From Treponema sp. (lineage in GTDB: Bacteria > Spirochaetota > Spirochaetia > Treponematales > Breznakiellaceae), in assembly GCA_009784975.1 (NCBI GenBank), contig WQXG01000021.1:1-43651 (forward strand): a DNA stretch of 43,651 nt, written 5' to 3'. The stretch's first letter is position 1; each line of letters opens with the position of its first letter. The position numbers and the translations under genes were made by a program. Below, one piece after another: positions 1 to 43,651 of the stretch. The notes below the pieces were generated by a model that did not search any database, was not told the origin of the DNA, and was given only the letters and a program-made list of their open reading frames with translations.

Positions 1-176
1 GAGATCGCGGAGGCAAAGTACGAAATCTTAACCTTAATCCCATATATTTCAAAGCTTCGATATATTTCTAGGGTTTAAGATTGCGTATTCGAACAATAAC
101 TCTGCGTCCTCCGCGCCTCTGCGCCTCTGCGAGAGTCCTAGCTAATCCCCCCCCGACAGGACCCCAAGTAAAATTT
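1..176. repeat. Non-coding stretch with GC-rich low-complexity repeat
   Basis: No gene is seen here. Positions 101-135 carry a tract built from CTCCGCG and CTCTGCG units ending in GCGAGAG. The same kind of tract reappears inside hemW at about 911-951. Positions about 24-90 hold an imperfect inverted repeat (ATCTTAACC facing GGGTTTAAGAT), perhaps a decayed hairpin. The stretch lies just downstream of hemW and could serve as its 3' end. Confidence 0.5.
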
Positions 177-1355
177 TCAGGCATACATTTCTGCCTCCTC
201 AAATGCATCCGCCAAAAATTGGTTTAAAAACAGCATTTTGTCACGGCCTTTCCAAAGCGCCAGCGTCTTTGGGATACATTCTTCTGCCGTAAAACCGAAG
301 CGTCTTTTAAACAACTGCGTATCAGGACCATCAATACAGCGGAAACCCATAAGCATACACTCTTTTAGAAATTCATTTTTATTTAACAGACTCCCCAATT
401 GCTCATTGCTCTTTGTTAATTGCTCACTGTTCACTGCCCAAATATACCCATCTACATCGCAAGGGTACGTATACCGTATCGCGGTGCCTGTCACCTCATC
501 TATGATTGTGCCGGAAGCTGCGGGACCTGCTCCCATCCACCCCAGCATCTGCCAGTAGCGCATGTTGTGGATGCAGCGTTTGCCGGGAAGCGCGAAATTG
601 GATACTTCATAATGCTCAAACCCTGCTTTTAAGAGCGCATCTCTGCCCGCCAGCCAAATTGCGTCTGCGGTATCTGCGTCAGGAAGAACAACAGATCTGT
701 TTTTAATTTTTTCTTCCAGAACAGTCCCGCTCTCCACAGAAAGACTATAAAGCGAAACATGCGCCGGCTTAAACTCTAACACCCGCCTAATATCATCCAA
801 CAAAACCTTCTCATCCTGAAACGGCAACCCCGCAATCAAATCCACCGAAAGCCCCCCAGGAAAAAACCGCGCAGCCAACTCAAGCCCCCCCTCAAGCACC
901 CCTCTCCCCTCTTCCTCCGCGTTCTCTGCGCCTCTGCGCCTCCGCGAGAACTCTTCTCCAATTCGTCCAACCGCAACCCGCGAAGCCTCACAAAAACTCT
1001 GCACTCCAAGACTTAGCCTGTTCACTCCCCCATTTTTGCAAGCGAGAAGAAACTCTTCTGTTAAAGACTCAGGATTAGCCTCTACGGTAAACTCTTGCGG
1101 CGAAAAGGATTTAAGAGCGTCAAAGATAATGTTTATCTTTTCACCTAACACAGAAGGAGTACCGCCGCCTATGTAAACGGTTAGAAGCTCCTTTACGCCG
1201 AAATATTCAATCTGCCGCTTTATATCGGTAACAAGCGCTTCAAGAAACGAATCTATTTTTTTACTTTCTGCCAACACAGAATAAAAATCACAGTAGTCGC
1301 AGAACGAGGAACAAAACGGTATATGAATATATAACGATGTTCGCGGTAGATTCAT
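177..1355 (-). CDS. hemW: HemW-type radical SAM protein (HemN-like family)
   Basis: Radical SAM protein of the HemW branch, thought to bind or transfer heme rather than oxidise coproporphyrinogen. The [4Fe-4S] motif is C15-x3-C19-x2-C22 followed by DF, the HemW form rather than the HemN form. A YIGGGTPS glycine motif follows, then NRLSLGVQSF and the HEM_N-like C-terminal region. At 392 residues it is slightly longer than E. coli HemW. Part of the excess is a low-complexity arginine/glutamate stretch at about residues 135-150, encoded by a repeat tract also found upstream at 101-135. A second odd stretch near residues 305-321 (NSEQLTKSNEQLG) comes from a short TTCACTGTTCA-type repeat. It is the last of three minus-strand genes after the two signal peptidases. 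Confidence 0.88.
   Translation of the reverse strand: MNLPRTSLYIHIPFCSSFCDYCDFYSVLAESKKIDSFLEALVTDIKRQIEYFGVKELLTVYIGGGTPSVLGEKINIIFDALKSFSPQEFTVEANPESLTEEFLLACKNGGVNRLSLGVQSFCEASRVAVGRIGEEFSRRRRGAENAEEEGRGVLEGGLELAARFFPGGLSVDLIAGLPFQDEKVLLDDIRRVLEFKPAHVSLYSLSVESGTVLEEKIKNRSVVLPDADTADAIWLAGRDALLKAGFEHYEVSNFALPGKRCIHNMRYWQMLGWMGAGPAASGTIIDEVTGTAIRYTYPCDVDGYIWAVNSEQLTKSNEQLGSLLNKNEFLKECMLMGFRCIDGPDTQLFKRRFGFTAEECIPKTLALWKGRDKMLFLNQFLADAFEEAEMYA
911..951. repeat. Low-complexity repeat inserted in frame in hemW
   Basis: A tract of CTCCGCG and CTCTGCG units ending in GCGAGAAC. It closely resembles the intergenic copy at 101-135 and adds a block rich in Arg, Glu, Gly and Ala between VGRIGEEF and LELAARF, a point where HemW relatives have no such block. 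The reading frame is kept. Confidence 0.7.
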
Positions 1356-1365
1356 ATATATTTTC

Positions 1366-1455
1366 TACCACGAACCACACGAACAGACACGAACGAGATT
1401 AAAAATAAAAAAAACCTAATTCTTCCGTTCGTGTTGGTTCGTGTGGTTCGTGGTA
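1366..1455. repeat. Dispersed ACCACGAACC palindrome, intergenic copy
   Basis: The left arm is 1366-1394 and the right arm 1427-1455. The arms are near-perfect reverse complements (ACCACGAACCACACGAAC facing GTTCGTGTGGTTCGTGGT) around an A-rich loop of about 32 bases. It fills the gap between the second signal peptidase gene and hemW, so any readthrough RNA would carry a long hairpin. Related copies are at 22003-22110 and 24265-24377, with a half copy at 12602-12631. Confidence 0.9.
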
Positions 1456-1467
1456 AATTCTTCATCA

Positions 1468-2172
1468 TTAAAATAGTTCTATTTTATTTAATGGCCAAAA
1501 ACGTAAAATTACCCTTGCGCTAATCATTGAAGGTGAAATTGGACCCCATGTACGGGAATCATTTGTGTTTGAGCGATCATCAGATACTACAAAACATTCA
1601 TTGGGACCAAGTATTACAGGGTCCATGCTGCCTGAAAACGGAATGGAAGAATCCCAAAGAGCGGAGGTTTGCGGAATGTACGGATTGTATGGTTTGTCCG
1701 AAAGTTCAAATTCTGTAAGACTGAATGGATTGGCTCCTGCCTTTACCCTGAAAATATAATCTGTCATGGAAATTTCATCGCCGGGAAGCGCTATTACCCT
1801 TTTAATATGCTGCCCGTCTCCCGAAAAAACGCTGACCCTCTGCGCTGTAAAAAATCTTACAATGCCGTCCGCTATTCTAAGTGGCAGTTTTCTGTCTCTC
1901 TCGTTCATTCTGTTAACTAAAACTATACTGCCTCTCTTAAAAGGCAGGTTATTTTTACTGTCGCTTAACGCAAAAGAAAGAACAAGCAGACGATCGCCTG
2001 AATTAAGGCCCGGCTGCATTGTTTCATTGTCAATTACCCAAACAGAAACAAGAAATGCAGTAAGACAATTATATACAATAAATAAAATTAAAAAACTTAA
2101 TAGAAATTTAAGTAATCTGTGACGCTGATGTTTTTGCGCTGCATAAGAATATTGTATCGATTTATTAAACAT
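1468..2172 (-). CDS. Type I signal peptidase paralogue with Thr at the catalytic Ser position
   Basis: S26-family signal peptidase fold, 234 residues, with one N-terminal membrane segment at about residues 20-45. The box that normally reads SGSM-x-P-T reads DNETMQPGL here, so Thr51 (codon ACA) stands where the nucleophilic Ser should be. The general-base lysine is kept: K124 in IKRVIALPGDE. The downstream box SDDRSNTNDSRTWGP is also kept. It begins 15 bp after the stop of the upstream full signal peptidase and is probably co-transcribed with it. It may be a weak or specialised peptidase, or an inactive paralogue; the sequence alone cannot decide. Confidence 0.85.
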   Translation of the reverse strand: MFNKSIQYSYAAQKHQRHRLLKFLLSFLILFIVYNCLTAFLVSVWVIDNETMQPGLNSGDRLLVLSFALSDSKNNLPFKRGSIVLVNRMNERDRKLPLRIADGIVRFFTAQRVSVFSGDGQHIKRVIALPGDEISMTDYIFRVKAGANPFSLTEFELSDKPYNPYIPQTSALWDSSIPFSGSMDPVILGPNECFVVSDDRSNTNDSRTWGPISPSMISARVILRFWPLNKIELF

Positions 2173-2187
2173 ACAGTAAAATATTCC

Positions 2188-3165
2188 TTAAATAATTTTT
2201 CCAAGGCGCATAAGCGGCCAATAAATAATCATTCCCCTGCCTAGCACCCTTGTTATCCTTACAGGACCAAAGTAACGTCCATCCCTTGAATTATCGCGGC
2301 TGTCTCCCATAGGCATAATCCTTCCTTCCGGCACATACCAGCCAAGCCGGTGCCTTGCCAAAAGCATCGCGTAACGATTGTCGGATGGATTTATTTTTCT
2401 TAAAGTTTCCAGCCTGGATCTTTCATGCGCAAGATAGTCAGGATAACGCAAAGACCCCACCATGGAAGCCGCTTCCATCAATTTTTGCGAAGGCTGAAGT
2501 CCCCTGTCAGTCCATGCCGCCGCCTTCCCCGCAGCGTCAACAACATTGTATTGATCAACATCCATCATCCTTATAATATTATGATTCCAGCCGCGCAAAG
2601 CATTATATTCTCTTTCATCTACCCAGCGGTTTTCACCCGCGAAACAAATCATCATTTCGCCGTTTTCTGACATAAAACGATCTCCGCTTTGCCCTGCGGC
2701 GCGTTTAATTAAAAAATGTACCCGCGGTTCACCCGTTGTCTCATCCTTGTCTATATCAACAAGGGAAAGGGTAAGCATATAGATAACCCTTTGGGCGACA
2801 TCAAAAACTGTCCCCCGGGAAATGTATGAAGGATTTTCAAAAATTATGATGTCGTTTCGTTTTGGCTTTATGGGGCTTGGAAGTTTAAAAAAACCGGGCA
2901 GCAATTCAGGACCATAGACAATTTTATTGACAAAAACATGATCCCCGATATTCAGCGTATCTATCATGGAACCCGAAGGAATCCGGTAGGCTTGCACCAA
3001 ATATTGATTTAAAAGCAATACCATGCAGGCAGCCCATAAAAAAGCTTCTATCCAGTCCAATACTGCATTTTTTGCCTTGCGTTTTTCCTTTTTAATCCGG
3101 CGAATCCTTGCGCGGCGGGTAAGAAACCTTTCTGTAATCAGTTGAATACGGTCAAAAAAATCCAT
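2188..3165 (-). CDS. lepB: Signal peptidase I
   Basis: Membrane serine protease that removes Sec/Tat signal peptides on the outer face of the inner membrane. After a very basic cytoplasmic N-terminus (RRARIRRIKKEKRKAK), one hydrophobic segment spans about residues 38-58. The catalytic box PSGSMIDTL follows with nucleophile S66. The general base is K154 in FLIKRAAGQSGD, and the C-terminal box is MGDSRDNSRDGRYFGP. About 100 residues are inserted between the Lys box and the GDSRDN box, which makes it longer than many family members. It leads the tandem pair with the Thr-variant paralogue and is divergent from the TIGR03546 gene. Confidence 0.95.
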   Translation of the reverse strand: MDFFDRIQLITERFLTRRARIRRIKKEKRKAKNAVLDWIEAFLWAACMVLLLNQYLVQAYRIPSGSMIDTLNIGDHVFVNKIVYGPELLPGFFKLPSPIKPKRNDIIIFENPSYISRGTVFDVAQRVIYMLTLSLVDIDKDETTGEPRVHFLIKRAAGQSGDRFMSENGEMMICFAGENRWVDEREYNALRGWNHNIIRMMDVDQYNVVDAAGKAAAWTDRGLQPSQKLMEAASMVGSLRYPDYLAHERSRLETLRKINPSDNRYAMLLARHRLGWYVPEGRIMPMGDSRDNSRDGRYFGPVRITRVLGRGMIIYWPLMRLGKII

Positions 3166-3212
3166 TTGAGGTATTTTACCTTAAAACGCGCCTTTGATCA
3201 ATAGAAAATTGC

Positions 3213-3241
3213 TTTACACTTTAAATATTACCATGTAAAAT
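3213..3241 (+). promoter_or_regulatory. Sigma70-like promoter for the TIGR03546/TIGR03545 pair
   Basis: TTTACA at 3213-3218 and TAAAAT at 3236-3241, spaced 17 bp. A strong AGGAGGA ribosome binding site follows about 10 bases before the TTG start at 3266. Confidence 0.6.
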
Positions 3242-3265
3242 GAACCAAAAGGAGGAATAGTCACC

Positions 3266-3775
3266 TTGTTAAATGTTTTAGCCAAATTATTTCTTGCCTT
3301 TAACGGCAATGTTAAAAAAAGTCAGGTTGCGGCAGGTTTCGCCTGGGGCATACTCTTAGGGTTAATTCCGGCAGGTAATTTTTTCTTTATTGTTCTTTTA
3401 TTGGTCTCTTTCTTTTTCAGGCACAACCATTCGTCCAAAATATTTGCCCTTGCCATTGTAAAACTGCTTTCCCCGTTAATTGTTTACCCCATACACAGTT
3501 TAGGCTGGGATATACTGCATATAGCGGCATTAACGCCGTTTTTTACAAAACTTTACAATATGCCCTTTGTACCATTTACTAACTTTAACAATACGCTTGT
3601 TATGGGAGGACTTGCGGCAGGCATTGCGCTTTGGATTCCTTTTTTCTTTATTTTCTTTGGATTGATTACCTTATACAGAAATCATGTTTCAGAAAAAATA
3701 AGAAATTCCAAACTCTTAAAACAAATAGCGCGGTTTCCCCTGCTATCATTTATTGATAAAGCTTTAAAGCGTTAA
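3266..3775 (+). CDS. TIGR03546-type membrane protein
   Basis: Membrane protein of 169 residues with several hydrophobic segments (about 25-50, 58-78, 112-135) and a basic C-terminus. It resembles the TIGR03546 family, distantly like DUF2062. From memory, that family occurs as a two-gene pair with TIGR03545 in bacteria with outer membranes, and the pair is present here. The TTG start is chosen because AAGGAGGA sits at the right distance and no better ATG exists in frame. The next gene starts 13 bp after its stop, so the two form an operon. Function is unknown; an envelope role is inferred. Confidence 0.75.
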   Translation: MLNVLAKLFLAFNGNVKKSQVAAGFAWGILLGLIPAGNFFFIVLLLVSFFFRHNHSSKIFALAIVKLLSPLIVYPIHSLGWDILHIAALTPFFTKLYNMPFVPFTNFNNTLVMGGLAAGIALWIPFFFIFFGLITLYRNHVSEKIRNSKLLKQIARFPLLSFIDKALKR

Positions 3776-3788
3776 TAAGGAGGAATAT

Positions 3789-5915
3789 GTGAAAATACCC
3801 GGCATTTTTAAAAAACCATTCAGAAAAAAAGCATTGGAAAACAATTACGCTAAATTTATTGAACATCCTCAGGATAAAAAGTTCTTTTTATCCTGTTTTG
3901 AAGAACGCGAAGAAAAATATTATATCCGCGATAGTTTATCCAATGATGAAATAAAAAAATTAAAAGAGTTATCCAAAGTAATAAAAGATAACAAAAAAGG
4001 CGCTGTTTATTTTATTCCGCTTGCTTTTGTTTCCATTTTGGTTGCCGCTGTAATTATTTTCTTTACAATTTTTGCAAATCCTCTTTTGGGAATGGCACTG
4101 GAACACGGACTGGAAGCGATATTCGAGGCTAAATCCAATGTATATAATTTCCGCCTTAGTCTTATACGTTTTCAGATTTCAATAGGAGGGGTAACTGTCG
4201 CAAACAGGGACAGCCCCATGACAAATCTTTTTCAATTGGGCAGGACGGAGATCCGTTTTAAACCTGCGGCGATACTTCGCGGAAAAGTTTATATCGAGGA
4301 AATTCGCGCGGATACAATCCGCTTTGGCACAGAACGCGCTTTTTCAGGCTCTCTTCCAGGAAAACCTCCAAGGGATAAAACCGCAAAAGAAAAAGAAGAA
4401 GCTCCTCCTCTTGTAAATTTGCAGAATTTCGACGTTATGGCGTTATTGAATCAGGAGTTTGATAAATTAAATACGCCAAGGTTATATGACGAGGCAATCA
4501 ACACTTACAATGAAACTGTTGATAAATGGAAAGGACAGGTAGAAAGCACTACAGAAAGAGTAAATGAATTACGCGCGGCGGCTACTCCCTTGTTAAATAT
4601 TAATGTAAGCGGTATGCGCGATGTAGAAGCAATAAGAAGCACGATTCAGGATCTTAACAATGCCAGAGCTGCGGTTCAGGCGGCTACAAATGATGTTACA
4701 AATATCGTAAGCGGCATAGAATCTGATTTTAATACCGCAAGAGCGCTTGAAGCAAACGCGCGGAGTTCCATAAACGATGATATCAACCATATTAAATCCT
4801 ATGTTGATTTGGGAAGCGGCTCCGCTTTTAACGCGCTTGAACCTTTTATCCGCGATATACTTTCCGATGCGGCAGAGCAGTATCTTGATTACGGTTTAAT
4901 GGCGCTTGAATTACTTGAATCATTAAGGGCAAATGCCGCGGTAAAACCCAAAGAAGAAAAACCCAAAAAAGAACCAAGGGTAGCTTTTAAGGGAGTAGAT
5001 GTACAATTTCCCACGATTGCGTATCCAACTTTTTACCTGGGCACATTTGCATCAGATTTTACAATTGATTCCTGGAACTGGGCTTTTGATCTGCAAAATG
5101 TCAGCTCACATCCTGATTTTACGCAGCATAATCCCGGTTTCGCGAACAGACCTGTTGTGCTTACGGCAGGAATGACTGAAGTTGATGATTATCACAGACA
5201 GATTTCTGTTATGGGAAGCGCCGATTTTAGAACAAACACACAGGAATTATTCAGCGCGAATGTAACAGGCAGCGGCTTTCCTGTCAGCCTTGGAGATCAA
5301 TTAAGCAATATCGGCATAAACGGTTTTGAAGGCAACACAGCTTTTAATGTTTCTGTAAACGGAGAAAATAATCGCATTTTGGGAAACGCGGATATAAGGA
5401 TAGCGCAGCCCCGTATCGTAAACCCAAGCGGTATTATTGCAGAGGCAGTTGATTCTGCCGTAAGGCAAACCGGAACAGTTAACATGGGAATTGATTATAT
5501 TCATCAAACCGGAGAAAAAGATATTTTTAAAATAACAACAAATATCTCTGATTTAATCGGGCAGACAATCAGAAATACTGCCGACGCGTATCTTAAAAAA
5601 GCAATGGATGAAGTTGAGAAAGCTTTACGTGAAAAAATAGACCAGTATATCGACGGCAGATTTGTTTCCAAAGACGAACTTGACGGGCTTATGGGAGTGG
5701 TAAGAGGCGATAAAGGCGCAATGGATCAAATGAGCAGCATGCTTAACAGCAAAATTAATGAATTTGAGCAGAGGATAAATTCTTTGGTAAATGAAACTGT
5801 ACAGCAGGTTACAGAAGATGTATCAAGACAGGCAGAACAGGCAGCGCGTGACGCGCTTCAGGGAAACACTCCTTCACTGCAGCTGCCGTCTTTGCCGGGA
5901 TTGCCAAGGCGTTAA
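3789..5915 (+). CDS. TIGR03545-type envelope protein
   Basis: A 708-residue protein with a cytoplasmic N-terminus of about 75 residues, one membrane anchor at about 76-100, and a large periplasmic part. The periplasmic part begins with LEHGLEAIFEAKSNV and an AsmA-like beta stretch, has a long helical region (about 215-390), a second beta-rich segment, and a C-terminal coiled coil with a Pro/Leu tail. It resembles TIGR03545, the partner of TIGR03546. The GTG start is chosen for the AAGGAGG just upstream; the overlapping ATG two bases earlier is out of frame. It ends one base from the convergent mfd stop. Function is unknown; the AsmA-like layout suggests envelope assembly or lipid handling. 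Confidence 0.75.
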   Translation: MKIPGIFKKPFRKKALENNYAKFIEHPQDKKFFLSCFEEREEKYYIRDSLSNDEIKKLKELSKVIKDNKKGAVYFIPLAFVSILVAAVIIFFTIFANPLLGMALEHGLEAIFEAKSNVYNFRLSLIRFQISIGGVTVANRDSPMTNLFQLGRTEIRFKPAAILRGKVYIEEIRADTIRFGTERAFSGSLPGKPPRDKTAKEKEEAPPLVNLQNFDVMALLNQEFDKLNTPRLYDEAINTYNETVDKWKGQVESTTERVNELRAAATPLLNINVSGMRDVEAIRSTIQDLNNARAAVQAATNDVTNIVSGIESDFNTARALEANARSSINDDINHIKSYVDLGSGSAFNALEPFIRDILSDAAEQYLDYGLMALELLESLRANAAVKPKEEKPKKEPRVAFKGVDVQFPTIAYPTFYLGTFASDFTIDSWNWAFDLQNVSSHPDFTQHNPGFANRPVVLTAGMTEVDDYHRQISVMGSADFRTNTQELFSANVTGSGFPVSLGDQLSNIGINGFEGNTAFNVSVNGENNRILGNADIRIAQPRIVNPSGIIAEAVDSAVRQTGTVNMGIDYIHQTGEKDIFKITTNISDLIGQTIRNTADAYLKKAMDEVEKALREKIDQYIDGRFVSKDELDGLMGVVRGDKGAMDQMSSMLNSKINEFEQRINSLVNETVQQVTEDVSRQAEQAARDALQGNTPSLQLPSLPGLPRR

Positions 5916-5916
5916 T

Positions 5917-8900
5917 TTATTCTCCTGCCAGCGCAGAGAGTTTTTCGCGGATAAATTCGCTCTTTTCCTTAAGCGCTATGCTGCCTGTTGTTAAAAGCAA
6001 AACATTGGGCTTTTTGGGATCGAGCTTTACCTTGCCGGAAGACTCCTGCATAAGGCGCACAAGACGCTCTACTTTTACATTTGCTACTTTTGCAAACTCA
6101 ATGCAAACAATACCGGCTCTTTCTTTTAAGGAGGAAACTGTCAGCTGACGGCAGATTATCCTTATATCGGCAAGGGAAAGCAAGGAAGCGGCTTCGTCCG
6201 GCAAAGGGCCGAAACGATCAAGGAGCTCTGCGTAGACTCTTTCCAAATCATCCTTGTCGCGGATGGCGGCTATCATTTTATATACTTCCATTTTCTGCTG
6301 CGGAGAATCAATGTAGGAATCCGGAATAAAACCGGAATATTCAAGTTCAAGAAGCGATTCTGTTTCCGCCTCATAATTGGAATCTTCAAGCCTTCTAACT
6401 GCTTCATCCAAAAGTTTTATATAAAGATCAAAACCAACAGAGTAAATATCGCCGGATTGTTCTTTTCCAAGCAGATTCCCTGCTCCGCGTATTTCCATAT
6501 CTTTCATGGCAATTTTAAAACCGGATCCCAGCTCTGTAAAATCAGAAATTGTCTGAAGCCTTTTCATTGCTATTTCTGAAAGCTCTTTTTGTTTTGGATA
6601 AAAGAGGTATGCATAGGCAACCCTGTCGCTTCTTCCTACCCTGCCGCGAAGCTGGTAGAGCTGGGAAACCCCGTACTTGTCGGCGCGGTCAATGATAATA
6701 GTATTTACATTGGGAATATCTATCCCGTTTTCTATAATCGTAGTTGATACCAAAACATGAAAACCGCCGTGAATAAAACGACGCATTACATCTTCAAGTT
6801 CCTGGCTATCCATCTGACCATGCGCTGTTTCTATCAGCAATTCCGGCATAAGACGTTCCAGCTTAACCCTTATTTCCCACAGTGTTTCAATGCGGTTATG
6901 CAGGAAAAACACCTGTCCTCCCCTTTCCGCTTCCCTTCTTATGGCTTGTACCATTGTATCGCTGTTATATTCGTCCACAAAAGTTTCAATCGGGTGACGG
7001 CCGAAAGGAGCTGTAGCAAGAAGGCTCATGTCGCGTATTTTAACAAGACTCATATGGAGCGTCCGCGGAATGGGAGTTGCGGAGAGCGTTAAACAATCAA
7101 CATTTGTTTTTAGCTCCTTCAGGCGTTCCTTGTCCTTTACTCCAAAGCGCTGTTCTTCGTCAATTACTATAAGCCCGAGATTTTTAAATTGCACATCACG
7201 CTGGATTATCCGGTGTGTTCCTATAAGCAGATCAATCTCGCCCTTTTTAATCTGTTCCAGAATAATTCTTGTTTTTCTTTTATCTACAAAGCGCGAAAGC
7301 ATTGCTATTTTTACCGGAAACTGCGAAAAACGCTCCAAAAAATTTTCATGGTGCTGCTCGGCAAGAATTGTAGTGGGAGCCAGAAAAGCCGCCTGTTTAC
7401 CGCCCATTATCGCCTTAAAACACGCGCGAACGGCAACTTCTGTTTTTCCGTAACCGACATCGCCGCATACAAGCCTGTCCATGGGGGTTAAACTTTCCAT
7501 GTCATTTTTTATTTCCTGGATACACTTGAGCTGATCTTCTGTTTCTTCAAAAGGAAAAGCAGCTTCAAACATGGTTTGCCATTCCATGTCTTTTGGAAAA
7601 GCATACCCTTGCGCTTTTTTCCGTTTTGAATACAGCTCTATGAGTTTTTCCGCAATATCTTCTACGGATTTTTTTACCCTGTTCTTGCGGGCATCCCAGC
7701 TCTTTGAGCCAATCGTATCAAGGCGCGGAGGATGCCCCTCATTGCCGATGTAGCGCTGAACAAGATTAAGCTGTTCAACAGGAACAAATACCGACACATC
7801 CCCTGCATACTCGATTTTAATATAATCCCTTTCATGCCCCTGAGGCTTGAGCCTTTCGATACCTTTAAACTGCCCGATACCATGATTAACATGGACGACA
7901 TAATCGCCGGGGTTTATTTCTACGAATGTATCTATGGGGCTTGACCTTACTGTTTTTAATGAACGAGTAAGATGTTTGCGTCTTCCGAAAATTTCCTTTT
8001 CCTGAACAACCATGAACTTTATATCCGGCAGCGCAAACCCGCAGGACATTGGGAAAACCATAATGGAAAGTGATTTATCCGGCTCTAAAATCATGTTAAT
8101 TCGTTCCGCCTGCACCTGCGATTCTGCTGCGACAACTATCTGCCAGCCGGAACCAAGAAGAGAAGCAAATTCCTCTTTAAGATAATTTATGTTGCCGAAA
8201 AAACTCCGCGAAGGTTCGCATGACAATCTTATATGATTGTGTCCTGCCCTTTTTTCTCCCTTAATTGACCTGAAAGAAATAAAACGCGAAGAATGATTTA
8301 CGTATTTATTATAAATCTCGTTATAATTTAAAAGCAACCGCTCAGGCAGGGGATATTCGCATTTTTCCCTTTTGTACCGCATGTATTGGCCATTATACTC
8401 ACGTCCAAGGCTTTCCTGCATATTTTCAAGGCGTTCATTTTCTATCAAAACCAAAGTGCTGCGATCTAACCCGGAGTCACCGCGGTAATCCAGAATATTA
8501 CAGGAGCTCTGTTCAAAAGCAAGGGGAAAAAACATCTCTTCGCCTTTTGCAAAACGCATGGAAATAAGGTCTTCTATAATTGTTCTTCCGCCGTCGGAAA
8601 ATTCCCTGCAGGAAGCAAGATTTTTTTCCAGTATATCAATACGGTCATCTGTCCAGACAACTTCCTTCATTGGGTAAATAATCAATTCTTTTAATTTTTG
8701 CGCTCCTGTATACTGCATTACAGTATCAAATGTTTTAATTGTTTCGATTGTTTCAAAATCAAATAATATCCTGACCGCCTGTTCATCGCCGCCCATGAAA
8801 ATATCCAGCACTTCTCCGCGCAGGGCAAACTCCCCGGGAGCCTGCACTCTTGGAACACGGATGTAACCGTATGTTACAAGCGTTTTGGAAAGGGAGGAAG

Positions 8901-9345
8901 TGTCGATTTTCCCGCCGGGTTTCAGGGTGATAAGCAGGCTTTTTATATAATCTTTTGGAGGCATGGGGGTAAGAAGCGCGCGGAAAGGAATAACATAAAT
9001 CCCCGGCTTGCCAAGCGCCAAATCTTTTAATATTTTAACTCTTTCACTGAAAACAACAGAATGAGGAGACAGTTCACGGTAGGGCGTTGCTCCCCACCAG
9101 GGGAATTTAACACAGTTAAGACCCATATTTAATATCAGGCTGTCTGCGGTATCTTCCCCGGGAACAATGATAAAATACTGCTCCTCTTTATTAAAAATAT
9201 GGGTTAAAATAAGGGAAGTAAATGAACCTTCGCTGCCCTCGATATCTATTGGAAATTCCCCGTTTTTTACCAAATCATGCAAGGAGGAAACAGCTCTTGA
9301 ACAAACAGAACGTTTTAATAATTCAGGAAAAGATAAGGTATTCAT
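5917..9345 (-). CDS. mfd: Transcription-repair coupling factor Mfd
   Basis: ATP-driven translocase that removes stalled RNA polymerase and recruits UvrA at DNA lesions. The 1142 residues carry the whole family layout: UvrB-like N-terminal modules, the RNA-polymerase-interacting CarD-like domain (NPGDYVVHVNHGIGQFKGIERL, about residue 480), Walker A GDVGYGKTE, Walker B variant DEEQRFGVKD, TATPIPRTL, helicase C motifs (TTIIENGIDIPN and QLRGRVGRSD), and a C-terminal TRCF domain. Length is normal. The start has no strong Shine-Dalgarno sequence. It is transcribed divergently from the gene at 9408. Confidence 0.97.
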   Translation of the reverse strand: MNTLSFPELLKRSVCSRAVSSLHDLVKNGEFPIDIEGSEGSFTSLILTHIFNKEEQYFIIVPGEDTADSLILNMGLNCVKFPWWGATPYRELSPHSVVFSERVKILKDLALGKPGIYVIPFRALLTPMPPKDYIKSLLITLKPGGKIDTSSLSKTLVTYGYIRVPRVQAPGEFALRGEVLDIFMGGDEQAVRILFDFETIETIKTFDTVMQYTGAQKLKELIIYPMKEVVWTDDRIDILEKNLASCREFSDGGRTIIEDLISMRFAKGEEMFFPLAFEQSSCNILDYRGDSGLDRSTLVLIENERLENMQESLGREYNGQYMRYKREKCEYPLPERLLLNYNEIYNKYVNHSSRFISFRSIKGEKRAGHNHIRLSCEPSRSFFGNINYLKEEFASLLGSGWQIVVAAESQVQAERINMILEPDKSLSIMVFPMSCGFALPDIKFMVVQEKEIFGRRKHLTRSLKTVRSSPIDTFVEINPGDYVVHVNHGIGQFKGIERLKPQGHERDYIKIEYAGDVSVFVPVEQLNLVQRYIGNEGHPPRLDTIGSKSWDARKNRVKKSVEDIAEKLIELYSKRKKAQGYAFPKDMEWQTMFEAAFPFEETEDQLKCIQEIKNDMESLTPMDRLVCGDVGYGKTEVAVRACFKAIMGGKQAAFLAPTTILAEQHHENFLERFSQFPVKIAMLSRFVDKRKTRIILEQIKKGEIDLLIGTHRIIQRDVQFKNLGLIVIDEEQRFGVKDKERLKELKTNVDCLTLSATPIPRTLHMSLVKIRDMSLLATAPFGRHPIETFVDEYNSDTMVQAIRREAERGGQVFFLHNRIETLWEIRVKLERLMPELLIETAHGQMDSQELEDVMRRFIHGGFHVLVSTTIIENGIDIPNVNTIIIDRADKYGVSQLYQLRGRVGRSDRVAYAYLFYPKQKELSEIAMKRLQTISDFTELGSGFKIAMKDMEIRGAGNLLGKEQSGDIYSVGFDLYIKLLDEAVRRLEDSNYEAETESLLELEYSGFIPDSYIDSPQQKMEVYKMIAAIRDKDDLERVYAELLDRFGPLPDEAASLLSLADIRIICRQLTVSSLKERAGIVCIEFAKVANVKVERLVRLMQESSGKVKLDPKKPNVLLLTTGSIALKEKSEFIREKLSALAGE

Positions 9346-9376
9346 AGAATTCTACCGATTACTATAATATAGAAGT

Positions 9377-9393
9377 GTGTTCTTTTTGAACAC
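9377..9393. promoter_or_regulatory. Palindromic site GTGTTC-N5-GAACAC between mfd and the 9408 gene
   Basis: A perfect 6-bp inverted repeat with a five-T centre, lying just downstream of a TATAAT (9363-9368) that could be the -10 of the plus-strand gene. It could be an operator or a small 5' hairpin. It does not match the Gram-positive LexA box spacing. No regulator is identified. Confidence 0.4.
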
Positions 9394-9407
9394 CCATATA
9401 AGGAAGT

Positions 9408-10382
9408 ATGATGAAAAACTATCGGTTATTATTTGCGTTTTTATTGATTTTATTCAATTTGTCTTTTCTCCATGCGGTTCAGGGAAATGTTGAATTTAAC
9501 ATCCGGTTATACGACAGGCGGATTTATTATGCGGTTGGAAGCGATCCTGTCTATGTTCAGATTACCATTACCAACAACAGCCCCCTCCCGTACCGTTTTA
9601 AACTGGCGGACGATCGCGCTTTTTCCATGGATATTGACATAAGGACAATGACAAACCGTCAATTGCCGCAATCTGATACTTTAATCCGCAAAAGAACCCA
9701 AACAAACCAGGTTTTCTTCCGCGAAATAACGATAGAAAGCCGTGAATCGTTTTCATTTGTAGAAGATCTGCGTGATTTTGTCCATTTTGAACAGCCCGGC
9801 TCTTTTAGGGTACGCGCTCTTGTTTACCCGGAATTGATAAGAACACCCCAAATAATAAGGCCCATCGAATCAAACTATATAAATATCAACCTGAGACCTG
9901 CCGTAATCCCGGGACCGGACGGTATCCCTCTGGAAATGGATGTGGCAACAGGCGCTGTTCTGGTAAGACAACCTCTCCCCCCCGATGAAGTGGTTACCTA
10001 TATGCTTACAGCCCGCCAGCAGTCTCAATGGGAAAGGTTCTTCCTGTACCTTGACTATCAAGCCATGTTATTGCGGGATGCCTTCCAAAGCCGCAAATAT
10101 CATGCCGAAAACGAAGCCGGCAGGCTAAAAATGGTGGAAGAATACAGGCGAAATCTTCAAAATGCCGTAGTTGACGGGGATATTGCGGTTATTCCTACAT
10201 CATTTGAAATTTTAAAGACCGAATATAACAATACCGAAGGTACTGTAACTGTTTTGCAGAAATTCAGAATGTCAAATTATACAGATTTAAGGCAATACAG
10301 ATATTTACTGGAAAAAAAGGATAATTACTGGATGATCGTCAATTACTCGGTTCAGGCAATGGGTACCGAAGCAAATGATTGA
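9408..10382 (+). CDS. Exported protein of unknown function
   Basis: A 324-residue protein with a clear signal peptide (MMKNYRLLFAFLLILFNLSFLHAVQG), so periplasmic or outer-membrane associated. The first half looks beta-rich and immunoglobulin-like (YVQITITNNSPLPYRFKL resembles bacterial proteins whose domain describes loss of support or interaction). The second half begins after about residue 190 (PPDEVVTYMLTARQQSQWERFFLYLDYQAML) and ends in an NTF2-like stretch (VLQKFRMSNYTDLRQYRYLLEKKDNYWMIVNY). The start is placed by AAGGAAG at 9400-9406; the second ATG three bases on is equally possible. I do not recognise a named family. Confidence 0.85.
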   Translation: MMKNYRLLFAFLLILFNLSFLHAVQGNVEFNIRLYDRRIYYAVGSDPVYVQITITNNSPLPYRFKLADDRAFSMDIDIRTMTNRQLPQSDTLIRKRTQTNQVFFREITIESRESFSFVEDLRDFVHFEQPGSFRVRALVYPELIRTPQIIRPIESNYININLRPAVIPGPDGIPLEMDVATGAVLVRQPLPPDEVVTYMLTARQQSQWERFFLYLDYQAMLLRDAFQSRKYHAENEAGRLKMVEEYRRNLQNAVVDGDIAVIPTSFEILKTEYNNTEGTVTVLQKFRMSNYTDLRQYRYLLEKKDNYWMIVNYSVQAMGTEAND

Positions 10383-10422
10383 CATAAAACATATTATTTG
10401 TTAATATTGCAAAGAGGGGACA

Positions 10423-10815
10423 ATGAAAGCATTAATTATTACTGACAGAACAGAAACAATTCAGTCTATTGCTCATTTTATTAAAGATACTCTTACCGAC
10501 TACAAATTCAGCATAATCCCTGCGGAAGACTTTAAGGGAGATGAGCTTCTTCCTGCCGAGATTTTTTTCCTGGGCTGCGAAGATCCCTCCCCCACGTCTT
10601 TTGCCTTTCTTGAACAGTTATTTTCCCATATAAACCTTGCTTCCAGAAAATGCGGAGTTTTCTCCCCCAAAGAAAACACCAACAATTACCTTCTTTCCAT
10701 TTTAAAAGACAGCGAAGCCTTTGCAGTCCCTGTTTTATCTGATTCTCTTTATGATTCAAAAGGAAAATTAAAGGAATCTGCCGTAAATGAATGGTTTAAA
10801 CAAATAACAAAATGA
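10423..10815 (+). CDS. Small conserved protein, flavodoxin-like fold suspected
   Basis: A 130-residue soluble protein starting MKALIITDRTETIQSIAHFIKD, with alternating hydrophobic strands and helices (IFFLGCED, CGVFSPKENT) as in flavodoxin-like or response-regulator folds. No complete flavin-binding or phospho-acceptor signature is visible. The ribosome binding site AGAGGGG is well placed. Its stop overlaps the apt start by four bases (ATGA), so the two are translationally coupled. Function is unknown. Confidence 0.75.
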   Translation: MKALIITDRTETIQSIAHFIKDTLTDYKFSIIPAEDFKGDELLPAEIFFLGCEDPSPTSFAFLEQLFSHINLASRKCGVFSPKENTNNYLLSILKDSEAFAVPVLSDSLYDSKGKLKESAVNEWFKQITK

Positions 10816-11342
10816 GCAATTTCAATCTGGATGATTACATCAGAAAAGTGCCGGATTTCCCCAAAAAGGGCATTCTTTTTTATGATATAACAAGTATTCT
10901 CGCTTCCCCCGTCGCTTTTAAATACTGTATAGACAAAATGACAGAAATTTACAGGGATAAAAACATAGAAGCGGTTGCCGCGATAGAAGCCCGCGGATTT
11001 ATTTTTGCGGCAGCTTATGCTTTCCATACCGGTATCCCGCTAATCCCTATCCGCAAAAAAGGAAAGCTGCCGGGTGTTTGCCTGTCCAAAAAATACATCC
11101 TGGAATATGCCCAGGCAGAAATCGAGGTTCACAGCGCCGATGTCCCAAAAGGCAAACGCGTCCTTTTAACCGATGACCTTATCGCTACCGGCGGAACTTT
11201 AAACGCAGCCCGTTCCCTTCTTACAGAGGGGGGTGCACAAGTGCCGGAAATCTTTGGGGTGGTCGCTCTCCCCTTTCTTAATTTTAAGGAAATACTCTCT
11301 CCTACCCCGATTACCTCATTAATCGAATATCATCACGAATAA
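10812..11342 (+). CDS. apt: Adenine phosphoribosyltransferase
   Basis: Purine salvage enzyme joining adenine and PRPP to give AMP. At 176 residues the length is typical. Visible family motifs are IRKVPDFPKKGILFYDIT near the N-terminus, AIEARGFIFAAAYAF, IPIRKKGKLPG, and the PRPP loop VLLTDDLIATGGTL. It overlaps the upstream small gene by four bases. Confidence 0.96.
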   Translation: MSNFNLDDYIRKVPDFPKKGILFYDITSILASPVAFKYCIDKMTEIYRDKNIEAVAAIEARGFIFAAAYAFHTGIPLIPIRKKGKLPGVCLSKKYILEYAQAEIEVHSADVPKGKRVLLTDDLIATGGTLNAARSLLTEGGAQVPEIFGVVALPFLNFKEILSPTPITSLIEYHHE

Positions 11343-11392
11343 AATTTCGTAAAACTTATTGTAAATTTTTTTTAAATGTTATAAAAACAAGT

Positions 11393-12562
11393 ATGAGTAA
11401 AAACCTATCCTATGTTCTTGTTACCCCCTATACAATTGCTAAAAGCAGAACCGGCGGCGTGGTTGCGCGCCTGCTTTCCCGTACAGATTTGGAATTTGTA
11501 GGCGCCCAGATATTCGCGCCGGATCATGAATTAACAGAAAAATACTCCCGCTCTATACGCATGAATGCTCCCAAAGACCAGCCTGCCCTTTTGGCAGACT
11601 ACGTTAAAAAATATTTTGCCCCTTCCGGCGGAAGACCGCACAGAACACTGTTTCTGGTTTTTAGGGGAGAAAACCCCTGCGAACAGCTTCTTGGCGTATG
11701 CGGGCATATTTACCCCCAGCATGTAGAAATAGACTCTGTCGTAGGAGAAACTATCCGCGATACTTATTCAGATCTTATCTTTTCCTCGTCAGACTCAAAC
11801 GAGGTAAGATATTTTGAACCAGCGGTTCTTACCCCCAGAACCCAGGAAGAAGCCAATAGTGATCTTCGCTTATTCGCGGATTACCTGGAAGGCAAAGAAA
11901 ACCTTGTCCAGAATGTCACCTATCCGGACCCAAAAAAAATTGAGAGAACCCTTGTTATTATTAAACCCGATAACTGGAAACACAATTCCCTGCGTCCCGG
12001 AACAATTATCGATATGTTTTCCCGCACCGGTTTGCGCATAATCGGCGTAAAAATCCACCGTTTTTCACCGGCACAAGCTCTTGATTTTTACCGTCCTGTC
12101 GAAGCGTTCCTAATAAAAAAATTATCAGAAAGGTTCGGCAAAAGAGCGAAAGAACTTCTTGAAAACGAATGTAAATTCCCTCTTAGCCAAAAACTTTACA
12201 AAACCTTAATTTCCAGTTACGGCGAAGAATGCGCTATCGATCAATTTCACCAAATCATCGAATTCATGTCCGGCAAACGCCCCAACGGCTATTCCCGCGA
12301 AGAAATGGAAACCCCCGGAAACATCAAGTGCATGATCATGGTCTATGAAGGCGAAAACGCTGTCAAAAAAATCAGAGATGTACTGGGCCCCACAGACCCG
12401 CTCCTTGCTCCCGAAGGAACAGTCCGCCGCGAGTTTGGCAGCAACATCATGATTAACACTGCGCATGCTTCCGACTCTGTAAAAAGTTACGAACGTGAAC
12501 AAAAGATTGTAAAGGTTAGCTATAATCCGATTGCTTCGATTATTAAGGAGCACTTGGGGTAG
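11393..12562 (+). CDS. Two-domain nucleoside-diphosphate-kinase-like protein
   Basis: A 389-residue protein, more than twice the usual NDK length. Both halves start with an NDK-like strand: LSYVLVTPYTIAKSRTGGVVARLL in the first and ERTLVIIKPDNWKHNSLRPGTII in the second. Only the C-terminal half keeps a recognisable active site, GPTDPLLAPEGTVRREFG followed by NTAHASDS with the phosphorylated His at about residue 358. The N-terminal half lacks that His box (it reads VVGETIRDTYSDLIFSSSDSNEV) and is probably a degenerate duplicated domain. A family-specific insertion of helices lies before GKRPNGYSREE. It likely phosphorylates NDPs, or has become regulatory. Confidence 0.85.
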   Translation: MSKNLSYVLVTPYTIAKSRTGGVVARLLSRTDLEFVGAQIFAPDHELTEKYSRSIRMNAPKDQPALLADYVKKYFAPSGGRPHRTLFLVFRGENPCEQLLGVCGHIYPQHVEIDSVVGETIRDTYSDLIFSSSDSNEVRYFEPAVLTPRTQEEANSDLRLFADYLEGKENLVQNVTYPDPKKIERTLVIIKPDNWKHNSLRPGTIIDMFSRTGLRIIGVKIHRFSPAQALDFYRPVEAFLIKKLSERFGKRAKELLENECKFPLSQKLYKTLISSYGEECAIDQFHQIIEFMSGKRPNGYSREEMETPGNIKCMIMVYEGENAVKKIRDVLGPTDPLLAPEGTVRREFGSNIMINTAHASDSVKSYEREQKIVKVSYNPIASIIKEHLG

Positions 12563-12782
12563 GCTCACTGCCCTCACACAAAGACGCAAAGGAAGAATTC
12601 TTTACCACGAACCGCACGAACGAACACGAACGGGGGAATATTAGTAAGGACTCACACAAAGACGCAAAGGGCACAAAGACACAGAGGGAAGAGGGGGAAT
12701 ACGTCACTGCGAGAGTCTTCACAGGTGCTTCCTGCGTTTCAGCAAGAGGCACCATTTCTGATATTTTTTAGTGAATTCTCTC
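12563..12782. repeat. Cluster of dispersed short repeats between genes
   Basis: No gene is seen. A direct repeat CTCACACAAAGACGCAAAGG occurs at 12573-12592 and 12650-12669. Between them lies a half copy of the ACCACGAACC palindrome (12602-12631). A further low-complexity tract (GGGCACAAAGACACAGAGGG) follows, then ACTGCGAGAG, a motif also seen near 37803. Such mixtures are typical sites of repeat insertion. Confidence 0.7.
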
Positions 12783-12809
12783 TTGACAATCAAAAATATA
12801 CACTATAAT
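12783..12809 (+). promoter_or_regulatory. Promoter of the PIN toxin-antitoxin pair
   Basis: TTGACA at 12783-12788 and TATAAT at 12804-12809 (spacer 15, with a TATAATATATAAT run offering alternatives). A transcript from here would start near 12816, which excludes the in-frame ATG at 12815 and supports the ATG at 12842. Confidence 0.6.
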
Positions 12810-12841
12810 ATATAATGAAGATTTACGAGGTAAATAAAATT

Positions 12842-13063
12842 ATGAAATCTATAAATGTACAAATATCTGAAATTGAATACAATACATTCGGATTTATAAA
12901 AGATAATATACCCTTTTCTGAATTTGCCGATTTAATTGAACGGCAAATAGCAAAACAAGCGTTACGGCGCTGTGTTTCGCTTGCAGACAGTCAAGGGCTT
13001 TCAACCATGTCTATGGATGAAATAAATTCTGAAATAAATGCAGTAAGGCAGTGCAAAAAATAA
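12842..13063 (+). CDS. Antitoxin-like protein paired with a PIN toxin
   Basis: A small protein of 73 residues (MKSINVQISEIEYNTFGFIKDNIPF...). The helical N-terminal part resembles short DNA-binding antitoxins; the C-terminal part is acidic and polar. The start at 12842 is preferred over 12815 because GAGG lies about 12 bases upstream and the promoter -10 overlaps the earlier ATG. The PIN gene begins at a GTG inside its 3' end (13-base overlap), the usual antitoxin-first arrangement. The assignment rests mainly on this context. Confidence 0.65.
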   Translation: MKSINVQISEIEYNTFGFIKDNIPFSEFADLIERQIAKQALRRCVSLADSQGLSTMSMDEINSEINAVRQCKK

Positions 13064-13262
13064 TTCTTGATACAAATATTATTGTTTCATCACTAATTCA
13101 AAAAAGATATCCACATTATATTGTTTATGAATATATATTTGAGGATCATGTACAATTGTGTTTATCAAATGCGTTATGGGATGAATATTATGAAGTTCTT
13201 GCACGTGAAAAATTTTCTAAAATACCATATTTTAAAAACAATTCTGATATTGTATTGAATAG
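13051..13262 (+). pseudogene. PIN-domain toxin, 3' truncated
   Basis: The N-terminal half of a PIN-domain ribonuclease toxin (COG1569-like). The first acidic motif is present in MQKIILDTNIIVSSLIQK, and LWDEYYEVLAREKF is typical of the family. After about 70 residues (NSDIVLNRL) similarity ends abruptly near 13262, 11 bases before the opposite-strand stop of the InlB-repeat gene. The reading frame runs on to 13524 but only through antisense of that gene. The later PIN acidic residues (DDxxD and the last Asp) are therefore missing, so the toxin is almost certainly inactive. GTG start at 13051, overlapping the antitoxin gene. Confidence 0.8.
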
Positions 13263-13272
13263 ATTGCACCCC

Positions 13273-16200
13273 CTACTCCCTCAAATGCTCCGGCATCTCA
13301 TGCGTCTGCCCAAACCCCGGCAGCCTGCCCGGCGTTGTTGTCCAGCCGCCAGAGCTTGTAAACAAGCCGCCGATTGTACCGTCCGCGTTGATAGCGACTT
13401 TGCCGATGTTCGCGCCGTTTTTATCACTTGCGTTATTTGCTATTTCGCCGAATTTGATATCACCGGGATCTGTCATGCCGCCGAATGCAAGGTTGCCGGA
13501 GAGGGTGGTGTTGGTGCCGGTTAATTGACCTACTATACGACCTAAAATTCCATAATCATCCCAACTATTAATACTTATACTTTGACTTAAAGCTGCACAA
13601 TTGTTAATTGCACTGTTGCCTACTACACTGCCAGCAATGCCACCGAAATTTGAGTTCCCTTGTAAATAAAAATTATTGATGATATTACCTGTATAATAAC
13701 ACTTTTCCAAAGTGCTGTTGCTCACACTACCAGCAATACCTCCAGCAGAAGATCTTTCAGAGGAAGAAAAGATGATATCACCTGTAGAATAACAGTTTTC
13801 TAAGGTACTGCTTCCTACAACACCAGCAACGCCGCCAGCGCTAACACCATACATCATATGATCAGAACAACTAACATCACCTGTGGAGTAACAGTTTTTC
13901 AGAGTACTATTGAGCACTGTACCGGCAACACCACCAGAACTTCCGTTATTACTACTGACATTTCCTGTGGAATGACAATTTTCCAAAGTGCTGTTGCTCA
14001 CACTACCAGCAATGCCGCCAACACCGGAGAACTCACCTGAAGAACTGACATTACCTGTGGAGTAACAGTTTTCCAGAGTACTGCCACTCATTATACCAGC
14101 AATACCGCCAGCAAATGTATTCACATTTAAATAAGAAGAATAAGCGTTGATGTTGCCTGTGGAGTAACAGTTTTCCAAGGTGATATTGCCACCTATTCTA
14201 CCTGCAACGCCACCGGCAATAGAATAATCACCATTGTCAGAATATGCGTTGATACTGCTTAAGGAGTAACAGTTTTCCAAGGTGATATTGCCATCTACTC
14301 TACCTGCTACACCGCCGGCAATAGAGTTTCCCCAATAATTAACAGAACCGACATTGCCTGTGGAGTAACAGTATTCCAGGGTGCTATTACCTTCTACACT
14401 ACCAGCAACGCCGCCGACATAGATATCATAATGATTAGAAGCTCTGACATTACCTATAGTGTAACAATTCTCTAGTATGCTATTGTTTACATAACCGGCA
14501 ATGCCGCCAATAGTAGCATCAATAATTGGATGATCAGAAAAGTTGACGTTAATGTTTACATTTTCGATACCAAGATTTTTAATCGTACCGCTTTCGACAT
14601 AACCAAATAATCCTGTATCTCTGATAGGCGGCCAGTGATAACCATTTATATATAAACCGGTTATTTTATTATTACCTCCGTCAAATGCACCTTTAAAAGG
14701 ATTAATAATAAAACGCCACTGAGCATTGTCAAACACAGTATTTCCAATCGGTATCCAGCCTTTTCCATCATTAAAATCACTGCCTTCGCCGTAATCAGAA
14801 AGATCAATATCATTCATTAACAAATAATGCAGGCTGTTATAATCTTCATCGCCTTCGTTCACTCGCTCCGCTATATAGGCCAGATCTTCTGCTGTATATA
14901 TCCTGTAAGGATCGGTACTTGTGCCTGTTCCTCTTTCAAACCATTGCGCGTAAACAGTTATACTTTGAGAAATGGTAGTAAACTCGGTAAATGCTGACCC
15001 GCTTCCGTTTGGACTGGTGTTCCAGCCTGTGAAATGATACGCATAGCTTCTTGTGGGCGGTATTGGCAGCGCGTCAATTGTCGTTGCAGGGGTAATAACC
15101 TGTTTAGTTGAGGGACTTGCATCTGTCCAGCCGGTTACATCATTATGATTTTTACTAAACGTTACGGTGTAAGCCGCTAACCACTGCGCATATACGGTAA
15201 TATTTGCAGTTACGTTTGTCAAAACGGTAAATGCAGCTCCGCTGCCATTAGGCGCTGTGTTCCAGCCGTTAAACACATAACCGCTTCTTGTTGGTGGGGC
15301 TGGTAGTTCGTCAATTGTGGTTGCAGGGAACACAGCAAGTTTTGTTGCAGGGTTTGCTTCTGTCCAGCCGGTTGTATCAACATGATTTTTATTAAATGTT
15401 ACGGTATAGATTTCTTTCCACTGAGCATACACAGTAATGTGTTCAGTTACGTTTGTCAAAACGGTAAATACTGCTCCGCTGCCATTTGGCGCCATGTTCC
15501 AGCCGTTAAACACATAACCGCTTCTTGTGGGCGGAGCTGGCAATTCATCAATGGTTGTTGCAGGGAACACAGCCGGTTTTGTAGCTGGATTTGCTTCTGT
15601 CCAGCCGGTTGTATCAACATGATTTTTATTAAATGTTACGGTATAGATTTCTTTCCACTGCGCATACACGGTAATATTTTCCGTTACAGTTGTTGTAGTA
15701 ATAAATGCGGCTCCGCTGCCATTTGGCATCGTGTTCCAGCCGTTAAATACATAACCGCTTCTTGTGGGTAAAGACGGTAATGTGCCTACATTGGTAGCTG
15801 GGGATATAACATCTTTAGTCGCAGGGTCTGCTTCTGTCCAGCCGGTTGGGTCTTCATGGTTTTTGTCAAATGTAACAGTGTGAGTGAAAATCTCTTCCCA
15901 CATCGCGAAAACAATTATGTTTGCTGTGACATTCGTTGTGCTTAAAAAGTTTGCGCCGCTTCCATCGGGACCTCTGTTCCAGCCTGCAAAGACGTAATTT
16001 GGACGTGTTGGCGGTTCGGGTAATGTACCCACATTGGTTGCGGGAGGCGTAATAATTATTGATTGCGGAACAGCGTTTGTGCTGCCAGTATCATTATTGT
16101 TGCTGTCAAAGACTACTACAGAAGAACCAACAGGAAGCGGTTCCCATAATGCGTATACAACAGTATGAATCGTAATGACGCTGTTTTCGTCAAAAAACGC

Positions 16201-16761
16201 GCCGCTTCCGTCAGACGCGAAGTTCCAGCCCATAAAAACATGGTGGGGACGGCTTGGTTCAACGGGAAGAGCCGTTATGGTTTCTTCCGGCGGAATAATT
16301 ATTATACTGGAAGGATAAGCGTCTGTGCTGCCTATTGTCCTGTTGTTTCTATCAAATGTAACAACATAACCTCCTAAAAGATCGTGTGCACCCGGAGGCA
16401 CTGCAACCCATCGCGCGAACACTGTTATATTTTCTGTTACGATACTTGCTTCATTAAAAGGAGAACCTGTCCCGTCTGCATTTGTATTCCAGCCGGTAAA
16501 AAGATAATTTAGCCGGGTCGGAGGATTTGGCAATCTGTCTATTGAAGTATCAGGAGCGGTTACAGATTTTATATACGGAAACGCATCTGCCCAATTAGCA
16601 GTATCATTGTGGTTTTTATCAAAATTAACATTATATGTTTTTATATCTTCACTGCCGCCCAGCAAATTACTAATAAAAATATTTTCACAAGCAAGGAAAG
16701 CAGTTGCAACCAGCAAAGAAATGATTAAATAATTCCATACTTTCAATTTATTATCTCTCAT
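13273..16761 (-). CDS. Large lipoprotein with InlB-type and GLUG repeats, putative adhesin
   Basis: An 1162-residue surface-type protein. The chosen start (MRDNKLKVWNYL) has AAAAGGAG seven bases upstream; a longer reading from 16800 would overlap the upstream gene. The signal sequence ends in a spirochaete-type lipobox, TAFLAC. Next come seven Listeria-Bacteroides (Flg_new/InlB B) repeats of about 75 residues, recognised by VTFxKNH...PTRSGYVFNGWN...ITVYAQW. A spacer (YRIYTAEDLAYIAERVNEG) and about ten GLUG-like repeats (GGIAGSVSNSTLENCYSTGNV) follow. Such proteins are usually outer-surface or extracellular binding proteins. Repeats five and six are nearly identical at DNA level (period 237 bp), so length variation by recombination is expected. 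Its 3' end abuts a truncated PIN gene. Confidence 0.9.
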   Translation of the reverse strand: MRDNKLKVWNYLIISLLVATAFLACENIFISNLLGGSEDIKTYNVNFDKNHNDTANWADAFPYIKSVTAPDTSIDRLPNPPTRLNYLFTGWNTNADGTGSPFNEASIVTENITVFARWVAVPPGAHDLLGGYVVTFDRNNRTIGSTDAYPSSIIIIPPEETITALPVEPSRPHHVFMGWNFASDGSGAFFDENSVITIHTVVYALWEPLPVGSSVVVFDSNNNDTGSTNAVPQSIIITPPATNVGTLPEPPTRPNYVFAGWNRGPDGSGANFLSTTNVTANIIVFAMWEEIFTHTVTFDKNHEDPTGWTEADPATKDVISPATNVGTLPSLPTRSGYVFNGWNTMPNGSGAAFITTTTVTENITVYAQWKEIYTVTFNKNHVDTTGWTEANPATKPAVFPATTIDELPAPPTRSGYVFNGWNMAPNGSGAVFTVLTNVTEHITVYAQWKEIYTVTFNKNHVDTTGWTEANPATKLAVFPATTIDELPAPPTRSGYVFNGWNTAPNGSGAAFTVLTNVTANITVYAQWLAAYTVTFSKNHNDVTGWTDASPSTKQVITPATTIDALPIPPTRSYAYHFTGWNTSPNGSGSAFTEFTTISQSITVYAQWFERGTGTSTDPYRIYTAEDLAYIAERVNEGDEDYNSLHYLLMNDIDLSDYGEGSDFNDGKGWIPIGNTVFDNAQWRFIINPFKGAFDGGNNKITGLYINGYHWPPIRDTGLFGYVESGTIKNLGIENVNINVNFSDHPIIDATIGGIAGYVNNSILENCYTIGNVRASNHYDIYVGGVAGSVEGNSTLEYCYSTGNVGSVNYWGNSIAGGVAGRVDGNITLENCYSLSSINAYSDNGDYSIAGGVAGRIGGNITLENCYSTGNINAYSSYLNVNTFAGGIAGIMSGSTLENCYSTGNVSSSGEFSGVGGIAGSVSNSTLENCHSTGNVSSNNGSSGGVAGTVLNSTLKNCYSTGDVSCSDHMMYGVSAGGVAGVVGSSTLENCYSTGDIIFSSSERSSAGGIAGSVSNSTLEKCYYTGNIINNFYLQGNSNFGGIAGSVVGNSAINNCAALSQSISINSWDDYGILGRIVGQLTGTNTTLSGNLAFGGMTDPGDIKFGEIANNASDKNGANIGKVAINADGTIGGLFTSSGGWTTTPGRLPGFGQTHEMPEHLRE
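15364..15660. repeat. Near-identical 237-bp tandem repeats in the InlB-repeat gene
   Basis: The stretches beginning at 15364 and 15601 are identical over about 60 bases (both start CCAGCCGGTTGTATCAACAT), and the following bases are closely matched. They encode the end of one InlB repeat and the start of the next. This is intragenic duplication, not CRISPR. Confidence 0.85.
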
Positions 16762-16774
16762 CCTAAAGCTCCTT

Positions 16775-17263
16775 TTACCTAACTTCCAATTCTTCTTCAT
16801 TCTTCTTCCCGGAAAAATTAATTCCTGCTATCAATCCCCCGCCCCAAATAAACGGATACCCACCGCGAACTTGCGGCTCTATATAAAAATAACTGCCTAT
16901 CGGAATACGTACCCCTGCCACAAACGCGCCCAATAACGTCGGCTGTGTATTGCCTTCTTCATATAAAACATAAGTCCCTAATTCCGCCTGTATGAAAACC
17001 CGTAGTTTGGGAAGCGGATAAAACCGGAAGAATACGGCATCTTCTATTGTAGTAATATCTTTAAAATCGACAGAGTATGTCTTTTTAACACCGGCAGAAA
17101 AATAACGATTAATATCAACCCCTATGGACAAAGTCCCGCCTGCTGCAATACCTTCGCGTGCATTTGCGTTAACCTCACCGCCGAGCCCAAAGAATACACT
17201 ATCCAGCGAATACACGCTGCCTGTCAAAAAAACAAACAAAAGAATAAAATGTATTATTTTCAT
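16775..17263 (-). CDS. Small outer-membrane-like protein
   Basis: A 162-residue protein with a signal peptide (MKIIHFILLFVFLTGSVYSLD) and alternating short amphipathic strands with many Gly and aromatic residues (FFGLGGEVNAN, AAGGTLSIGVDINRYFSAGV, LGTYVLYEEG, YFYIEPQVRGGYPFIWGGGLIAGINF), as in small beta-barrel outer membrane proteins. Its stop lies 13 bases before the preferred start of the InlB/GLUG lipoprotein, so the two probably form an operon and may act together at the cell surface. No strong Shine-Dalgarno precedes the ATG. TATAAT boxes on this strand at 17270-17275 and 17290-17295 may be promoter elements. Confidence 0.8.
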   Translation of the reverse strand: MKIIHFILLFVFLTGSVYSLDSVFFGLGGEVNANAREGIAAGGTLSIGVDINRYFSAGVKKTYSVDFKDITTIEDAVFFRFYPLPKLRVFIQAELGTYVLYEEGNTQPTLLGAFVAGVRIPIGSYFYIEPQVRGGYPFIWGGGLIAGINFSGKKNEEELEVR

Positions 17264-17311
17264 TGTTTTATTATAATATCTAATATTCTATTATACAACC
17301 GGTAGTTTACA

Positions 17312-17341
17312 TTGACTCACTCCCCCAAAACCCGCTATAGT
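17312..17341 (+). promoter_or_regulatory. Promoter of tRNA-Glu
   Basis: TTGACT at 17312-17317 and TATAGT at 17336-17341 with an 18-bp spacer, nine bases before the tRNA 5' end. It is divergent from the outer-membrane-like gene. Confidence 0.6.
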
Positions 17342-17349
17342 AAAAAAAC

Positions 17350-17421
17350 GGCCCCTTCGTCTATCGGTTAGGACATGAGATTCTCAATCTTAAAAGAGGA
17401 GTTCGATTCTCCTAGGGGCTA
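17350..17421 (+). tRNA. tRNA-Glu (anticodon CTC)
   Basis: Full cloverleaf. The acceptor GGCCCCT pairs with AGGGGCT with one G-T wobble. The D arm is TCGTCTATCGGTTAGGA, the anticodon stem TGAGA/TCTTA carries loop TTCTCAA, and the T arm is GAGGAGTTCGATTCTCC. The loop gives CTC, reading GAG. CCA is not encoded. Confidence 0.93.
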
Positions 17422-17453
17422 TTGTTTTAAAAGTGTTAGAGCAAATGGCTCTC

Positions 17454-17606
17454 CGTACAGGCGCTTGCGTCAGCGGGCTCAGAAAAAACCCCAAGCATCC
17501 CTTGGATGCAGGAGCCTGCTTCTGAGCCTCTCGCTTCGCTCGGTCTCGCCAGCAGAGAATTTCGGAAGATGTTTTTTCTGATCCCGCTGCCGCAAGCGCC
17601 TGTACG
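17454..17606. repeat. Large structured palindrome, copy 1
   Basis: The arms 17454-17489 and 17571-17606 pair over 36 bp with two mismatches, the outer 16 bp being perfect (CGTACAGGCGCTTGCG). The 81-base centre contains an apical stem: CTGCT (17516-17520) with AGCAG (17551-17555), and GAGCC (17524-17528) with GGTCTC (17542-17547). It also holds the unpaired motif TTCGGAAGATG leading into GTTTTTTCTG. It starts 33 bases after the tRNA-Glu 3' end. Copies with different but still self-pairing arms are at 17784-17946 and 37928-38063. No protein is encoded. Confidence 0.88.
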
Positions 17607-17712
17607 ACATGTCTTTATCACTAACAATTTTAACAAAGATAGTAGCTGCCATCACTAGATCCCGCAGCCCGCCACGCCTGTACGATATGTCTTTATCACT
17701 AACAATTTTAAA
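17580..17712. repeat. Direct repeat: right arm and flank of palindrome copy 1 duplicated
   Basis: The 55 bases 17580-17634 recur at 17658-17712 with few changes. Both begin GATCCCGC, contain CGCCTGTACGA and end in ATGTCTTTATCACTAACA then ATTTTAA. The second copy looks like a solitary right end of the palindrome plus its flank. The left flank before 17454 weakly mirrors it, so the true element may be longer than its strong arms. Confidence 0.8.
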
Positions 17713-17783
17713 CTAAGGTAGTAAGCAACCTATCCCCCTACTCTGCCATATCGGTATAACGTTTTATATAAAATCGTTTTTTT

Positions 17784-17946
17784 TGTACAGGCTGGGCGGG
17801 GGCAGCGTGCTGTGGGGCTGCGGGCAGGGAAAACAATTTTTGCAGCTCCCTGCGAAAGAGACCGCTTGCGGGCTCTGTAGCAGATTCCGGCAAATGTTTT
17901 CCATGCACGCAGACCCGCGGCACGCTGCCCCCGCCCTGCCTGTACA
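17784..17946. repeat. Large structured palindrome, copy 2
   Basis: The arms 17784-17834 and 17896-17946 pair over 51 bp with six mismatches; both ends are TGTACAGGC. The 61-base centre has CTGC/GCAG (17850-17853 with 17880-17883), AGAG/CTCT (17857-17860 with 17873-17876) and CCGC-TT-GCGG at the tip, followed by the motif ATTCCGGCAAATGTTTT. It lies 50 bp upstream of the spiro-SPASM gene. Together with copy 1 it accounts for most of the 575-base gene-free stretch 17422-17996; I see no small gene there. Confidence 0.88.
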
Positions 17947-17996
17947 GAGAGCAATAGCTTTTATATCACCTGCTTTTATACCGATAATAGAAAGGT

Positions 17997-19532
17997 ATGA
18001 ATGCTTTACTAATCCTATACGCCGGTTCCCTGTCAGAATACGCGTTTTTGCCTGTTTTTAACGAAAAAAACTCCGTTTCTCTTGCACTTGAACAGGCTAA
18101 AAAGTTCCCGGGAACGGAAAAAACCGTTTTATTTGCCGGGCAAGGTGATTTTTCCTTTTTAAATGGGGCGGAAATTGAGCAAAGAGACAAATGGACAAAA
18201 CGAAGCGTGCTCGAAAGGATATCGGAACTTCAGACGGGGTTTGATGTTATCTATTTTGCCTGGGCCGATTGCCCTTTTCTTGACCCTGAACTTGCGGGAG
18301 CTTTGGCAAAAAGACATTTTGAAAACAAAGCAGAGTATTCCTATGCCGACGGTTATCCTTACGGATTGGCGCCGGAAATACTTTCTGCGGGAACTGCCGG
18401 AATCCTGGCAAAAATAATGGGCGAAGACGGGAATGTCGAAAGAGACCTGTTGTTTTCTGTAATACAAAAAGATATAAATGCCTTTGATATCGAAGCGGAA
18501 ATATCAAATGTTGATTTACGCTGCCACAGAATTAATCTTAACGCAGACACAAAACGAAATCTTATGTTGATTAAAAACTTTCTGGCAGTCTGCGCAAAAA
18601 TTCCAACAGCGGCAGAAGCGGAAAAAACAGCTGTTGAACAACCGCAGGTTTTAAGAACATTGCCTGCATTTTATCCTGTTCAGGTTTACGGCGGCTGTGC
18701 TTGCCGCTGCAAAATTTGCCCCTACCCTCTTTATAAAGATACGGCAGAATGTAAAGATTATATGGATATCGAAAATTTTAAATTGCTGCTGGATAAAATC
18801 ATTTCTTTTTCGCATGATGCTGTAATAGATCTTTCGCTTTGGGGAGAAATAAGCCTGCATCCGCAGAAAATGATGTTGATAGAAGAAGTGCTAAAAAGAG
18901 ACTCTCTTGCGCTTATTATCGAAACATCCGGGCTTGGCTGGAAAAATGAAGAGCTGGAAAAAGTTTTAATATTATCGGATAAAAAAACACATACGCATAG
19001 TTTGCCGCCTGTTTCATGGATAGTTTCACTTGATACAGCAGATCCTCAACAGTACATGGCTCTTCGCGGCAGCGGTTTTGCGCAGGCGGATGCTTTTGCG
19101 AAAAAATTGTTTTCCATGTTTCCCAAAGACAGTTATGTGCAGGCAGTTCGTGTTAAGGGATCGGAAGAAGATACGGAAAAATTTTACCGTTACTGGAAAG
19201 AATTTACAAAAAACGAAAACAATATTATTATTCAAAAATACGATGATTTCTGCGGTGTGCTGGAAAAGAAACAGGCTTCTGATATATCGCCTGTTATCAG
19301 GCAAAGCTGCTGGCATATAATGAGAGATATGCCTGTTTTATTAAACGGTGATGTGCCGCAGTGCAGGGAAGATTTATCTGCGTTAAAAGGCGGAAAACTT
19401 TTGGGAAATGCTTTTAATGACACTCTGGAAAACATCTGGCTTAACGGAGAAAGCAATTTTAAAGAACAATGCAAAAATAATTACATTGGGATATGCGCGG
19501 AGTGCGATGAATATTATACCTACAACTTTTAA
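17997..19532 (+). CDS. Radical SAM/SPASM protein with nucleotidyltransferase-like N-terminus (spiro-SPASM type)
   Basis: A 511-residue two-part protein. The N-terminal ~200 residues look like a GT-A/nucleotidyltransferase fold (ILYAGSLSEYAFLPVFNEKNSVSLAL and later FDVIYFAWADCPFLDPELAGAL). The second part is a radical SAM enzyme with C-x3-C-x2-C in VYGGCACRCKICPYP. It ends in a SPASM-like auxiliary cluster region (QSCWHIM, VPQCRED, EQCKNNYIGICAECDEYY). This matches what I recall of the spirochaete-restricted spiro-SPASM family; its substrate is unknown to me. It opens the packed gene run leading to flaA. The start ATG has AGAAAGG unusually close, so the exact start is less certain. Confidence 0.82.
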   Translation: MNALLILYAGSLSEYAFLPVFNEKNSVSLALEQAKKFPGTEKTVLFAGQGDFSFLNGAEIEQRDKWTKRSVLERISELQTGFDVIYFAWADCPFLDPELAGALAKRHFENKAEYSYADGYPYGLAPEILSAGTAGILAKIMGEDGNVERDLLFSVIQKDINAFDIEAEISNVDLRCHRINLNADTKRNLMLIKNFLAVCAKIPTAAEAEKTAVEQPQVLRTLPAFYPVQVYGGCACRCKICPYPLYKDTAECKDYMDIENFKLLLDKIISFSHDAVIDLSLWGEISLHPQKMMLIEEVLKRDSLALIIETSGLGWKNEELEKVLILSDKKTHTHSLPPVSWIVSLDTADPQQYMALRGSGFAQADAFAKKLFSMFPKDSYVQAVRVKGSEEDTEKFYRYWKEFTKNENNIIIQKYDDFCGVLEKKQASDISPVIRQSCWHIMRDMPVLLNGDVPQCREDLSALKGGKLLGNAFNDTLENIWLNGESNFKEQCKNNYIGICAECDEYYTYNF

Positions 19533-20481
19533 TGAAAATATTACACCGTATACCGCGGTAGGAGGCAAAGAACGCATTGCTTCAACAGGCATTTCCGCTG
19601 TTATACTTAACCGTCCGCCTCTTGCAAGAAGATCTTTTTTTCAGGAAATAGAAAAAACAGGTTTTGATAATGTAATATCGATTGAATCATGCGCTCCTCA
19701 TTATGATATAGAAGAACTTGCAGGGCGTTTTCCGTTTGTTCGTTTTATACTGCCGGAAAAAGCCATAAATTTAGGCGAGCAGATTAATCTTGGCGCATCA
19801 GAAATACAAAGCCCGCTTTTCTTTGTGCTTCGCAGTGATATGAAAATAATAGCGGGAGGCACTGCAAGAAGATTGGCAGAAAGGCTAAGAATAAAAAAGG
19901 AAGAAAACGAGGTTAACCCTGGTTTTAAAAGACTTTGCACTGTTCCCATATTAACCAATTCTAACTATGAAATATTCCCGTCTATTGTTACGCCTGTTAC
20001 CCGCAAAAGAAAAATTCAATCTGTTTTTCTTGAACCGCACAATGACGGAGAATTTACATTGTATCCTTTTGACGGTATCGGCATCTATGACAAACAGCGT
20101 TTTATTCACATAGGCGGTTATGATACATCTTTAAAGGAAATGTCCTGGCAGCTAATGGATTTTGGTTTCCGCTCTCATCTTTGGGGCGAAGAAATCGCAT
20201 TCAGCAGTCATTTAAAACTCTCCTATGAAGGTGAACTTTCCATAGAAAACAGCAGCATAGAAGAAAATTACAGGCGTTTTTATCTTAAAAATCTGGCTCC
20301 CGTTTACCGCAGCGATTATGCGCATCTTCCGCTTTACCGTTTTATATCATTTATGTTTAATTCCGGAGAAAATATTTTCTCTTCATGGAAAGAATTCAGG
20401 GAAAGCAGAAACTGGGTTATAAAAAACAAATTCAGATGGAAATGCGATGCCCGTACAGTAACTGGAAAATGGGACAAGTAA
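19507..20481 (+). CDS. Family-2-like glycosyltransferase, putative
   Basis: 324 residues from ATG 19507 (MNIIPTTFNENITPYTAVGG). An earlier in-frame ATG at 19408 would bury over 120 bases in the upstream gene, whereas 19507 has GCGGAG just upstream and overlaps by only 26 bases. The layout suggests a GT-A fold: ISAVILNRPPLARRSFFQEIEKTGFDNVISIE, then FVLRSDMKIIAGG (DxD-like position reads SDM), and later FDGIGIYDKQRFIHIGGYDTSLKEMSWQLMDFGFRSHLWGEEI. It is probably a sugar transferase for the surface or flagellar glycan of this cluster. The assignment is by fold pattern, so moderate. Confidence 0.65.
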   Translation: MNIIPTTFNENITPYTAVGGKERIASTGISAVILNRPPLARRSFFQEIEKTGFDNVISIESCAPHYDIEELAGRFPFVRFILPEKAINLGEQINLGASEIQSPLFFVLRSDMKIIAGGTARRLAERLRIKKEENEVNPGFKRLCTVPILTNSNYEIFPSIVTPVTRKRKIQSVFLEPHNDGEFTLYPFDGIGIYDKQRFIHIGGYDTSLKEMSWQLMDFGFRSHLWGEEIAFSSHLKLSYEGELSIENSSIEENYRRFYLKNLAPVYRSDYAHLPLYRFISFMFNSGENIFSSWKEFRESRNWVIKNKFRWKCDARTVTGKWDK

Positions 20482-20482
20482 C

Positions 20483-21157
20483 ATGACAGGTATTGTTTTA
20501 CAGGCTCGCCTTGATTCTTCAAGATTGCCAAAAAAAGCTTTGCTTCCGCTGGACGGAGAGCCGCTTGTTCTGCGCGTAATGGAAGCATTAAATCATACCA
20601 TTGCGGATTTACGCATTTTGGCATGCCCCAAAGATTCATTTTCTGTTTTTAAACCACTTGCAGAGCAGGCAGGTTTTCATATCCTTGCAGGTTCAAAAGA
20701 GGATGTTCTTGAACGTTTCTGCGATGTAATCCGTCATTTTTCACTTACGCGTGTCATAAGAGCAACCGGCGATAATCCCTTTGTTTTTACAGATGCCGCT
20801 TCCATGATAAACCGGGAAGCGATAGACATAAATGCCGATTATGCCGGTTACACATCTCTTCCTTACGGAGCCGGCGTTGAGGCAGTGTCCGCTTCTGCTC
20901 TTCTTGGCGCCGTTACAGCGCAGCCTTATGAACGCGAACATGTCTGTCCTGTTCTATATAATAACCCTGAAAAATATCGTCTTCACCGCCCTTTGGCGCC
21001 CATAAAATGGCAAAACCCTGATATCCGCCTCACCGTTGATACGCGGGAAGATTATGAAAAAGCAAAACTTCTTTACAATGCCCTTAAAAATGATCACGAT
21101 CGTTTCCTTGGCGCCGCTATAATTAACAAATATAAACAGCTAAATCACGGAGGATAA
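20483..21157 (+). CDS. SpsF-like cytidylyltransferase-family protein
   Basis: A 224-residue nucleotidyltransferase resembling SpsF (spore coat polysaccharide protein F) and acylneuraminate cytidylyltransferases. It has the N-terminal signature IVLQARLDSSRLPKKAL (IxQARxxSxRLPGK), LILACPKDS-type strand, RATGDNPF with the metal-binding Asp, and RLTVDTREDYE. In such families it activates a sugar with CTP or another NTP. It starts one base after the upstream stop and is followed one base later by the next gene, so it is part of one operon. Confidence 0.87.
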   Translation: MTGIVLQARLDSSRLPKKALLPLDGEPLVLRVMEALNHTIADLRILACPKDSFSVFKPLAEQAGFHILAGSKEDVLERFCDVIRHFSLTRVIRATGDNPFVFTDAASMINREAIDINADYAGYTSLPYGAGVEAVSASALLGAVTAQPYEREHVCPVLYNNPEKYRLHRPLAPIKWQNPDIRLTVDTREDYEKAKLLYNALKNDHDRFLGAAIINKYKQLNHGG

Positions 21158-21158
21158 C

Positions 21159-22985
21159 ATGGCTTCTGTAATAATAATTCCTGCAGCCGAACAGGGACGG
21201 GGCGGAGGACATTTATGCAGATGTATTAATCTTGTCTGTAATTTGCGCGCGCTTGGCACAGAAGCATATCTTTTGATACCTAAAACTTCGCAATTTGACA
21301 ATCTTTTTAATTCAATGGATTTTAATCCCGATTTTTGCATTAATGATTTGGAAAACAGAAAAATAAAATTCTTTATTCTGGATCGATTTCAGACTCCGCC
21401 TGATGAGCTTTTACATTACAAAAAAACAGCGCCTGTTATAGGAATTGATGAAGGCGGCGTTTCTCGCTTTGATTTTGATTTTCTTATTGATATTCTTGTT
21501 CCCCCAAAAATGTGCTATCCTTGCGCAAATGTTTTTTCCCCTGCTTTACAATTTAATCCTTCTGTAAATCAGCGTGTAAAAAACAACAATTTAAAAATCC
21601 TAATAAGCTTCGGACAGGAGGACTCTCATGGGCTTGGGCTGTTAAATGCTTATAAACTTTCCGCGGTAAAAAACAAATATAATCTGGATATTACCTTTTT
21701 AAAGGGCGTATTGTCAAAAAGCCAGATACCGTTAACATTAAAAAATGTTAAAATACTTGATACTATTCCCAATCTTGCGCGGTATTTACACGAATACGAT
21801 CTTGTTATTACTCATTACGGCATAACAGCATACGAAGCGCTATTCGCGGGAACAACTGTCCTTTTAGCGCACCCTACCCCATACCACAAAAAACTCGCAA
21901 AAGCCGCCGGTTTTAAAAATATGTCTATGGGTCATTTAAAACAAATTCACAAGAGATTTACCACGAACCACGAACAAGAGATTTACCAGAAACAAGAGAT
22001 TTACCACGAACCACACGAACACACACGAACGAAAACAAAACATCCTATTAATGTTCGTGATGGTTCGTGTGGTTCGTGGTTAAAATCTAAAGATGATTCT
22101 GGTTCGTGGTCAAATAATTCTCTTGCCTCCCTTTTAAACAATTATTCACCGCAGGTAAACAGGTACTGCCCTGTTTGCGGTGAGGAAAAATCAGGCAATG
22201 TATCACGTTTTCATGACCGCACTTACCGCCGATGCGTCAAATGCGGTATAATTTACATGGACAGAACCAATACGCCGCCTTTTGAATACAATAAAGAATA
22301 TTTCTTTGAACAATATAAAAAACAATACGGCAAAACATACCTTGAAGATTTTATAAATATAAAGAAAAACTCAAAACACCGCCTTAAAAATATAAAATCT
22401 CTTCTTAAAACACAGGATACACAACTTCTTGATATCGGCTGCGCTTATGGTCCGTTTCTTGACGCGGCACGTGAAGAAGGATTTTCCCCCAAAGGAATTG
22501 ACCCCGCAGAGGATGCTGTCCGTTATGTGCAGCAGGAACTTAATATCCCCTGCCATCACGGCTTTTTCCCGAATTCATCAATTGCAGAGAATAAATTTGA
22601 CGTAATAACTCTTTGGTTCGTAATCGAACATTTTACCGATTGCGCCTCAGTATTATCAGAAATACATAAACTCTTAAAACCCAAAGGCATCCTTGCCTTT
22701 TGCACACCGTCATTTTCCGGTATAAGCGGAAAAACCAGCCTGAACAGATTCCTCTTTGCAAGTCCCGCCGATCATTACACTATTTGGTCACCCAAAACAG
22801 CCGTAAAAGCGCTTACTCTTGCAGGTTTTAAAGTTTTAAAAATAAAAGTAACAGGTCACCATCCCAAACGTTTTACGGTATTGGCAAAAAGCAAAATAAG
22901 CCCGTTATATTGGCTGCTTTTGGCAATCAGCAAATTGTTCAGGTTAGGTGACGCTTTTGAAATATACGCGCAAAAAGAGAGATAA
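21159..22985 (+). CDS. SpsG/PseG-like domain fused to a zinc-ribbon methyltransferase
   Basis: A 608-residue fusion. Residues 1 to ~262 resemble SpsG/PseG nucleotide-sugar hydrolases and glycosyltransferases (AEQGRGGGHLCRCINLVCNLRALGTEAYLL, LVITHYGITAYEALFAGTTVLL). Residues ~335-365 hold a zinc ribbon (CPVCG and CVKCG). Residues ~420-560 are a class I SAM methyltransferase (LLDIGCAYGPFLDAA, FDVITLWFVIEHF), the layout of C-methyltransferase and Methyltransf_23 proteins acting on sugars. Between the domains, at about residues 263-318, an ACCACGAACC palindrome is read through in frame, so the linker is repeat DNA. The AGGAGGAT ribosome binding site overlaps the end of the upstream gene. Confidence 0.85.
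   Translation: MASVIIIPAAEQGRGGGHLCRCINLVCNLRALGTEAYLLIPKTSQFDNLFNSMDFNPDFCINDLENRKIKFFILDRFQTPPDELLHYKKTAPVIGIDEGGVSRFDFDFLIDILVPPKMCYPCANVFSPALQFNPSVNQRVKNNNLKILISFGQEDSHGLGLLNAYKLSAVKNKYNLDITFLKGVLSKSQIPLTLKNVKILDTIPNLARYLHEYDLVITHYGITAYEALFAGTTVLLAHPTPYHKKLAKAAGFKNMSMGHLKQIHKRFTTNHEQEIYQKQEIYHEPHEHTRTKTKHPINVRDGSCGSWLKSKDDSGSWSNNSLASLLNNYSPQVNRYCPVCGEEKSGNVSRFHDRTYRRCVKCGIIYMDRTNTPPFEYNKEYFFEQYKKQYGKTYLEDFINIKKNSKHRLKNIKSLLKTQDTQLLDIGCAYGPFLDAAREEGFSPKGIDPAEDAVRYVQQELNIPCHHGFFPNSSIAENKFDVITLWFVIEHFTDCASVLSEIHKLLKPKGILAFCTPSFSGISGKTSLNRFLFASPADHYTIWSPKTAVKALTLAGFKVLKIKVTGHHPKRFTVLAKSKISPLYWLLLAISKLFRLGDAFEIYAQKER
21951..22110. repeat. ACCACGAACC palindrome inside the SpsG/methyltransferase gene
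   Basis: Three copies of an AAGAGATTTACCA unit (21951-22006) lead into a hairpin with arms 22003-22030 and 22053-22080, pairing 25 of 28 bases. An extension to 22110 follows (AAATCTAAAGATGATTCTGG then TTCGTGGT). The 64 bases 22047-22110 match 24314-24377 in the next gene with two differences. The insert adds roughly 50 residues and preserves the frame. Confidence 0.92.
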
Positions 22986-22987
22986 AC

Positions 22988-24622
22988 ATGAAAGAAACAA
23001 TTATTATTCTTGGAGCCGGTGTAATGCAGGGGCCGGCAATCAAAATCGCCAAAGAACTCAGGTTTCACACGGTAGTTCTGGACGGCAGCAAAGACGCGCC
23101 CTGTATCTGTCAGGCGGATCAATTTGTCCAAATCGATTTAAAAGACAAGGAAAGCATCGAAACCTATGCTCGTTCACTGAAAGGCAAAATAGGCATAATG
23201 ACGGCAGGAACAGATTTTTCCGCAAGTGTCGCATGGGTAGCAGAAAAACTCGGTCTCCCCGGCATTCCCTACAAAACCGCGTTAAAAGCCTCAGACAAGG
23301 GGCTTATGAGAGCCTGTTTCAGCGAAGCTGGACTCCCCTCCCCGCCGTTTGCCGTAATATCTGAATCTTCGTTTGACATTCCGGATTATCTGCAATTCCC
23401 GCTTGTAATAAAACCTGTAGACAATATGGGCAGCCGCGGATGCCGCCGTGTAAACGCTAAAGAAGAATTCATTGAAGCGGCAAAATCTGCGATAGGGTTT
23501 TCCCGTTCAGGAAAAGCAATTGCGGAAAGCTATATGGACGGCCCAGAATTTTCTGTTGACGCGATTGTGTACAAGGGAGAAATTACAATTTGCGGACTGG
23601 CAGACAGACACATTTTCTTTCCTCCGTATTTTATCGAAATGGGACACACAATGCCGACAGAAAACAAAGAGGAAAATGCTATCCTTGAAACTTTCTGCCG
23701 CGGTGTTCACGCGCTGGGCCTTGCTAACAAGGAAAATATTGGAGCTGCGAAGGGAGACATCAAGTTAACATCAAACGGACCCATGATTGGAGAAATCGCG
23801 GCGCGTCTTTCCGGAGGTTATATGTCGGGCTGGACATATCCGTATTCATCAGGCGTTCTGCCTACAAAAGCCGCGATCCTTGCCGCTATGGGGCGTAAAC
23901 CTGAAGGGCTCGTTCCTACACGTAAATGGACGTGCGCGGAGAGGGCGTTTATCTCCATCCCCGGAAAAGTAAAACAAATAATACAAGGAAACACGCAAGT
24001 TAACGATATTTTTATACGTATAAAAGAAGGTGATAATGTTTCTTTCCCGGAAAACAATGTTACAAAATGCGGCAATGTTATAGCCAGCGCGAAAAACAGG
24101 GAGGATGCAATAAACGCCGCGGAAACTGCCGCCAAATCTTTCCTTATAAGACTGGATCCTTGTGATACACAAACCAGAGACTTCCTTGCCAAAACCTCAA
24201 ATTTCCCGCCCAACGCGTTTCAGCTGACAGACGAGCTAAAACGTGCTCTTTCTGAATTAGAAGATTTTACCACGAACCAACACGAACACACACGAAGGGA
24301 ATTAAGAAATTCTATTAATGTTCGTGATAGTTCGTATGGTTCGTGGTTAAAATCTAAAGATGATTCTGGTTCGTGGTTAAAAACTTGTTATATAATCCCT
24401 TTCGCGGCTTTTACATCCTCAGGGCTGAAAGATTACATGGGCAGAACTGCCGAAGAAGCGCTGGAAGCGGTGCGAAATTTGACCGGTTTTAAACTTCCAT
24501 TTGCCTGTGAAAATGCCGAAAATATAATAAGACTTGGGCGCTCTTTTTGGGCTGCTTTAATACGGGGTTCCTATCAGGGAGCAGTCTACTATATAGATAA
24601 TCTGGGGTCAAATGAAAATTAG
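22988..24622 (+). CDS. ATP-grasp domain protein
   Basis: A 544-residue ATP-grasp ligase-like protein. The Rossmann-like front domain is IIILGAGVMQGPAIKIAKELRFHTVVLDG. The ATP-binding part includes FPLVIKPVDNMGSRGCRRVNAKEEF, and the metal-binding end is GDIKLTSNGPMIGEIAARLSGGYMSG. It most resembles carbamoyl-phosphate-synthase/PurK-like ATP-grasp proteins found in surface polysaccharide clusters, which join a carboxylate to an amine or other nucleophile; the substrate is unknown. Residues about 426-463 are encoded by an inserted palindrome, after which a C-terminal domain resumes (GLKDYMGRTAEEALEAVRNLTGF). Its end overlaps the amidase start by 11 bases. Confidence 0.85.
   Translation: MKETIIILGAGVMQGPAIKIAKELRFHTVVLDGSKDAPCICQADQFVQIDLKDKESIETYARSLKGKIGIMTAGTDFSASVAWVAEKLGLPGIPYKTALKASDKGLMRACFSEAGLPSPPFAVISESSFDIPDYLQFPLVIKPVDNMGSRGCRRVNAKEEFIEAAKSAIGFSRSGKAIAESYMDGPEFSVDAIVYKGEITICGLADRHIFFPPYFIEMGHTMPTENKEENAILETFCRGVHALGLANKENIGAAKGDIKLTSNGPMIGEIAARLSGGYMSGWTYPYSSGVLPTKAAILAAMGRKPEGLVPTRKWTCAERAFISIPGKVKQIIQGNTQVNDIFIRIKEGDNVSFPENNVTKCGNVIASAKNREDAINAAETAAKSFLIRLDPCDTQTRDFLAKTSNFPPNAFQLTDELKRALSELEDFTTNQHEHTRRELRNSINVRDSSYGSWLKSKDDSGSWLKTCYIIPFAAFTSSGLKDYMGRTAEEALEAVRNLTGFKLPFACENAENIIRLGRSFWAALIRGSYQGAVYYIDNLGSNEN
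24265..24377. repeat. ACCACGAACC palindrome inside the ATP-grasp gene
   Basis: The left arm starts at 24269 (ACCACGAACCAACACGAACA) and the right arm is 24320-24347 (ends GGTTCGTGGT), followed by the same extension as in the upstream gene. It is read in the same frame as there, giving INVRDxSxGSWLKSKDDSG in both proteins. The two differences across the shared 64 bases both change the amino acid (Gly/Ser and Cys/Tyr). Confidence 0.92.
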
Positions 24623-25664
24623 CACGCTGAAATTCTTCTTTCTTTGTTCACTGTTCATTATTCACTGTACTCTGCTAAACGCCCTCACTCTGGATGAAAC
24701 CTTAAATACACTCCAATCGATTTCTCCCAATAAAACAATACAATTCCGCTGGGATCCTTTATTCCGAAGCGGAACATTTATATTCGGGGATCATAGCGGC
24801 AGTTTTTCCGTTAGTTCCAAAGAAGGGGAAACCGGCTATCTGTTAATAAACAATCAGGAACTTTTCACCGTCCCCCAGCCGTTCAACAGGGTGGGAGCTC
24901 TGGTTTTCCCCGAACAGTTCGTTACATCCCTTAAAAACATATTTACGCGTTTAAACGATAATGATGCCTCCCGTTTTCAGGTTGCAGCCATAATAATCGA
25001 CGCAGGTCACGGCGGAAGGGATTCAGGGGCTGTTGGGAATATATCGATAAACGGCAGAATAACACCTGTCTATGAAAAAGACATAGTTTTAAAGGTAGCG
25101 CTCGCCCTCAGGGACCGCCTTGTTCAAACCTACCCCAACAAACAGGTTTTAATGACACGGGATACCGATATATACCGGACTTTGGATTTTCGCGCCGAAA
25201 TGGCAAATGCGGTAACCGTTAAAGATAACGAAGCAGTTATCTTTATTTCGATACATGCAAACTGGGGCGCAAATCCAAATGCCCGCGGCTATGAAGTTTG
25301 GCATATAACATCGGGACACCGCCGCACCCTTTTGGATCCTTCCAGACATAACTATTCCTCGGATATCAACGCTATATTGAATGCTATGCTGGAAGAAGAA
25401 TTTGCTACAGAAAGCATACTCCTTGCGGATGCCATCTTGCAGGGTTTCAGGGAAGTTTTCGGCAATACTCTGCCCTCCCGCGGCCGCAAGGCAAATGACT
25501 GGTTTGTGGTCAGAAACAGCCGGATGCCGGCGGTTCTTGTGGAACTGGGCTTTGTAACCAACAGACAGGATACGCTGCTTATGACCAGCGAAGACGGCTT
25601 GCAAAAATTAACCAGTTCTGTGTATAATGGTATAGTAAATTTTATTGGTATTTTTGAACGTTAA
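24612..25664 (+). CDS. N-acetylmuramoyl-L-alanine amidase (Amidase_3)
   Basis: Zinc amidase cutting the peptide from the glycan of peptidoglycan. The 350 residues have a signal peptide (KFFFLCSLFIIHCTLLNA) and an N-terminal beta domain resembling copper-amine-oxidase-N or AMIN-type modules. The catalytic domain starts near residue 125: IIIDAGHGGRDSGA (zinc His), VYEKDIVLKVAL (zinc Glu), VIFISIHANW (zinc His) and VLVELGFVTN (catalytic Glu). It overlaps the ATP-grasp gene by 11 bases and the GerMN gene by one. The order amidase, GerMN protein, flaA resembles what I recall around flaA in Treponema pallidum. The signal peptide is coded by a TTCACTGTTCATTATTCACT tract like one in hemW. Confidence 0.93.
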   Translation: MKISTLKFFFLCSLFIIHCTLLNALTLDETLNTLQSISPNKTIQFRWDPLFRSGTFIFGDHSGSFSVSSKEGETGYLLINNQELFTVPQPFNRVGALVFPEQFVTSLKNIFTRLNDNDASRFQVAAIIIDAGHGGRDSGAVGNISINGRITPVYEKDIVLKVALALRDRLVQTYPNKQVLMTRDTDIYRTLDFRAEMANAVTVKDNEAVIFISIHANWGANPNARGYEVWHITSGHRRTLLDPSRHNYSSDINAILNAMLEEEFATESILLADAILQGFREVFGNTLPSRGRKANDWFVVRNSRMPAVLVELGFVTNRQDTLLMTSEDGLQKLTSSVYNGIVNFIGIFER

Positions 25665-26170
25665 TGAAAAACACTTTAAACGCTATTTTTAAATCTGCGG
25701 CCTCATTTTTGGCTTCCCCCGTAAAACGCCGTCTTTTATTCATTGCGATATTGGGGGTTATAGCCCTGGTTGAATTCTTCGTTTTGGGGCTTGCGCGAAG
25801 GACGTTTGTGTTCTATAATGTAGATGACGGAGTAATTGTCGTAGAAGACCGGATGTTAAAGCATTCCAAGTCAAAAGAAGAGGATATTATCCGGTATACA
25901 GAGGAAACGCTTTTGGGGCCTGTCTCCCCGGAACTGCTGCCCCTCTTTCCAAGGGATACCAAACTTAAGACTTTAATGTACCGAAACAGGGTAGTTTACG
26001 CTGATTTTACTGAAAGCGCGGCTTTATCGTCCGTAGAAGGCGGGAGTGTATTTGACAGTTTCCGTACCCTTTACGAAGGTATTTCAAGGAACTTTTCGTA
26101 TGTAAAGGATATACGCTTTTACATCGAGGGTAATGCTGTTTTCCTGCATCCCGAAGAACAGGGGTTATAA
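25664..26170 (+). CDS. GerMN-domain membrane-anchored protein
   Basis: A 168-residue protein with a membrane anchor at about residues 20-40 (RRLLFIAILGVIALVEFFVLGLA), then a GerMN-like (sporulation/germination) domain: RTFVFYNVDDGVIVVEDRML, EDIIRYTEETLLGPVSPELLPLFPRDTKLKTLMYRNRVVYADFTESAAL. The domain is common near peptidoglycan amidases in non-sporulating bacteria, as here. The ATG overlaps the amidase stop (TAATG), so the two are translationally coupled. The exact role is unknown; a wall or flagellum-associated function is inferred from position. Confidence 0.82.
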   Translation: MKNTLNAIFKSAASFLASPVKRRLLFIAILGVIALVEFFVLGLARRTFVFYNVDDGVIVVEDRMLKHSKSKEEDIIRYTEETLLGPVSPELLPLFPRDTKLKTLMYRNRVVYADFTESAALSSVEGGSVFDSFRTLYEGISRNFSYVKDIRFYIEGNAVFLHPEEQGL

Positions 26171-26213
26171 TAAGGAAAAAAGCCAAAAAAAGAGAAAATT
26201 TTATGTTTTGCCG

Positions 26214-26240
26214 TTGACAAAACATTTTAAATTTTATAGA
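26214..26240 (+). promoter_or_regulatory. flaA promoter candidate
   Basis: TTGACA at 26214-26219 with TATAGA at 26235-26240 (spacer 15), plus a second TATAGT at 26246-26251. It lies in the 124-base gap before flaA. It resembles a housekeeping promoter rather than a sigma28 site. An AAAGGAG ribosome binding site (26282-26288) precedes the ATG at 26295. Confidence 0.55.
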
Positions 26241-26294
26241 CTTGATATAGTGAATAATTTATTAAAAAGAAATGATTTTTTAAAGGAGCTGTAC

Positions 26295-27326
26295 ATGAAA
26301 CAGATGCTCATTCTTGTCGTAATTGCGATGCTGGCGGTTCCGCTGTTTGCCGAAGAAGGCGTTCTTATCGACTTCTCACTGCTCGCTGCGGATATAACTG
26401 TGGGTGATGGTGATACACCTAATCAAAACCAACAAACGTTGATGGATTTCTCCCATGTTGCGGGCGCAAGCTTCGCGGATCGGTACGGAGCGGTTATGAA
26501 AACCTCTCTTGCCATCAGAAACTGGGAAGTAGTTCTTGCTTCTTCATCCAGGACTGTTCAGAACATGTCCTTGAGCTTTACCAGAGAAGCAGCCTCAAGG
26601 GAATTTGGTACTGTAATGGGTGTTAGGATTCGTTTCCCGGTTGAACCATTCAATTCCTGGGCAAAAATCCTGCCGCCATTCGACATTCCTGCCTATGAAA
26701 TTTCGGAGGTAGACGGCGATGGAACTATCACACCAATAGAAAGTGATGGAATTCACTCTGTAAAGAGCCGCTTTGAAGCACAGGAAGAAGGCGCCCCCGC
26801 ATACGGCGTTATTAAAAATGTCGGTGTTATCAGAGAAGTAAAGGTACGTGTATACGGCCTTAATTTCCCGCATGGTCTTTCAACAATTCTTATTGACAGC
26901 TTTGGCAACGAAAGAAATATCTTCATGGGTTACCTCCAGTTCGATGAATGGAATGAACTCATTTGGAGAAACCCCGCTTACATGACAGAAGTCCGCAACC
27001 GCGACATCAGATTGTATCCTCTCTATCCATATTCAACACCCTTTGTCAAGTTCGGCGGTTTCTTAATTCAGCGTGATGCAGCCAGAACTGGCGGCGATTT
27101 TGTTACATATTTTAAAGATGTAAGCATTATCTACGACCTGGCAGTTCTTGACACAGAACGTGATATTGACGATGAGGCAATTTGGAATATTATCCAAACC
27201 CGCGAAGAAGCACGCAAAGTATGGGAAATGGAACGCTTTGGACAGAATCAGGTTCTCCGCTATCTTGAACAGCAGAGACAAGCAACAGAGTTGCCATTTA
27301 ATGATCCTCGCAGGCAAGATCAATAA
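26295..27326 (+). CDS. flaA: Periplasmic flagellar filament sheath protein FlaA
   Basis: Outer-layer (sheath) protein of the spirochaete periplasmic flagellum, exported by Sec to the periplasm where it coats the FlaB core. It is 343 residues from ATG 26295, chosen for AAAGGAG seven bases upstream and a perfect signal peptide (MKQMLILVVIAMLAVPLFAEE). A longer in-frame reading from 26133 would overlap the previous gene and mask the signal. Family features are the N-terminal LIDFSLLAADI, the middle FGTVMGVRIRFPVEPFNSWAKILPPFDIPAYE, and VRVYGLNFPHGLSTILIDSFGNERNIFMGYLQFDEWNEL. It is monocistronic, with its own promoter and terminator. Confidence 0.95.
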   Translation: MKQMLILVVIAMLAVPLFAEEGVLIDFSLLAADITVGDGDTPNQNQQTLMDFSHVAGASFADRYGAVMKTSLAIRNWEVVLASSSRTVQNMSLSFTREAASREFGTVMGVRIRFPVEPFNSWAKILPPFDIPAYEISEVDGDGTITPIESDGIHSVKSRFEAQEEGAPAYGVIKNVGVIREVKVRVYGLNFPHGLSTILIDSFGNERNIFMGYLQFDEWNELIWRNPAYMTEVRNRDIRLYPLYPYSTPFVKFGGFLIQRDAARTGGDFVTYFKDVSIIYDLAVLDTERDIDDEAIWNIIQTREEARKVWEMERFGQNQVLRYLEQQRQATELPFNDPRRQDQ

Positions 27327-27350
27327 TTAAGCCTCCATATCAATTAGGGA

Positions 27351-27383
27351 AATGCTGCCTGAAATCTTCGGGCAGCATTTTTT
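27351..27383 (+). terminator. flaA rho-independent terminator
   Basis: AATGCTGCC (27351-27359) pairs perfectly with GGCAGCATT (27371-27379) around an 11-base loop, followed by TTTTT. It lies 25 bases after the flaA stop. Confidence 0.88.
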
Positions 27384-27393
27384 GTATGTAATT

Positions 27394-28656
27394 ATGGATA
27401 TTGATATAAAACAAAATACCATGGGTGTCCCCCACTACTCTTCTCCGGATCAGATTTTACTAAGAAAAGAATATGAAAAATACTCAGAAATTCGCTATTT
27501 AATTGTTAATGAACTTAAGGAAAATATAGAACATTTAATTACAGAAATTGAATCCAATCCTGTTGTCAGCGCGCGGATAAAAAATTTCCATAGTTATTTT
27601 TCCAAATATATCCGGCTATTAAAAAACGGCCAAAGTGAACCTTTAATAACAGATCTTATGGGCGTAAGAATCATCTGTCCCTTTTTGCTGGATTTACCTG
27701 CCGCAGAGGGATTAATCAAGCAAAAATATAAAATAACTGAACGTGATGAAAAAACACATGGTACCCATAAAGAATTCTGCTATGAGTCAATTCATCTTTT
27801 AATTGAAATACCGCAGGAAATCATCAAAAAACACGGGCATCCCGGAACAGATATTATAGAAATACAAATACGCACTATCCTGCAGGATGCCTGGGCAGAA
27901 GTTGAACATGAACTTGTTTACAAGGCAGAGTTTAATCCATTTGACGAGCCGATGCGGAGAAAACTTTCTGCCATAAACGCAAGTCTTTCATTAGCGGATA
28001 TAATTTTCCAGGAAATCAGGGATCATCAGAAAAAATACAGCAAGGAAATGGGAAAAAGACGGGAAACATTTTTTCAAAAGATTGAAGAATCGACAGACAG
28101 CCTTCTTTTTACGGCAGAAGCATTAAAAAACAATATCGAAGCCTCATTTACGGAATTTGAAGCCGAAAACCTTGACAACATTCATTCAATTGACGACTTG
28201 CTTGTAAGCGCTCTATCCGCTCACAATCAAAACCGTTTTAACGAAGCAATAAGCAAATACACAAGAATTCTTGAACTAAAACCGGACAACGCAATATGCT
28301 CAATTATTTACAAACACCGCGCGATGGCTAATTTTGCCTGTTCTCAATACGAACCTGCAATCGAAGATTTTAGCTCTGCTCTTGTTTATGATCCTCAATC
28401 CTATAAAGCGGCATATTACCGCGGCGTTGTAAGGTCAGTTTTAAAACAATATTTACCGGCAATAGACGACTACACATTATCCCTAACCATAAACCCGTAT
28501 CAATCCTTCTGCCTCTTCCGCCGCGGACAAGCCTACTACCACATAGGCGACTACCCTAGCGCCCTGGCAGACTGCGAAAACTCACTTGCCCTTGAACCCG
28601 AAAACAGATCCGCTTCCAAATTTAAAAATATCCTGCACCAAAAACTAAAAATGTAA
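27394..28656 (+). CDS. RelA/SpoT-type alarmone synthetase with C-terminal TPRs
   Basis: 420 residues from ATG 27394. An ATG at 27352 lies inside the flaA terminator stem and is unlikely; 27421 is another option, and none has a clear ribosome binding site. The first ~220 residues are a (p)ppGpp synthetase domain with no HD hydrolase: LITDLMGVRIICPF, CYESIHLLIEI (G-loop) and EIQIRTILQDAWAEVEHELVYK with the catalytic Glu. After a helical linker come three or more TPR units (HNQNRFNEAISKYTRILELKPDNA and two following). It would transfer pyrophosphate from ATP to GTP/GDP or a related acceptor, with the TPRs as partner-binding modules. It differs from RelQ-type small synthetases by the TPR tail. 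Confidence 0.87.
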   Translation: MDIDIKQNTMGVPHYSSPDQILLRKEYEKYSEIRYLIVNELKENIEHLITEIESNPVVSARIKNFHSYFSKYIRLLKNGQSEPLITDLMGVRIICPFLLDLPAAEGLIKQKYKITERDEKTHGTHKEFCYESIHLLIEIPQEIIKKHGHPGTDIIEIQIRTILQDAWAEVEHELVYKAEFNPFDEPMRRKLSAINASLSLADIIFQEIRDHQKKYSKEMGKRRETFFQKIEESTDSLLFTAEALKNNIEASFTEFEAENLDNIHSIDDLLVSALSAHNQNRFNEAISKYTRILELKPDNAICSIIYKHRAMANFACSQYEPAIEDFSSALVYDPQSYKAAYYRGVVRSVLKQYLPAIDDYTLSLTINPYQSFCLFRRGQAYYHIGDYPSALADCENSLALEPENRSASKFKNILHQKLKM

Positions 28657-28659
28657 AAT

Positions 28660-28732
28660 TGATCGAGGAGAGAATCGAACTCCCGACCAGTTGCTTAGAA
28701 GGCAACTGCTCTATCCACTGAGCTACTCGACC
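28660..28732 (-). tRNA. tRNA-Arg (anticodon TCT)
   Basis: Reads GGTCGAG...CTCGATC on the minus strand with an acceptor of seven pairs (one G-T), D arm TAGCTCAGTGGATAGAGCA, anticodon stem GTTGC/GCAAC with loop CTTCTAA (anticodon TCT, reading AGA), and T arm GGGAGTTCGATTCTCTC. CCA is not encoded. No separate promoter is obvious; it lies just downstream of the V-ATPase operon on the same strand. Confidence 0.95.
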
Positions 28733-28735
28733 AAA

Positions 28736-28760
28736 TTTACAGGCGAAAACCGCCTGTAAA
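28736..28760 (-). terminator. Perfect hairpin between V-ATPase operon and tRNA-Arg
   Basis: TTTACAGGCG (28736-28745) pairs perfectly with CGCCTGTAAA (28751-28760) around a five-base loop. On the minus strand the hairpin is followed by only three T, so it may be a weak terminator for atpK or a processing signal ahead of the tRNA. Confidence 0.55.
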
Positions 28761-28773
28761 CCGCTATCAGAGA

Positions 28774-29208
28774 TCAGAGACTAATCATCGTAAGAACCAT
28801 GACAAACAATGCAACCGGCTCTATAACACCAACAATGGCTATGTTTTGGGCAAAACCTTTTCCTGTTTCAGCAAAAGCATCGCAAGCGGCGGCGGCGGCT
28901 TTTCCCTGAATAACAGCCGTTATACCAATTGCAATACCGGAAACAATACTGAATCCCAAATAGAACAAACCGTCTTGTGGATTTGCAAAAGCGACATTTT
29001 TAATTTCTGTCATCATTATAAAGGCGTAAAAAGTATTTGTTAAAGGAAAGCCAGAAAATACCAACAATGTCATTGGAGCCGCTTTATTGGTAAGATAACA
29101 CTTTTTCCATGCCCCGATTGTAGCCTGCGCTACACAACCAATACCCATACCTGAACCGAGTGCTGCCATACCCAGCACCATACTGGCTCCCAATAAACCT
29201 AAATTCAT
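28774..29208 (-). CDS. atpK: V-type ATP synthase subunit K (proteolipid ring)
   Basis: Membrane ring subunit carrying the transported ion. The 144 residues form four hydrophobic helices with the Gly-rich packing typical of c/K subunits (GASMVLGMAALGSGMGIGC, GFSIVSGIAIGITAVIQGKAAAA). The last helix IVGVIEPVALFVMVLTM contains the ion-binding Glu. It is last in the operon, 21 bases after subunit I. Confidence 0.95.
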   Translation of the reverse strand: MNLGLLGASMVLGMAALGSGMGIGCVAQATIGAWKKCYLTNKAAPMTLLVFSGFPLTNTFYAFIMMTEIKNVAFANPQDGLFYLGFSIVSGIAIGITAVIQGKAAAAACDAFAETGKGFAQNIAIVGVIEPVALFVMVLTMISL

Positions 29209-29229
29209 AATCCTTTTCTCCTATATTAT

Positions 29230-31203
29230 TTATTTTTTAGTAACCACTTTTTGCATAAATGGCTGATAGGGTTTCCCTGACCAGGAAATACCTACATGCC
29301 CCGAGAATTCCAATGTATTAAGGCGCACTGCGTGAACAAGCACCGATAAAACATTAAGCACCATATTTAATCCATGTCCAAAAACAAGCAGGATAATACC
29401 CGCGAAAATTAAAAAACTGCCCAGCATAGGACCTGCCATAAGGTTAATAGTCGCCGCGATTGAGGCGCCCGCAAGCCCTACAGCCCAAAGTCTTATATAG
29501 GACATAATATCCGAGAATATATTTATAACTCCCAAAATTGCCATAACAGAATTTCCAAGACCTGATTTTATTGATTGTTTTAAACTAACCTCATAACAGC
29601 TAAAAATAAAACTTAATAAAAAGCCGCCTGCGATAAGATAAAGTGAAACCGGTAAAAACGGAATTACACGATTTTCTGTGCTTACAATTAAAACAAGAAC
29701 GATATTATAAATACCGGCAAGCATTCCGATAGAGCCAATTTCCGCGAAAGCTCTTGCTTTTAAACCTTTGGTCTTAATATATCTGAATACATTTGTAAGA
29801 TGCGCTATCGACAAATGCAATAACCCCAGCGTAAAACAGAAAATCTGCATATTTTGATCGACTGTTACCTTGTCTGATTTAGCTGTGGAAAGCAGTGAAA
29901 GAGAAATGTTTTGTAAAAACTGCGGCGCTTTATCAGAATCCACTCCAAACCATGAACATGTAATAACACCCCATGCTGTGTTAAATAATCCAAGAAGCAT
30001 CAATAGCGGCAGCCCCTGAAATATAGCTTTCTTTTCTGATTTTGTTTTAATAATCATAACTATGGCTATAAGAACAAGAATTAAACCGTAAGCGGCATCT
30101 CCGAATATCATTGCAAAGAAGATACAGAAGAAAAGCAAAAACGACGGAGAAATATCAACTTCATGGTATCCCGGCAAAATACCCAGAAAACTTGTTATTG
30201 GATTCAAAAGATTAATAAACTTGTTGTTTTTAAGTTTTGTAGGCACTTTTTCGTCGCTGACTGCGGGTTCATATACCGTAAGCGCCCAGCAATTTTCCTT
30301 TGCGGCAGCTTTTACATTTTCTACATCTTCCGCGGGTACAAAACCTGTTAACCAGGCAAGATTGGATTTTGCCTCGCTTGCGTCTACAGCTGTCATTGCT
30401 TCTTCAAACTCAATATCCTGATGGATTTTAATCATTTCCTTGTCCAGAACATTGCGGCGATCTGCGAAACTTTTTATTTTCTCATCATGTTCTTCTATTT
30501 CGTGCCTGATTATTTCCGCTTCATGAATATATTCAGAAAGTTTTCTTTCCGGCAGTTTAAAAGGAGCAATACCTTTAATTTCTTTTTCAAAAACAATCAG
30601 ATGCACAACATTTTTGCTGCTCTTAACTTTGATATATATAACATCATCATCAAGGTTGTCAAAATCAGACTGAAAAATTTTATAAAGAAAAACAGGCATT
30701 TCCATTTCTTCTATTGAATGAGGATCAAAATCTCCCCAGGAAGAAATGCGTTCAATTTCCTGACTAAGAAAAAGATCCCTTTCCTTTAATATTTTGCGTT
30801 CTTTATCGATGGTAAGCATATAATCAGATAACTCAGGTCTCGCGGGAGCCCTTACCGCGCTAAGAGAATACGGCTCTTCTTCTTCTGTGCCGAAAATATC
30901 AGTCGCGCGCCGTCCCCTGTGCAAACCAACGGGTTTCTGACGGCGTTCAAAACCGGGGGTTAAATCTTCCGGGTCAGACTTTTTTTTCTTTTTTGGCGGT
31001 TTTGCTTTTGGCAGCTTAAAACTTCGGATAAGACCTATCGCATCGTCTACTTTCACTTTCCGTCTTTGAGCATTTGAATTAATATCTATGGGAACATCTT
31101 TAAGTTCAAGATGCACAACTCCTACTTCCCTGAGTTTATTCAGCGCAATATCACAAAACGAGTTCTGCACGACAAGGCATATTTTTTTCATTGGTACAAT
31201 CAT
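29230..31203 (-). CDS. atpI: V-type ATP synthase subunit I
   Basis: The a-like stator subunit coupling rotor and membrane half-channels. At 657 residues, the cytoplasmic N-terminal half is helical (coiled coil at about 215-260) with an unusual Lys/Pro-rich insertion near residues 65-105 (KAKPPKKKKKSDPEDLTPGFERRQK). The C-terminal half has about seven or eight membrane segments, including SPSFLLFFCIFFAMIFGDAAYGL and SYIRLWAVGLAGASIAATINLM, typical of the family. The start overlaps the subunit D stop by four bases (ATGA). MIVPM could start either at the first or the second Met. Confidence 0.95.
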   Translation of the reverse strand: MIVPMKKICLVVQNSFCDIALNKLREVGVVHLELKDVPIDINSNAQRRKVKVDDAIGLIRSFKLPKAKPPKKKKKSDPEDLTPGFERRQKPVGLHRGRRATDIFGTEEEEPYSLSAVRAPARPELSDYMLTIDKERKILKERDLFLSQEIERISSWGDFDPHSIEEMEMPVFLYKIFQSDFDNLDDDVIYIKVKSSKNVVHLIVFEKEIKGIAPFKLPERKLSEYIHEAEIIRHEIEEHDEKIKSFADRRNVLDKEMIKIHQDIEFEEAMTAVDASEAKSNLAWLTGFVPAEDVENVKAAAKENCWALTVYEPAVSDEKVPTKLKNNKFINLLNPITSFLGILPGYHEVDISPSFLLFFCIFFAMIFGDAAYGLILVLIAIVMIIKTKSEKKAIFQGLPLLMLLGLFNTAWGVITCSWFGVDSDKAPQFLQNISLSLLSTAKSDKVTVDQNMQIFCFTLGLLHLSIAHLTNVFRYIKTKGLKARAFAEIGSIGMLAGIYNIVLVLIVSTENRVIPFLPVSLYLIAGGFLLSFIFSCYEVSLKQSIKSGLGNSVMAILGVINIFSDIMSYIRLWAVGLAGASIAATINLMAGPMLGSFLIFAGIILLVFGHGLNMVLNVLSVLVHAVRLNTLEFSGHVGISWSGKPYQPFMQKVVTKK

Positions 31204-31802
31204 ATACTTACCTCGCTTGACGCGCTCTTCGCGATTTTGCCTCTTACAACAGAAGCCGTCTGCTGATCTCCAAGATAAACCTGTATTCTTTTTATATTTC
31301 CCGCCGCTTCCGGTATTTTTATTTTTTCAAAAAGATTTACCCTCTGCGTTGTTGTGCGAAGCTCTCGATCCAGCCTTCTGCGCTGCTCTTCCACAATTTC
31401 CGCTTCCAGTTCCAAAAGCAGCGACTGTTTCATGCTGTCAACTGCGGTATCCAGCCACAGCGGAGTATGCACAAGATCGTACCTGGAAATTTTAAAATCG
31501 GCGCCTTTAAAAATAGGGATTGCAACCCCCGCGACATTTCCGGTATCTGTCCTGAGACTCGTAATTGACAATATATCTTTTGTAAAAAAACCTTTCTCTC
31601 CAAAAACAGCAATCCATCTTTTAAATGATTCATCCAGATTTTCCCTTGCGGAGTGTAATTCCTTAAGGCGAAGATCTGTAAGCCTTATTTCTCCCTGAAG
31701 CTGCTGCTTTTTAAGCATTAAAGTCGGCAAATAACGCTTGTACATTTTAAGAGAATCTTTTTGTTTTTTAAGCTCGTTTTTTGTAAGCCTTATTTTTGCC
31801 AT
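31200..31802 (-). CDS. atpD: V-type ATP synthase subunit D
   Basis: Central rotor shaft of the V1 part. A 200-residue, strongly helical protein with the family start KIRLTKNELKKQKDSLKMYKRYLPTLMLKKQQLQ and C-terminal RTTTQRVNLFEKIKIPEAAGNIKRI. It lies 11 bases after subunit B and overlaps subunit I by four. The symbol follows V-type naming and is not the F-type beta subunit. Confidence 0.94.
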   Translation of the reverse strand: MAKIRLTKNELKKQKDSLKMYKRYLPTLMLKKQQLQGEIRLTDLRLKELHSARENLDESFKRWIAVFGEKGFFTKDILSITSLRTDTGNVAGVAIPIFKGADFKISRYDLVHTPLWLDTAVDSMKQSLLLELEAEIVEEQRRRLDRELRTTTQRVNLFEKIKIPEAAGNIKRIQVYLGDQQTASVVRGKIAKSASSEVSI

Positions 31803-31813
31803 TTTTTATCCTG

Positions 31814-33109
31814 TTAGTTGCCGGGCCAGAATTTATTTATCAATTCTGTACGCAAACCGGTTTCTTCCGGTTCAAAACAATCGGACAGAATTTCCCATCC
31901 TAAATCCAGCGCTTTTTCCAGCGGTATATTTACCGAAAGATCCATCATTCTTGTTTCAAATTGTTCCCCGTATTTTAAAAGTTTTTCATCCCAGTGTGTC
32001 ATGATAAAGCCCATTGCTTTTTTCTCCAGCGTATCGCGGAAAGAAGAATAAAGTTTGATCATACCGTCCATAAGAGCGCGGTGATCTTCGCGGGTTTTTC
32101 CGTTTACCTGCTGTTTAAGACGGGAGAGGGAACCGAAAGGTTCGATACGCCCGTTTTTAAGATAGTACTGCCCTTCTGTAATGTAGCCGGTATTGTCGGG
32201 GACGGGGTGAGTGACATCATCGCCGGGCATTGTGGTTACGCCGAGTACCGTAATTGAACCTGCGGTTTCAAAGTCGACGGCTTTTTCATAACGGCTTGCA
32301 AGCTGACTGTAAAGATCGCCGGGGTAACCGCGGTTGGACGGAACCTGTTCCTGAATAATTGAAATTTCTTTCATGGCATCGGCAAAGTTTGTCATGTCAG
32401 TTAAAAGTACGAGTACGTCTTTTCCCTGAAGAGCAAATTGCTCCGCTACAGCAAGAGACATATCCGGTATCATAAGACATTCTACAGTAGGATCGCTTGC
32501 GGTATGCACGAACATAACGGTACGCGCCAAAGCTCCGCCGTTTTCCAGAGTATCTTTAAAAGTAAGATAATCGTCGTATTTAAGACCCATGCCGCCAAGA
32601 ATGATAACATCAACTTCCGCCTGCATCGCGATACGCGCAAGCAGCTCATTGTACGGTTCGCCTGATACGGAGAAAATAGGCAGTTTCTGGGAAACAACCA
32701 ATGTGTTAAAAAGGTCGATCATCGGAATACCGGTACGGATCATTTTACGCGGAATAATACGCTGAGACGGATTAACAGAAGGTCCGCCTATCGGGATCAT
32801 GTTATCCTTCAATGCGGGACCGTTGTCACGCGCTTTTCCCGAACCGGTAAAAACCCTGCCCATGAGATTTTCACAAAATGAAACCTGCATCGGGCGGCCC
32901 AAAAAGCGTACGGTATCACCTGTGGAAATACCTCTGCCTCCCGCAAAGACCTGAAGGGAAACAATATCGCCCTGGAGCCTGTTCACTTCCGCGAGAGAAG
33001 TTCCAAATACAGTATCTACCTCGGCTAAATCTCCGTAACGTACTCCGTCTGCTTTAACGGTAATAACGCTTCCTGTTATTGATTCTATTTTGCTGTAAAC
33101 TTTATTCAT
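31814..33109 (-). CDS. atpB: V-type ATP synthase subunit B
   Basis: The non-catalytic nucleotide-binding-fold subunit of the V1 hexamer. The 431 residues have the beta-barrel N-terminus ([27 protein letters not shown]), [70 protein letters not shown] (no Walker A lysine, as expected) and SRGYPG-like [21 protein letters not shown]. It follows subunit A after 9 bases. Confidence 0.96.
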
Positions 33110-33118
33110 ATTTTTTTC

Positions 33119-34918
33119 CTAAACAAGAATTTTCTCGGCTTCTTTATCCATGCCTTTTGATTGACTCTTGACTGTTTTTTCTATTTCCGCTTCAAGAGTA
33201 TCAAACCTTGCGCTCTTCCATTCGCATCCATTGTAGTCCAGGAATTTCTGCCTTAGTTTATTAAACCATGTACGCGCCACGTTTTTTTCTGTAAATTCAA
33301 ACTGGGAGGCGAGCACTATAAGCAGTTTGGTAAATACATAAATCTGTCTTTCCGGTTTAACAGCCGCGTCTACAGGATCAAATGAGTTTTGCTGGAAGTA
33401 GACTGAGTCTACAAGTTCACCTTTTAAATAAACAATGTAGTCTTCGATACTTGTTCCCTCTTCTCCTACAACCTTCATCATCTGCTCAACTTCTGTGCCT
33501 CTTCTCATAAAATTAAGCGCATAGCCGACTTTTTTTGCGTCGATAATGCCCTTGTATTTTGACCATGACTCAAGCGGATGAATTGCCGGGAACTTGCGCG
33601 CGTCTGACCTTTCACGGCTTAAACCGTGAAAAGCGCCGACAACTTTTAATGTTGCCTGTGTTACAGGTTCTTCAAAGTTACCGCCGGCAGGACTTACCGT
33701 TCCTCCGATTGTAACAGAACCGAGACTTCCGTCGCGCAGGCGCACAATACCGGCTCTTTCGTAGAAACTGGCTATCGTAGATTCCATGTAAGCGGGGAAA
33801 GCTTCTTCTCCCGGGATTTCTTCCAGGCGCCCTGACATTTCGCGCATCGCCTGCGCCCAGCGGCTGGTTGAGTCTGCAAGAAGCAGAACATGCAATCCCA
33901 TTTGCCTGTAGTATTCCGCCAGGGTAACAGCGGTATAAACCGATGCTTCACGGGCTGCAACAGGCATGGATGATGTATTACAGATGATGATTGTCCGTTC
34001 CATGAGGGAGCGGCCTGTTCTTTCATCTTTTAATTCCGGGAATTCAATAAGGGTTTCTACTACTTCACCCGCGCGTTCACCGCAGGCTGCAATAATTACG
34101 ATATCAACATCCGCGAAGCGGCTTGTTATCTGCTGCAATACTGTTTTTCCCGCTCCGAAAGGACCCGGAATACAATATGTGCCGCCGCGCGCAACAGGAT
34201 AAAAAGTATCAACAAGGCGGACACGGGTAACCATTGGATCTACAGGTTTAAGGCGTTCTTCATAGCAATCAATAGCGCGTTTTACCGGCCATTTAAAACT
34301 TAAAGTAACAGGAAAGGTATTGCCTTTTTCATCTGTAAGTTCCGCGATTGTGTCACGAAGCTTGTAAGTACCCGCCGGTTTTATCGAAGAAATTGTATAG
34401 CTGCCGAACATGTTAAACGGCACCATTATGCGGTGTTTAAACGAACCTTCCGGAACGGTACCCAGCGTATCGGCGCGTTCAACCTTATCGCCCTGTTTTG
34501 CAATTGGTGTAAATTGCCAGTCGATATTATCCGCGAGAGGTTCAAGGTATACTCCCCTTTCAAGGAAGTAGCCTGCGGCTTTTGCAAGCTGAGGAAGCGG
34601 GTTTTGGAGCCCGTCATACACCTGACCCAAAAGACCGGGGCCTACTTCTACAGAGAGCATATCTCCTGTAAACTCAACCGTGTCGCCGATTGTAATGCCC
34701 TTGGTTATTTCGAAAACCTGAAGCTGTGCTACTTCTCCGCGAATACGGATAACTTCACTTTTCAGTTTTGTTTCTGAAGGGGGGGTCCCCAGTGAGCCGC
34801 CATTCTGCTTGTCTATAACTTTGACAAAGCCGACCTCATTCATGGAAACAATTCCATCAAAACGGACACTTACCATGTTGCCGTTAACTGCCGTTACTTT
34901 TCCTTTTGTTCCGATCAT
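33119..34918 (-). CDS. atpA: V-type ATP synthase catalytic subunit A
   Basis: The catalytic subunit hydrolysing or making ATP. The 599 residues include Walker A GPFGAGKTVLQQ, the non-homologous region typical of V/A-type A subunits between the barrel and the P-loop (about residues 110-190), VIIAACGERAGEVVETLIEFPEL, LLADSTSRWAQAMREMSGRLEEIPGEEAFPAY and GTVSPAGGNFEEPVTQ. Its ATG overlaps the stop of the DUF2764 gene by four bases. Confidence 0.97.
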   Translation of the reverse strand: MIGTKGKVTAVNGNMVSVRFDGIVSMNEVGFVKVIDKQNGGSLGTPPSETKLKSEVIRIRGEVAQLQVFEITKGITIGDTVEFTGDMLSVEVGPGLLGQVYDGLQNPLPQLAKAAGYFLERGVYLEPLADNIDWQFTPIAKQGDKVERADTLGTVPEGSFKHRIMVPFNMFGSYTISSIKPAGTYKLRDTIAELTDEKGNTFPVTLSFKWPVKRAIDCYEERLKPVDPMVTRVRLVDTFYPVARGGTYCIPGPFGAGKTVLQQITSRFADVDIVIIAACGERAGEVVETLIEFPELKDERTGRSLMERTIIICNTSSMPVAAREASVYTAVTLAEYYRQMGLHVLLLADSTSRWAQAMREMSGRLEEIPGEEAFPAYMESTIASFYERAGIVRLRDGSLGSVTIGGTVSPAGGNFEEPVTQATLKVVGAFHGLSRERSDARKFPAIHPLESWSKYKGIIDAKKVGYALNFMRRGTEVEQMMKVVGEEGTSIEDYIVYLKGELVDSVYFQQNSFDPVDAAVKPERQIYVFTKLLIVLASQFEFTEKNVARTWFNKLRQKFLDYNGCEWKSARFDTLEAEIEKTVKSQSKGMDKEAEKILV

Positions 34919-35511
34919 TTATCATCTCCCGCATGCACATAAGACTGCGCACTTTCCATAATTTCTGCATAAAGAGTTTTATATTCAGAGAACCCGTTTT
35001 CCAGTATGAATAACTGACGGCGTTCCATTAATAAAAGTTTTAAATAATAGGCGAAAACATTGTTACGATCAAAATATTCACTGCCTGTCATTAAATCAAT
35101 TGCCGCCCATCTGGCTTTATCCAAAAGAATTTCCCCGTCCAAGGGAGAGCCTTCCTGTGTAAAAGCAATTGCCGCTGTAGCATAAGCATCCGCGGGCATA
35201 ACAGGAAGCTCAGAGGAAGTTTCTGCTGTCTCGTCGCTGTGTAATTTTAAAAACCTGTATCTTGCAAGATTTAAACGCAGCGTACGTTCCCATTGCCGCC
35301 AGCTATTTATAAATTCACAGCTTTTAATTTTTTTGGAATCTTTTTTTCCAGTATCAGAGGGCATTTCCAAAGACAAATACTGCATAAGATCCGCATCTAT
35401 TTTATTTAAATTTGATACTGCCAGCTCCCTGAATGCCTGCGATGACATCGGAGGCTTCTGATCATAAAAAAGAGAGGGAAGCTGCGCCATAAGATAATAA
35501 TATAATGCCAC
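34915..35511 (-). CDS. DUF2764 protein of the V-ATPase operon
   Basis: A 198-residue, all-helical soluble protein beginning ALYYYLMAQLPSLFYDQKPPMSS and containing FINSWRQWERTLRLNLARYRFLKL, as in the DUF2764 family found inside V-ATPase operons of spirochaetes and some other bacteria. It stands where subunits C and F would be expected, and neither is found in the operon, so it may replace subunit C as the rotor-to-ring connector; that is inference. Its stop and start touch its neighbours: one base from subunit E, and a four-base overlap with subunit A. Confidence 0.87.
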   Translation of the reverse strand: MALYYYLMAQLPSLFYDQKPPMSSQAFRELAVSNLNKIDADLMQYLSLEMPSDTGKKDSKKIKSCEFINSWRQWERTLRLNLARYRFLKLHSDETAETSSELPVMPADAYATAAIAFTQEGSPLDGEILLDKARWAAIDLMTGSEYFDRNNVFAYYLKLLLMERRQLFILENGFSEYKTLYAEIMESAQSYVHAGDDK

Positions 35512-36126
35512 TTACATTCCCTTTGACGATTCTTTTATTAAACCTGCCAATTTTGGGTTTAAATAAGATGATATAAGAGCGGCAACCGCTTCCGAAGAAA
35601 AGTCATAATATACAGAACCTTGCCTGTTGGAAATACGAAACCCGTAAGATAACTTGCGGTTTGTTTTTAATTCCACGCCTTTGGAAAGTTCATTTTTAAG
35701 CTTTTCGTTAAAAAATCCCTGTAGTTTAGCCAGTTCGTTTTCCGGCAGAATTACAGATAAATTATCGCCGCTTTTTTCTGCCCAATTCATGATAAGGGAA
35801 GGCAGAGCGGCTTTTAAAACATCTTCATTGTAATTGGCAGATACATTGTCATTTACAATTTTATTCAATAAAGCCTGAACTTCATCCCTGAATGCAAGAA
35901 TCAGATTGCGGGAAGCCTGCTGCAAAGCGGCAACACCCGCCTGCTCTGTCTTTTCCGCATCCCGTTTGCTTCTTGAAATGATATCTTCCGCTTCTTTTTT
36001 TGCGGCATCCAGAATATGCCTGGCTTCTGTTTCCGCATCAAGTTTAATCTGCGCCGCGCTTTTGGAAGCGGTATCAATCCCGTCTTTTTTTATCTTATCA
36101 ATAAGTTCCTGAACCTGAATTTCCAT
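35512..36126 (-). CDS. atpE: V-type ATP synthase subunit E
   Basis: Peripheral stalk subunit. The 204 residues begin with a long coiled coil rich in Ala, Lys and Glu (MEIQVQELIDKIKKDGIDTASKSAAQIKLDAETEARHIL) followed by a globular end (VELKTNRKLSYGFRISNRQGSVYYDFSSEAVAALISSYLNPKLAGLI) that matches E subunits. It is first in the operon. The ribosome binding site is AGAGGATG. Confidence 0.92.
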   Translation of the reverse strand: MEIQVQELIDKIKKDGIDTASKSAAQIKLDAETEARHILDAAKKEAEDIISRSKRDAEKTEQAGVAALQQASRNLILAFRDEVQALLNKIVNDNVSANYNEDVLKAALPSLIMNWAEKSGDNLSVILPENELAKLQGFFNEKLKNELSKGVELKTNRKLSYGFRISNRQGSVYYDFSSEAVAALISSYLNPKLAGLIKESSKGM

Positions 36127-36147
36127 TTCATCCTCTTTACTTTTTAT

Positions 36148-36175
36148 TTTATATGAATATAAAACTCATAGTCAA
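36148..36175 (-). promoter_or_regulatory. V-ATPase operon promoter
   Basis: On the minus strand TTGACT (36170-36175) and TATAAA (36148-36153) are spaced 16 bp, and the start codon follows 22 bases after the -10. It lies in the only sizeable gap upstream of the seven-gene operon. Confidence 0.65.
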
Positions 36176-36181
36176 TGGTTT

Positions 36182-36204
36182 AAAAACCCTCTGCCAACGG
36201 CAGC
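36182..36204 (-). terminator. Possible terminator of the DUF5312 gene
   Basis: CTGCC-N3-GGCAG (36191-36203) followed on the minus strand by AGGG then TTTTT. It directly follows the DUF5312 stop and precedes the V-ATPase promoter. The stem is short, so this is tentative. Confidence 0.45.
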
Positions 36205-37718
36205 TACTGGGTACACAGATGCATTAACTGAACAAAATAATTAATTTTCTTAAAATTATTTATCATTCTTTGAGTCAGCGGTTCCTTTGAAACCAAATTT
36301 ATCTCCCTCCAGTTTACAAGCAGCTCCGGATGTTTTTTCTGCACATCTTCAATAAGGAATTTAAGATGTTTTCCGATAATAATCAATTCCTGAGCCGCTT
36401 CATTTATTATTTCATGCGCATCGTCATTATTATTGCTTACAATACTGTTTATATAGCGGATTTGTGTCGAATCGCGGTCAACACGCAGCATTGCCGCACG
36501 CAGCCTTGATCCGTCAGAACCGTCTTCAGACATAACTATATCCAAATCATTAATTCTGCCGGGCAATTCAGACAATTTATGCAAAGCTTCGCTCATTTCC
36601 CTGGACATTGTATTATTTGTCCATTGTCCGCGGATAATTACGATATCACACAGTTCTTTTATCTCTTTTTCCACATAATCATCAAGGAAAGCTTTGAGAT
36701 AATTTAATCCTTCCGCATATACAAAATGTTCCACATTTTTTCTGCGGTAAGTTTCGCTGATATGAACGGTATAATTTTCCATCCTGACAAGTTCTGTAGT
36801 TTCAAATATTTCTTTTGTAAGAGCGCTTATCTGGCTGTTCTTTTTGGCATTATTGATTTTTGATATGTAGCCGAACGCTTCTGCTTTTTTGGATTCCAGC
36901 CATGTTTCGCCGATTGTTTCGCGGAAAACCGAATGTTTAAACTGCCACACAGGATTTCTAAGGGTATACTGCACCATCAATTCCAGAATCTTGGAAGTGT
37001 GGATTTCCCTAAGCGTCTTAATCATGGTATTAAACTGCTCAAGGCTTACAAGATCATGACCTTCGCAGGAATTTAAAAGGGTTAAAAGACTGTTCCAGTC
37101 TTCTTCCGGCTTTAAAGGCTGGGTTGCGGTTAAAAATTCTCCAAGCTGGTCAATCATCAGCATTGTTTTAATAGCGGGGAATTTAGGCTCTATAATGAAA
37201 CTGCCGTCTGCAAAATGCGGGTCGAATTTTTTAAAAAAACCGGCAAAATTATATGTTACAAATTGATTTAAAGCCGATGCCAGCTCATAACGATGGTTAA
37301 CATTTGTTATGTGCTTTCCGTCAAATTGGCTGTTAAGCAAGTCAATATCAGCTTGTATCGATTTTATAAGGTCTTCTCCGGACATTGTTCTTGATTTTTC
37401 ATCAAGAGCCGCGTTACCAAGCCTGTTTATGGTCTCTTTTACATTTCCGCTAATGCTTGATTCTACAGTTAATGCCTTAAACTGGCTCATTTTTTTATCA
37501 TCTTTCATGAATAATTTAATGGGATAAATTGTTTTATAAACCGAGAATAAAAATGATAAAAAAGACGGGTCTGTTTCTTCTGTTCTGATTCTGAAAAACC
37601 TGGCATATTTACTTTGGCTTAATTCCTTGCCAATACCCTTAAGCATATTTTGTTTTTCATCGGTCAGACCTTCGCCGGAAAACAGGGAAAATACTTTGTC
37701 CATGAAATCTTCTGCCAT
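36204..37718 (-). CDS. DUF5312-type spirochaete protein
   Basis: A 504-residue soluble, mainly helical protein with no signal or membrane segment, resembling DUF5312, a family I know mainly from treponemes. The start MAEDFMDKVFSLFSGEG is chosen because AAGGAGC lies ten bases upstream; a longer frame from 37763 lacks this. The length and repeated helices (FDGKHITNVNHRYELASALNQFVTYNFAGFFKKF) are visible but no catalytic motif is. It sits just upstream of the V-ATPase operon on the same strand but the operon has its own promoter, so a link in function is not shown. Confidence 0.8.
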   Translation of the reverse strand: MAEDFMDKVFSLFSGEGLTDEKQNMLKGIGKELSQSKYARFFRIRTEETDPSFLSFLFSVYKTIYPIKLFMKDDKKMSQFKALTVESSISGNVKETINRLGNAALDEKSRTMSGEDLIKSIQADIDLLNSQFDGKHITNVNHRYELASALNQFVTYNFAGFFKKFDPHFADGSFIIEPKFPAIKTMLMIDQLGEFLTATQPLKPEEDWNSLLTLLNSCEGHDLVSLEQFNTMIKTLREIHTSKILELMVQYTLRNPVWQFKHSVFRETIGETWLESKKAEAFGYISKINNAKKNSQISALTKEIFETTELVRMENYTVHISETYRRKNVEHFVYAEGLNYLKAFLDDYVEKEIKELCDIVIIRGQWTNNTMSREMSEALHKLSELPGRINDLDIVMSEDGSDGSRLRAAMLRVDRDSTQIRYINSIVSNNNDDAHEIINEAAQELIIIGKHLKFLIEDVQKKHPELLVNWREINLVSKEPLTQRMINNFKKINYFVQLMHLCTQ

Positions 37719-38443
<725 letters not shown>

Positions 38444-38464
38444 TTAGCGCTCCTTGTTGTTATG

Positions 38465-39277
38465 TTACACCAATTCAATAAACGCCGCAAGGCTGCCCCT
38501 TAACGCTCTGTCGCGCCTGTGGGAGAAAAATAATTCTTCGTTATCAAATGTACACCAATGCGAGATTTCGATATTCTCAAGCGGGATTTTCGCGCGAATA
38601 AGACTTAACTTGCAAACTTCCCGCAGATCAACATGGAACTTACCCGGTTTGTTTTCGGCGGGAAAAACACATTCGCCAAACGCGATTTGAAACTGCGAAG
38701 CGACATCTTCATCAACTTCATATTTATCGCAAGATATGCAGGGGCCAATACCAACTAAAATGTTCTTGGGAGCGCAGCCGTAATCTTCAGTCATTTTATT
38801 TACAGTTTTTGCCGCCATGTTATCAACGCAGCCGCGCCAGCCGGCATGGGAATTGGCGATAACTCGTTTTACAGGATCGCAAAAGAGCAGTGGAACGCAA
38901 TCGGCGTAAAATGTAACTAGCGCGATGTTTGAGCGATTTGTTATTAGACCGTCTGTGTTGTCGGGGACTTCCAACGAGCCCGAGGCGAAGTTTCCAGGTA
39001 CGGCGCGTATTTCGTCAATTTTTAAAATATTCGTTCCATGTTTTTGCTTTGACATTACAATGTTTTCTTTTGAAAGAGACGCGGCCTCGCATATTCTGCG
39101 AAAATTTTCATCGACATTAGTATCATCATCTCCTCTGTTGTAACCAAGATTCATGGAGGCGAAGGGAGCGGGACTGACTCCGCCTTTGCGGGTGGAGAAA
39201 CAGTGTTTTACAATTCCGGTTTGGGATAGATTATTGAACACGAGGAATAGTATTTCATTATTTTTGGTTATTTCCAT
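38465..39277 (-). CDS. pgeF: Peptidoglycan editing factor PgeF / YfiH family (laccase-domain)
   Basis: A 270-residue multicopper-polyphenol-oxidase-like family protein; members act as purine nucleoside phosphorylases or remove mis-incorporated residues from peptidoglycan precursors. Visible are STRKGGVSPAPFASMNLGYNRGDDDTNV, MSKQKHGTNIL (His), FYADCVPLLFCDP (Cys), NSHAGWRGCVDNM (His) and GIGPCISCDKYEV. The length is normal. Only three bases separate -10-like TATAAT (39285-39290) plus a few nucleotides from the ATG, and no Shine-Dalgarno is seen, so a leaderless transcript is possible. Confidence 0.92.
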   Translation of the reverse strand: MEITKNNEILFLVFNNLSQTGIVKHCFSTRKGGVSPAPFASMNLGYNRGDDDTNVDENFRRICEAASLSKENIVMSKQKHGTNILKIDEIRAVPGNFASGSLEVPDNTDGLITNRSNIALVTFYADCVPLLFCDPVKRVIANSHAGWRGCVDNMAAKTVNKMTEDYGCAPKNILVGIGPCISCDKYEVDEDVASQFQIAFGECVFPAENKPGKFHVDLREVCKLSLIRAKIPLENIEISHWCTFDNEELFFSHRRDRALRGSLAAFIELV

Positions 39278-39420
39278 ATTATTTATTATATCAGTCCGCG
39301 GATTTTCGCGGAAGGAAGCGGATGCTTATTTCCACGCTTTTATAAGCGAAAAAGCAGCAGGTACACTTGAGTCACAATGGATCAGATAAGGAGTATTTTT
39401 GCGAAAATGTTAAAAACTGC

Positions 39421-39449
39421 TTTTCAAAAACACTTAATAGTGGTATAGT
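39421..39449 (+). promoter_or_regulatory. Promoter for the PD-(D/E)XK-like gene
   Basis: TTTTCA (39421-39426) and TATAGT (39444-39449) with a 17-bp spacer, then TAGGAG before the ATG at 39467. Confidence 0.55.
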
Positions 39450-39466
39450 ATAGATAGGAGTAAAAC

Positions 39467-40036
39467 ATGGCAGAAATACAAACACAGCAAACATACCCCA
39501 AAGGTCTCGATTTTGAACAAGTTTGGGCAGCTTTAATGAAAAATGAGCAATTATTGAAAGAATCAAGAATAGAATATGATCGTCAAATAAAAGATATTAA
39601 TAAACGTTTTGGGGATATGGACAACCGTTTCGGCGAAGTTGTTGAATATATGATTTCTCCCAATCTTCTGGATAAATTCAATAATTTAGGCTTGGATTTC
39701 CAAACCGCCAGTACAAATTTTAAAGTACGAGATCACAAAAATAAAATATATTTTGAAATAGATGTTTTTTTACAAAACGGCGATGTCGCTATGCTGGTTG
39801 AAATTAAAACAAATCTTTCTATTAGTTATATAAACGAACACATTAACCGCCTTGAAAAAATGCGCGCTTTTGCCGATTTACACGGAGATAAACGTTCTTT
39901 TTTAGGAGCTGTAGCGGGGATTATAGTTCCGTCAGAAGTAAAACAGTACGCATTAAATAATGGTTTTTATTTAATAGAACCTTCTGGAGAAACATTTAAT
40001 ATTACTCCTCCAGAAGATGAATCTAAAAAATGGTAA
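39467..40036 (+). CDS. PD-(D/E)XK nuclease-like protein (DUF3782-type)
   Basis: 189 residues. The N-terminal third is a charged helical or coiled-coil region (MKNEQLLKESRIEYDRQIKDINKRFGDMDNRFGEVVEY). The C-terminal part has the PD-(D/E)XK pattern: FEIDVFLQNGDVAMLVEIKTNL, with Asp then Glu-x-Lys in two adjacent strands, and later GAVAGIIVPSEVKQYALNNGFYLIEPSG. Such small proteins are abundant in treponemes and cyanobacteria and their function is unclear; nuclease activity is only inferred. It is preceded by a good promoter and TAGGAGT. Confidence 0.78.
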   Translation: MAEIQTQQTYPKGLDFEQVWAALMKNEQLLKESRIEYDRQIKDINKRFGDMDNRFGEVVEYMISPNLLDKFNNLGLDFQTASTNFKVRDHKNKIYFEIDVFLQNGDVAMLVEIKTNLSISYINEHINRLEKMRAFADLHGDKRSFLGAVAGIIVPSEVKQYALNNGFYLIEPSGETFNITPPEDESKKW

Positions 40037-40114
40037 AGAGACTTATAAAACTTCATAGCTTTATAAACAAAGAACTGGATGCGGTCAAGCTTTATTTTTC
40101 TTTGATGGGGAAAA

Positions 40115-40205
40115 GGTATCAATTACCGCTTTTTCGTAGTGTACCTGCTGATCCCACCACGCTATGGGTAGCGTAGGGGGCAATAAAAAAACGGTAATGA
40201 TTACC
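40115..40205. repeat. Short repeat element B with inverted ends
   Basis: 91 bp bounded by GGTATCAATTACCG (40115-40128) and CGGTAATGATTACC (40192-40205), each followed inward by T or A runs. A perfect internal stem ACGCTA-TGGG-TAGCGT lies at 40159-40174. The left end is shared with element A at 38.1 kb. It looks like a MITE-sized, non-coding mobile repeat. It occupies the gap between the PD-(D/E)XK-like gene and the mazF pair, where no gene is seen. Confidence 0.72.
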
Positions 40206-40287
40206 AAATTTTTCAGTAAGACAAAATGACGCTTTTTGTTCATTTTTTTATCTTGTTTTTTCTCTTTTTTCATGTTATATTAGGAAT

Positions 40288-40551
40288 ATGACAATAACAC
40301 AAACTTTAGAAATTCCGGCAGATCGCCGTTTAACTGTTGAAGTTCCCCGAGAAATACGGACTGAAACAGTTATTCTTACTTTTTCCCCTCCGCAAACCTT
40401 ATTATGCAACGAAGTTTCCCGCGCAAAAAGGCGTAAAGTGACTGAGGCTGAAGAAATTGAATACATTAACCGCCATGCTGACAGGCTTAATGCTGAAGCT
40501 ATAGATGTTCTTTCTTACCAAGTTCCGCTATGGGATGATGAAGAAACATGA
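40288..40551 (+). CDS. Antitoxin of a MazF/PemK pair, putative
   Basis: An 87-residue protein: [32 protein letters not shown], a beta-rich AbrB-like start, then a polar helical tail ([34 protein letters not shown]) that would wrap the toxin. It overlaps the MazF-family toxin gene by four bases (ATGA), the usual order. AGGAAT lies before the ATG. A possible promoter is TTGTTT (40253-40258) and TATATT (40275-40280). Confidence 0.82.
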
Positions 40552-40874
40552 GGCGCGGTGAGCTTTATAGAGTTTATAAAGGTTCTAAGAATGACCCAAA
40601 AGATTATCGAATTTTCCTGATTGTTAGCAGGCAAACGCTTATTAACACTAAATTTTCTACGGTTATCTGCGCGCCTGTTTATTCCAACTATGATGAAACA
40701 ATACAAACACAGGTAGAGGTAGGAATAGATCAAGGGCTTAAACACGATAGCGCCGTTTGCTGTGATGATTTGATGGGGCTTCCAAAATCTATGCTGACTG
40801 ATTATATCGGCGCTCTCTCCGATGCCAAAATGGATGAAGTGAATTCTGCTCTGCGTATTGCATTGGATGTTTAA
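40548..40874 (+). CDS. MazF/PemK-family endoribonuclease toxin
   Basis: 108 residues of the MazF/PemK fold, normally a sequence-specific mRNA-cutting toxin held off by its antitoxin. Family pieces are [81 protein letters not shown]. The conserved basic and Ser/Thr active-site positions are present, so it looks intact. Confidence 0.92.
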
Positions 40875-41068
40875 TAAGCAAAAGAGCAAAGAACAATGAA
40901 CATTATGAATATGGGAAATAATAATCAAAGCAATAAAACCTACAAATAATTTATTTTTCATTCTTATATCTGTATGAACGCGCAGCTTGTGAAAACTAAT
41001 ACCGCGTTCTGGCGCGTCTAAAGTGTTTATAAGATTTGACGCTCTGTCAATCTTGTCACGACAGGAGT

Positions 41069-41350
41069 TTATAAGCTCTTTCGCCCAATTGTTTGAGTGC
41101 CTGTCACCCCCACCGAATCCCTGAAAAAATTTAACTGCGGGTTTTTTCCGTTGTGGTAAAATGATTTAATAATTTCTGTAATTACAAATGTTTCAAAAAA
41201 CGCGCCCGAAGACGCGCCGTTTTCCAGAGATTTGGGAGTAGTCCAACCTGCAAGATACGCAGCAAGACCTGTATCCATAAAATATAGTTTTGGGTGTTTT
41301 GTAAATCGCTTTGTGATATTTTTAAAATAAGGCTGCAATAGATAAACCAA
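41069..41350 (-). pseudogene. DUF4143 ATPase, internal remnant
   Basis: A 93-codon fragment of the C-terminal DUF4143 part of an AAA-family ATPase (VYLLQPYFKNITKRFTKHPKLYFMDTGLAAYLAGW, then GAFFETFVITEIIKSFYHNGKNPQLNFFRDS). The ATP-binding front, some 250 residues, is missing, and the end departs from the family after FFRDS at GTGCCTGTCACC (41097-41108), a motif resembling the end of repeat element A. It is a decayed gene, not a functional protein. Confidence 0.85.
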
Positions 41351-41625
41351 ACCGGATGTTTTTAGAACACTAATATTTTAACATGTAAAAATGATTAAAG
41401 CAAGCAAAATCTGCAAAAATGGAATTGGAATCCGTTTTTGCAGATTTTAACGGCTTAATTTGAAAACGAGCGGTTTACCCTTTACTGCGCCAGACGTAAA
41501 CAGGCGCTAAGTTATAGCTAACGACACTACGAAAAAGGCGTAGCTGCTATCAGCGCGTCACCAAAATGAGATTTTATTATACCCACCCCATCCCATCAAA
41601 AAGATGTTAAAACGCGGGGCGCTAC
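41351..41625. repeat. Gene-free gap with hairpin
   Basis: Contains a hairpin with GCGCT (41504-41508) facing AGCGC (41552-41556) and an inner ATAGC/GCTAT pair. CTAACGACACTAC within it resembles the CTAACGACACCAC strand of element A. No gene is recognised. Confidence 0.5.
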
Positions 41626-42549
41626 CTACATCAACAACCTCGCCAGTGCGGGATGGAGTTCTTCAAGGGCATTGTACAAAGACAAGGCCGCGGCCTGACC
41701 GCGGTCGCCGTCACGCCAGAATAAACGGTCAAACCTTGTAGATATGGCATGCCATGTATCTCCATTCGGGTTGAGATAAAACGCGGTTATTAAATCCACC
41801 GCCTCATCGCGGGCCGAAACCGACGCCACGGCCGGCATCAACGTAGCCTGGGCACGCACGGTATTTATACCATTTCGGCTAAATTCGGCCGTATTTCTAG
41901 ACATCGCAGATGATAATGCATCCAACGAAGGTGCGGGCGGAATTTCTTTTGTATTACCCCTTGCATCTGTATACCTCAATATATAATGTCCGTTTTGCGG
42001 ATTGCGTATCAAGACGGCATTGTATCCCCTCGTCGGACTTCCCATCACAAAACTAATTTTATTAAATTCCTCATTCACGATTTCGGAAACGAGCGCGCGA
42101 ATGCCGTTGCGGTAAAACGCCTCCACCTCGGCGCGGGTTACATTGTTTCGGCCAATGATCCATTGAAGCATTGCCTCATGTCGGCTAACGGCGGCAGTAT
42201 TGCCGAGGAAGCGCAAAACTTGTATTTCCTGAAACAATAACAGTCCAAATTTTAAGTCTGCTTCTCTAGGTGTTCCTAGCATATTTCTAGCTCTTTCTGG
42301 TTGTACCGCAGCTACACCCGGAGAATAATACAACGCCAAAAGCGCTTCCAGGTCCGTATCAATATTCCTTAAATTATTATCCAGCGCAGAAAATCTATAC
42401 CAGTTGTCATCATCAATAGCATCTGTATACTTATCATCAATATTTACTTCTCTTTGATGCCTCGGTTTAGCAAGGGAACATTGAAACTGCTCCAAATAAT
42501 CACTAAAACCTAATAAAACCATTAACATTGATAAAGTTATAGGAAGCAT
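41626..42549 (-). CDS. Orphan protein of unknown function
   Basis: 307 residues with no family I recognise. The start is a hydrophobic segment (MLPITLSMLMVLLGF) that could be a short signal or anchor. The rest is helical with two compositionally different parts; the last ~100 residues (SARDEAVDLITAFYLNPNGDTWHAISTRFDRLFWRDGDRGQAAAL) are GC-richer than the surrounding genes, suggesting separate origin or transfer. GAAGGAG precedes the ATG. A 14-codon ORF with its own ribosome binding site lies just upstream and overlaps the start. Confidence 0.72.
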   Translation of the reverse strand: MLPITLSMLMVLLGFSDYLEQFQCSLAKPRHQREVNIDDKYTDAIDDDNWYRFSALDNNLRNIDTDLEALLALYYSPGVAAVQPERARNMLGTPREADLKFGLLLFQEIQVLRFLGNTAAVSRHEAMLQWIIGRNNVTRAEVEAFYRNGIRALVSEIVNEEFNKISFVMGSPTRGYNAVLIRNPQNGHYILRYTDARGNTKEIPPAPSLDALSSAMSRNTAEFSRNGINTVRAQATLMPAVASVSARDEAVDLITAFYLNPNGDTWHAISTRFDRLFWRDGDRGQAAALSLYNALEELHPALARLLM

Positions 42550-42581
42550 AATTTTTCTCCTTCATTAATTAGTTTTTTCAT
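42537..42581 (-). CDS. Possible 14-codon leader ORF upstream of the orphan gene
   Basis: ATG at 42581 with AAGGAGTTTAAA upstream, encoding MKKLINEGEKLCFL, then TAA inside the first codons of the next gene (13-base overlap). It could couple translation, or be the original start of a frameshifted signal sequence. Confidence 0.35.
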   Translation of the reverse strand: MKKLINEGEKLCFL

Positions 42582-42606
42582 TTTAAACTCCTTGATGTAT
42601 ATATTC

Positions 42607-43651
42607 TCATATATCCTCAACTTCTTCACCTAACGCGCTTATGATAGCCGCAATTTCATCAGGCGATGGAAGCAGAGAACGCATTTCTTCGGGCAGGTTG
42701 TCGTAATATGAATAGGTTGCAACACCGATTGGCTTGTTTGTTGTTTTTAATGTGTATTCTACCCTTGTACGATTTTTGCTCTTGCAAATTATAATGCCGA
42801 TAGAAGGATTTTCTTCCGGCAGTTTCATTGTTTCGTCAAGCGCGTTTAAATAAAACTGCATTTTGCCCGCGTATTCCGGTTTAAACTCGCCGATTTTTAA
42901 CTCTATTGCAATCAAACTGCGCAAGCGTCTGTGAAATAGCAGCAGATCGATGTAGTAGTCATCATCCGTAACATCAAGATGATATTGATTGCCGATAAAA
43001 CTAAAATCACCGCCCATTTCCGATAAAAACGCGCGGATATTATTTATTATGCCCGCTTCAAGTTCCGCTTCGCTGTGTTCAATACCCATTTCGATAAAGT
43101 CAAAATTATAGTCGTCTTTTACGGCAAGTTTCGCCTGAAGGCGGTATTTTTCCGGCACGGTTTCATCAAAATTGGTCTGGTTTGTTAGATACTTTACGAA
43201 TGCCTGATTTTCGATATTGTTAATCAATACATCTTTTGTCCAGCCGTATCTTTTTGTCATTTTTATGTAAAATTCGCGTTCCAGAGGATCTTTGCATTTT
43301 TCCATTATAACGATGTTTTTCTTCCAGCCTATTTGTAACAGTAAATCAGGGGGAGAAGAACGGCTAATTTCTGCACCCATTGGGTGCAGATTTACCTTCT
43401 GAGAATATTCAATAAAAAAGCTGCGCATAAGCCAAAGATTCCGTGCTGAAAACCCCTGAACACCGGGAAACTCTATTTGAAGCTCCTTTGCCAAAACTTC
43501 AACAACCGATTTTCCCCAGCCTTTTTCACGCTGTTGTTTATCAATTTCTTCGCCAATTTTCCAATAAAGCTGAATCAACTCAATATTGACGCGCTTCATC
43601 GCCTCATATTGATGATGGTAAATGAGTTTTTTTATTTCTTTGATAAATGGC
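42607..43651 (-). CDS. DUF1016/YhcG-type PD-(D/E)XK protein, 5' end outside the window
   Basis: The C-terminal ~348 residues of a YhcG-like protein (PDDEXK nuclease domain plus N-terminal DUF1016 domain). The frame is open to the window edge (IKKLIYHHQYEAMKRVNIELIQLYWKIGEEI), so the ATG at 43599 is probably not the true start. Family features are KGWGKSVVEVLAKELQIEFPGVQGFSARNLWLMRSFF, VIMEKCKDPLEREFYI, and in the nuclease part YYIDLLLFHRRLRSLIAIELKIGEFKPEYAGKMQFYLNALD (Asp, then Glu-x-Lys). Relatives often accompany restriction or other defence loci, though the role is not settled. Confidence 0.9.
   Translation of the reverse strand, partial: PFIKEIKKLIYHHQYEAMKRVNIELIQLYWKIGEEIDKQQREKGWGKSVVEVLAKELQIEFPGVQGFSARNLWLMRSFFIEYSQKVNLHPMGAEISRSSPPDLLLQIGWKKNIVIMEKCKDPLEREFYIKMTKRYGWTKDVLINNIENQAFVKYLTNQTNFDETVPEKYRLQAKLAVKDDYNFDFIEMGIEHSEAELEAGIINNIRAFLSEMGGDFSFIGNQYHLDVTDDDYYIDLLLFHRRLRSLIAIELKIGEFKPEYAGKMQFYLNALDETMKLPEENPSIGIIICKSKNRTRVEYTLKTTNKPIGVATYSYYDNLPEEMRSLLPSPDEIAAIISALGEEVEDI

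Follow-up and report, generated by a model that had tools for sequence, protein, structure and literature searches.

Palindromes with diverging yet self-complementary arms in one treponeme family: a possible non-coding mobile DNA element

Fold-back MITEs such as ERIC, bcr1, YPAL and NEMIS are described, in the excerpts of two reports on which we draw, as non-coding, multicopy, intergenic sequences of about 100-200 bp that each form one long stem-loop (PMC2267715, PMC3733652), and the ends of GTAG REPs, in an excerpt of the second report, often provide the stop codon of the adjoining ORF (PMC3733652). Template switching can both create and repair stems, as argued for RNA genes in the portion of a third report drawn on here (PMC8794818). 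The palindromes analysed in this study lie in a window of 43,651 nucleotides, which is contig C21 of a 2.60-Mb draft Treponema sp. genome (G000) in 73 contigs, and in related genomes. Like the fold-back MITEs, as those excerpts portray them, they are non-coding, multicopy and intergenic and fold as single long stem-loops; like the REP/BIME sequences of RAYT (Y1) transposases, as far as the same excerpts describe these, they are palindromic, intergenic and close to gene 3′ ends. Unlike the fold-back MITEs, their arms diverge within and between genomes yet stay self-complementary (a property measured in the treponeme copies only, not in ERIC and its counterparts), their loops are kept across genera, and no target duplication was found; unlike REPs, they are far longer than 20-40 bp and no GTAG or CGTC tag was seen at the foot of the stem. 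We propose, with confidence that is evenly balanced, that they are copies of a mobile, non-coding element of DNA, some 150-230 bp long and present in one treponeme family, whose arms are homogenised by template switching.

An inverted-repeat search located three large palindromes in the window (Table 1). The initial annotation had assigned copy 1 arms of 36 bp with two mismatches, and this was borne out (94% over 36 nt). It had also held that the three copies share a core, which they do, but the core of copy 2 is on the minus strand; its earlier plus-strand alignment followed the quasi-symmetry of the palindrome. Folding z-scores were -10.1, -12.6 and -10.8 for copies 1, 2 and 3, with 0/200 shuffles as good in each case, and these scores, together with the matched-arm permutations described below, rule out a chance origin. 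Copies 1 and 2 sit between tRNA-Glu and the gene at 17997, and copy 3 falls within the tail of a truncated gene for a PLP enzyme. In that gene (37907-38443, minus strand), residues 8-82 match the first 71 of the 381 positions of PF01053 (Cys/Met PLP enzyme), after which the frame stays open through copy 3. Inverted repeats of a different kind, TACCACGAACCACACGAAC..., occur at window positions 1366-1455 and 21995-22088, where they are 93% and 83% complementary, respectively.

Table 1. Palindrome copies, their parts and a neighbouring tRNA gene in the window
Feature	Position	Strand	Details
Copy 1, whole palindrome including outer AT-rich arms	17427..17633	+	inverted arms, fold, model match
Copy 1 GC-rich arms	17454-17489/17571-17606		36 nt, 94% matching as reverse complements, 2 mismatches
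Copy 1 arms with outer flanks	17427-17489/17571-17633		63 nt, 81%
Copy 1 core	17481-17579	+	model match 17503-17579; start moved by hand to 17481 (nested hairpin)
Lone second right end	17658..17698	+	41 nt, 88% to copy 1 right end
Copy 2	17765..17965	-	arms 17765-17838/17892-17965, 74 nt, 78%
Copy 2 core	17827-17903	-	core model match, 51.2 bits
Copy 3 (subfamily B arms)	37918..38073	+	arms 37918-37962/38029-38073, 45 nt, 89%
Copy 3 core	37954-38037	+	core model match, 99.7 bits
tRNA-Glu, neighbour outside element	17350..17421	+	just upstream of copy 1

Every copy forms a single long hairpin, the conserved core of which retains particular unpaired loops. The outermost parts are AT-rich arms that carry short end boxes, followed inwards by GC-rich arms and an AAAAAC/GTTTTT stem; next come ARAU, a bulge of 4 nt on the 3′ strand, and a 7-bp stem that pairs poorly in subfamily A. 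Beyond this stem, a 4x4 loop (near GAAN/NGAA) and then a 3x3 loop (near UNC/UNC) lie on either side of a 5-bp stem, and the apex is a GAG/CTC stem with a constant C.U mismatch. Some copies have extra hairpins (GCATCC/GGATGC and CAGAGTTTACTCTG), and some of those in G000, G033 and G026 an additional apical module, TGACCAC...GTGGTCA. Most core loops are retained in the family's other genera, where arms and some stems are different; the cores of G087 and G278 are without the GAG/CTC stem.

Copies are dispersed, intergenic and patchily distributed between species. Searching with the DNA of copy 1 gave 109 matches in G000, with partial and reverse ones counted, and matches in 5 of 59 genomes, the source genome included. 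A covariance model, the means of collecting copies named in the initial annotation, was built from 14 cores of the source and four other genomes (R1; 84 positions, 26 pairs) and applied to the genus at a cut-off of E 0.001. It matched at least 74 times in G000 and in at least 20 of the 39 genus genomes, with at least 44 matches in G059, 38 in G026, 15 each in G008 and G001, 10 in G007 and 1-8 in the others; at most 116-150 candidates were scored per genome (15 in the order-wide search), and these counts may therefore be low. Across the order, under stricter filters, at least 19 of 291 genomes matched, from 5 of 82 genera, all of the same family. The core pattern was also found by pattern search in three Treponema MAG assemblies, which, on our reading of their isolate names, come from termite guts, and the exact pattern occurred in 0 stretches of a virus collection. 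Cores cluster by genome on a tree with few resolved forks (31 label changes versus 55.4 shuffled, 0/200 as low), a pattern that points to probable amplification within lineages. Read in core orientation, the cores of subfamilies A and C have common flanks. Loci L092 (G026 C58) and L094 (G060 C104) hold one identical stretch in two genomes, down to its genes and elements, possibly through assembly cross-contamination. Among open-licence literature, no paper was found on palindromic intergenic inverted repeats of termite Treponema or on transposable elements in metagenome-assembled genomes of termite-gut Treponema, and none of the Treponema papers on miniature inverted-repeat elements concerned this palindrome family, judged by title.

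Pairing is kept in these hairpins while sequence changes. When 14 cores were aligned with MAFFT, their covariation score was 0.355, against 0.155 when shuffled and at most 0.114 when slid. In 108 distinct cores, the alignment of which was fitted to the model and so leans towards it, the score rose to 0.416 (shuffled 0.169, slid no more than 0.132), and 448 cells showed changes on both sides of a pair. Matched arms scored well above mismatched arms in G000 (23.0 vs 10.4; n = 51 of the 74 model matches), G026 (22.4 vs 7.4; n = 21), G059 (20.7 vs 9.5; n = 12) and a set of one copy per genome (15.1 vs 6.6; n = 14), with 0/2000 permutations reaching the observed value in each. The same test was weak in G008 (56/2000) and G033 (48/2000) and null in G061 (1174/2000), where the arms are near-identical (n = 5 in each genome). 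The compensating changes that the initial annotation had seen in the inner stem thus hold at both sample sizes, and its view that pairing, not sequence, is selected or copied gains support from arms that fit their own partners in G000, G026 and G059 and from the large number of compensated changes. It had also proposed that the structural claim would fail if most arms were identical repeats or if covariation were at the level of chance: the first condition holds in part, as many copies within a subfamily have almost identical arms and the matched-arm test is null in G061, and covariation lies above both the shuffled and the slid controls.

According to our preferred explanation, the DNA itself would keep the two arms alike: in the course of replication or repair, the nascent strand would switch to the other arm and copy it, such that a change in one arm would appear in both arms in a single step. 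Such a switch would explain why double changes are many and wobble intermediates few. The arms of subfamily A (25 elements nearest to an A arm, two of them from G033, with 22 distinct arm pairs) hold 25 compensated changes versus 8 G.T and 6 A.C, along with 28 other mismatches, 18 of which are at one constant C.T position. The switch would also explain the arrangement at locus L015, where the final codons of an aminotransferase-like gene form the left outer arm and the right flank repeats these codons in inverted orientation. The protein ends alike in most of the 15 readable orthologues, yet the element lies behind the gene in only 2 of 20 loci (in the source genome and G059), so either the inverted copy was gained or a hairpin was already present before the insertion. 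The flanks of subfamilies A and C (n = 38-39) pair in a copy-specific manner at 0-25 and 20-45 nt outside the GC-rich arms (0/5000 permutations each), and farther out the permutation counts were 481/5000 at 30-60, 209 at 40-80 and 2147 at 60-100 nt; this test kept L111, which is misplaced through a nested copy. Outer-flank pairing was absent from subfamily B (n = 11; 272, 4783 and 2328 of 5000 permutations). Alternatively, flank pairing in subfamily A could reflect insertion into older hairpins.

It has long been asked how the two sides of a stem can both change without an intermediate in which pairing is broken. Since double changes in subfamily A outnumber both G.T and A.C single changes, this palindrome family, with at least 74 matches in G000 and more in its relatives, makes one-step copying from arm to arm testable. 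It also carries a caution, namely that covariation by itself is no proof of a functional RNA.

Selection on a transcript is nonetheless an explanation to be weighed: the palindromes might be a structured RNA or a 3′-UTR element (a terminator or mRNA stabiliser) whose stems covary for the sake of RNA folding, which we consider unlikely. Conserved loops and strong covariation agree with it, as does the frequency of G.U at two core pairs beside the loops (45 and 33 of 108 rows), but the arms change completely between copies and 19 of the 39 genus genomes are without the element at the cut-off used. The balance of mispairs also bears on this reading. The model search of the window and 87 of 118 loci gave 122 matches, of which 94 elements were retained once matches on the opposite strand, overlaps, partial matches and repeated loci had been removed and the bounds of copy 1 redrawn by hand; their arms and outer flanks comprise 3604 Watson-Crick, 118 G.T and 161 A.C pairs, 548 pairs of other kinds and 178 gaps. 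Within the inner arms of stems at least 75% paired, the core strand has 28 G.T (1.4%) and 71 A.C among 2035 pairs (p 2e-5, a value that is too small because the copies are related), while tRNA acceptor stems from the same loci (n = 11) have 10 G.T among 77 pairs (13%). Because G.T on the core strand is rare and not in excess of A.C, the arm pairing looks DNA-like, and "copied" fits better than "selected as RNA". If the opposite strand is read, the 71 pairs become G.T (about 3.5% of the 2035) and G.T is the commoner of the two, so that this strand could be the one folding, as RNA or DNA. Compared with Rfam 15 at the gathering score, the window contained two tRNAs only and no known family at the palindromes, and seven loci of relatives contained nothing at that score, with 25 of their 26 sub-threshold matches being to microRNA fold-backs; a known structured RNA family was rejected on these grounds.

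Placement next to genes is also part of the RNA reading. With the 94 elements read in core orientation, 21 of the 93 usable left ends have a stop codon no more than 60 nt from the core (one of them, at L040, spurious, as it lies in a duplicated arm) and 0 have a start codon; among right ends, 3 of 92 have a stop codon. Within 150 nt the left side has 39 stops and 23 starts and the right side 22 stops and 2 starts, so genes of both directions are nearer on the left, an asymmetry to which additional repeat sequence on the right may contribute. Copies 2 and 3 of the window are exceptions to the trend, not being behind gene 3′ ends in core orientation, which counts against a 3′-UTR role. The 36 elements of G000 with genes on both sides lie between 20 tandem, 10 convergent and 6 divergent pairs (25, 4 and 4 for gene pairs of the window).

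Since identity across the genus is only about 65-76% for the gene next to copies 1 and 2, which prevented alignment of DNA borders for empty sites, two orthologous gene ends were compared instead. The first was the aminotransferase-like gene described above; the second, the map gene, ends at the element's edge in G000, and a model match was present in 1 of 30 map loci (0 in the other 29). The model search spanned all 50 gene-end loci, some of which end soon behind the gene, and ends were readable at 15 of 20 aminotransferase and about 12 of 30 map loci, minus-strand loci not being turned. Occupied and empty gene ends (2/20 and 1/30), together with dispersion and patchiness, support the initial suggestion that the palindromes are mobile. 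Its proposed comparison of occupied and empty sites was thus answered in part: gene ends differ between orthologues, but joined flanks of 50 elements gave 0 spanning matches to the collected loci and hence no empty site, and no insertion difference was seen between strains.

Equally unlikely, in our estimate, is that the palindromes are ordinary MITEs, that is, deletion derivatives of a cut-and-paste transposon whose long TIRs are homogenised by template switching and whose loops are inherited and unused. Their size, copy number, intergenic place and inverted ends agree with this, the usual description of a MITE being 70-300 bp, non-coding, with inverted ends and multicopy, as the element is. 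However, a direct-repeat test for target-site duplication gave no signal in either subfamily A (n = 38-39) or subfamily B (n = 11), whose ends are not exactly mapped, and core loops are retained between genera. In the loci analysed, lone copy-1 arms in G000 adjoin elements and do not flank a transposase gene, and no autonomous transposon with the same ends was seen, the draft genome being broken at repeats. RAYT/REP identity was rejected on size, tag and distribution: Y1 transposase genes occur in 17 of 39 genomes, many of them incomplete, and do not track the elements (10/20 genomes with elements, 7/19 without; Fisher p 0.52). The element resembles fold-back MITEs in the way it works and REPs in its placement, yet it departs from a defining feature of each: no target duplication was found, as a MITE would have, and size, tag and RAYT distribution do not fit a REP. 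No mobilising enzyme was found among the Y1 and integron-integrase families in the 39 genomes. Different hairpins with GGGGACAGAGCT lie near the Y1 genes of G026 and G007 (L143 1626-1767; L144 51-125 and 2591-2753) and are perhaps the REPs of RAYT-like genes there.

Pure homogenisation would also remove the loops, yet these persist, which argues that the core shape is used. Under the template-switching explanation, the loops would persist because a putative enzyme recognises the folded DNA and moves the element, the weakest step of the proposal. A bolder version, to which we assign somewhat less credence than to the RNA and MITE explanations, would make the palindromes DNA elements of a new class, mobilised in the form of a folded hairpin: the putative enzyme would read the 4x4 purine-rich loop, the 3x3 loop and the 4-nt bulge and not the sequence, elements would be placed in a preferred orientation behind gene 3′ ends, toxin-antitoxin and Rpn genes would be carried between two copies, and template switching would allow the arms to drift freely while the shape stays. 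If such a shape-reading enzyme exists, it would be another structure-reading system beside integron integrases and Y1 transposases.

Integron attC sites end in RYYYAAC...GTTRRRY boxes, and a related idea, which we regard as very improbable, is that the palindromes are attC-like recombination sites that move toxin-antitoxin and Rpn genes as cassettes. Like attC in its general layout, the element has a structure kept more than its sequence, lies at gene 3′ ends and sometimes surrounds toxin-antitoxin genes. Elements on the same strand, spaced about 0.8-1.7 kb from one another, enclose toxin-antitoxin-like or Rpn-like genes in G061 (three elements around a 177-aa ORF and a ParE/Phd pair), G008 (two around HEPN and nucleotidyltransferase genes, with the same two families likewise in G000 C6), G019, G059 and G000, with Rpn (PF04754) between element pairs in G019, G059 C88 and G000 C39. 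Other gaps between elements hold genes without a Pfam match (G000 C47, G026 C58). Of the 15 PF12784/PF04754 genes in G000, 8 have an element no more than 500 bp away (p 8e-8 against a rough estimate of 4.5%), a link that may be inflated by the location of both elements and Rpn genes at contig ends; the corresponding counts are 2/8 in G059 and 1/11 in G019. Unlike attC, the element has its conserved part at the apex, and its end boxes (GTT...AAC; GTGTTA...TAACA(A/C) in subfamily A) have the opposite order. Identity with integron attC was rejected, as an integron integrase exceeded the cut-off in 0 of 39 genomes, although 0 of 14 control genomes passed that cut-off either, so that the sensitivity of the search is not shown.

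Several elements are accompanied by partial or repeated copies of their own parts. At L023 (G000 C13, about 20,800-21,300), two lone right halves, each preceded by a TTCCATTGTGGA repeat, lie in tandem beside a full copy, and at L028, L032, L033, L025, L027 and L105 the left arm and its flank are tandemly repeated before the element in units of about 65 bp. A short palindrome, GGTAGCAGCTACC, recurs near the right ends of several G000 elements, for example at L011, L025 and L107.
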